Positions 1 through 40,059 of a DNA stretch of 40,059 bases are shown here, piece by piece. The DNA is taken from positions 28,037 through 68,095 of the forward strand of contig PMAF01000200.1 of assembly GCA_003152455.1 (NCBI GenBank), in the 5' to 3' direction. Within the stretch, counting starts at the first letter, position 1; every line of letters begins with the position of its first letter. The position numbers were made by a program, and so were the translations under genes. This DNA comes from Hyphomicrobiales bacterium (GTDB lineage Bacteria; Pseudomonadota; Alphaproteobacteria; Rhizobiales; Xanthobacteraceae). The notes below the pieces were generated by a model that saw only the letters and a list, made by a program, of their open reading frames with translations, was not told the origin of the DNA and made no database searches.

Positions 1-575
1 AGCTTGACGAAGCGCTCCAGCGCCGCGCGCCGGTAGGCGTAAAGCCCGATGTGATGATAGTGCGGCCCCGGGCCCATTGCGTCGGCGCGAGTGAAGCTGC
101 TGGCGCGAAAGTGGTTGGGCGCGACGGCAGCGCCAATCGCCTTGACGACGTTCGGATTGGAGCGTTCGGCCGGATCGGCGATGACCGCCGCCAGCGTCGA
201 AATATCGACAGCCGGATCGGACAACGGACCGAGCGCGGCGCGGATATCGGCGGGATCGACGGTCGGCAGGTCGCCCTGCACATTGACAACGATATCGACG
301 CGGCGTTCGGGATCGAGCGCCTCCAGCGCCTCATAGATGCGGTCGGAGCCGGAAACATGATCGGCCCGCGTCATGATGGCGCGGCCGCCCGACTTTTCCA
401 CCGCCGCCGCCACCGCCTCGGAATCGGTCGCCACTATCGCCTCGCCGATGTTCGCGGCCTGTGCGCGGCGCAGCACATGGACGATCATCGGCAGGCCGGC
501 GATATCCGCCAGGGGCTTGCCGGGCAGGCGACTGGAGGCCATGCGGGCCGGGATGAGGATGACGGTGTCGGGCAT
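1..575 (-). CDS. kdsB: 3-deoxy-manno-octulosonate cytidylyltransferase (CMP-KDO synthetase), 3' end outside window
   Basis: Activates KDO with CTP to give CMP-KDO in the cytoplasm, the donor for inner-core lipopolysaccharide. It is absent from the ORF track because it runs off the left edge. Reading the minus strand from the ATG at 575 gives [22 protein letters not shown], the nucleotide-binding N-terminus of the family, followed by a NVQGDLP motif near residue 113. About 191 of the roughly 245 residues usual for the family are visible. The gene diverges from cycM, leaving about 150 bp (576-726) for both promoters; no clear promoter element was recognised there. Family assignment is secure; the C-terminus cannot be judged. 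Confidence 0.95.
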
Positions 576-726
576 CGGTTTTGGGGCCGGACCTGAACGA
601 ATGTCGCGTGGGCCGCGGCGCTTATACGGGTTGCCAGAGCGGAGGCAAAACGGTATCTGTCCGCCGCCGCCGAGCCCTTGGCGGTGTCCCCTGCCGGTTC
701 GCGCCCTTCGTGGGAGCCTTATTTCG

Positions 727-1338
727 ATGAATTCCTTCGAGCTCAACAAGATTCTCGGCGCCATCCTCGGCACCTGTCTGATCACGCTCGCGCTCAATAT
801 CGCGGCCGGCGCTATTTTCGCGCCCGAGAAGCCGGCCAAGCCCGGCTACGCGATCGCGGTCACGGCGCAAGGCGAGGGTGACAAGACCGCCGCCAAGGCG
901 CCCGAGGAGCCGATGGAGGCCATGATGGCCTCGGCCTCGGTGGAAAAGGGCCAGGCTACCGCCAAGCAGTGCCAAGCTTGCCACACCTTCGAGAAGGGCG
1001 GCCCCAACCGCGTCGGTCCCAATCTGTGGGGCATCGTCGGTCGGCCGCGCGCCTCCGAGGCAGGCTTCAACTATTCCGCCGCCATGAAGGCCAAAGGCGG
1101 CACCTGGACCTTCGGCGAGCTCTACGCGTTCCTGGCCAATCCGCGCGGCTATATCCCCGGCACCGCCATGACCTTTGCCGGCCTGTCGCGCGGTCAGCAA
1201 CGCGCCGACGTAATCGATTACCTGCATACTTTGGCGGACAACCCGGAACCGCTGCCGAAGGCGGCCGCGGCCACTCCGGCGCCCGCCGCCAAGCCGGCCG
1301 AGGCTCCCAAAGCGGCAGCCCCCGCGCCGGCGAAGTGA
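727..1338 (+). CDS. cycM: Membrane-anchored c-type cytochrome (CycM-like)
   Basis: A 203-residue periplasmic electron-transfer protein with an uncleaved N-terminal anchor (about residues 8-31), probably carrying electrons from the bc1 complex to a terminal oxidase. The haem-binding CQACH motif is at residues 82-86, the following [10 protein letters not shown] is the class I cytochrome c signature, and the Met ligand is likely Met148 in GTAMTF. An Ala/Pro-rich tail (about 178-203) follows the fold. The ORF track starts far upstream at 373; I chose ATG 727 because it starts the membrane anchor directly and has a GGGAG-like site upstream. In bradyrhizobia cycM also lies next to kdsB, which supports the name. 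Confidence 0.9.
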
Positions 1339-1363
1339 TCGCAACGCCAGCTTCGTCCTGATG

Positions 1364-1392
1364 CGGCCGGGCTTGCGCCCGGCCGTTTCGTT
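1364..1392 (+). terminator. Rho-independent-like terminator of cycM
   Basis: A perfect 9-bp GC stem (cggccgggc / gcccggccg) with loop ttgc, followed by tttcgtt, lies 25 bp after the cycM stop. The T tract is interrupted, so strength is uncertain. Confidence 0.6.
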
Positions 1393-1485
1393 AGGGCGCG
1401 GTGTGAGGCCGCTGGTGGCGGACCGAAAAACCGACATAATCGCCCGCGATTGCATGAGAAGCGCGTGGCGCGCCGGAGCCTTGTC

Positions 1486-1503
1486 ATGAAAGCCTTGCCA
1501 TGA
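1486..1503 (+). other. Possible five-codon leader ORF (MKALP) coupled to the first binding-protein gene
   Basis: ATG 1486 is preceded by GGAG at good spacing (ggagccttgtcATG). It encodes only MKALP and its TGA overlaps the ATG at 1500 as ATGA. The binding-protein ATG itself has no close Shine-Dalgarno sequence, so ribosomes could enter at 1486 and re-initiate at 1500. This is an inference from spacing only and could be chance. Confidence 0.3.
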
Positions 1504-3392
1504 AATTGACCCGCCGTTCCGTTCTGCGCAGCACCGCCGCCGCGCTTGTCACGCCGGCTTTGGGCGCGTTCGGCGGCGCCGGTCCGGCGGCGGCGCAAGC
1601 GACCCAAACGCCGCGCCAGTGGAAGCACGGCCTCTCGCTGTTCGGCGAACCGCATTATCCGGACGGCTTCAAGCATTTCGACTACGTCAATCCTTCGGCG
1701 CCGCAAGGCGGCACGGTGCGCCAGATCGCGTTCGGCACCTTCGACAATTTCAATCAGGTGGTGTCCGGCGTGAAGGGCAGCCTCGCCATGGGCACCGATC
1801 TGTTCACCGAGGCGCTGACTTCGCCGGCGCTCGACGAAGTGTCCACCGAATACGGGTTGCTGGCGGAAGCGGTCAGCTATCCGGACGACCGCTCGTCGGT
1901 GACTTATCGCTTGCGCGCCAATGCCCACTGGCACGACGGCAAGCCGGTGACGCCGGAAGACGTGATCTATTCCTTCGAGACGTTTAAGCAGAACAGTCCG
2001 CAGCTCGGCGCCTATTACCGGCACGTGACCAAGGCGGAAAAATCCGGCGACCGCGAAGTGACCTTCGTCTTCGACGGCCCCGGTAACCGCGAGCTGCCGC
2101 AGATCGTCGGTCAATTGCCGATCCTGCCGAAGCACTGGTGCGAGGGCGTCGATAAATCGGGCAAGAAGCGCGACGTGACGCAAACCACGCTGGAGCCGCC
2201 GCTTGGCTCGGGACCCTACCGGATCAAGGATTTCGCGCCCGGTCGCTCGATCGTCTACGAGCGAGCCGCTGGCTATTGGGGCAAGGACCTCAACCTGAAT
2301 ATCGGCACTAGCAACTTTCAGCAGATCCGCTTTGAATATTTCCGTGATTCCACCGTCGCGCTGGAAGCTTTCAAGGGCGACCAGGTCGATTGGCGCACCG
2401 AGAACAGCGCCAAGAACTGGGCGACCTCCTACGATTTCCCGGCCGTGCAGGACAAGAAAGTCGTGCTGGAGGAATTCCCGATCCGCAATTTCGGGGCGAT
2501 GCAGGCCTTCGCCTTCAATATCCGGCGCGACAAGTTCAAGGACCCGCGCATTCGCCGCGCCTTCAATTTCACGTTCGATTTCGAGGAGATGAACAAGCAG
2601 ATATTCTTCGGCCAGTACAGGCGCATTGCGAGCTATTTCGAGGGCACCGAACTCGCTTCGTCCGGTATTCCGCAAGGCAAGGAACTGGAAATCCTGCAAA
2701 GCGTGAAGGACAAGGTGCCGGCGGACCTTTTCAGCAAGCCCTACACCAATCCGGTCGGCGGCAATCAGCAGGCCAACCGCAACAACCTGCGCGAAGCGCT
2801 CACGCTGTTTCGCGACGCCGGCTACGAAATCCGCGACACCAAACTGATCCATGCCAAGACCGGCGAGCCGTTCAGCGTCGAGTTCCTGGCCGAGGACCCG
2901 GCCACCGAGCGTTTCGTGCTGTTCTACAAGCCGTCGCTGCAACGCGTCGGCATGACGGTGAACGTGCGCGTCGTCGACAGCGCGCAATACGAAAACCGGC
3001 TCCGCCAGTGGGATTTCGACATCATCACCGCGTCCTGGGACGAGTCGCTGTCGCCCGGCAACGAGCAGCGCGGCTTCTGGAGCTCGCAGGCCGCCGACCA
3101 GCCCGGTTCGCGCAACCTGATCGGCATCAAGAACCCCGCGGTCGATGCGCTGATCGAGCGCGTGATTTTTTCTACCAACCGCGACGACCTGGTAGCCGCA
3201 ACCAGGGCGCTCGACCGCGTCCTGCTGTGGAATTTCTACGTCGTGCCGCAGTGGACTTACGGCAAGCAGCGCACCGCGCGCTGGGACCGCTTCAACCGCC
3301 CGCAGAACATGCCGAAATACGGACTGTCGGCGTTTCCGACCATCTGGTGGTGGGACGCGGACAAGGCGGCCAAGGTGCCGCAGCGGTCTTGA
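1500..3392 (+). CDS. Periplasmic oligopeptide-binding protein, family 5 (YejA-like), copy 1
   Basis: Solute receptor of the Yej-type ABC importer encoded just downstream; 630 residues, usual for the family. The N-terminus MKLTRRSVLRS followed by an Ala-rich hydrophobic stretch ending near AAAQA (about residue 34) is a Tat signal with twin arginines, so it is probably exported folded. The mature part has family 5 features such as the KHFDYVNPSAPQGG start, ANAHWHDGKPVTPEDVIYS, and PPLGSGPYR. It is clearly paralogous to the next gene (shared YVNPxAPxGG, HDGxPxTxxDV, RxWAT and WWWD/WWYD blocks). Start ATG 1500 gives the Tat signal directly. Natural ligands of the alphaproteobacterial proteins cannot be read from sequence. 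Confidence 0.9.
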   Translation: MKLTRRSVLRSTAAALVTPALGAFGGAGPAAAQATQTPRQWKHGLSLFGEPHYPDGFKHFDYVNPSAPQGGTVRQIAFGTFDNFNQVVSGVKGSLAMGTDLFTEALTSPALDEVSTEYGLLAEAVSYPDDRSSVTYRLRANAHWHDGKPVTPEDVIYSFETFKQNSPQLGAYYRHVTKAEKSGDREVTFVFDGPGNRELPQIVGQLPILPKHWCEGVDKSGKKRDVTQTTLEPPLGSGPYRIKDFAPGRSIVYERAAGYWGKDLNLNIGTSNFQQIRFEYFRDSTVALEAFKGDQVDWRTENSAKNWATSYDFPAVQDKKVVLEEFPIRNFGAMQAFAFNIRRDKFKDPRIRRAFNFTFDFEEMNKQIFFGQYRRIASYFEGTELASSGIPQGKELEILQSVKDKVPADLFSKPYTNPVGGNQQANRNNLREALTLFRDAGYEIRDTKLIHAKTGEPFSVEFLAEDPATERFVLFYKPSLQRVGMTVNVRVVDSAQYENRLRQWDFDIITASWDESLSPGNEQRGFWSSQAADQPGSRNLIGIKNPAVDALIERVIFSTNRDDLVAATRALDRVLLWNFYVVPQWTYGKQRTARWDRFNRPQNMPKYGLSAFPTIWWWDADKAAKVPQRS

Positions 3393-5242
3393 TCACCCGT
3401 CGGCACTCCCTCGTATTGTCGGCAGGCGCGATAGCTGCGGCGAAATTCGCTTCGCCGGCCGCCGCCCAAGACGCAGAACGTCACGGGATGTCGGCCTTCG
3501 GCGATCTCGCTTACCCGGCGGATTTCCCGTACTTCAAATACGTCAATCCCAACGCGCCCAAGGGCGGCGTCTATTCGGAAACGGTGTCGAGCCGCGGCTA
3601 CAACGGATCGTTCCTCACTTTCAACTCGCTCAACGCTTACATCCTTAAGGGCGACGGCGCGTTCGGGATGGATTTCACCTTTGCCGCCCTGATGGCGCGC
3701 TCGGGCGACGAACCCGACGCGATGTACGGGCTGGCGGCGAAGAGCGTGCGGATTTCCGATGACGGGCTGACCCACCGCTTTTCCTTGCGTGCCGAAGCCA
3801 AATTCCACGACGGCACCCCGCTCACCGCGCAGGACGTGGTGTGGTCGCTGACGGCGCTGAAAGACAAGGGCCACCCGATCATCACGCAGCAATTGCGCGA
3901 CTTCAAAGGCGCCGAGGCCGCGGACGACCGCACGGTCATCGTGCGCTTTGCCGAGAAACGCGGGCGCGACGTGCCGCTGTTCGTGGCCGGCCTGCCGATC
4001 CTTTCCAAAGCCTATTACGCCAAGCAGCCGTTCGATCATTCGACGCTGGATATTCCGCTCGGCAGCGGTCCCTACAAGGTCGGCCGTTTCGATGTCGGGC
4101 ATTTCATCGAATTTGAGCGGGTGAAGGACTGGTGGGGCGCCGATCTGCCGGTGGCGCGCGGACAAAGCAATTTTGACACGATCCGTTACGAATATTACCG
4201 CGATCGCGAGGTCGCTTTCGTCGGCTTCACCGCCAAGAACTATCTGTTCCGCGAGGAGTTCACCTCGCGCACCTGGGCGACGCGCTACGATTTTCCAGCC
4301 TTCAAGGATGGTCGCGTCAAACGCGCCGTGCTGGCCGACGATACGCCGTCCGGCGCGCAAGGCTGGTTCATCAATACAAGGCGCCGGCAGTTCAAGGACC
4401 GCCGTCTACGCGAAGCGCTGATCGACGCCTTCGACTTCGAATGGACCAACAAGAACATCATGTACGGCTCCTATGAGCGTACGGTGTCGGTGTTCCAGAA
4501 TTCGCCGATGATGGCGCAGGGCAAGCCCAGCGCCGCCGAACTCGCGCTACTCGAGCCGTTCCGCGGCAAGGTGCCGGACGAAGTGTTCGGCGAGCCCTAT
4601 ATGCCGCCGGTGACCGACGGCAGCGGCCACGACCGCCGCTGGCTGCGGCGCGGCGCGCAATTGCTCAGCGACGCTGGCATTGCGCTCAAGGACGGCAAGC
4701 GGGTCATGCCCGACGGCACGCCGGTCACCATCGAGTTTCTGCTCGACGAGGCGACATTCACGCCGCACCATCTGCCCTACATCAAGAATCTCGGTACGCT
4801 CGGCATCGACGCTACCTTGCGCGTGGTCGATCCGGTGCAGTATCGCGCGCGCGTTGAAGGCTTCGATTTCGACATCACGGTCGAGCGTTTCAGCTTTTCA
4901 GCGACGCCGGGCGATTCGCTGCGCACCTATTTCTCCTCGGCGGCCGCCGCGACCAAGGGCTCGCAGAACCTTGCCGGCATCGCCGATCCGGCGGTGGATG
5001 CGCTGGTCAATCTCATCATCGCGGCCAAAACGCGCGCCGAGCTGACCACCGCCTGCAAGGCGCTCGACCGCGTCATTCGCGCAGGCCGCTATTGGATTCC
5101 GCACTGGTACAAAGCGTCGCATTGGATCGCCTATTGGGACGTGTTCGGTTTTCCGGCCGCCATACCGCGCTATTTCCGGGGCATTCCGGACACCTGGTGG
5201 TACGACAAGGAGAAAGCGGCGAAGCTGGAAAAAGCCGGCTAG
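3389..5242 (+). CDS. Periplasmic oligopeptide-binding protein, family 5 (YejA-like), copy 2
   Basis: Second receptor for the same importer, 617 residues. The ORF track runs it from 2390 through copy 1 in another frame; the real start must lie near the Tat signal ITRRHSLVLSAG. I chose TTG 3389, which overlaps the copy 1 stop as TTGA and so suggests translational coupling. No strong Shine-Dalgarno sequence is visible. The protein aligns by eye with copy 1 over its length (YVNPNAPKGG, FHDGTPLTAQDVVWS, IPLGSGPYK, final TWWYDKEKAAKL). Two receptors in front of one permease set suggest two ligand ranges feeding one channel. Product class is secure; the start codon is the least certain part. Confidence 0.88.
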   Translation: MITRRHSLVLSAGAIAAAKFASPAAAQDAERHGMSAFGDLAYPADFPYFKYVNPNAPKGGVYSETVSSRGYNGSFLTFNSLNAYILKGDGAFGMDFTFAALMARSGDEPDAMYGLAAKSVRISDDGLTHRFSLRAEAKFHDGTPLTAQDVVWSLTALKDKGHPIITQQLRDFKGAEAADDRTVIVRFAEKRGRDVPLFVAGLPILSKAYYAKQPFDHSTLDIPLGSGPYKVGRFDVGHFIEFERVKDWWGADLPVARGQSNFDTIRYEYYRDREVAFVGFTAKNYLFREEFTSRTWATRYDFPAFKDGRVKRAVLADDTPSGAQGWFINTRRRQFKDRRLREALIDAFDFEWTNKNIMYGSYERTVSVFQNSPMMAQGKPSAAELALLEPFRGKVPDEVFGEPYMPPVTDGSGHDRRWLRRGAQLLSDAGIALKDGKRVMPDGTPVTIEFLLDEATFTPHHLPYIKNLGTLGIDATLRVVDPVQYRARVEGFDFDITVERFSFSATPGDSLRTYFSSAAAATKGSQNLAGIADPAVDALVNLIIAAKTRAELTTACKALDRVIRAGRYWIPHWYKASHWIAYWDVFGFPAAIPRYFRGIPDTWWYDKEKAAKLEKAG

Positions 5243-5305
5243 GCGGATCGCGGTCCGCCATATCAATGCTTTCACCGCGTCGCGGAATGACATACTGAGA
5301 GGCTC

Positions 5306-6421
5306 ATGACCGCCTACATCATCCGCCGCCTGCTGTTCATGATCCCGACCATGTTCGGCATCATGCTGGTGGCATTCGTCGTGGTGCAGTTCGCGCCCGG
5401 CGGGCCGGTCGAGCAGGTGATCGCCAAGCTCACCGGCGCCGACACCGGCGCGACCTCGCGTATTTCCGGCTCGCCCGGCGGCGATTTCGGCAGCCGCGGC
5501 CTGGCGCAGGGCGGCTCGGGCGTCGACGCCGTATCCTCCAAATACCGCGGCGCGCAGGGGCTCGATCCGGAATTCATCAAGAAGCTGGAAAAGCAATTCG
5601 GCTTCGACAAGCCGGCCTACGAGCGCTTCGGCCTGATGCTGTGGAACTACATCCGCTTCGACTTCGGCAAAAGCTATTTCCGCGACATCAGCGTGTTGCA
5701 ATTGATCAAGGAGAAGCTGCCGGTCTCGATCTCGCTCGGCATCTGGATGACGCTGCTCACCTACCTGATCTCGATCCCGCTCGGCATCCGCAAGGCGGTC
5801 GATGCCGGCTCTCGCTTCGACATGTGGACCTCGAGCGTCATCATCATCGGCTACGCCATTCCCGGATTTCTGTTTGCGATCCTGCTGATCATCCTGTTCG
5901 CCGGCGGCTCGTTCTTCGACATTTTTCCGTTGCGCGGACTGGTGTCGGAGAACTTCTGGCAATTGCCGTGGTACGCCAAGATCGGCGACTACTTTTGGCA
6001 TTTGACCTTGCCGATCATCTCGATGGCGCTGTCGGCCTTCGCCACCATGACGCTGCTGACCAAGAACTCGTTCCTGGAGGAGATCCGCAAGCAATACGTG
6101 TTGACCGCGCGCGCCAAAGGCTGCACGCGCAACCAGGTGCTGTACGGCCACATCTTCCGCAACGCCATGCTGATCGTGATCGCCGGCTTTCCCGGCGCCT
6201 TCGTGCACGCCTTCTTCACCGGCTCGCTGCTGATCGAAACCATCTTCTCGCTCGACGGCCTCGGCCTGCTTGGCTTCGAAAGCGTGCTCAACCGCGACTA
6301 TCCGGTGGTGTTCGCCACGCTCTACATCTTCGCGCTCATCGGCGTGGTGGTGAATTTGATCTCCGATCTCACGTACACGTGGATCGATCCGCGCATCGAT
6401 TTCGAGACGCGGGAGGTCTGA
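5306..6421 (+). CDS. yejB: Oligopeptide ABC transporter permease YejB
   Basis: Inner-membrane permease, 371 residues. The N-terminus [37 protein letters not shown] is the typical DppB/YejB first helix, followed by a periplasmic insert rich in Gly and Ser (about residues 45-80) that is usual in YejB. The cytoplasmic contact loop for the ATPase is [24 protein letters not shown] site 5 nt before the ATG supports the start. It lies 63 bp after copy 2, with a small GGCGGA/TCCGCC inverted repeat in the gap, and is separated from yejE by one base, so the genes are one operon. Confidence 0.95.
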
Positions 6422-6422
6422 G

Positions 6423-7613
6423 GTGGACGCCGAGGCGCGCGAGAATTATTCGGAAGCCGCGGTCGACACGCCTGCCGGCAGCCTGCAGCCGTGGATAATC
6501 CGTTTCACGCTGTCGCCGCTCAACAAGCGGCGCTGGGAGAATTTCAAGGTCAACCGGCGCGGTTATTGGTCGTTGTGGCTGTTCCTGGCGCTGTTCCTGA
6601 TCTCGCTGTTCGCGGAATTCATCTCCAACGACAAGCCGATCTACATCCACGTCAACGGCCATTCGTATTTTCCGGCGGTGGCGACCTATCCCGACACGGC
6701 CTTCGCCAAGACGCCCGACCCGAATTTGTTCGGCACCGCCGCCGATTACCGCGACGACTATCTGATGGGCCTGATCAAGAAGGAAGGCGCCACCGTGCTC
6801 TGGCCGCTGGTGCGATTCTCGTACAACACGCAGGTGAGCAAGCCGCCGTCGCCGTTCCCGTCCAAGCCGACCTGGATGTTGACGCAGAAGGACTGCGAGT
6901 TCGCCGCCACCCACAACTTCGCCAAATGCGGCGAGCTCGAATACAACTGGCTTGGCACCGACGACGGCGGCCGCGACGTGCTGGCGCGGCTAATCTACGG
7001 CTTCCGCATCTCGGTGCTGTTCGGGCTGGCGCTGACTATCGTTTCCTCGGTGATCGGCGTCGGCGCCGGCGCGGTGCAGGGCTATTTCGGCGGCTGGACC
7101 GATCTCTTGTTTCAGCGCTTTATCGAAATCTGGACTTCGATTCCCTCGCTCTATCTGCTGTTGATCATTTCATCGGTGCTGGTGCCCGGCTTCTTCGTGC
7201 TGCTCGGCATCTTGCTGCTGTTCTCCTGGGTATCGCTGGTCGGGCTGGTGCGCGCGGAGTTTCTGCGCGGCCGCAATTTCGAATACATCATGGCGGCGCG
7301 CGCGCTCGGCGTGTCGAACGCGGTGATCATTTTCCGCCACCTGCTGCCGAACGCCATGGTGGCGACCATGACGTTCCTGCCGTTCATCCTGTCGTCGTCG
7401 GTGATGACGCTGACCGCGCTCGACTTCCTCGGCTTCGGCCTGCCGCCCGGCTCGCCCTCGCTTGGCGAACTGCTGAGCGAAGGCAAGGCCAATGTGCAGG
7501 CGCCGTGGCTCGGCCTTACCGGGTTCTTCTCGATCGCCATCATGCTGTCGCTGTTGATCTTCATTGGCGAAGCGGTGCGCGACGCCTTCGATCCGAGAAA
7601 GACGTTCCGATGA
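6423..7613 (+). CDS. yejE: Oligopeptide ABC transporter permease YejE
   Basis: Second permease subunit, 396 residues, pairing with YejB to form the channel. It starts with GTG at 6423, one base after the yejB stop; gaggtctgaGGTG leaves little room for a separate ribosome site, so coupling is likely. The N-terminus SPLNKRRWENFKVNRRGYWSLWLF and the loop around LGTDDGGRDVLARLIYGFRISVLFG are typical of YejE/DppC; the ATPase contact motif is AARALGVSNAVIIFRHLLPNAM. A long periplasmic segment lies between the first helix and the permease core, as usual in YejE. The stop overlaps the yejF start as ATGA. Confidence 0.95.
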   Translation: MDAEARENYSEAAVDTPAGSLQPWIIRFTLSPLNKRRWENFKVNRRGYWSLWLFLALFLISLFAEFISNDKPIYIHVNGHSYFPAVATYPDTAFAKTPDPNLFGTAADYRDDYLMGLIKKEGATVLWPLVRFSYNTQVSKPPSPFPSKPTWMLTQKDCEFAATHNFAKCGELEYNWLGTDDGGRDVLARLIYGFRISVLFGLALTIVSSVIGVGAGAVQGYFGGWTDLLFQRFIEIWTSIPSLYLLLIISSVLVPGFFVLLGILLLFSWVSLVGLVRAEFLRGRNFEYIMAARALGVSNAVIIFRHLLPNAMVATMTFLPFILSSSVMTLTALDFLGFGLPPGSPSLGELLSEGKANVQAPWLGLTGFFSIAIMLSLLIFIGEAVRDAFDPRKTFR

Positions 7614-9247
7614 GCGCGCCGACCGAAAAACTTCTGTCGATCCGCGATCTCTCGGTCGCCTTCGGCAAGGGCGCGCGCGAGGTGCTGGCGGTCGACCGCG
7701 TGTCGTTCGACATCGGCAAGGGCGAAACGGTGGCGCTGGTCGGCGAGAGCGGCTCCGGCAAATCGGTCACCGCGCTGTCGGTGATGAAGCTTTTGCCCTA
7801 TCCGGCCGCGCGTCATCCGGCCGGCTCGGTCCTGTTCAAGGGCCGCGAGCTCTTGACCATGCCGGAAGACGAGATTCGCCATGTGCGCGGCAACGACATC
7901 ACCATCATCTTCCAGGAGCCGATGACGTCGCTCAATCCGCTGCACACGATCGAGAAGCAGATCAGAGAAATACTGCTGATCCACCAGGGCCTTGCCGGCG
8001 AGAAGGCGAGGGCGCGCATCGTCGGATTGCTCGGCCAGGTCGGTATCCCCGATCCGGAAGGCAGGCTCGGCAGCTACCCGCATCAGCTCTCCGGCGGCCA
8101 GCGCCAGCGCGTGATGATCGCCATGGCCTTGGCGAACGAGCCGGACCTGCTGATCGCCGACGAGCCGACCACCGCGCTTGATGTCACCGTGCAAGCGCAA
8201 ATCCTCAAGCTGCTCAAGGACACGCAAGCGCGGCTCGGCATGTCGATGCTGTTCATCACCCACGACCTCGGCATCGTGCGCAAGCTCGCCGACCGCGTGT
8301 GCGTGATGAACGCCGGCAAGATCGTCGAGCATGGGCCGGTCGAACGCGTGTTCACCGCGCCGGAGCACGCTTACACGCGCGCGCTGCTCGCCGCCGAGCC
8401 GAAGCCCGATCCGGCGCCGCCGCGCCCCGACGCGCCGGTGGTGATCTCGACCAAGGACCTGAAAGTCTGGTTCCCGATTAAGCGCGGCGTTATGCGCAAG
8501 GTCGTCGGCCATATCAAGGCGGTGGACGGCATCAGCCTGGAAGTGCGCAAGGGCGAGACGCTTGGCGTGGTGGGCGAGAGCGGCTCGGGCAAGACCACGC
8601 TGGGCCTGGCCATTTTGCGGCTGATCTCGTCGCAGGGTCCGGTGGTGTTCATGGGGCACACGATTCAGGGCCTCAAGTTCAAGCAGATGCGGCCCTACCG
8701 CCGCGACATGCAGATCGTGTTCCAGGACCCTTACGGCTCGCTCTCGCCGCGCATGTCGGTGTCCGATATCATCGAGGAGGGCCTGTGGGTGCACCATCCG
8801 CATCTGACGGCGGCCGAGCGCGAACGCCAAGTGGTGGCAGCGCTCACCGATGTCGGGCTCGATGCCGACACGCGCGACCGCTATCCGCACGAATTTTCCG
8901 GGGGCCAGCGCCAGCGCATTGCCTTGGCGCGTGCGCTGGTGCTGGAGCCGACTTTCATCGTGCTCGACGAGCCGACCAGCGCGCTCGACATGCTGATCCA
9001 GTCGCAGATGGTCGATCTGTTGCGCGACCTGCAGAAGCGGCGCGACCTGACCTACCTGTTCATCTCGCACGACCTGCGCGTGGTGGCGGCGCTGGCGAGC
9101 CGGCTCGTGGTGCTGCGCAACGGCAAGGTAGTGGAGGAGGGCGCGGCGGCCGATCTGTTCAAGGCGCCGAAGAGCGACTACACCCGCGCGCTGCTCGCCG
9201 CCGCCTTCAATCTGGAAACCGCGCCCGAGGGCGTGGTGGCGCAGTAG
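7610..9247 (+). CDS. yejF: Oligopeptide ABC transporter ATP-binding protein YejF (two fused ATPase domains)
   Basis: Cytoplasmic energy module of the importer, 545 residues with two complete nucleotide-binding domains. Domain 1 has Walker A GESGSGKS (45-52), signature LSGGQRQR and Walker [10 protein letters not shown]. Domain 2 has [16 protein letters not shown] and FIVLDEPTS, so both sites look catalytically complete. The ORF track begins at 6491 in a shadow frame; the ATG at 7610 overlaps the yejE stop (ATGA) and directly precedes the first domain. In enterobacteria the Yej system imports peptides including microcin C; whether this one does is unknown. Confidence 0.96.
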
Positions 9248-9256
9248 GCGGCCGGC

Positions 9257-9892
9257 ATGGATGACCGCAAACTCGCCGATCTGCCCGCGGACGTGACGCT
9301 GTCCGCGCCCGAGCTGCTCGCCAAGGGCTATCGGCCCTATCAGCGTTATCAGGTTGCGCTTAAAGGATTGAACGGCGAACCGATCGCGCAGCAGCGCGAC
9401 GTGATCAAGGGCGGCAAAGTGGCGGCGGTTATCACTGTCGATCTCGCGCGCGATGAGATCGTGCTGATCCGCCAGTTTCGCCTGTCCGCACATCTTGCCA
9501 ACGGCAATGGCGAACTGCTCGAGATCGTCGCTGGAAGGGTCGAGGCGGGCGAATCCCCCGCCGGTGCGGCGCGGCGCGAGTGCGCGGAGGAGATCCGCGT
9601 CGCGCCCAGCGCGCTGGCCGAACTGTTCAGCTATTTGACCTCGCCCGGGATCACCGACGAGGAGGTGACTGTCTTTGTCGCCGCGGTCGACGCAACCCAA
9701 GTGCCGCCGCGCGTCGTCAATCCGGCCGAGGGCGAGCATATCGAAACGTTGCGCGTCTCCATCGACGCGGCGATTGCGGCGCTCGCCCAAGGTACGATGC
9801 GGAGCGGCCCGCTCATCATGGGCTTGCAGTGGCTGGCGCTCAACCGCGGCCGCGTCGCGACGCTGCTGGGCGCGAGCGGGCGGGCCCGCTGA
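9257..9892 (+). CDS. Nudix hydrolase, ADP-ribose pyrophosphatase-like
   Basis: A 211-residue Nudix protein that probably hydrolyses ADP-ribose or a related nucleoside diphosphate derivative. The Nudix box reads GRVEAGESPAGAARRECAEEIRV (about residues 94-116): the metal-binding REcaEE core is complete, but the conserved Gly near the end is Arg. The N-terminal YQRYQVALKGLNG...RDVIKGGKVAAVITVD resembles the dimerising strand region of the NudF/ADPRase group. It starts nine bases after the yejF stop and so probably belongs to the same transcript, although no functional link to peptide uptake is evident. The true substrate cannot be read from the motif. Confidence 0.85.
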   Translation: MDDRKLADLPADVTLSAPELLAKGYRPYQRYQVALKGLNGEPIAQQRDVIKGGKVAAVITVDLARDEIVLIRQFRLSAHLANGNGELLEIVAGRVEAGESPAGAARRECAEEIRVAPSALAELFSYLTSPGITDEEVTVFVAAVDATQVPPRVVNPAEGEHIETLRVSIDAAIAALAQGTMRSGPLIMGLQWLALNRGRVATLLGASGRAR

Positions 9893-9998
9893 GCCTCGTC
9901 ACGTATTCTTGATTCGCTCTGTAAAGCCGCATTCGGGCATGAACCATCCCTGACCTGCTCGCCCTACAATTTCGTCAGACCAACAAAAAGAACGAACA

Positions 9999-10676
9999 AT
10001 GCCTCGCCTCGCGCGTTTAATCTTCGCGTTCGTGCTCGTGCTGCTGGCCCCGCTCGCGGTGCAGGCCGACGCCGGCCGTTACCCGATCAAGACCGAAGAG
10101 GGCGACGTGGTGGCGAATTTCGATCTGAACCCCTCGCTGTCGACGCGTCTCGAAAAATTGCCGGGCGAAGTCGCTGTCGCCAACCTGCACGGCGACGTCA
10201 CGCTCTGGCAATTCTACGACCTCAATTGCCCCTATTGCCGCGCGGCCGCGGCCGATGTCGACGCGCTAATCCGCGCCGACGGCAAGCTGAAACTGGTGCT
10301 CGTGCCTTACGCGGTGCTGTCGGTGCAATCGGTGCGGGGCGCGATGGTCGAGATTGCCGCCGCGAAGTTGCTGACGCCGGATCAATTCCTCGACTTTCAT
10401 CGCCGCATCTACGCCAACCGCGGCGTCATCGACGGTCCCAAGGTGCTCGCGGTCGCCAAGGACATGGGCCTCGACCCGCAAAAGCTGGCGGCGAGCGCCA
10501 ATATGCAGGCGACGCTCGATATCTTGCGGGATAGCGCGACGTTCGGCGGCGATGCCGGACTGGCGGCGACGCCCGCCTATGTTATCGATGGCGTCGCCAT
10601 CGTCGGCCACCCCGGCCTGACGGCGCTGCAGGGCGTCATCCGCTCGGTGCGCGTCTGCGGCAAGGTCGCATGCTGA
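9999..10676 (+). CDS. Exported DsbA-family thiol:disulfide protein
   Basis: A 225-residue secreted protein with a Sec signal peptide (MPRLARLIFAFVLVLLAPLAVQA) and a thioredoxin fold. The active-site motif is CPYC (Cys77-Cys80) in WQFYDLNCPYCRAA, and the cis-proline loop is ATPAYVID (Pro192). An all-helical insertion lies between them, as in DsbA/BdbD proteins. Two further Cys (220 and 225) sit at the extreme C-terminus (CGKVAC) and may form a second disulfide. It probably oxidises or isomerises disulfides in the periplasm. It lies tail to tail with the NlpC/P60 gene with four bases between the stops. Confidence 0.9.
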   Translation: MPRLARLIFAFVLVLLAPLAVQADAGRYPIKTEEGDVVANFDLNPSLSTRLEKLPGEVAVANLHGDVTLWQFYDLNCPYCRAAAADVDALIRADGKLKLVLVPYAVLSVQSVRGAMVEIAAAKLLTPDQFLDFHRRIYANRGVIDGPKVLAVAKDMGLDPQKLAASANMQATLDILRDSATFGGDAGLAATPAYVIDGVAIVGHPGLTALQGVIRSVRVCGKVAC

Positions 10677-10680
10677 CGCG

Positions 10681-11520
10681 CTAAATCCGCTTCACGCTGA
10701 TGACGTCGCTGCCCGCGGCCTTGATGCGTGCGATTGCGTCGGCGGCGGGCTCGATCGCCACCGCCATGGCGTGCGCGTTGGCATGCAGCAAAGTCTCGCC
10801 GTCGCGCGCGATGGCGACATGGCCCTTCCAGAACACCAGGTCGCCGCGCCGCAACTCGCCCAACGACGACAGCTTGCCCAATGCCAGCTCCTGCATGTCG
10901 CTGTCGCGCGGGCAGGCGATGCCGGCGGCTTGCAGCGCGACCTGAACCAGTCCGGAGCAATCGATGCCGAGCGAGGTCTTGCCGCCCCACAGATATGGCG
11001 CGTGCAGGAACTCTTCGGCCACCGCGACGAAATCCCGCCGCCGCGCCTTGATCGGCGCCAGATGGGCGGCGGGGAGATGCCAGCCGTTGGCCGTGACGGC
11101 GAAGCGCTCATCCTGCCGCACGATGGCCACGCCCGCGCCCATCGGCAGCGCCACCGCCGGCGTCAGCTTGATATCCGGCCCAGGAAAGCCGAGCGTGCGT
11201 GGCACCGCGACTTTGTGGGTCGCCGCCCGCCCGGTGTCACCGAGTGCGTTCGCCGATAGCCAGCCGACATAGCCGTCGCTTTCGAGCTGGCCCCAGGCCC
11301 AGCCCTCGTCGGTCGTCTCATAGACGACGACGCGCTCGCCCAGGAGCGCCTGGCTGTCGAGCCGCGCCTCGTGCGACGGCGTACGGCGCACGGCCGCGAT
11401 CGGCTCGACCACTTCGTGGCGCACGCCCTCGACAAATCGCGCGGCCTCGACCTGGCCCTGCAGATATTTGGCCGCGATCTCGGGGCGGAACGGATGGATG
11501 CGGGGGTCGAGCGCGACCAT
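10681..11520 (-). CDS. NlpC/P60-family cell-wall peptidase with SH3-like N-terminal domains
   Basis: A 279-residue putative murein gamma-D-glutamyl-diaminopimelate endopeptidase. The C-terminal papain-like domain has the catalytic Cys188 in GIDCSGLVQ and His234 in GDLVFWKGHVAIA, with His246 a possible third residue. Residues about 35-150 contain two SH3-like repeats (motifs LLGERVVVYETTDEGWAWGQLESDGYVGWL and FAVTANGWHLPAAHL). No signal peptide is visible, so it may act in the cytoplasm on recycled peptides or leave by another route. It follows the M17 aminopeptidase by nine bases; the two are likely co-transcribed and could act in turn on wall-derived peptides. Confidence 0.9.
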   Translation of the reverse strand: MVALDPRIHPFRPEIAAKYLQGQVEAARFVEGVRHEVVEPIAAVRRTPSHEARLDSQALLGERVVVYETTDEGWAWGQLESDGYVGWLSANALGDTGRAATHKVAVPRTLGFPGPDIKLTPAVALPMGAGVAIVRQDERFAVTANGWHLPAAHLAPIKARRRDFVAVAEEFLHAPYLWGGKTSLGIDCSGLVQVALQAAGIACPRDSDMQELALGKLSSLGELRRGDLVFWKGHVAIARDGETLLHANAHAMAVAIEPAADAIARIKAAGSDVISVKRI

Positions 11521-11529
11521 GGTTTTGTT

Positions 11530-12909
11530 TTAAGCGTAACGGGCGCAGAGCAGCGCATAAAGTGCGCGCGCCGACTGCAATTCGGCGCCTTCCGGGCGTC
11601 CCGGCTTGGCCGCCGGCGTCCAGGCGAAGATGTCGAGATGCAGCCAGGATTTCGCCGCCACGAACTTACGCAGGAACAGCGCGGCGGTTATCGCCCCGCC
11701 GTGACCGCCAGTACTTACGTTGTTTGTATCGGCCACTTTTGAATCGAGCATCGCTTCGTAGGGCCGCCACAGCGGCATGCGCCAGAGCGGGTCGTTTTCG
11801 ACGGCCGCGCAGCGCGCCAACTCATCGGCGAGCGCGTCGTCGTCGGTAAAGGCCGCGGGCACGTCAGGCCCGAGCGCCACCCGCGCGGCGCCGGTGAGCG
11901 TGGCGAAATCGGCGATCAGCGCCGGCTTGTCCTCGTCGGCAAGCGTCAACGCGTCGGCGAGAATGAGCCGTCCTTCCGCATCGGTATTGCCGATCTCGAC
12001 GCTGATGCCCTTGCGCGACGTGTAGATATCGCGCGGCCGGAAGCTCGTGCCCGAGATCGAATTCTCCACCGCCGGGATGATCACGCGCAGCCGCACCTTT
12101 AGCTTGCGCGCCATGATCATGTGCGCCAGCGCCAAAGCGGTGGCGGCGCCGGCCATGTCCTTCTTCATGTTGAGCATGCCGGTGTCGTTCTTGATGTCGA
12201 GGCCGCCGGTGTCGAAGCACACGCCCTTGCCGACCAGCGTGATCTTCGGATCGGCGGCGTCGCCCCAGGTTGTATCGATCAGCCGCGGCTCGCGTGCCGA
12301 GCCGGCGCCGACCGCGTGCACCAGCGGGAAACCTTTCTCCAACGCCTTGCCGGCGGTGACGTCGGCTTTTGCGCCATGCTGCTTGGCGAGCGCGCGGGCG
12401 GCGTCCTCCAGCTCGGCCGGCCCCATATCGTTGGACGGCGTGTTGATGAGGTCGCGCGCCAGCGCCACGCCCTCGGCGATGCGCGTGAGATCCTCGCCGT
12501 CGACGCCGTCGGGCAGCACCAGCCGCACCTGGCGCGCTTCCGCTTTGCGGTAGCGGGTGAATTGATAGGCCCCGAGCGCAAAGGCGAGCGCGGCGAGCCG
12601 CGCGTCATGCGGCGCGTTGGCGAAGCGGTAGGTGCCCGGCGGCAGCAGAGTCACGAGCTGTCCCGGCCGGAACGGGTCCTGCACCGGCGCATCGGGAGTT
12701 TCCAGGCCGAACAGCACGCCGGCGAGCTTTCCGTCCGGGCCGGGAACGGCGAGATAGCGCCCCGGCTTGGGCTCATAGCCGGAGGCGCGCAGGAAGGTGC
12801 GCTCGCGGTCGTCGATGATTTCGGTGGCCTTGTCGAAGGTGGCGGCGGTGACGAACAAAATCGGCACCGAAGGCTCGTCGGGGTTCACGAAAATCGGATG
12901 CATGGTCAT
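11530..12909 (-). CDS. M17-family leucyl aminopeptidase
   Basis: A 459-residue cytoplasmic metallo-aminopeptidase that removes N-terminal residues from peptides. The C-terminal catalytic domain has the metal and active-site motifs VGKGVCFDTGGLDIK (about 226-240) and the M17 signature NTDAEGRL (308-315). The N-terminal domain is less conserved, as usual. Start ATG 12909 (MTMHP) overlaps the stop of the upstream acyl-CoA dehydrogenase gene as ATGA, which favours it over the ATG two codons inside. It is the middle gene of a three-gene minus-strand operon. Confidence 0.93.
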   Translation of the reverse strand: MTMHPIFVNPDEPSVPILFVTAATFDKATEIIDDRERTFLRASGYEPKPGRYLAVPGPDGKLAGVLFGLETPDAPVQDPFRPGQLVTLLPPGTYRFANAPHDARLAALAFALGAYQFTRYRKAEARQVRLVLPDGVDGEDLTRIAEGVALARDLINTPSNDMGPAELEDAARALAKQHGAKADVTAGKALEKGFPLVHAVGAGSAREPRLIDTTWGDAADPKITLVGKGVCFDTGGLDIKNDTGMLNMKKDMAGAATALALAHMIMARKLKVRLRVIIPAVENSISGTSFRPRDIYTSRKGISVEIGNTDAEGRLILADALTLADEDKPALIADFATLTGAARVALGPDVPAAFTDDDALADELARCAAVENDPLWRMPLWRPYEAMLDSKVADTNNVSTGGHGGAITAALFLRKFVAAKSWLHLDIFAWTPAAKPGRPEGAELQSARALYALLCARYA

Positions 12910-14129
12910 TCCGCAGCGTCGCGCAAAGGGGGGGGCGGGCTGTAGCCGTCGCGCGTCTGCGGCAGCTTCCAGCCCAGCATCTTGGAGGCGACCAGCGTGC
13001 GCAGCACCTGCGCGGTGCCGCCGCCTATGGTGAACATGCGCACATCGCGCGCCATGCGTTCGAGCGGCAGCTCGCGCGAATAGCCGCGGGCGCCGAAGAA
13101 TTGCAGCGCGTCGTTGACGATTTTGATCGCGCTCTCGGAGGCGAAGATTTTCGCCTGCGCCGCCAGCATCGGATCGGGGAAGGCGCTGCCGTCAGGTCCG
13201 CGCGAGCGCGCGGCGGTGTAAAGCATGAGCCGCGACGCGGTGAGGTGGGTCTGCATGTCGGCCAGCATCCATTGCAGACCTTGGAATTCGCCGATCTTGC
13301 GGCCGAACTGCTCGCGCGTTTTCGCCCATTCCAGCGCGTGATCCAGGGCGCCGGCTGCGATGCCCATGGCCACCGTGCCGGCGCCGACGCGCTGGCTGTT
13401 GTACGCATTCATCAAATCGGCGAAGCCGCGGCTGAACCCGGACGGCGGCAACACCGCCATGCTTGCGGGTACTTGGAGGTTCTCGAACACCAGCTCGCCT
13501 TCCGGCATGCCGCGCAGGCCCATGGTCTGCTCACGCCGCGCCACGCGCAGGCCCTGGCTTTCATCGCGCACCGCCAGGAAGCCGCCGATGCCGAGCTCAT
13601 GGCCGCGCTCGTCGAACACGCGCGCGAAAATCAGATGCAGGCGCGAGACGCCGGCGCCGGTGATCCAATGCTTGCGGCCGTTGATGACATAGGTGTCGCC
13701 GCGCTTGTCGGCGCGCGTGGTCATGGCGAGCGCATCGCTGCCGGCGTCCGGCTCGGTGATGCAGATGGCCGGCTTGTCGCCCTCGAGCACCAGCCGCGCC
13801 GCCAATTTTTTCTGCGCCTCGCTGCCATAGGCCATCACGGTGGAGATCGCGCCCATATTGGTTTCGACCACGATGCGCGCGGTGACGGTGCAGGATTTCG
13901 CCATTTCCTCGATCACCAGCACGGCGTCGAGGAAGGAGCGGCCTTGTCCGCCCAGCGCCGTCGGCACGGTCATGCCGACGTAGCCGGCCTCGGCCAGCGC
14001 CTTCACGATGTCCCACGGATATTGCTCGTCGCGGTCAATGGCCGCGGCGCGCTGCCGTACGACGGCCTGCGAGAAGGCCCGGGCGCGCGCCTGGAGCGCG
14101 ATTTCGTCTCGGGAAAGGGTCGATTCCAT
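12906..14129 (-). CDS. Acyl-CoA dehydrogenase-family flavoprotein, candidate 3-sulfinopropanoyl-CoA desulfinase type
   Basis: A 407-residue protein with the full acyl-CoA dehydrogenase fold and FAD-site motifs (CITEPDAGSDALAMTT, HWITGAGVSRLHLIFARVF, FGRKIGEFQGLQWMLADMQ). The usual catalytic Glu of the IYEGT motif is missing: the segment reads FTIGGGTAQVLRT (366-378). At the alternative Glu site of isovaleryl-CoA dehydrogenase the residue is Gln246 (AYNSQRVGAG). Arg85 lies in TARIVVETNMGAI. From memory, the desulfinase AcdDPN7 of Advenella has Gln246 and Arg84 at these places and shares the phrases PAICI-EP-AGS, TTRADK, GGTAQ-LRT and KLPQTRDGY. That would release sulfite from 3-sulfinopropanoyl-CoA rather than dehydrogenate. 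First gene of the operon with the M17 peptidase (ATGA overlap). Family certain, specific function inferred. Confidence 0.85.
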   Translation of the reverse strand: MESTLSRDEIALQARARAFSQAVVRQRAAAIDRDEQYPWDIVKALAEAGYVGMTVPTALGGQGRSFLDAVLVIEEMAKSCTVTARIVVETNMGAISTVMAYGSEAQKKLAARLVLEGDKPAICITEPDAGSDALAMTTRADKRGDTYVINGRKHWITGAGVSRLHLIFARVFDERGHELGIGGFLAVRDESQGLRVARREQTMGLRGMPEGELVFENLQVPASMAVLPPSGFSRGFADLMNAYNSQRVGAGTVAMGIAAGALDHALEWAKTREQFGRKIGEFQGLQWMLADMQTHLTASRLMLYTAARSRGPDGSAFPDPMLAAQAKIFASESAIKIVNDALQFFGARGYSRELPLERMARDVRMFTIGGGTAQVLRTLVASKMLGWKLPQTRDGYSPPPPLRDAAE

Positions 14130-14168
14130 GCGGCGATCCTAAATCCGGTGGCCGGGCGAGAATACAAG

Positions 14169-14190
14169 TTAACCACTCGTTAGGGTTAAC
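14169..14190. promoter_or_regulatory. CtrA-like site upstream of tadD
   Basis: TTAA-N7-TTAG (ttaaccactcgttag, 14169-14183) matches the CtrA consensus TTAA-N7-TTAA with one mismatch; a further TTAA follows at 14186, making an inverted GTTAACC/GGGTTAAC pair. It sits 56 bp before the tadD ATG, in the gap shared with the divergent dehydrogenase operon. Confidence 0.4.
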
Positions 14191-14238
14191 GTTTTATTGC
14201 TCGGGGAATGCCGTCGGAATACCAGCCCCCGGATTCCC

Positions 14239-15051
14239 ATGCGTCCTAGAACCGCCCGCACCGCCCATTTGTTTGCCTCGGCTGCTGTCGCGGCCGTCCT
14301 GGCGCTCTCGGTCGCCGGCTGCAAAACCATGGGCGACGACATCACCGGCTCGATCGGCGCGCCCGCTGCGCCGCGCAGCGAGGCCGACTGGCGCCGGTCG
14401 CTCGAGGCCTGGGGCGCCCGTTACCGGGCAAACCCCAAAGACGTCGATGCGGCCATCGGTTATGCCCAGGCCCTGCGCGCTACCGACCAGCGCGCCCAGG
14501 CGGTCGCCGTCCTGGAACAGTGCGCGATCGGGAATCCGCACAATATGCCGGTGCTCGGCGCCTACGGCCGCGCGCTGGCCGATGCCGGCGATTACAATCA
14601 GGCTCTCGATGTACTGGGCCGGGCGCACACGCCGGACAATCCGGACTGGCGCATCCTCAATGCGCAAGGCGCCGTGCTCGATCAGCTGGGCCGCCATGCC
14701 GAGGCGCAGCGGCACTATTCGGCCGCGCTCAGGATCGTGCCGGGCGACCCGTCGGTCTTGTCCAATCTCGGCCTGTCCTATGCGCTGACCAAGGACCTGA
14801 AACTCGCCGAGTCGACCCTGCGGCAGGCCGTGGCGCGGCCCGGTGCGGCGCCGAAAGTGCGGCAGAATCTCGCGCTGGTAGTTGGCCTGCTAGGCCGCTT
14901 CGCGGAAGCAGAAAAGATCGCCCGTGCCGATCTGCCGCCCGATCAAGCGGCCGCCAATGTCGGCTATCTGCGGCAGATGCTGGCGCAGCGCGGCGGCTGG
15001 ACGAAAAAGGGCCAGCCGCCTTTCGCACCCGCGCCCGACGCCGGGACCTGA
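14239..15051 (+). CDS. tadD: TPR lipoprotein TadD of the tight-adherence pilus
   Basis: A 270-residue outer-membrane lipoprotein needed for assembly or localisation of the Tad secretin and pilus. The signal MRPRTARTAHLFASAAVAAVLALSVAGC ends in a lipobox with Cys28. The rest consists of TPR-like helix pairs: NPKDVDAAIGYAQALR, NMPVLGAYGRALADAGDYNQALDVL, DWRILNAQGAVLDQLGRHAEAQRHYSAAL and DPSVLSNLGLSYALTKDLKLAESTLRQA. The ORF track starts at TTG 14197; I chose ATG 14239 because it gives a clean lipoprotein signal. It is convergent with the tadC end of the main pilus operon, 58 bp apart, and has its own CtrA-like promoter region. Confidence 0.88.
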   Translation: MRPRTARTAHLFASAAVAAVLALSVAGCKTMGDDITGSIGAPAAPRSEADWRRSLEAWGARYRANPKDVDAAIGYAQALRATDQRAQAVAVLEQCAIGNPHNMPVLGAYGRALADAGDYNQALDVLGRAHTPDNPDWRILNAQGAVLDQLGRHAEAQRHYSAALRIVPGDPSVLSNLGLSYALTKDLKLAESTLRQAVARPGAAPKVRQNLALVVGLLGRFAEAEKIARADLPPDQAAANVGYLRQMLAQRGGWTKKGQPPFAPAPDAGT

Positions 15052-15109
15052 TCGCAAAATTCAATTACGGATAGGCTTGCTCGCCTAATCGCCGTGCTTT
15101 CCGCGGCGA

Positions 15110-16084
15110 TCAGCGGATCGCCATGACCTTGATCGCGGCCGGTCCGAGAATGACGATGAACAAGACCGGCAGGAAGAACAGAATCATCGGCACCGTCAAC
15201 TTCGGCGGCAGGCCGGCGGCCTTCTTTTCGGCTTCCGACATGCGCATGTCGCGATTTTCCTGCGCCATCACGCGCAGCATGTTCGCCAGCGGCGTGCCGT
15301 AACGCTCGGCTTGCTGCAGCGCCATGCAAACCGATTTCACACCGTCCAGGTCGGTGCGCTTGGCCAGGTTCTCATAGGCCTGACGGCGGTCCGGCAGATA
15401 GGACAGTTCGGCAGTGGTCAGCGTGAGCTCCTCGGCCAGCGCGACCGATTGCGAGCCGACTTCGTCGCTCACCTTCTTGAACGCCGCCTCGATCGACATG
15501 CCGGATTCCACGCAGATCAGCAGCAGGTCGAGCGTGTCGGGAAATGCGCGTTTGATTGAAAGCTGACGGCGCGCGATCCGGTTCTTGAGAAACATCAGCG
15601 GCGCATGCATGCCGATATAGGCCGCGGCGATGCACATGCCGAGCTTGATCATTGCCGGCTGGTGCAAATCGAGCACAACGAACAAATAGACCGCGGCCAG
15701 CAGCGCGCTCGCCGCCGGCGTCACCATGCGGAAGAACAGATAGGTGATGTAGGGCGCCTGGCCGCGATAGCCGGCCTGCACCAGCTTGAGGCGTGCTTCC
15801 TCCTGCCCGACCCATTTTTTCAGGTTGAAGCGGTCGACGATCGCCTGAACGGATTGCTTCGCCGAGGGGCGCAGATTGACCTTCTGTTGCGTCTGCATCA
15901 TGCGCTCGCGCTCGCGCGCACGAATCTTCTCGCGTTCGATCGCGACCGCCTTCATGCGCTTGTCGAGCGAATCGCCGGCCAGCAGTGGCATCGTGAAGGT
16001 CAAGACCGTGGCGATCGCGGCGATGGCGGCGCTTACCATCGTCAGAGTCTTGACGTTGATCGATTCGATGAGAAGGTTGAGCAT
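15110..16084 (-). CDS. tadC: Tad pilus inner-membrane platform protein TadC
   Basis: A 324-residue integral membrane protein of the T2SSF/GspF family that forms the pilus assembly platform with TadB above the CpaF ATPase. It has an N-terminal helix (about 12-36), a basic cytoplasmic segment EREKIRARERERMMQ, a pair of helices near 120-170, the T2SSF core AFPDTLDLLLICVESGMSIEAAFKKV, and a C-terminal helix LTVPMILFFLPVLFIVILGPAAIKVM. It is the last gene of the leftward operon, 46 bp after tadB. Start ATG 16084 gives the expected N-terminal helix. Confidence 0.93.
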   Translation of the reverse strand: MLNLLIESINVKTLTMVSAAIAAIATVLTFTMPLLAGDSLDKRMKAVAIEREKIRARERERMMQTQQKVNLRPSAKQSVQAIVDRFNLKKWVGQEEARLKLVQAGYRGQAPYITYLFFRMVTPAASALLAAVYLFVVLDLHQPAMIKLGMCIAAAYIGMHAPLMFLKNRIARRQLSIKRAFPDTLDLLLICVESGMSIEAAFKKVSDEVGSQSVALAEELTLTTAELSYLPDRRQAYENLAKRTDLDGVKSVCMALQQAERYGTPLANMLRVMAQENRDMRMSEAEKKAAGLPPKLTVPMILFFLPVLFIVILGPAAIKVMAIR

Positions 16085-16130
16085 TGCTATCCTACACTGT
16101 TACGAAGCGCATGATCTTCGGCATCCTGCG

Positions 16131-17099
16131 CTAGAAGTCGAAATTGATCATTTTCTTCATCACCATGACGCCCATCGACATCCATACGACGGAGCAGGCG
16201 AGCATCACGCGGCCGAGCGGCTCGGTCCACAGCAGCGAGATGTAGTTCGGGCTTGTGATGTAGACCATCGTCATCACTGCGATCGGCAGCGCGCCGATGA
16301 TGGCGGCGGATGCTTTTGCTTCCTGCGACATCGCCTGGATTTTGGCCTTCATTTTTTTGCGGTCCCGCAGCACGCGCGAAAGGTTGCCGAGCGCTTCCGC
16401 GAGATTGCCGCCGGCCCTCTGCTGGATCGAAATGACGATGCCGAAGAAATTGGCCTCCGGCACCGGCATCTGCTCGTAGAGCTTGCCGCAGGCCACGCCC
16501 AGCGGCATGCCGATGGCTTGGGTTTCGACGATGGCGCGGAACTCGGATTTCACCGGCTCCGGCGCCTCGACCGTGATCATCTTCAGGCAGTCGAGCAGCG
16601 GCAAGCCGGCCTTGACGCCGCGCACGATGATATCGACCGAGTCCGGAAAGGCATTGAGAAATTTTGTCTCGCGCCGCTTCTTCATAAAAGACAACAACCA
16701 GCGCGGCAGACCCAACGCGCCGGCAGCGCCGAGCACGATGGAGACGATGAGACCGCTGCCGGTGATGAGCCCGAGCAGGAACATCGCCGCGCCGATGGCG
16801 GCCGAAACGAGGAAGAATTGCCGCTTCGACCAGGAAAGGCCGGCCTGCGCGAGGCGGACCGAGAGCGGTACGCCTTTGCTTTTCTTGTGGCGCTCGTCGA
16901 ATTCCTTGAGCGTGTTTTCGATGACGTCGCGCCGGGACTTCTGGCTGCCGCGCGCGGCGCGCGCCTGCGGCTCCGCCTTGGCGACGTTGGCCATGCGGGT
17001 TTCGGCTTGCCGCACGCCGGACAGGATCGGGTAAAGGAAGACCCAGGCCACGCCCCCGACTGCGAGCGAGGCCAGAAAGAACAGGGCGATCGTTTGCAT
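16131..17099 (-). CDS. tadB: Tad pilus inner-membrane platform protein TadB
   Basis: A 322-residue T2SSF-family membrane protein and partner of TadC. It shows an N-terminal helix (MQTIALFFLASLAVGGVAWVFLYPIL), a charged cytoplasmic stretch (RGSQKSRRDVIENTLKEFDERHKK), two closely spaced helices (about 105-150), the core FLNAFPDSVDIIVRGVKAGLPLLDCLKMI, and C-terminal helices. The NAFPDxVDxxxRxxxAGxP block is diagnostic of TadB. It lies 12 bp downstream of cpaF, so it is co-transcribed. No irregularity was seen. Confidence 0.94.
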   Translation of the reverse strand: MQTIALFFLASLAVGGVAWVFLYPILSGVRQAETRMANVAKAEPQARAARGSQKSRRDVIENTLKEFDERHKKSKGVPLSVRLAQAGLSWSKRQFFLVSAAIGAAMFLLGLITGSGLIVSIVLGAAGALGLPRWLLSFMKKRRETKFLNAFPDSVDIIVRGVKAGLPLLDCLKMITVEAPEPVKSEFRAIVETQAIGMPLGVACGKLYEQMPVPEANFFGIVISIQQRAGGNLAEALGNLSRVLRDRKKMKAKIQAMSQEAKASAAIIGALPIAVMTMVYITSPNYISLLWTEPLGRVMLACSVVWMSMGVMVMKKMINFDF

Positions 17100-17111
17100 G
17101 GTGTCCCCGGC

Positions 17112-18650
17112 TCAGGCCCGCAACGCGTCGTTGACGGCTTCCGCCGCATCGAGCGCGGCGGCCAGTTTCTTTTCCTCGCCGTAATAGCGGGCGCGATCCC
17201 AGAAGCGCGGGCGGCCGATGCCGGTCGAGCGATGGCGGCCGAGAATGTTGCCTTGCGCGTCCTCGCCCGTCATGTCGTAGACGAACAGATCCTGGGTGAT
17301 GATGACGTCGCCTTCCATGCCCATCACCTCGGTGATGTGGGTGATTTTGCGGGTGCCGTCGCGCAGGCGGGCGACCTGAATCACGACGTCCACGGAGGCG
17401 GTAATCATTTCGCGAATGGTGCGCGAGGGCAGCGAGAAGCCGCCCATGGTTATCATCGATTCCAGGCGTGAGAGCGCCTCGCGCGGATTGTTGGCATGTA
17501 GCGTGCCCATCGAGCCGTCATGACCGGTGTTCATGGCCTGCAGCAGGTCGAATGCCTCGGGTCCGCGAACTTCGCCGACGATGATGCGTTCCGGCCGCAT
17601 ACGCAGGCAGTTGCGCACCAGGTCGCGCATGGTGACCTGGCCTTCGCCTTCGAGATTCGGCGGCCGCGTCTCCAGACGCACCACGTGAGGCTGTTGCAGC
17701 TGCAATTCGGCGGCGTCTTCGCAGGTGATGATGCGCTCGTCGCCGTCGATAAACTGGGTGAGGCAGTTGAGCAGCGTGGTCTTGCCGGAGCCGGTGCCGC
17801 CGGACACCAGGGTATTGACCCGGCTACGGCCGATGATGCGCAGGATTTGGGAACCTTGCTCCGTGATGGTGCCGTACTTGACGAGCTGATCGAGCGTCAG
17901 CTTGTCCTTTTTGAATTTGCGGATGGTGAGCGCGGGACCGTCGATCGCCAGCGGCGGCACGATGGCGTTAACGCGAGAGCCGTCGGGCAAGCGGGCGTCG
18001 CAGATCGGCGAGGATTCATCGACGCGGCGGCCGATCTGGCTGACGATGCGCTGGCAGATATTCAGGAGCTGCTGGTTGTCGCGGAACCGGATGCCGGTCC
18101 GTTGAATCTTGCCCTTGACTTCGATGTATACGGTGCCGGAACCGTTGACCATGATGTCGGAGATGTCGTCGCGCGAGAGCAGCGGCTCGAGCGGTCCGAA
18201 GCCGAGCACGTCGTTGCAGATATCGTCGAGCAGTTCTTCCTGCTCCGAAATCGACATCACGATGTTCTTGATCGCGATGATCTCGTTGACGATGTCGCGG
18301 ATTTCCTCGCGCGCGCTATCGGCATCGAGGCGCGCCAGCTGCGCCAGATCGATCGCCTCGATCAGCGCGCCGAAAATGATGCTCTTGACCTCGTAATAGG
18401 TTTCCGAGCGGCGGGAGTCGACCGAAGACGGGATCGTGTTGAGCGGCGAAGGGCTGCGGGTCGGGGTCGGCGCCGAGAGCAGCGGCGCGCCGAGCCCGTC
18501 CGATGGGATCGGCGCCCGGCCGGTCTCCATTGAGGCGCCGGCGGCCGGCTTCGGCACCGTGCCGGCTTGCACCGACGGCGCGGCATCCGGCTTCGGCGCC
18601 GCCGGGACCGCAGCGCGCGCATCAGAAGTTCCACTACGCCTACCGAACAC
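17112..18650 (-). CDS. cpaF: Tad pilus assembly/retraction ATPase CpaF (TadA)
   Basis: A 512-residue cytoplasmic hexameric ATPase of the type II/IV secretion family that powers pilin polymerisation. The first 80 residues are a Pro/Ala/Ser-rich, probably disordered, extension. The N-terminal domain is followed by Walker [10 protein letters not shown] (284-292), the acidic Walker region [11 protein letters not shown], the [17 protein letters not shown] Walker B segment and the His-box [19 protein letters not shown]. It starts with GTG at 18650 with only a weak purine stretch in front. It is 18 bp downstream of cpaE. All catalytic motifs are intact. Confidence 0.95.
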
Positions 18651-18668
18651 GAGGAAGCCTCCGAATGA

Positions 18669-19961
18669 TTATGAGCCCGATCGCTTCATCAGCTTCGCGA
18701 ACAAAGGAGTCAGCAGGCCGCCGCGGGATCGCTTCGCCTCGGCGCGCCCGGTCAGCACTTGCGCCGATTGGCGGAACATCTCCGCAGTTTTGTGGTTCGC
18801 CGAAACCTCGGCGATCATCTGGCCGTTGTTGGCGGCGGTTCCGAAAAGTTGCGGCTCGAACGGAATCACCGCGAGCGGCTGGTCTTCCAGCGCCTTGGCG
18901 AAATCCGCGGGCTTGATCTCCGGCCGTTTCGGCACGCCGACCTGGTTGAGGCAGTAAAACGGGTGGTGGTCGTTCGGCCGCGCGGCGCGCAGCAGATCGA
19001 CCATGTTCTTGGCGTTGCGCAGGTTGGCGAGGTCGGGACCGGCAACCACCAGGATCTCGTCGGCGCCGACCAGCAGCCGCTTGGTCCAGCCGGACCACAT
19101 GTGCGGAACGTCGAGCACGACGCAGGGAATCGTGCCGCGCAGCGAATCGAGGATCGAATCGAACGCGTCGGCGCCGAAATCGTAGACCCGGTCGAGCGTC
19201 GCCGGCGCGGCCAGCAGGCTCAGATGGTCGGTGCATTTGGACAGCAGGCGGTCGACGAAGGCCGAGTCGACGCGATCGGGCGAGAACACCGCATCGGCAA
19301 TGCCTTGCGGCGGGTCCTGATTGTAGTCCAGCCCGGCGGTGCCGAAGGCAAGGTCGAGGTCGGTTACGACCGAATCGAGCGAGAGATCGCGCGCGATCGC
19401 CCAGCCGATGTTATGCGCGATGGTGGACGCGCCGACGCCGCCTTTGGCGCCGACCACGGCAATGATGCGGCCGACCGGCTTGGCATCGGGATGCGAGAAC
19501 AGTCCGCAGACCGCGCGCACGATGTCGATGGTGCCGACCGGCGCGATCAGATATTCGCTGACGCCACGCCGCGTCAGCTCGCGATAGAGTGTCACGTCGT
19601 TGACGCGGCCGATCACGACCACGCGCGTGCCGGCATCGCAGACTTCGGCGAGTTGATCGAGGCCGTGCAGGATCTCGTCGGAGTGGTTTTCCGATTCGAT
19701 CATGATGACGTTCGGCGTCGGCGAGCTGCGATAGGCCTCGGCCGCGGCGGCGATGCCGCCCATCTGTATTTTCAAATGCGCCTTGCTGAGACGGCGGTCT
19801 TCGCCGGCTGCCTGGACGGCGGCGGCGGTTTCGACCGTCTCGCAGAAGGCCTGGATCGAGACCCGTGGCGCGGGCGCGATGTGTTCGTCGGCGGCGCTGT
19901 CGGCTCCCGCCGGCATCGCCTCGCTGTCGGCCATGGCGACTTGAGATGCGTGTTTGATCAT
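18669..19961 (-). CDS. cpaE: Tad pilus localisation protein CpaE (TadZ), atypical MinD-like ATPase
   Basis: A 430-residue protein with an N-terminal receiver-like domain (about 35-160, with strands PNVIMIES and RVVVIGRV) and a C-terminal ParA/MinD-type domain; family members place the pilus machinery at a cell pole. The deviant Walker A reads AKGGVGAST (172-180): the signature Lys173 is present, but the second lysine usual in MinD (KGGxGKT) is Ala178. Walker A' is DLDLAFG. Weak or absent ATPase activity is therefore likely, as reported for some TadZ proteins. Its ATG overlaps the cpaD stop as ATGA. Confidence 0.92.
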   Translation of the reverse strand: MIKHASQVAMADSEAMPAGADSAADEHIAPAPRVSIQAFCETVETAAAVQAAGEDRRLSKAHLKIQMGGIAAAAEAYRSSPTPNVIMIESENHSDEILHGLDQLAEVCDAGTRVVVIGRVNDVTLYRELTRRGVSEYLIAPVGTIDIVRAVCGLFSHPDAKPVGRIIAVVGAKGGVGASTIAHNIGWAIARDLSLDSVVTDLDLAFGTAGLDYNQDPPQGIADAVFSPDRVDSAFVDRLLSKCTDHLSLLAAPATLDRVYDFGADAFDSILDSLRGTIPCVVLDVPHMWSGWTKRLLVGADEILVVAGPDLANLRNAKNMVDLLRAARPNDHHPFYCLNQVGVPKRPEIKPADFAKALEDQPLAVIPFEPQLFGTAANNGQMIAEVSANHKTAEMFRQSAQVLTGRAEAKRSRGGLLTPLFAKLMKRSGS

Positions 19962-20698
19962 TTGCCGACATCGCCGATTTTGGCCTTGTCGTAGCCGTCA
20001 TAGGTGCCGGAGGGATTTTCTCCCTTGCGGTATTTGTCGATCGCCACCGAACGGCGCGGCGAATAGGCCGGCGCCTCGCCGCGTGGCTGCACCAGGTCGG
20101 CTGGATTGTCGACCATGGCGGCGAGATTGCGCTGGCTGGCGCAACCGAGATTCCAATAAGGACGGTTCTCGGTGTCGGTAGCGTCCAGGCTGGTACCGAG
20201 ATCGTGCGGCCAAAGCCCGCATGGGCCGGCGGTGGCGACGATCTTGGCGTAGTTGATCTTGATGCTGGCGAGCGTAAGGCCCGCCGGCTTATAGGCGCGC
20301 ACGTAGATGGCGTTGCGCGGCACGCCGGAGGCGGCGAAAATGGACTGCACCTCGCGTAGCGACTCGCCGGCGGCGCGATCGGACAGCCGGCCACGCGGAA
20401 CGTCCACGATGATGCCGCTGGTGGCCTCGCGCCGCCAGAGTTGCGCGAACGAAAGCACATCGGCGCGCTGGCTCGGCGTGAGCCCGCCGCGATTGCGGCC
20501 CACGAAAATCTCGATGGTGCGTTCGCCTTCCTTCAGGCTGATCGGATGGCGTTCGTGGTAATCGTTGGGATAGGGCGGCTGTTGCGCGATCCGTTGCGTA
20601 TAGCAGCCGGCCAACGAGGTGGCGAGACCGACGACCGCCAGCGCGCGCAGCGCCGTGGCGCCCCGGCGTTTGGCGTTCGTTTTGAGAAAGCGTGTCAT
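19958..20698 (-). CDS. cpaD: Tad pilus lipoprotein CpaD
   Basis: A 246-residue outer-membrane-associated pilus biogenesis lipoprotein, probably a pilotin-like partner of the CpaC secretin. I chose ATG 20698 over the track start (TTG 20722) because GGGAG lies seven bases upstream and the product begins with a clean lipoprotein signal, MTRFLKTNAKRRGATALRALAVVGLATSLAGC. The CpaD domain shows NDYHERHPISLKEGERTIEIFVG and the C-terminal FGCA-like segment NRPYWNLGCASQRNLAAMVDNPADLVQPR. It follows cpaC closely and overlaps cpaE by four bases. Confidence 0.93.
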   Translation of the reverse strand: MTRFLKTNAKRRGATALRALAVVGLATSLAGCYTQRIAQQPPYPNDYHERHPISLKEGERTIEIFVGRNRGGLTPSQRADVLSFAQLWRREATSGIIVDVPRGRLSDRAAGESLREVQSIFAASGVPRNAIYVRAYKPAGLTLASIKINYAKIVATAGPCGLWPHDLGTSLDATDTENRPYWNLGCASQRNLAAMVDNPADLVQPRGEAPAYSPRRSVAIDKYRKGENPSGTYDGYDKAKIGDVGK

Positions 20699-20718
20699 CG
20701 ATTGTCTCCCCATACCCC

Positions 20719-22326
20719 TCAATCGAGAATGAATCCGTATTTGCCGTGGTAGTCGCTCGGCGGCGGCTCGGCCATGCCGGCGCCGCCATAGATGCGGTTC
20801 AGGCGTCCCAGCAGCACGCTCGACTGATCGTTGGGATCGGAAAAGCCGTCGTCGGGCCGCGACAACTGCTTTTGCGCCACCGCGTGCACGATGTAGGGCG
20901 TGACCAGTATCATCAACTCGGTCTGGTTGTTGAGGTAGTCGCGGCTCTTGAACAGTGTGCCGAGGATCGGCACATTCATCAGGCCGGGGAAGCCAGTGAT
21001 AGTTTGTTTGGTCTCCTGCTCGATCATGCCTGCCATGGCGAGTGAGCCACCTGAGGGGATCTCGACAGTAGTTTCGGCGCGCCGCACCGTCAGGCCGGGA
21101 ACCGTGGTTCCCAACACTGTCACGGAATTTTCGGGGGCAAGTTCCGAGACTTCCGTCATCACCTTTAGGCTGATGCCACCTTCCGACAGCACCACAGGGG
21201 TGAACACCAGACTTACACCGAAATTCTCAAAGTCAAACCCGGGGGCGGCGCCCGCGGTTGAGGGCGGTGTTGGGTACGGGAACTTGCCGCCGGCCAGGAA
21301 ATTTGCAGTTTCACCGGAGATTGCGGTGAGGTTCGGCTCGGCTAGTACGTGGATCACGCCGGCTTGCTCCATCGCCTGCAAGTTGGCCGTCACCGACTTG
21401 AAAGTGCCGCCAATGTTCGGAATGCCGGAATTCGGCGAGCCATTGATCGGGAACGGGTTGGTGTTGTTGAAATTGACCACCGCCGACCCGAAGCCAGCGC
21501 TGCCGCTGAGATTAATGCCAAGCTGCTTGATGATTTGGCGCGACACTTCGGCGACCGTCACCTTGAGCATGACCTCGTCGCGGCCGCGGACCACGATTGC
21601 GTTGACGATTTTGCTTGCACTGGCGTCACTCAAGCGCTGCGCGCTAGGCAGACCGGATGGCGATATGCTGACGCTGCTGCTGCCGCCGCTGCCGCTGCCG
21701 CTGCCGCGGCCGCCGCTGCTGCCGCTGCTGCTGCTGCTGCTGCCGCCGCTGTCGCTGTTGCTGAAGGCATCACCGGGAGCGACGAAATGCGATGCGATGT
21801 CGTAGGCCTGCTGCGCCTCCAGCTGGTTCGCCACGGTGCCGGTCAGAATGATGCCATCGCCGACGCTATCAACTTTGACGACGTCATCACAATGTACGTT
21901 GCGTCTTGGACAGAGGAGATCCAGGATTGCCTTTTGGACGATCCTCACATCGCGTTGGACCGGGATCTTGATCTTATCGATGACCGTGATCTCGAAGCGG
22001 GCCATCTGCATCCCTCCGGCATCGAAAAAGACGATGTTGGTCTCTCCGGTGAGGGCGCCGATGATGTAAGCGCGGCGCGACGAGCGGATCACGACGTTGG
22101 CGGTCTTGGGATCGGCCACCAGCACGTCCTTGATGTCGCGCGGAAAATTGTAGACGAGCGACTTGCCGATCCGGAGTGTCACGGGGAGCGTGGTTGCGTC
22201 GGTGCCGACAAGTGAGACGCCCGGAATTTGCGGCTCGGCCGCCGCCGTCGGGGCCGATGGCGTCAGGCCTGTGCCGAGAACGAGTGCCGCCAACGCGGTG
22301 GCGCGGAATGAAATCGTTATAGCCAT
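20719..22326 (-). CDS. cpaC: Tad pilus outer-membrane secretin CpaC (RcpA)
   Basis: A 535-residue secretin that forms the outer-membrane pilus channel. It has a Sec signal (about 1-30), an N-terminal pilus domain (LRIGKSLVYNFPRDIKDVLVADPKTANVV, about 51-79), a BON-like domain with a possible Cys139-Cys146 pair, and the secretin core with VHVLAEPNLTAISGETANFLAGGKFPYP and RRAETTVEIPSGGSLAMAGM. Between the BON-like and secretin domains lies an unusual Ser/Gly stretch (about 189-224) encoded by a trinucleotide-rich tract. It begins 22 bp after cpaB. Apart from the linker it is a standard family member. Confidence 0.95.
   Translation of the reverse strand: MAITISFRATALAALVLGTGLTPSAPTAAAEPQIPGVSLVGTDATTLPVTLRIGKSLVYNFPRDIKDVLVADPKTANVVIRSSRRAYIIGALTGETNIVFFDAGGMQMARFEITVIDKIKIPVQRDVRIVQKAILDLLCPRRNVHCDDVVKVDSVGDGIILTGTVANQLEAQQAYDIASHFVAPGDAFSNSDSGGSSSSSSGSSGGRGSGSGSGGSSSVSISPSGLPSAQRLSDASASKIVNAIVVRGRDEVMLKVTVAEVSRQIIKQLGINLSGSAGFGSAVVNFNNTNPFPINGSPNSGIPNIGGTFKSVTANLQAMEQAGVIHVLAEPNLTAISGETANFLAGGKFPYPTPPSTAGAAPGFDFENFGVSLVFTPVVLSEGGISLKVMTEVSELAPENSVTVLGTTVPGLTVRRAETTVEIPSGGSLAMAGMIEQETKQTITGFPGLMNVPILGTLFKSRDYLNNQTELMILVTPYIVHAVAQKQLSRPDDGFSDPNDQSSVLLGRLNRIYGGAGMAEPPPSDYHGKYGFILD
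21671..21763 (-). repeat. Imperfect AGC/GGC trinucleotide tract inside cpaC (Ser/Gly linker)
   Basis: About 31 codons made mainly of AGC (Ser) and GGC (Gly) on the coding strand, including runs of five and six tandem AGC codons, interrupted by a few others. All changes of one unit keep the frame, so the linker can vary in length without breaking the secretin. Confidence 0.85.
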
Positions 22327-22348
22327 GTCCCCGTGTCCCCTCGCTCGA

Positions 22349-23146
22349 TCATTTCGAATTCATCATCGTGCCGACGCCAAAGCGGACGATATTCACGCCG
22401 GCGCGGCGGGCGCCTGATTTGTCTTCGCTCTGCGGCGTGTCATGCGATGCATCGGCGATGCTGCGCAGCGCCAGCGAAAGCGTGCCAAGTTGCTGGGAAA
22501 GCGCCAGCGTTTCGGTTTGGGCCGGCGTCAGTTCCAGCGTCGCGGTTTTTCCGACCACGACCTTCTGGCCGTCTTTCTCCTGCACGTTCTGGTCGATCGC
22601 CAGCACGCGGACATTGGTGAGAACGGTTTCGCTGCTATGGGTGTCGCCGCCGGCGGCCTTATCCGCGGCCTGGTCGCGGCGCGTCAGGATGACGTCCACA
22701 TGATCGTTCGGCAGGATGAAACCGCCGGCGCCGGTCTCCGGCGAAATCTGCGTGGATATGGCGCGCATGCCGGCCGGCAGGATCGCGGCCATGAAGCCGG
22801 CGCCCTTGGAATTAACGAGCTTGGCCTCGCGAATCGGCTCGCCGTTGACGAACGGGTACCGCGCGATGCTGCCGGATAGCGTTTCGACGGCGTTGGGCCG
22901 GTCGATTTTGCGGATAAAGTTTCCGGAGGCGGCCGCGGCGGGCCATTCCTGCCAGCGGACGTCGCCGGGCGAAACGGTTTGGCCCATGCCGATATCCGCT
23001 TTGGCGACAAGAACTTCGACAGTGGCGATTTGCGGCGCCGGGGCGTTCTTGACCTCCGGCGGCTTTTCCGAACGGCCGGCCAGCATGGCGGCAACACCAC
23101 CTGCGGCGATGGCGACGGTCAGGACAACGAGACGCGCGGCTTTCAT
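22349..23146 (-). CDS. cpaB: Tad pilus periplasmic protein CpaB (RcpC)
   Basis: A 265-residue periplasmic, inner-membrane-anchored pilus assembly factor with an SAF-type domain. I chose ATG 23146 rather than the track start 23233 because it begins with a typical anchor, MKAARLVVLTVAIAAGGVAAML, and has a purine-rich GAGAGTGAAG upstream. The SAF region reads VLVAKADIGMGQTVSPGDVRWQEWP (about 45-70), and the RcpC domain contains LPAGMRAISTQISPETGAGGFILPNDHVDVILTR. It is the first gene of the cpaBCDEF-tadBC run. The 227 bp up to cpaA contain an ATGGTTAA motif (23251-23258) and AT-rich stretches and probably hold the main operon promoter. Confidence 0.93.
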   Translation of the reverse strand: MKAARLVVLTVAIAAGGVAAMLAGRSEKPPEVKNAPAPQIATVEVLVAKADIGMGQTVSPGDVRWQEWPAAAASGNFIRKIDRPNAVETLSGSIARYPFVNGEPIREAKLVNSKGAGFMAAILPAGMRAISTQISPETGAGGFILPNDHVDVILTRRDQAADKAAGGDTHSSETVLTNVRVLAIDQNVQEKDGQKVVVGKTATLELTPAQTETLALSQQLGTLSLALRSIADASHDTPQSEDKSGARRAGVNIVRFGVGTMMNSK

Positions 23147-23250
23147 ACGCTTCACTCTCACCGTGACAGGGACGGCCGGGTCGGCCGCGTAATCGACATG
23201 GCGGCCAGTGCGACCGCTTGCACCGGATTTCAACAGCTAAAGGTCAAGGT

Positions 23251-23258
23251 ATGGTTAA
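23251..23258 (-). promoter_or_regulatory. CtrA-type half-site upstream of cpaB
   Basis: On the minus strand this reads TTAACCAT, the extended CtrA half-site, 105 bp before the cpaB ATG. Another TTAA lies near 23280. A full TTAA-N7-TTAA is not present here, so the call is weak. Confidence 0.3.
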
Positions 23259-23373
23259 GCAGCGGTGACTAAATCGAGTTAATATTTTCTTACGACGATT
23301 TTTCGGGGCGGATGATATTTATCTGGAAACCGGGTCCCGTTTTTTCGAGATGCCGGGCCGCGCCTTCGGGATT

Positions 23374-23880
23374 TCAAAGGCCGAACGCGGGCATCCAACC
23401 GGTTTTGGGATAAACGGCGAGCGCCGCGGCGGCGAGCGCGATGCCGTAAGGCACGCCGCCGCCGGTTTCATGCAGCCGGAGAATCCAGGTCTGGCGGGCG
23501 AGGGGGCCCGGCAACGGCAGGCGCCGGAACTGGATCAGCACCAGGGTCAGCACGCCGCCGAACAGCGATGCATAGACCAGATAGTCCATCAGAAAGTCGA
23601 AACCGAACCAAAGTGCCGTGGCGGCCGCCAGCTTGGCGTCGCCGCCGCCGATCCAGCCCATGGCAAAAAAGCCGAAGGAAATAGCCAGCACCAGCGCAGC
23701 GGCGGCCAGGTGCATGCCGATCGCCGGTAAACTCATGCCAGTGATGATCGTGAGGAGGAAAAAGCCGCCGGCCAGCGCCAGCGAGAGCCGGTTCGATATG
23801 GTCATCGTCAGAAGGTCGCTCGACGCGGCGAACGCCATCAGGGCCGGGAACAGCAAAAGCCTGATAACGTCGGTCACCAT
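23374..23880 (-). CDS. cpaA: Prepilin peptidase CpaA (TadV)
   Basis: A 168-residue polytopic aspartyl protease that cleaves the Flp pilin leader at the inner membrane. The two catalytic aspartates are visible: Asp22 in ASSDLLTMTISN, and Asp81 in the GGGDAKL (GxGD) motif. Hydrophobic helices span nearly the whole length, and there is no N-methyltransferase domain, as usual for TadV-type enzymes. The gene lies between the pilin terminator and cpaB. It may be read from its own promoter or by read-through past the pilin terminator. Confidence 0.94.
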   Translation of the reverse strand: MVTDVIRLLLFPALMAFAASSDLLTMTISNRLSLALAGGFFLLTIITGMSLPAIGMHLAAAALVLAISFGFFAMGWIGGGDAKLAAATALWFGFDFLMDYLVYASLFGGVLTLVLIQFRRLPLPGPLARQTWILRLHETGGGVPYGIALAAAALAVYPKTGWMPAFGL

Positions 23881-23983
23881 GGTCGTCGTCCTTGCGCGAG
23901 AATTGCCGGCGCGACGTCAAACTACGCCGGGTAAGCTTGCGTTTCGGTTAGCGCGCCAAGTCTTTAGGGGCGGTAACCGGCTG

Positions 23984-24022
23984 CCAAAAAACGAAAGGCT
24001 CCGGCAACTCGCCGGAGCCTTT
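23984..24022 (-). terminator. Rho-independent terminator after the Flp pilin gene
   Basis: On the minus strand an 11-bp stem (aaggctccggc / gccggagcctt, loop gagtt) is followed by a T-rich run (tcgttttttgg), 23 bp after the pilin stop. It should end most pilin transcripts before cpaA, allowing much higher pilin than machinery expression. Confidence 0.85.
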
Positions 24023-24044
24023 ATTGCAGCGACGAAGCGCTCGA

Positions 24045-24209
24045 TTACTTGAGCTGGCTCGAAATGCTGCCGAACTTGGCGTTCAACTGGGTGCCAAGGC
24101 CGTTAACGACCGCGATGATCGCGACCGAGATACCCGCCGCAATGAGGCCGTACTCGATGGCGGTGGCGCCGGATTCGTTCTTCACGAAACGCACGATGAG
24201 GTTTTTCAT
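24045..24209 (-). CDS. flp: Flp-type pilin (Tad pilus major subunit)
   Basis: A 54-residue pilin precursor missing from the ORF track because of its length. The sequence MKNLIVRFVKNESGATAIEYGLIAAGISVAIIAVV has a short basic leader, the Flp motif with cleavage expected after Gly14, and Glu19-Tyr20 as the conserved Glu+5/Tyr+6 pair. The mature hydrophobic helix covers about residues 21-36. GGAG lies 7-8 bases before the ATG. A terminator follows and a long AT-rich leader precedes it, consistent with a strongly expressed single-gene unit. CpaA is the probable processing enzyme. Confidence 0.96.
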   Translation of the reverse strand: MKNLIVRFVKNESGATAIEYGLIAAGISVAIIAVVNGLGTQLNAKFGSISSQLK

Positions 24210-24687
24210 AGGTAGCTCCAAAGGTCCACGTGGCTGTCTGAGCTGGTCCGGGAGACCGGATTACCTCCGGGCTCTTCTGGACCATGCCGAACCGTACCAG
24301 CGAGGTCTTGCATGCGAGTTAATACAACCAAAGAAATATAGGCCATTGGTGACGGTATATACTGTAGTTAATAAATTACGTACTGAAGATGATCGTGGTT
24401 AATAAATCGTTTATACAGCCTATGCATTGGATATATTCCAGTTATTCCTAAAATATATTAAAGGATACCCATGCAAATACTGTACGATCATCGGCCGCTG
24501 CCCGGTTTCGGTGACTTTGGGCCGGGCGGCCAATACTGGCCGGCTTCCCGATGTCATTCGCCGCCATCTTTGACCGCACGCCCGGTGTGGCTCCGGCTCG
24601 AATCCATCGGCGGCGCCTTATACCTCATCTTAACCGCGCGGGCCGATACGAATTGACCTCTGTTCCTTATCAGCCGGGTCTTTGGGA
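24210..24687. promoter_or_regulatory. Intergenic region with AT-rich island between flp and the desaturase gene
   Basis: A 478-bp region with no convincing conserved gene. Positions about 24300-24470 are far richer in A+T than the rest of the window and carry three TTAA boxes (24319, 24368, 24399), the last two within repeated GTTAATAAAT. Read leftwards these are TTAACTCG, TTAACTAC and TTAACCAC, like CtrA half-sites in front of the pilin gene. The long untranslated leader of flp probably lies at 24210-24300. One weak small ORF (24471-24656) is listed separately. Confidence 0.55.
24471..24656 (+). CDS. Doubtful 61-residue ORF
   Basis: MQILYDHRPLPGFGDFGPGGQYWPAS... has a fair ribosome site (aaaggatacccATG), but no recognisable domain, no membrane segment and a composition unlike neighbouring genes. 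It may simply be an open frame in the leader of the desaturase gene. Kept only because of its start context. Confidence 0.15.
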   Translation: MQILYDHRPLPGFGDFGPGGQYWPASRCHSPPSLTARPVWLRLESIGGALYLILTARADTN

Positions 24688-25515
24688 ATGCTCGTCGAAT
24701 TGTATTCCGTGCTGCTGGTCGCGGGCGCGACCGTCCTCAAGATCGTCCCGATATCGATCGCGCTCGGCATCGTGTTCGCGGTGCTCACGCACTGGTCGGC
24801 CTGCAATCCCGGCCGCTCGTGGTGGCACAAGCGCGAGATCGTCACCGACGTCTGCTATTGGTTCCTGATTCCGCTGGCCGCCCGCTTCGTGCGCATCGGC
24901 CTGATGGTGATGGGAGCAGCCTATATCTACAGCATTCACGGCGCCGACGAGCTGATCAAGTTCTACGACAACGGCTTCGGCCCGCTCGCCGCCATGCCGC
25001 TATGGGCGCAAGCGCTCACTTTCCTGGTGGTGTCGGACTTCCTGCTGTACTGGTTCCATCGCCTCTATCATGGCGCCGCGCTGTGGAAATACCACGCCGT
25101 CCACCATTCATCCGAAGACCTCGACTGGATCTCGGCGGCGCGGTTTCATCCGGTCAATATCCTGCTCGGCACCGTCTTGGTCGACGTCGTCCTGCTGCTG
25201 GCCGGAATTTCGCCGAACGTGATGCTGTGGCTAGGCCCGTTCACGACCGCCACCTCGGCCTTCGTGCATGCCAACCTGAACTGGACGCTGGGACCGTTCA
25301 AATACGTGATCGCCGGTCCGGTCTTTCATCGCTGGCATCACACTGCGGCCAATCGCGGCGGCTCGAGCAATTTCGCCGGCACCTTCCCGATCTGGGACCT
25401 GCTGTTCGGCACCTTCTACATGCCCGAAAACGAGCTGCCGGACGCCTATGGCATCGACGACCAGAGCTTCCCGGAAAGCTTCGGCGCCCAGATGCTCTAT
25501 CCGTTCCAGCAATGA
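24688..25515 (+). CDS. Sterol desaturase / fatty-acid hydroxylase-family membrane di-iron enzyme
   Basis: A 275-residue integral membrane oxidase that probably hydroxylates or desaturates a lipid. The histidine clusters that bind the di-iron centre are present: HRLYH, HAVHHS and HRWHHT, together with the family segments SSEDLDWISAARFHP and FAGTFPIWDLLFGTFYMP. Several hydrophobic helices occupy residues about 5-110 and 160-190. The track start is TTG 24682; ATG 24688 is preferred although GGGA is very close to it. The gene sits between the two arms of the tad locus but has no known role in pili; its substrate (hopanoid, sphingolipid-like or fatty acid) cannot be told from sequence. Confidence 0.88.
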   Translation: MLVELYSVLLVAGATVLKIVPISIALGIVFAVLTHWSACNPGRSWWHKREIVTDVCYWFLIPLAARFVRIGLMVMGAAYIYSIHGADELIKFYDNGFGPLAAMPLWAQALTFLVVSDFLLYWFHRLYHGAALWKYHAVHHSSEDLDWISAARFHPVNILLGTVLVDVVLLLAGISPNVMLWLGPFTTATSAFVHANLNWTLGPFKYVIAGPVFHRWHHTAANRGGSSNFAGTFPIWDLLFGTFYMPENELPDAYGIDDQSFPESFGAQMLYPFQQ

Positions 25516-25619
25516 CGCGGCGCTCTTTGCACTTCGTTCACCTATTTGCAGTCAACTCCTAATGTCGACCGGCCGCTGTTGCGGCGGGTCTTGTAAAGTT
25601 CAGCATGCTGGAGAGTTTG

Positions 25620-26093
25620 ATGTCGGCCGTGTTGGGACGTCGCAGGCGATTTTTCCGCGTTTGGGCCTGGACCATCATTTTCGCAGCCACCCTCGGCGCC
25701 CCAGCGGCGCAAGCCGACACCGTGAACGTCAGCGTCGATCAGGCGGTGGTGATGAAGTTGCCGCAACTCGTCGCTACCATCGTGATCGGAAACCCGCTGA
25801 TCGCCGATGCCGCGCTGCAAAGCGGCGGCATTCTGGTCATTACCGGCAAGGGCTACGGCACCACCAATATGATGGCGCTCGACCGCACCGGGCACGTGGT
25901 GATGGACAAGACCGTGGAGGTGCGCGGCGCCCCCGGCAACGATCTGGTGGTGATGTACAAGGGCGTCGACCGCGAGACTTACAGCTGCGCGCCGGACTGC
26001 GAACACCGCATCACGCTCGGCGATTCGCCATCCTACTTTAACGCGACGCTGGGCCAGAGCGGCGCCCGCACCGGCGGGGCGCAAGCGCACTGA
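25620..26093 (+). CDS. Stand-alone pilus-assembly N-terminal (CpaC-N-like) domain protein
   Basis: A 157-residue exported protein related to the N-terminal domain of CpaC (T2SS/T3SS pilus N domain) without any secretin part. After a signal (about residues 10-32) it shows VNVSVDQAVVMKLPQLVATIVIGNPLIADAALQSGGILVITGKGYGTTNMMALD, the same pattern as CpaC residues 51-100. A C-terminal extension carries a Cys pair (CAPDC, 123-127) in YSCAPDCEHRITLGDSPSYF. ATG 25620 is chosen over 25605 because GGAG lies six bases upstream. It heads the rightward tadE group. It may contact the secretin or cap the periplasmic ring; this is inferred. Confidence 0.85.
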   Translation: MSAVLGRRRRFFRVWAWTIIFAATLGAPAAQADTVNVSVDQAVVMKLPQLVATIVIGNPLIADAALQSGGILVITGKGYGTTNMMALDRTGHVVMDKTVEVRGAPGNDLVVMYKGVDRETYSCAPDCEHRITLGDSPSYFNATLGQSGARTGGAQAH

Positions 26094-26143
26094 GTGCAGC
26101 GCGGGCGTCTGATCGCGCCTGCCGCGTCCGATCGCGATCGTGG

Positions 26144-26158
26144 TTAGCGATCGCTTAA
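26144..26158. promoter_or_regulatory. CtrA-like site upstream of the tadE group
   Basis: TTAG-N7-TTAA (ttagcgatcgcttaa), one mismatch from TTAA-N7-TTAA, lies 67 bp before the ATG of the broken tadE gene. The same exact spacing occurs before tadD. Confidence 0.4.
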
Positions 26159-26224
26159 CGGAATAGTGCCAATTCCAGGCGATCCACGCAACAATTTGAA
26201 GACGCGGATTTGCTAGGACTTCTC

Positions 26225-26829
26225 ATGGTGTTTCGGCACCTTTCAACCGTCTCGAAGGTTGCCATGCTTGAGCGCATTCAAAGCAAGGTCGCTCCCTTCC
26301 TCCGCCGCCTGCTGCCGACGCGCGCCGCGCGACGCTTTGCGCGGCACCAGGGGACGGCGCCGCCGCCGTCGAGTTCGCGCTGGTCGCGGTTCCATTTCTG
26401 GCGCTGCTATTCGCGATCCTGGAAACGGCGCTGGTGTTTTTCGCCGGGCAAATGCTGGAAGCCGCCGTCACCGACGCCGGCCGGCTGATCATGACCGGGC
26501 AGGCACAGGGCTTCAGCCAGGCCGACTTCAAGACCCAAGTGTGAAATCGATTCGCCGGCGGACTGTTCGCCTGTACCAACGGCGTCTATGTGAACGTCCA
26601 GACCTATAGCAGCTACGCCGCGATTAATACCGCTTCGCCGATCTCCAACGGCCAATTCGACACCACGCAGATGGCCTACAGCCCCGGAGTGCAAGGTAGC
26701 ATCGTGGTTGTGACGCTGTATTACGAATGGCCGATCTACCTCTCGTTGCTCGGCGGCAATCTGTCCAACCTGAACGGCGGTAGCCGCCTGCTGGTGGCGA
26801 CATCGGTGTTCCGTAACGAGCCCTACTGA
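26225..26829 (+). pseudogene. tadE: TadE-like pilus assembly gene broken by a frameshift and a nonsense codon
   Basis: The start (AGGA six bases before ATG 26225) gives a basic N-terminus MVFRHLSTVSKVAMLERIQ...RRFARHQG. At the GGGG run 26350-26353 the coding signal jumps to another frame, which continues DGAAAVEFALVAVPFLALLFAILETALVFFAGQMLEAAV, the typical TadE anchor. One extra G in that run would join the two. The second frame then meets TGA at 26542-26544 (FKTQV*NRFAGG) where relatives, as I recall, have Cys; a single base change from TGC or TGT would explain it. The frame continues cleanly (YVNVQTYSSYAAINTASP...VFRNEPY) to a stop at 26829. No ATG, GTG or TTG permits the anchor frame to start alone. 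Either a real pseudogene or assembly error. Confidence 0.85.
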
Positions 26830-27428
26830 TGAGGCAGCGCGTCATGACGGCGACTTCTTCGATGCCGCGGATGATCCGGCGCTTCGGCCGCGACCGGCGC
26901 GGCGTTTCGGCGGTTGAATTTGCCTTCATTGCGCCGGTGATGATCGGGCTCTATCTCGGATGCGTCGAGATTTCGGATGGCGCGGCGGTTGATCGCAAGG
27001 TCAGTCTAGTTGCCGGCGCCCTGGCGAACCTGACGGCATCATGCGGTAGCAGAAATGCCAATTCGGGTAGTTGTGCCAATAATATTCTCAGCGCGACTGA
27101 GATGAACAATATTTTGGCTGCGTCAAGCGCGATCATTGCGCCCTATAATGCTGCCAATCTCACAATGACGGTGTCGTGCCTCAGTGTCGATGCAAACAAA
27201 AACGTGACAATGAAATGGAGCACCGGAACGCTGCAGAGCGGGTCGGTGACAATACCGGCTGCGCTGGCAGCGGTGCCGGGAACGTTGATTTACAGCACGG
27301 TTTCGTACGCCTACACGCCGATCGTCGGCTACACCATCACCGGCTCGCTTACGCTGTCGGACCATATGTATATGTCCCCGCGCACCCAGGCGCCGTCTTA
27401 CCCCGATAGCACCAAGACCTGCAGTTGA
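26829..27428 (+). CDS. TadE/TadG-like pilus-associated (pseudopilin-like) protein
   Basis: A 199-residue protein with a basic N-terminus (RMIRRFGRDRRG), then the TadE motif GVSAVEFAFIAPVMIGLYLGCVEIS (about 25-49) forming the membrane anchor, and a periplasmic domain rich in Ser, Thr and Asn, with Cys pairs SCGSR...SCANN and a last Cys near the C-terminus. The ATG overlaps the stop of the broken tadE by one base (TGATG), so its translation may depend on ribosomes that can no longer reach it if the upstream gene is really broken. The codon mix is noticeably less GC-rich around 27050-27200 than in neighbouring genes. Convergent with the Lrp-family gene. Confidence 0.85.
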   Translation: MRQRVMTATSSMPRMIRRFGRDRRGVSAVEFAFIAPVMIGLYLGCVEISDGAAVDRKVSLVAGALANLTASCGSRNANSGSCANNILSATEMNNILAASSAIIAPYNAANLTMTVSCLSVDANKNVTMKWSTGTLQSGSVTIPAALAAVPGTLIYSTVSYAYTPIVGYTITGSLTLSDHMYMSPRTQAPSYPDSTKTCS

Positions 27429-27432
27429 CGCG

Positions 27433-27903
27433 TCAGGCGCTGTGCCGCGCCTCGCCGATCGGCAGCGCGGTGGTCGATTTGATCCGTTCCATGGCGAAGC
27501 GTGAGGTGACGTTCTTGAGCGGAACGGTCGCGATCAGCTTCTTGTAGAAGGTGTCGTAGCCCGCGATGTCGGGCACCACCACGCGCAGCATGTAGTCGAC
27601 GTCGCCGGCCATCCGGTAAAATTCCATTACCTCCGGCATGCCGCCCACGGTCTCGGCGAAGCGCTTGAGCCAGTCCTGCGAGTGGTCGCCGGTTTCGATC
27701 GACACGAACACCGTGATGCCGAGCCCGATCTTTTCCGGGTCGATCAGCGCGACGCGGCGCAAGATCACCCCGTCGGCTTCCAGCCGCTGCAATCGCTTCC
27801 AGCACGGGGTCGAGGACAGGCCCACCCGCTGACCGATTTCGGCGACCGAGAGCGATGCGTCCTCTTGCACCACGGCGAGGATCTTGCGGTCGATAGCGTC
27901 CAT
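27433..27903 (-). CDS. Lrp/AsnC-family regulator, DecR (YbaO)-like
   Basis: A 156-residue transcription factor with an N-terminal winged HTH (MDAIDRKILAVVQEDASLSVAEIGQRVGLSSTPCWKRLQRLEADGVI) and a C-terminal RAM effector domain. By eye it resembles E. coli DecR/YbaO along its length (TPCWKRL-RLE-DG, VAL-DPEKIGLG, HS--W, MPEV--F-RMAG--DY--RV, FAME-IK-TT-LPI). DecR activates cysteine desulfidation genes in response to cysteine. Here the gene diverges from a rhodanese and a YeeE/YedE transporter, so it likely controls that sulfur module. Family certain; DecR-like specificity is from memory of the sequence and context. Confidence 0.92.
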   Translation of the reverse strand: MDAIDRKILAVVQEDASLSVAEIGQRVGLSSTPCWKRLQRLEADGVILRRVALIDPEKIGLGITVFVSIETGDHSQDWLKRFAETVGGMPEVMEFYRMAGDVDYMLRVVVPDIAGYDTFYKKLIATVPLKNVTSRFAMERIKSTTALPIGEARHSA

Positions 27904-28067
27904 TCTCTGTTTCCTTCAAAAATTGGAATCATTGGCCTAAAACAGCGCCAAGTATTGGAATAAATTTCTTATTTTAGCCATCCATCTGTATTTACAGAGA
28001 AAAATATTCTATTTCAAGCGCAATCTCTCGCTGCGTCTCAAGCAGCATTTCGACCGGACCTGCGCCC
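27904..28067. promoter_or_regulatory. Divergent AT-rich control region between the Lrp-family regulator and the rhodanese operon
   Basis: The 164-bp gap is AT-rich compared with its surroundings. It contains AATAA-ATTTC-TTATT (27959-27973), an inverted repeat of the size and composition expected of an Lrp-family site, two copies of TTGGAAT (near 27923 and 27956) and a further AATATTCTATTT stretch. It probably holds both promoters and the regulator's sites. Confidence 0.5.
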
Positions 28068-29066
28068 ATGACAAAAATCTTTCCCGCCGAAGTTTCCGCC
28101 GCTCTGCGCCGGCTCGCCGCTTGGCTCACGTTGGCATTCGCGCTTGCCGTCGTGCTGGCCGCGCCCGCCGCTGCCGCCGATGCGCAGCCGCTGGTGACAC
28201 CCGCTTGGCTCAACAGCCATCTGCACGACCCGAATCTGGTGGTGCTCGACATCCGCTCGGCCATCGACGGCAGCAAGCCGGAGACTTTTGCGCAGGGGCA
28301 TATCCCGGGCGCCGTGCATAGCGACTACGATCAAGGCGGTTGGCGCGTCACCGTGCACAACGTGCCGTTCATGTTGCCGAGCCTCCTGGAAATCCAGAAC
28401 CTGATCGGAAATCTCGGGATTGACGAGAACAGTCACGTGGTCGTCGTGCCGGCCGGCGTCAGCTACACCGATTTCGGTTCCGCCGCGCGCGTCTACTGGA
28501 CGCTCAAGGTGGCCGGCGTCCCCGATGTGTCGATCCTCGACGGCGGCATCGCAGCCTGGAAACAGGCGGGCTTGCCGTTCGAGCGGGGCGAGAACAAGCC
28601 GACGCCGAAGACGCTTTTTGTCGATGGCGACGAAAAATCGCTGGCCAAGCTCGCCGACGTGGAAAAAATCGTGCAGGCCGGCGGCGCCACGCTGGTCGAT
28701 GCTCGTCCCGCGTCTTTCTTCACCGGCGCGGAAAGAGCGCCGAAGGTCGCTGCCTATGGCCATATACCGGGCGCGATCGATGTGGACAGCGCCGAGTTCT
28801 ACGACGCAAAGACCAACCGCTTGAAGCCGACGGCGGCGCTTGCGGCGGTGGCCGCACGGATTCCGCCCGGGCCGGTGGTGAGCTACTGTAACACCGGCCA
28901 CTGGTCGGCCACCGACTGGTTCGTGCTGCACGAGTTGCTCGGCCGCCATAACGTCAAGCTCTATGACGGCTCGATGGTGGAGTGGACCGGAAATGCGAGC
29001 CGCCCTATCGTGTCGTCGCGCACCAAGTGGGACGATCTGATGAAGAAGCTTGGCCTGGGTTCCTGA
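28068..29066 (+). CDS. Exported two-domain rhodanese (sulfurtransferase)
   Basis: A 332-residue sulfurtransferase, probably transferring sulfane sulfur from thiosulfate or 3-mercaptopyruvate in the periplasm. A signal peptide covers about residues 1-37. The N-terminal rhodanese domain (about 43-172) keeps the fold motifs VVLDIRS, GHIPGAVHSDY and SILDGGIAAWKQAGLP but has no Cys in its active-site loop (VVVPAGVSYTDFGSAA). The C-terminal domain has the catalytic Cys274 in SYCNTGHWSATDWF, the only Cys of the protein. It starts the rightward sulfur operon, divergent from the Lrp-family gene; the transporter follows after 22 bp. Confidence 0.93.
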   Translation: MTKIFPAEVSAALRRLAAWLTLAFALAVVLAAPAAAADAQPLVTPAWLNSHLHDPNLVVLDIRSAIDGSKPETFAQGHIPGAVHSDYDQGGWRVTVHNVPFMLPSLLEIQNLIGNLGIDENSHVVVVPAGVSYTDFGSAARVYWTLKVAGVPDVSILDGGIAAWKQAGLPFERGENKPTPKTLFVDGDEKSLAKLADVEKIVQAGGATLVDARPASFFTGAERAPKVAAYGHIPGAIDVDSAEFYDAKTNRLKPTAALAAVAARIPPGPVVSYCNTGHWSATDWFVLHELLGRHNVKLYDGSMVEWTGNASRPIVSSRTKWDDLMKKLGLGS

Positions 29067-29088
29067 GCCGAGTCATCGGGGAGTTTCT

Positions 29089-30237
29089 ATGTCCACCGCA
29101 GCCTTGAGCACGCCCGATACGCGGGCAGGCGTCAGCGTCGACCGCCTGTTCCTCGGGCTCGCCCTGATCGCGACCGCAATCCTGCTCGCGTTGGTGCTGC
29201 TCGACGGCCAGCCCGCTTCGGCGGCGCTGATCGTCGGCGGCTTCGGTCTCGGCATCGCGTTTCTGAAAGCCGAGTTCAGCTACACCGCGTCCTGGCGGCG
29301 CTTCCTGACGCGCGGGGAGGCGGGCGGTCTGCTCGGCGGGCTGATCGTGATCGCGATCTGCGCGCTGGCGGTCGTGCCGGTCGCCGCGCTTCGGCAGAAT
29401 TTCGGCGGCGCCATCGCGCCGCTCGGTCCTTCGCTCCTTATCGGCGCCTTCACCTTCGGGATCGGCATGCAGCTCGCCAATGGCTGCGGCTCCGGCACGC
29501 TCTACACCGTCGGCGGCGGCTCGGGGCGCATGCTGATCGCGCTGCTGTTCTTCGTCATCGGCAGCGTCTTCGGCAGCCTGTCACTGCCGTCGTTCCTGGC
29601 GCTCGGCGGCATCGATCCGATCCTCGCCTCCGACTACCTCGGCCCTTGGGGCGGGTTGGCGGCGACATTGGCGAGCATCGCGGTGGCCGCCGCGTTGATC
29701 GTCGCGGTCGCCAAGCGGCGCGGCGCAAACTACATGCCATCGCGTAATTATATCATCGGCGGCATCGCCATCGGGCTGTTGTGCGTAGAGGTCTTCGCCG
29801 CCGGCGGCCATCCCTGGAGCGTGACTTACGGCTACACAATTTGGGGCGCCAAGATATTCAGTGCGCTCGGCTACGACTTCTCCCATGCGAATTTCTGGCA
29901 ATGGCCGGGTAACAAGCAGGCGCTGACCAGCTCGGTGCTGTCCGACACCTCGAGCCTTACGGACTTCGGAATGTTGTTCGGCGCCATGGCGGCCGCCGCC
30001 GCGACCAAGCCGTTCGCCGCCACCGCCTGGCCGCCGCTGAAATCGCTGCTGGCCGCAGGCGTCGGCGGCCTGCTGATGGGCTGGGGCGCGCGGCTGGGCT
30101 TTGGCTGCAATATCGGCGCCTTTGTCGGCGGCGTCGCTTCCGGTTCGCTGCACGGCTGGGTCTGGTTCGCCGCCGCGCTGCCCGGCTGCCTGATCGGCAT
30201 CCGCCTGCGGCCGCTGTTCGGCCTGTCGCGGGATTAG
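29089..30237 (+). CDS. YeeE/YedE-family (TsuA-like) sulfur transporter
   Basis: A 382-residue polytopic membrane protein with around ten helices. The duplicated family signature is present: GIGMQLANGCGSGTLYTVGGGSGRM (Cys133) and RLGFGCNIGAFVGGVASGSLHGWVW (Cys340), with Cys367 near the last helix. In TsuA of Spirochaeta, conserved cysteines pass thiosulfate through the membrane, so thiosulfate or a similar sulfur compound is the likely cargo. I chose ATG 29089 rather than the track's 29050 because GGGGAG lies just upstream. The neighbouring rhodanese and DecR-like regulator support a sulfur role. Confidence 0.9.
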   Translation: MSTAALSTPDTRAGVSVDRLFLGLALIATAILLALVLLDGQPASAALIVGGFGLGIAFLKAEFSYTASWRRFLTRGEAGGLLGGLIVIAICALAVVPVAALRQNFGGAIAPLGPSLLIGAFTFGIGMQLANGCGSGTLYTVGGGSGRMLIALLFFVIGSVFGSLSLPSFLALGGIDPILASDYLGPWGGLAATLASIAVAAALIVAVAKRRGANYMPSRNYIIGGIAIGLLCVEVFAAGGHPWSVTYGYTIWGAKIFSALGYDFSHANFWQWPGNKQALTSSVLSDTSSLTDFGMLFGAMAAAAATKPFAATAWPPLKSLLAAGVGGLLMGWGARLGFGCNIGAFVGGVASGSLHGWVWFAAALPGCLIGIRLRPLFGLSRD

Positions 30238-30241
30238 CCTT

Positions 30242-30394
30242 ATGCGGAAGGTTTACATCGTCGTCGTTTTGCTCGGGCTGGTGGCGATCGTCGGCAACCA
30301 TCTGATCAGCCCGTCGAGCGGCCGCGCGATGTCGCCGGAGGATTTCGCCGGCGCCTGCGCGCCTTGCGGCGCGCCCTGTCCGTCGAAGAAGTAG
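30242..30394 (+). CDS. Small membrane-anchored cysteine-rich protein of the sulfur operon
   Basis: A 50-residue protein missing from the ORF track. It starts four bases after the transporter stop and ends exactly where the convergent pfkB gene ends. Residues 4-22 form one hydrophobic segment (VYIVVVLLGLVAIVGNHLI); the tail is SPSSGRAMSPEDFAGACAPCGAPCPSKK with Cys39, Cys42 and Cys46 (CxxCxxxC). With a basic MRK start the tail should face the periplasm. It could carry sulfane sulfur between the rhodanese and the transporter, or bind a metal. I do not recognise a named family. Support comes from position, anchor and the Cys pattern; no strong ribosome site is visible, so coupling to the transporter gene is likely. 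Confidence 0.65.
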   Translation: MRKVYIVVVLLGLVAIVGNHLISPSSGRAMSPEDFAGACAPCGAPCPSKK

Positions 30395-31321
30395 TCAGCT
30401 TTGCCGCTTCAAAAACGCTTCGACTTCGGCCCGCGAGGGCGCGCCCATCAGACCGCCGAACCGCATGCATTTGATTGCCGCCGCGGCGGCGGCAAAGCGC
30501 ATCGCCTCGACCGCATCGCCGGTTTCCACCAGCCGGAAAGTAAAGGCGCCGTGAAACGTATCGCCGGCGCCTAAAGTGTCGATGGCGTCGACCTTGAACG
30601 CGGCCATGTGACGGACCTCGCCGCGCTCGAGCCAAGAGACGCCGTCGGGCCCGTCGGTGACGGCGAGGAAGCCTTTGTAGGTCTCACCGTATTTGCGCAG
30701 CGCGGCGCCGAGGTCGGCCATGCCGGTGCTCTCGCGCATCGCCTCGGCGGACGCGATCACATGCGTGCTGCAATCCACCAGCGGGTTATCCGGCGGTTCC
30801 GGTTTATCGAGGTCGAGCACGCGCGGAATGTCGCGCGCTTTCGCCGCGAGGCAGATCGGCATGGCGATGTTGGTATAGCGGTTGTCGAGCAATACCGCGT
30901 CGAGCCCGGCCACCGCTGCCGCGGCATCCTTCGGGACCGCTTCGTTCAATCCCTTGTTGCGGCGGGTCGCGATCATTTTTTCGCCGGCGGCGTCAATTAA
31001 AATCAACGATACCGACGAACGCGCGCCCGGCACCCGCAAGGCGCCGCTGACGTCGATGTTCTCGCCCGCGAACGTCTTTACGATGGTGCTGGCGACCTCG
31101 TCGTCATGATCGCCGAGCGCGCCGATATAGCTGGTCTTGCCGCCGAGCCGGGCCACGGCAACCGCGGCATTGCCGGCCTGGCCGCCGCTGGTGATGAGGA
31201 ATTCGGACGCCTGCACCTTGGTGCCGGGATCGGGGAATTTGTCCACCCGCATCACAATGTCCTGCACGGCGCCGCCGGCGCACAAGATTCGTGGGGTTCG
31301 TTTTAGCGCGGCGTCAGTCAA
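30395..31321 (-). CDS. PfkB-family sugar kinase
   Basis: A 308-residue ribokinase-like enzyme that phosphorylates a sugar or nucleoside with ATP. It shows the first PfkB signature SGGQAGNAAVAVARLGGKTSYIGALGDHDDE (about 45-75) and the second, DTLGAGDTFHGAF (248-260), with catalytic Asp254. The substrate cannot be assigned. It begins with TTG at 31321, overlapping the nudC end by eight bases, so it is translationally linked to nudC. Its stop abuts the stop of the small Cys protein on the other strand. Confidence 0.9.
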   Translation of the reverse strand: MTDAALKRTPRILCAGGAVQDIVMRVDKFPDPGTKVQASEFLITSGGQAGNAAVAVARLGGKTSYIGALGDHDDEVASTIVKTFAGENIDVSGALRVPGARSSVSLILIDAAGEKMIATRRNKGLNEAVPKDAAAAVAGLDAVLLDNRYTNIAMPICLAAKARDIPRVLDLDKPEPPDNPLVDCSTHVIASAEAMRESTGMADLGAALRKYGETYKGFLAVTDGPDGVSWLERGEVRHMAAFKVDAIDTLGAGDTFHGAFTFRLVETGDAVEAMRFAAAAAAIKCMRFGGLMGAPSRAEVEAFLKRQS

Positions 31322-32264
31322 AGCCGATCTCGTTCTCCACCCAGGCGCGGATGATGTGATGCGCGATCGCGACCGGCGGCGGCGTGCTCAAGCCCTCGGG
31401 GTGCCGGCGCGTCAGCATGCTTGCTACTTCCGTCTTGGTAAACCACCGCGCGTCCTCGAGTTCCGCGCGGTCGACGACAATTTCTTGGGTCAAGGCTTGC
31501 GCATGGCAGCCGATCATCAGCGTGGTCGGGAACGGCCAGGGCTGCGAGCTGAAATAGGTCACCTTGCCGCAGAGGATGCCGGCTTCCTCGCGCGTTTCGC
31601 GGCGCACCGCGTCCTCGATTGCCTCGCCCGGCTCGAGGAAGCCGGCAAGGCACGACCACATGGTCGGCCCGAAACGCGGGCTGCGGCCGAGCAGGCAGTT
31701 CTCGCCCTCGGTCGCCAGCATGATCACCACCGGATCGGTGCGCGGGAAATGTTCGATGTGGCAATGCTGACAATCGCGCTTCCAGCCGGCGCTGACCGCT
31801 TGCGTCGGCGCCCCACAGTTCGGGCAGAAACGGTGACGCAGATGCCAATGCAGCACCGCCTTGGCCTCGGCGATCGGCGGCAGGTGCTCGGGCTCAACCA
31901 GCCCCTGCACGGCGATCGAGCGCAGGTCGGTGACCAGGAGATCGTCGCGCGTCTTCAGCGCTTCCGCCGCAGCCGGCGCAATGCCGTAGCCGAAACGGGG
32001 AGCGCTTTCCAACAGGCCGAGGAAAACCGTCTCGCTCGCGGGCGCCAGCGCACGCGCTTCCGCCATCGTGAATAGCGGATCGTTGAGGGCCGAGCCCTTT
32101 TTCATCGCGATCCAGTCGCCGCCGATCACATAGGCGCCGGCATTGGGCTGTGCCGCCAGCCCCGCCATCGCGCCGGCATCGGGGCGCAATTCGGCGGCGC
32201 GCTCGAGGCGGCTTTGCGTGTAGCCAAGAAGCGGTTTGGGGCCGAGATCGGGGCGACGGGACAT
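31314..32264 (-). CDS. nudC: NADH pyrophosphatase / NAD-decapping Nudix hydrolase NudC
   Basis: A 316-residue enzyme that cleaves NAD(H) to NMN(H) and AMP and, in E. coli, removes NAD caps from RNA. The zinc ribbon has Cys147, Cys150, Cys165 and Cys168 (FCPNC...DCQHC). The Nudix box is GFLEPGEAIEDAVRRETREEAGI (208-230) and is complete. The NudC-specific SQPWPFP motif follows at 240-246. Length and order fit the family. It is the upstream partner of the pfkB gene; the HIT gene lies 72 bp further upstream in the same direction. Confidence 0.96.
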   Translation of the reverse strand: MSRRPDLGPKPLLGYTQSRLERAAELRPDAGAMAGLAAQPNAGAYVIGGDWIAMKKGSALNDPLFTMAEARALAPASETVFLGLLESAPRFGYGIAPAAAEALKTRDDLLVTDLRSIAVQGLVEPEHLPPIAEAKAVLHWHLRHRFCPNCGAPTQAVSAGWKRDCQHCHIEHFPRTDPVVIMLATEGENCLLGRSPRFGPTMWSCLAGFLEPGEAIEDAVRRETREEAGILCGKVTYFSSQPWPFPTTLMIGCHAQALTQEIVVDRAELEDARWFTKTEVASMLTRRHPEGLSTPPPVAIAHHIIRAWVENEIGFD

Positions 32265-32336
32265 TGGGCGCGGAAATTCGCACGGCGAGTCGAATTGTGC
32301 AATGCGCGCCCGGATGCCGCCCCGGCCTCGCGGAAC

Positions 32337-32759
32337 CTAAAGCGGCCGAATTTGAAGGGCACGCCGCAATGCGCCGATCAGCCCGTCGCGCACGGCCGGA
32401 TGGTACGCGGATGGCACCGCCGTGCCCCACACCGGCTTCGGCCAGGCGGCGTCGCTGTGCCGGCGAGCGATCACGTGCACGTGCAATTGCGCCACCTGGT
32501 TGCCGAGCGCCGCGATGTTGAGCTTCTCGCATTCGGTAATCGATTTGAGTGCGCGGGCGCCGTCCGCGATCTCATCCATCAATTCGAACCGGTGATGGTC
32601 GGACAGATCGATGATCTCGACGAGGCCGGCCCGCCGCGGCACCAGAATCAGCCAGGGATAATTGGCGTCGTTCGCCAACAGCACGCGCGATAGCGCTAGG
32701 TCGCCGACAGGAACCGTGTCCTGTGCGAGTTGCGGGTGGAGGGACCAAGTCTCATTCAT
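32337..32759 (-). CDS. HIT-family nucleotide hydrolase
   Basis: A 140-residue protein of the histidine-triad superfamily, likely a dinucleoside polyphosphate or nucleotide hydrolase. The active site reads NQVAQLHVHVIARR (about 87-100): the last two histidines, including the likely nucleophile His93, are present, whereas the first position of the triad is Gln91. That variant is frequent in alphaproteobacterial HIT proteins as I recall. A preceding WLILVPRRAG strand is typical. It heads the minus-strand run HIT-nudC-pfkB and is separated from the SRP RNA by the repeat element. Confidence 0.9.
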   Translation of the reverse strand: MNETWSLHPQLAQDTVPVGDLALSRVLLANDANYPWLILVPRRAGLVEIIDLSDHHRFELMDEIADGARALKSITECEKLNIAALGNQVAQLHVHVIARRHSDAAWPKPVWGTAVPSAYHPAVRDGLIGALRRALQIRPL

Positions 32760-32789
32760 TTGGAAAGACTAGGGCGAAAACTTATCCAC

Positions 32790-32892
32790 GTCATTCCGGG
32801 GCGCGGCCGAAGGCCGCGAACCCGGAATCCATAACCCCGGTGGGCGATTATGGATTCCGGGTTCGCTCGCTACGCTCGCGCCCCGGAATGAC
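32790..32892. repeat. REP-like intergenic palindromic element
   Basis: A 103-bp nested inverted repeat. The outer arms GTCATTCCGGGGCGCG and CGCGCCCCGGAATGAC pair; inside, GAACCCGGAATCCATAA pairs with TTATGGATTCCGGGTTC; small hairpins (GCGGCC-GAA-GGCCGC) occupy the shoulders. This looks like dispersed non-coding repeats common between genes in bradyrhizobia and relatives. It may also act as a transcription barrier between the HIT promoter and the SRP RNA. Confidence 0.85.
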
Positions 32893-32940
32893 GGAGGAGG
32901 GCTGCTTGCTTTCTCCCCTCTTTCGCCCGATATAAGTCAC

Positions 32941-33035
32941 GGGAGGTTGGCGGTGGACGAGCCACTCGCCAACCGGGTCAGATCCGGAAGGAAGCAGCCC
33001 TAACGAGCGCGGTTCGGGTCGCTCGTCAGCCTCCC
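32941..33035 (+). ncRNA. ffs: Signal recognition particle RNA (4.5S-type)
   Basis: Contains the nearly invariant SRP core GGTCAGATCCGGAAGGAAGCAGCC with the GGAA tetraloop and asymmetric internal loop. The ends GGGAGG and CCTCCC, and GACGAG with CTCGTC inside, pair to form one long hairpin of about 95 nt. It binds Ffh for co-translational membrane targeting. Location directly before dnaX is common in Alphaproteobacteria. End positions are estimated from pairing. Confidence 0.93.
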
Positions 33036-33090
33036 ACCAATTTCCGCGATCCAACAGCGCAGCATGCGCGGCCGCCGGTCGGATGGCACG

Positions 33091-34896
33091 ATGAGCGAAA
33101 CCGCGAAACCAAGCAAGCAAGGTCTCGACCCCGGCGGCACGCCCGAGGGAACCGGCTATCGCGTGCTGGCGCGCAAATACCGCCCGGCCAGCTTCGACGA
33201 CCTGATCGGCCAGGACGCCATGGTGCGCACCATCTCGAACGCGTTCGAGAGCGGGCGCATTCCACAGGCCTGGATCCTCACCGGGGTTCGCGGCGTCGGC
33301 AAAACCACGACCGCGCGCATTCTGGCGCGCGCGCTCAATTACGAGTTGCCGAACGGCTCGGTGACGGGGCCGACCATCAGCATGCCGGTGATGGGCGTGC
33401 ATTGTCTGGCCATCATCGAAAGCCGGCACATCGACGTGCTGGAGATGGACGCCGCCTCGCACAATTCGGTCGAGGACGTGCGCCAGATCAACGACGCCAT
33501 CCGTTACGCGCCGGTGTCGGCGCGCTACAAGGTCTACATTCTCGACGAAGTGCACATGCTTTCGGGCGCGGCGTTCAACGCGCTGCTCAAGACGCTGGAA
33601 GAGCCGCCGCCGCACGCCAAGTTCATTTTCGCCACCACCGAAATCCGCAAAGTGCCGGTGACGGTGCTGTCGCGCTGCCAGCGCTTCGACCTGCGCCGCG
33701 TCGACGCCGCGCTGCTGGTCAAGCATCTCGAAGGCATCGCCACGAAGGAGAAGATCGAAGCCGAACCGGCGGCCCTCGCCTTGATCGCGCGCGCCGCCGA
33801 AGGCTCGGTGCGCGATTCGCTTTCGCTGTTCGATCAGGCGATCGCGCACGCTGCCGGGAAGGTAGCGGCGGAAGACGTGCGCCAGATGCTCGGCCTCGCC
33901 GACCGCGTACGCGTGGTCGATCTGTTCGAGGCGCTGATGAAGGGGGACATCGCTGCCGCGCTTAAGGAATTGCGCGCGCAGTATGAAATCGGCGCCGATC
34001 CCGGCGTGGTGTTGAGCGATCTCGCCGAATTCACCCATTTCGTGACGCGGGTCAAAGTCGTTCCCGGTGTCGCCGACGACGTTTCGCTGTCGGAAGCCGA
34101 ACGCGTGCGCGGTCGCGCCTTCGCGGCGCAACTGTCGATGCGGGTGCTGTCGCGCACCTGGCAGATGCTGCTGAAAGGCGTGGGCGAGGTTCAGGCCTCC
34201 GGCCGCCCGGTCGCCGCCGCCGAGATGGTGCTGGTACGGATCGCCTATGCCGCCGATCTGCCGACGCCGGACGAGGTCGTGCGCTCGCTCGGCGAGGAGG
34301 GTGGCGCACCCGCGCGCCCGCAAGGCAACGGCGGCTCGGCCGCGGCGCCGGCGCAGAACTCGACGGCGCGCTACGACGCGCCACGCGGCTCGCCCCGCTC
34401 CTCGGCCGCGGTATCGCCGCGCCTGTCCGAAGATCCTGCGGCTGACGTCAATGCCTCGGCCGCTGCCGCGCCGATGCTGACCGTCGGCTCGTTCGAGGCG
34501 CTGATCGCGCTGGTGCAGGAAAAGCGCGACATATCGATGAAGATGGCGCTGGAACGCGACGTGCGGCTGGTGCGCTGCGAGGACGGCCAGCTCGAAATCG
34601 CACTCGAGGCCAGCGCACCCAAGACGCTGGTGCACGACCTGCAACGCAAGCTCACCGGCTGGACCGGAAAGCGCTGGATGGTGGTGGTGTCGCAGGAGCA
34701 GGGCACGCCGACCGTGCGCGCGCAGATGGAAGAGCGCCAGGCGGAGCTTGAGCGCGACGCGCAAACCGATCCGCTGGTGCAGGCGGTGCTCAACCGCTTT
34801 CCCGGCGCCAAAGTGGTCGGGGTGACGCAGAACGCGCCCGCTGCCGAGGAAGGCGACGCATCGCTCGATCCGCCACCTGAAGGCGAGGAGGATTAA
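33091..34896 (+). CDS. dnaX: DNA polymerase III subunit tau/gamma
   Basis: A 601-residue clamp-loader ATPase that loads the beta clamp and, through its C-terminal part, holds the polymerase core. Walker A GVRGVGKTTT is at 65-74, Walker B LDEVHML at 151-157, and the SRC sensor motif at 194-196. The zinc-binding module usual in other bacteria is largely lost: between Walker A and B only Cys105 remains (GPTISMPVMGVHCLAIIESRH), a pattern known from Rhizobiales. ATG 33091 (MSETAKP) is preferred to ATG 33064 because it starts the usual short tail before RVLARKYRP. The stop overlaps ybaB by one base. Confidence 0.95.
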   Translation: MSETAKPSKQGLDPGGTPEGTGYRVLARKYRPASFDDLIGQDAMVRTISNAFESGRIPQAWILTGVRGVGKTTTARILARALNYELPNGSVTGPTISMPVMGVHCLAIIESRHIDVLEMDAASHNSVEDVRQINDAIRYAPVSARYKVYILDEVHMLSGAAFNALLKTLEEPPPHAKFIFATTEIRKVPVTVLSRCQRFDLRRVDAALLVKHLEGIATKEKIEAEPAALALIARAAEGSVRDSLSLFDQAIAHAAGKVAAEDVRQMLGLADRVRVVDLFEALMKGDIAAALKELRAQYEIGADPGVVLSDLAEFTHFVTRVKVVPGVADDVSLSEAERVRGRAFAAQLSMRVLSRTWQMLLKGVGEVQASGRPVAAAEMVLVRIAYAADLPTPDEVVRSLGEEGGAPARPQGNGGSAAAPAQNSTARYDAPRGSPRSSAAVSPRLSEDPAADVNASAAAAPMLTVGSFEALIALVQEKRDISMKMALERDVRLVRCEDGQLEIALEASAPKTLVHDLQRKLTGWTGKRWMVVVSQEQGTPTVRAQMEERQAELERDAQTDPLVQAVLNRFPGAKVVGVTQNAPAAEEGDASLDPPPEGEED

Positions 34897-35216
34897 TGGC
34901 CGATTTCATGGGCATGATGAAACAGGCAGCCCAACTGCAATCCAAGATGCAGGCGCTGCAGGCCGAGCTTGACACCATCGAGGTCGAGGGCACGTCGGGC
35001 GGCGGCATGGTGAGCGTGCGCCTTACGGCCAAGGGCGATCTCAAGGGCGTCAAGATCGACGACTCGCTGATGAAGCCGTCGGAAAAGGAAATTCTCGAGG
35101 ACCTGCTGGTGGCCGCGCATGCCGACGCGCGGCGCAAGGCTGAGACGGTGATGCAGGAGAAGATGAAAAGCCTCACCGGCGGCCTGCAACTGCCGCCTGG
35201 GATGAACCTGACTTAA
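34896..35216 (+). CDS. ybaB: YbaB/EbfC-family nucleoid-associated DNA-binding protein
   Basis: A 106-residue dimeric protein that binds DNA and helps organise the nucleoid. The N-terminal helix [39 protein letters not shown] and the strand [21 protein letters not shown] are the family hallmarks, and the C-terminal [14 protein letters not shown] is also conserved. Overlaps of one base (TAATG) join it to both dnaX and recR, so the three are translated as a coupled unit. Confidence 0.95.
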
Positions 35217-35821
35217 TGCCCGCCGCCGTCGCCGGACCCGAAATCGAGCGCTTGATCCAGTTGCTGGCGCGGCTGCCAGGCCTGGGCCCGCGCTCGGCGC
35301 GGCGCGCGGCGCTGCATCTGATCAAGAAGCGCGAATTGCTGATGGCGCCCCTGGCCTCGGCCTTGCAGACAGCGATGGACAAGATCGTCATCTGCAAGAC
35401 CTGCGGCAATATCGATACGCAGGACCCCTGCACGGTCTGCATCGATACCAGGCGCGACGAGTCGATCATTGTCGTCGTCGCCGATGTCGCGGACCTGTGG
35501 GCACTGGAGCGGGCGCACGCGGTCAACGGCCGCTATCACGTGCTCGGCGGCACGCTGTCGCCGCTCGACGGCGTCGGTCCGCAGGACTTGAGCATCGACG
35601 CGCTCGTGTCGCGCGCGCATGGCCCCGAGGTGAAAGAGCTGATCCTGGCGCTCAACGCCACGGTCGACGGCCAGACCACCGCGCATTACATCACCGAGCT
35701 GCTGCATGAGGCGAACGTGAAGGTGACGCGGCTCGCGCATGGCGTGCCGGTCGGCGGCGAACTCGACTATCTCGACGAGGGCACGCTGTCGGCCGCGATC
35801 AAGCAGCGGACGCTGTTTTAG
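35216..35821 (+). CDS. recR: Recombination mediator RecR
   Basis: A 201-residue recombination mediator that works with RecO to load RecA on gapped DNA. It has the helix-hairpin-helix [16 protein letters not shown] (20-35), a zinc finger with Cys60, Cys63, Cys72 and Cys75 (CKTC...PCTVC), a Toprim domain beginning [15 protein letters not shown], and the C-terminal [19 protein letters not shown] with the RecR signature. The last 23 bases overlap the 3' end of ampG on the opposite strand. Confidence 0.96.
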
Positions 35822-37151
35822 GCTCCAGCCGCTTGAAATGGCCGTGCCGTTGCAGCCAGGCGAGAAGCACCAGGCTGGGCAGGCCGGCCAGCGCGCAGAT
35901 CACGAAGAACCAGACCCAGCCGATGCTTTCGGCGATGAATCCGGCGCCGGACGACAGATAGGTGCGCCCGACCGCGGCCAGCGCGGTGAGCAGGGCGTAT
36001 TGTGTCGCCGTGTGCAGCGGGTTCTGGCAAAGCGCGGACAAATAGGCCACGAACATCACCGTGCCGATGGCGCTGGTGAAGTTCTCCAGCGTGATGGCGA
36101 TGCTCAGCGCGGTCAGGCTATGGCCGGAGATCGCCACCCAGCAGAAGCCGAGATTGGCTGCCGCCTGAAGGATGGCGCCGATCCACAGGCTGGGCGCGAG
36201 CGGCAGCGCGCGCGCAATGAAGCCGCCGGCAAAACCGCCAAGCAAGAGCGCCGCGAGGCCGACGCCCTTCACGATCGCGGCGTATTCGTTGCGGGTAAAG
36301 CCGAGGTCGATCACGAACGGCGCGGTCATGGCGCCGGAGAGCGCGTCGGTGAACTTGAAAAGCACCACGAAGGCCAGCATCGTGAAGGCCATCTCGTAGC
36401 CGAGGAAATCCTTAAATGCGCCGACCGCCGCCTCGGCCACGCGCGCCCACGGCTTTTGCCGCGCGTTGGTCGCCTCGGCCGCCCCCGAACGTTCCGGCTC
36501 GGTGGCGATCAGCGCCGTGGCGGTGCCGATCAGCACCAGCAAGGCCATCGCCGCATAGCCCCAATGCCAGGCCGCCTGCTTGTCGAAGCCATAGCTCTGA
36601 AAACCGCTGACCAGGAACAGCGCGCCGGCGGTCGAGACCAGCATGCCGATGCGATAGGCCGCCACATAGGACGCCATGCCGGCGGCCTGTTCGTTCTCCG
36701 GCAGGCTCTCGACGCGGAAAGCATCGACCACGATGTCCTGGGTGGCCGAGGCGGCCGCCACCAGCAAGGCGCCGAGCGCGACCATTCCGGGCGCGGTGGC
36801 CGGGTTGGTCGAGCCGAGGAATACGATCGCCGCCATCAGCAGGATTTGCGTGAACACCAGCCAGCCACGACGGCGCCCGAGCCAGCGCGACAGCAGCGGC
36901 ACGTCGAGCGCGTCGGTCAGCGGCGCCCACAGGAATTTCACGGTGTATGGCGTGCCCACCAGCGCGAACAGGCCTATGGTGCCGAGATCGACGCCGGACT
37001 CGCGCATCCACACCAAGAGCGTCGCGCCCGACAATGCCAACGGCAGCCCGGACGAGAAGCCAAGGAACAGGACGATCAGCACGCGCGGCTTCAGGTAGAC
37101 CGCCAGCGCGTCGAGGAAAGACGGACGCGCGCTTTCTACGGGCGCGCTCAT
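35799..37151 (-). CDS. ampG: AmpG-type muropeptide permease (MFS)
   Basis: A 450-residue inner-membrane transporter with about twelve helices that imports GlcNAc-anhydroMurNAc peptides for wall recycling and so can influence beta-lactamase induction. Family-typical segments are [62 protein letters not shown], and [18 protein letters not shown]. The C-terminal codons run 23 bp into recR on the other strand. It follows rmuC by three bases in the same direction, so the two probably share a transcript. Confidence 0.9.
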
Positions 37152-37154
37152 GCG

Positions 37155-38246
37155 TTATTCGCCGGCTTCCAGCTTGCGGATCGGGGCGGCGATGATGTCG
37201 GCGCTCTTCGGCGCCTCGCTGTCAAAATCGAGTTCTTCGATGTTGGTGGCGCGTTTCTCGATCCGTCCGGTCGAGGTCAGGATATTGACGATGTCCTCGT
37301 TGGCCTGGCCGAAATGCGTTTGCAGTTTGCGCACGCGTTCGCTCAGCAGTCGCACGTCTTTCATCATATGGCCGACTTCGTCGCGAATCTGGTCAGCGGC
37401 CTCGCGCATGGCGGCATCCTTGCGCACCTGCTTGATGACCTGGATCGCCATGACCATCAGCGTCGGCGACACGATCATCACTCGCGCACGGTGGGCGCGC
37501 TGAACGATGTCATCGAAGCGCTCGTGCAGATCGGCATAAACCGACTCGGATGGGATGAACATGAGCGCGATATCCTGGGTCTCGCCCGGGATCATGTATT
37601 TGGCGATATCGGCAATATGCTTGGTGATGTCCGTCTTGACGCGCGCGGACGCCAGCTTGCGCTCGTCGTCATTGGCGGCGGCGTGCATCGCCGTCATGGC
37701 TTCAAGTGGAAACTTGGCGTCGATGATCAGCGGCCCCGAATCCGGCATGAAGATCACGCAATCCGGCCGTGACTTGTTCGAGAGCGTAAATTGGAATTCG
37801 TAGCCGCCCTTCGGCAGCATGTCGGCGATGATCGCCTCGAGTTGGCCCTGACCGAAGGCGCCACGCGATTGTTTGTTGGCCAGCACGCTTTGCAGCGAAT
37901 TCACCTGGGTTGCTAGATCGGTGATGTTCTTCTGCGCGGAGTCGATCACCGCCAGCCGCTCATGCAATTGCTTGAGGTGGTCGGTGGTGTTCTTGGTCGA
38001 GGTCTTCATCGATTCGCCGAGATTCTGCGTCACAGCGTCGAGCCGCTGGTGCACGGTCTGCTGCAGTTGCGATTGCGCATTCGCCAGCATCTGGCCCATG
38101 GTCTGCAGGCTAGCGCTGAGCTCATTTAGGCGCTGCTCGGCGGCAGGATCCGCGACCGGCGGCTGCTTGCGCAGCTGCAGCACGATGAGGACGACGACGC
38201 CGATCGCGATGATCAGGCCGAGAACGAGGAGCAGGGTTTCCGACAT
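37155..38246 (-). CDS. rmuC: DNA recombination protein RmuC
   Basis: A 363-residue protein thought to limit DNA rearrangements, with a nuclease-like core. It has an N-terminal membrane helix (LLLVLGLIIAIGVVVLIVLQL, about 4-25), a long coiled-coil region (about 35-130) and the RmuC domain, including LEAIIADMLPKGGYEFQFTLSNKSRPDCVIFMPDSGPLIIDAKFPLEAM. The D-x13-D/E-x-K-like arrangement in PDCVIF...IIDAKF fits the PD-(D/E)XK fold. Length is slightly shorter than E. coli RmuC. The 125 bp to def form a divergent promoter gap in which no motif was recognised. Confidence 0.93.
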   Translation of the reverse strand: MSETLLLVLGLIIAIGVVVLIVLQLRKQPPVADPAAEQRLNELSASLQTMGQMLANAQSQLQQTVHQRLDAVTQNLGESMKTSTKNTTDHLKQLHERLAVIDSAQKNITDLATQVNSLQSVLANKQSRGAFGQGQLEAIIADMLPKGGYEFQFTLSNKSRPDCVIFMPDSGPLIIDAKFPLEAMTAMHAAANDDERKLASARVKTDITKHIADIAKYMIPGETQDIALMFIPSESVYADLHERFDDIVQRAHRARVMIVSPTLMVMAIQVIKQVRKDAAMREAADQIRDEVGHMMKDVRLLSERVRKLQTHFGQANEDIVNILTSTGRIEKRATNIEELDFDSEAPKSADIIAAPIRKLEAGE

Positions 38247-38371
38247 AAGGCCGCTTCTAGCGTGATTCGGGCGGGCGTGCGAACGAAGAGCGAACGGTAG
38301 GGCGAGAATGCCCGTGGCTCAAGGGGAAGCCGCGCATTGACCGCGCCGCGCCTTGCCCTTACATCGCGCGC

Positions 38372-38932
38372 ATGGCGCTGCGTGACATCCTCATTCTCCC
38401 CGACAAGCGACTGCGGCTGAAGTCCGAGCCGGTGACGGCGGTCGACAAATCGCTGCGCAAGCTGGTCGACGACATGTTCGAGACCATGTACGCCGCGCCC
38501 GGCATCGGGCTCGCCGCCATCCAGGTCGGCGTGCCGCAGCGTGTCGTCACCATGAACCTCGCCAAGAAGGACGACCCGCCGTCGCCGCTGGTTTTCATCA
38601 ATCCGGAAGTCACCTGGAAGGCGGACGAAAAGTCGACTTACGAGGAAGGCTGCCTGTCGATCCCGGAATATTACGAGGAGGTCGAGCGCCCGGCGGCAGT
38701 ACGCGTCAAATATCTCGACCTCGAGGGCAAGCCGCATGAGATCGAGGCCACCGGCCTGCTCGCCACCTGTTTGCAGCATGAGATCGACCACACCAACGGC
38801 GTCCTGTTCATCGATTACATCTCCAAGCTCAAGCGCGACATGGTGATGAAGCGATTCAAGAAGGCGGCGAAGAAGACGGAAGGCGCCACGCCTTTGGCCG
38901 ACGATAAAGAGCCTTCGCATCATATTGGATGA
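38372..38932 (+). CDS. def: Peptide deformylase
   Basis: A 186-residue metalloenzyme that removes the formyl group from new proteins. All three motifs are intact: GIGLAA (44-49, GxGxAAxQ), EGCLS (92-96) with metal ligand Cys94, and HEIDH (136-140) with His136, Glu137 and His140. The C-terminus carries a basic Lys-rich tail usual in alphaproteobacterial type 1 enzymes. It is paired with fmt, which adds the formyl group, 39 bp downstream. Confidence 0.97.
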
Positions 38933-38971
38933 CCGCGGCGCCTGGGCGCCCTCGATCATGACGGTGCCTCA

Positions 38972-39889
<918 letters not shown>

Positions 39890-39897
39890 CAGGCGCT

Positions 39898-40059
39898 TCA
39901 GGCCGCGTGAAATCCCGCCCAATGGTGCCGGCGCGCTTCGATGAATTCGGCGAGATCGCCCTCGCTGACGCGCACGAGATCGGTGTGCGCGAAGCCCTTG
40001 GAGTAATCGAGGATGGAGACGATCTCCGGCGTCAGCCGCAGGGTCGGCACGGCCCTGGG
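39898..40059 (-). CDS. C-terminal end of an unidentified protein, 5' part outside window
   Basis: Open minus-strand frame from the right edge to a TGA at 39898-39900, 53 residues: PRAVPTLRLTPEIVSILDYS...FIEARRHHWAGFHAA. It is convergent with fmt, eight bases apart, and its composition is that of a real gene here. I do not recognise the family from this fragment. Confidence 0.5.
   Translation of the reverse strand, partial: PRAVPTLRLTPEIVSILDYSKGFAHTDLVRVSEGDLAEFIEARRHHWAGFHAA

Follow-up and report, generated by a model that had tools for sequence, protein, structure and literature searches.

An overlooked 50-residue CAPCGAPC protein encoded behind rhodanese and YeeE genes is a putative tethered sulfane-sulfur carrier

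Gene content of the locus

In the window, i.e. the whole analysed stretch of 40,059 nucleotides from a Hyphomicrobiales bacterium of the Xanthobacteraceae, a rhodanese gene and a gene for a YeeE/YedE-family permease are followed by a short ORF. The relevant features are the following:

27433-27903, minus strand: divergent Lrp/AsnC-type regulator, which neighbours the module in 29 related loci
28068-29066, plus strand: tandem-domain rhodanese with an N-terminal signal-like segment and a single Cys, C274, in the loop CNTGHW
29089-30237, plus strand: YeeE/YedE-family permease (PF04143) of 382 residues with conserved C133 and C340
30242-30394, plus strand: short gene for a 50-residue membrane-anchored CAPCGAPC protein (third gene of class A, see below)
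30245-30307, plus strand: residues 2-22, predicted transmembrane helix of variable sequence (AlphaFold2 helix; pN/pS 0.58 over residues 4-19)
30296-30313, plus strand: residues 19-24, NHLISP, at the outer helix end; the alignments have DHLxSP as their consensus
30356-30379, plus strand: residues 39-46, CAPCGAPC, invariant in the class A alignments

The protein encoded at 30242-30394 on the plus strand is MRKVYIVVVLLGLVAIVGNHLISPSSGRAMSPEDFAGACAPCGAPCPSKK. The ORF begins with ATG four bases past the YeeE stop codon (30235-30237) and its stop adjoins the end (30395) of a convergent PfkB-family gene, in agreement with a preliminary description of this DNA, according to which it fills the gap between YeeE and the next gene. 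That description had also proposed a membrane anchor and a periplasmic tail with three Cys. One hydrophobic segment followed by a tail with CAPCGAPC is indeed present, while the periplasmic side of the tail is a prediction from the positive-inside rule only: of the 92 distinct class A proteins, 89 carry more positive charge on the N-terminal flank than on the tail, which predicts a periplasmic tail.

When the short protein is modelled alone with AlphaFold2, the helix at residues 2-22 has a pLDDT of about 96 and the tail one of about 69. A joint model with YeeE was obtained for the homologous locus L018 by reading the in-frame stop as Gln. The YeeE part of this read-through model has the TsuA fold (Foldseek match to 6leo, E 1.4e-8, TMt 0.74), and the CAPCGAPC block reaches a pLDDT of 81, compared to 69 for the tail alone. 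As weak evidence, this rise beside YeeE mildly favours a contact between the two proteins in the model.

The rhodanese was previously said to have one catalytic Cys. In the window copy C274 is the only Cys, and so it is with 53 of the 55 rhodaneses directly upstream of YeeE in the survey described below, which have exactly one Cys; the loop CNTGHW is found in 51 of the 55. The window YeeE belongs to PF04143 (157 bits vs. a gathering threshold of 27). Its C133 and C340, conserved in YeeE proteins with and without an adjacent rhodanese, align with C91 and C293 of TsuA, and the third relay Cys of TsuA (C22) corresponds to Ser64. The earlier label of a Cys-relay transporter is thus correct for the first and second relay cysteines (C340 and C133) and fails for the third. 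Classification as TsuA proper was rejected on the same substitution and on a score of 44.3 bits against the NCBIfam TsuA equivalog, whose cut-off is 400. The best NCBIfam score of this YeeE is to the selenium-linked YedE/FdhT model, far under its cut-off.

The Lrp/AsnC-type gene is a possible regulator or sensor for the module; a divergent gene of this type also lies upstream of the rhodanese in Afifella-type loci (L100, L111). No TusA-family gene is found in the window operon, the single match in the genome being on another contig. SoxY is encoded elsewhere in the genome.

Selection on the short gene and its class A relatives

Within the genus, the short gene is present in 32 of the 37 genomes searched (the window's own and 36 others), with E values of about 1e-20 or better. 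The five genomes without it also have no YeeE ortholog, and their rhodaneses are only 31-36% identical; gain and loss of the short gene within the genus go with the whole module. The preliminary description had suggested comparing synonymous with nonsynonymous change. Calculated from 32 sequences, pN/pS amounts to 0.009 in the tail (residues 31-47), as against 0.58 in the helix (residues 4-19) and 0.30 for the complete ORF. Since synonymous changes are frequent in these same tail codons, the tail is under strong purifying selection as a protein. Loss of the frame or of the three Cys in relatives with the same gene order had been named beforehand as grounds for discarding the gene; frame and all three Cys are kept there, so such grounds did not arise. 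The overlooked 50-residue ORF is a real, selected protein-coding gene. A chance ORF is ruled out by its presence in 32 of 37 genomes, by the tail pN/pS of 0.009 and by its joint absence with YeeE. A fusion or readthrough artefact was likewise rejected, as a frame change or a stop codon mostly separates the short gene from YeeE and most loci provide it with a start of its own; the sole long frame (L002/L035) resembles a YeeE frameshift.

Relatives of the same class, termed class A, were collected by a named-genome scan and an order-level profile search. They occur in Xanthobacteraceae, Rhodobiaceae, SAR116, Afifella and Tepidamorphus and, outside the Alphaproteobacteria, in the gammaproteobacterial Marinobacter, Halomonas, Saccharospirillum and Nitrincola, giving 92 distinct proteins across the Alpha- and Gammaproteobacteria. 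No class A relative was found in plasmid records with a Halomonas query. In nearly all class A loci with sufficient flank the gene order is rhodanese, YeeE, short gene, and many of the short genes lie -4, -1 or 3 to 5 nt from YeeE, spacings that suggest translational coupling. The defining features of the class, namely an N-terminal helix, [DNQ]HLxSP, CAPCGAPC and a position directly behind YeeE, are all present in the window gene. The sampled alignments show no variation at H20, at S23 or within CAPCGAPC; as the named-genome scan used CAPCGAPC as its search key, the invariance of the motif there is partly by construction. In the YeeE-seeded sets, which were not keyed to the pattern, CAPCGAPC is found in 22 of 22 complete class A members, class A itself being recognised by the tail. 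No downstream (fourth) gene is conserved across all loci and taxa. In small-genome Rhodobiaceae-type loci, the gene next after the class A gene encodes a DsbA-like thioredoxin (L033:4162-4884, L088, L090 and L093-L095).

Coupling to rhodanese-YeeE pairs and the tail classes

Independently of the tail pattern, we surveyed class, phylum and order samples starting from YeeE. Among 137 distinct YeeE loci, a rhodanese lies directly upstream in 55, and in 53 of these 55 pairs a one-helix, Cys-tailed ORF comes next. The figure of 53 is made up of 47 loci recognised by fixed criteria (a helix and Cys ORF behind YeeE), plus 7 added by inspection (L154, L226, L228, L229, L234, L236 and L287, which are below the hydropathy threshold or further off), minus one doubtful case (L251) judged to be false. 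No recognisable third gene was found in the pairs L152 and L251, nor at a distant pair in the genome G006 (YeeE 30% identical), which lies outside the 55; the third gene is therefore not essential to every such pair. For the YeeE loci without an adjacent upstream rhodanese the result is the reverse: 79 of 82 have no Cys-tailed one-helix ORF, the three exceptions being L172 (YeeE broken in the contig), L202 (rhodanese further downstream) and L248. Going by these gene neighbourhoods, and beyond what the preliminary description had noted, the short gene represents one variant of a third component that is general to rhodanese-YeeE loci.

Two further observations concern YeeE copies without a rhodanese. 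In 16 of the 79, a Cys lies within the last five residues (...SGC, ...TAC; loci with this ending are L187, L189, L191-L195, L197-L201, L203 and L205), and this terminal Cys is possibly a built-in acceptor. At L178, L271 and L272, a small ORF that resembles a c-type cytochrome (CxGCH) has a four-base overlap with the YeeE stop.

The third genes fall into three main classes. Class A has the CAPCGAPC tail. In class B, which includes a gene on S. meliloti pSymB, an anchor with DH is followed by PCAAGAPC, NPCAA or SPCAPAA repeats (Pro-Cys-Ala/Gly) with 2 to 28 Cys. In class C the tail contains just one Cys, 5-10 residues from the C-terminus (...LGSxxAxSGxFC). In addition, L169 represents a further type with a single PCG and several His, and L287 is a hybrid of an A-like DHLHSP anchor and a C-like GGHC end. 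The distribution of the three main classes over the YeeE tree requires 3, 2 and 1 changes, which points to few origins long kept rather than to 53 independent events. Comparison of the anchor profiles gives 91.7% for A with C and 68.7% for A with B; because this similarity is the only link between them, the classes may be analogues, although homology of A and C is plausible from the profiles.

Among the class B-like forms, the third genes of L180 (~2711), L181 and L182 encode 162-205 residues with NPCAA repeats and up to 28 Cys; no family model scores above its cut-off for them, CefA being sub-threshold. A DUF6969 (PF22308) gene follows the class B third gene in some loci (L207:4505-5038, L202:2886-3552, L228, L229 and L234), and the DUF6969 protein of S. 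meliloti carries HCHPAEE...HGHFH.

Proposed role and its alternatives

The preliminary description knew of no named family for the short protein, and the searches found none: nothing in Pfam or NCBIfam scores above threshold, a PDB search by sequence gives no match, and a literature text search for 'CAPCGAPC' and 'CNTGHW' found no paper. Several known systems share part of its character. Like the short protein, YeeD/TsuB of the TusA family is a small protein that is encoded with YeeE/TsuA and adds a Cys to the sulfur path (PMC11073785); unlike it, YeeD is cytosolic and folded and has a CPxP motif, whereas the short protein is a membrane-anchored tail on the predicted opposite side. Identity with TusA/YeeD (PF01206 domain with CPxP) was rejected, the short protein being without any Pfam match. 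A small Cys-bearing YeeE accessory is thus already known from YeeD, and what is new are the side, as predicted, the anchor and the sequence. SoxY of SoxYZ carries its Cys on a flexible C-terminal periplasmic arm, and the tail described here would work in a like manner; class C tails end in a SoxY-like manner (SGGFCGALP-like). The short protein differs from SoxY in its one-helix anchor and in having no SoxY domain; identity with SoxY (PF13501, C-terminal GGCGG arm) was rejected on the lack of a Pfam match. Regular Cys spacing is shared with the CefA 'Cys-every-fifth' peptides (NF038108) by the class B repeat tails only; that identity was rejected as well, the best score being 18.7 bits against a cut-off of 30 for the class B repeat form and class A giving no match. 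In the SoxT1A neighbourhood of Hyphomicrobium denitrificans, Hden_0678 is similarly a one-helix protein of 56 residues near a YeeE-like transporter, but it has no Cys and lies in a different gene set, with a DsbA-like protein and a cytoplasmic rhodanese (PMC11582611).

What was observed is a selected protein with an invariant tail, near-constant coupling to rhodanese-YeeE pairs, and different tail types in one slot. We consider its most likely function, with a rough probability of 0.45, to be that of a putative tethered periplasmic carrier of sulfane sulfur between the rhodanese and YeeE. Rhodaneses are established to pass sulfane sulfur from a donor to a thiol. In the proposed mechanism, the secreted rhodanese would obtain sulfane sulfur from a donor such as thiosulfate. 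The short protein would be held in the inner membrane by its one helix, with a flexible tail in the periplasm; its tail cysteines would accept the sulfur as a persulfide and offer it to YeeE at the periplasmic mouth for import. In this way, the short gene would provide the thiol acceptor that is otherwise lacking at the membrane. We infer the topology, the association with YeeE, the persulfide chemistry and the direction of transfer alike. The sulfane-sulfur shuttle, already suggested in the preliminary description, is the best-supported of the mechanisms considered and remains putative; the single-Cys relatives strengthen the case, since a lone tail Cys near the C-terminus fits a carrier arm.

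There are published precedents. Sulfane sulfur made in the periplasm by PspE reaches the cytoplasm (PMC10215317), zero-valent sulfur is imported by YedE1E2 (PMC10812762), and the TsuA relay runs from outside through C293, C91 and C22 to C17 of YeeD, the fourth cysteine (PMC11073785). How sulfur is presented to SoxT was stated to be unresolved (PMC11582611). The tail would be a tethered 'cysteine zero' ahead of the first cysteine of the transporter, mirroring the cytosolic 'fourth cysteine' of YeeD behind TsuA.

The single Cys of class C bears on two alternatives at once: if the classes share a job, it argues against both an obligatory disulfide and a multi-Cys metal site. A redox role, in which the tail acts as a thioredoxin-like dithiol/disulfide site (CxPC) to reduce either the persulfide of the rhodanese or the cysteines of YeeE and carries no sulfur, appears unlikely to us, because class C in the same slot cannot form an internal disulfide and the PDB search gave no match; the resemblance of CAPC to thioredoxin-type CxPC motifs and the six Rhodobiaceae-type loci with a DsbA-like gene behind the short gene count in its favour. 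We think it similarly improbable that the tail binds Cu(I), Zn or a metalloid and that the sulfur chemistry of the module is linked to metals or selenium, although for class A taken by itself three Cys so close together would fit metal binding just as well. Such a role would suit the three Cys within eight residues of class A, the up to 28 Cys of class B, the additional His of the L169 tail, a weak match of one class A member to the SO_0444 Cu/Zn efflux model (E 7e-4) and the sub-threshold preference of the window YeeE for the selenium-linked YedE/FdhT model. Against it, class C has no obvious metal-ligand cluster, and we know of no metal role for this rhodanese or for a YeeE of this type.

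One-helix partners of transporters are common, and the short protein could serve YeeE as a subunit for structure or targeting, or could anchor the rhodanese, with Cys for docking only. The 56-residue Cys-less membrane protein near another YeeE clade (Hden_0678, PMC11582611) is in line with such a subunit. We judge this quite unlikely, given that the Cys tail shows near-zero amino-acid change beside a drifting helix; furthermore, none of the third genes found in the pairs is free of Cys, although Cys was a search criterion. Exported Cys-rich precursors exist as well, and the NPCAA-repeat form does score against CefA, under the cut-off. It is nevertheless very improbable that a Cys-modified peptide (a bufferin- or CefA-like RiPP) is made from the short protein: no conserved maturation gene was found nearby, and 11 of 15 class A genomes, i.e. 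the window's own and 10 of the 14 others, lack the maturase family MNIO (PF05114), by which an obligatory MNIO-dependent RiPP was rejected.

The carrier reading can be widened, albeit doubtfully, to the whole set of loci. Rhodanese, YeeE and a one-helix 'cysteine-zero' carrier might then form a common three-part machine for sulfane-sulfur import with a modular tail of 1 Cys, 3 Cys or up to 28 Pro-Cys-Ala/Gly units, the last a possible surface persulfide reservoir. A strictly conserved subunit of this kind can be missed by gene callers because it is only about 50 residues long, and CAPCGAPC behind YeeE provides a signature for its annotation. If the short protein is indeed a carrier, the presentation of sulfane sulfur to YeeE-like importers would become testable through one small, genetically coupled gene.
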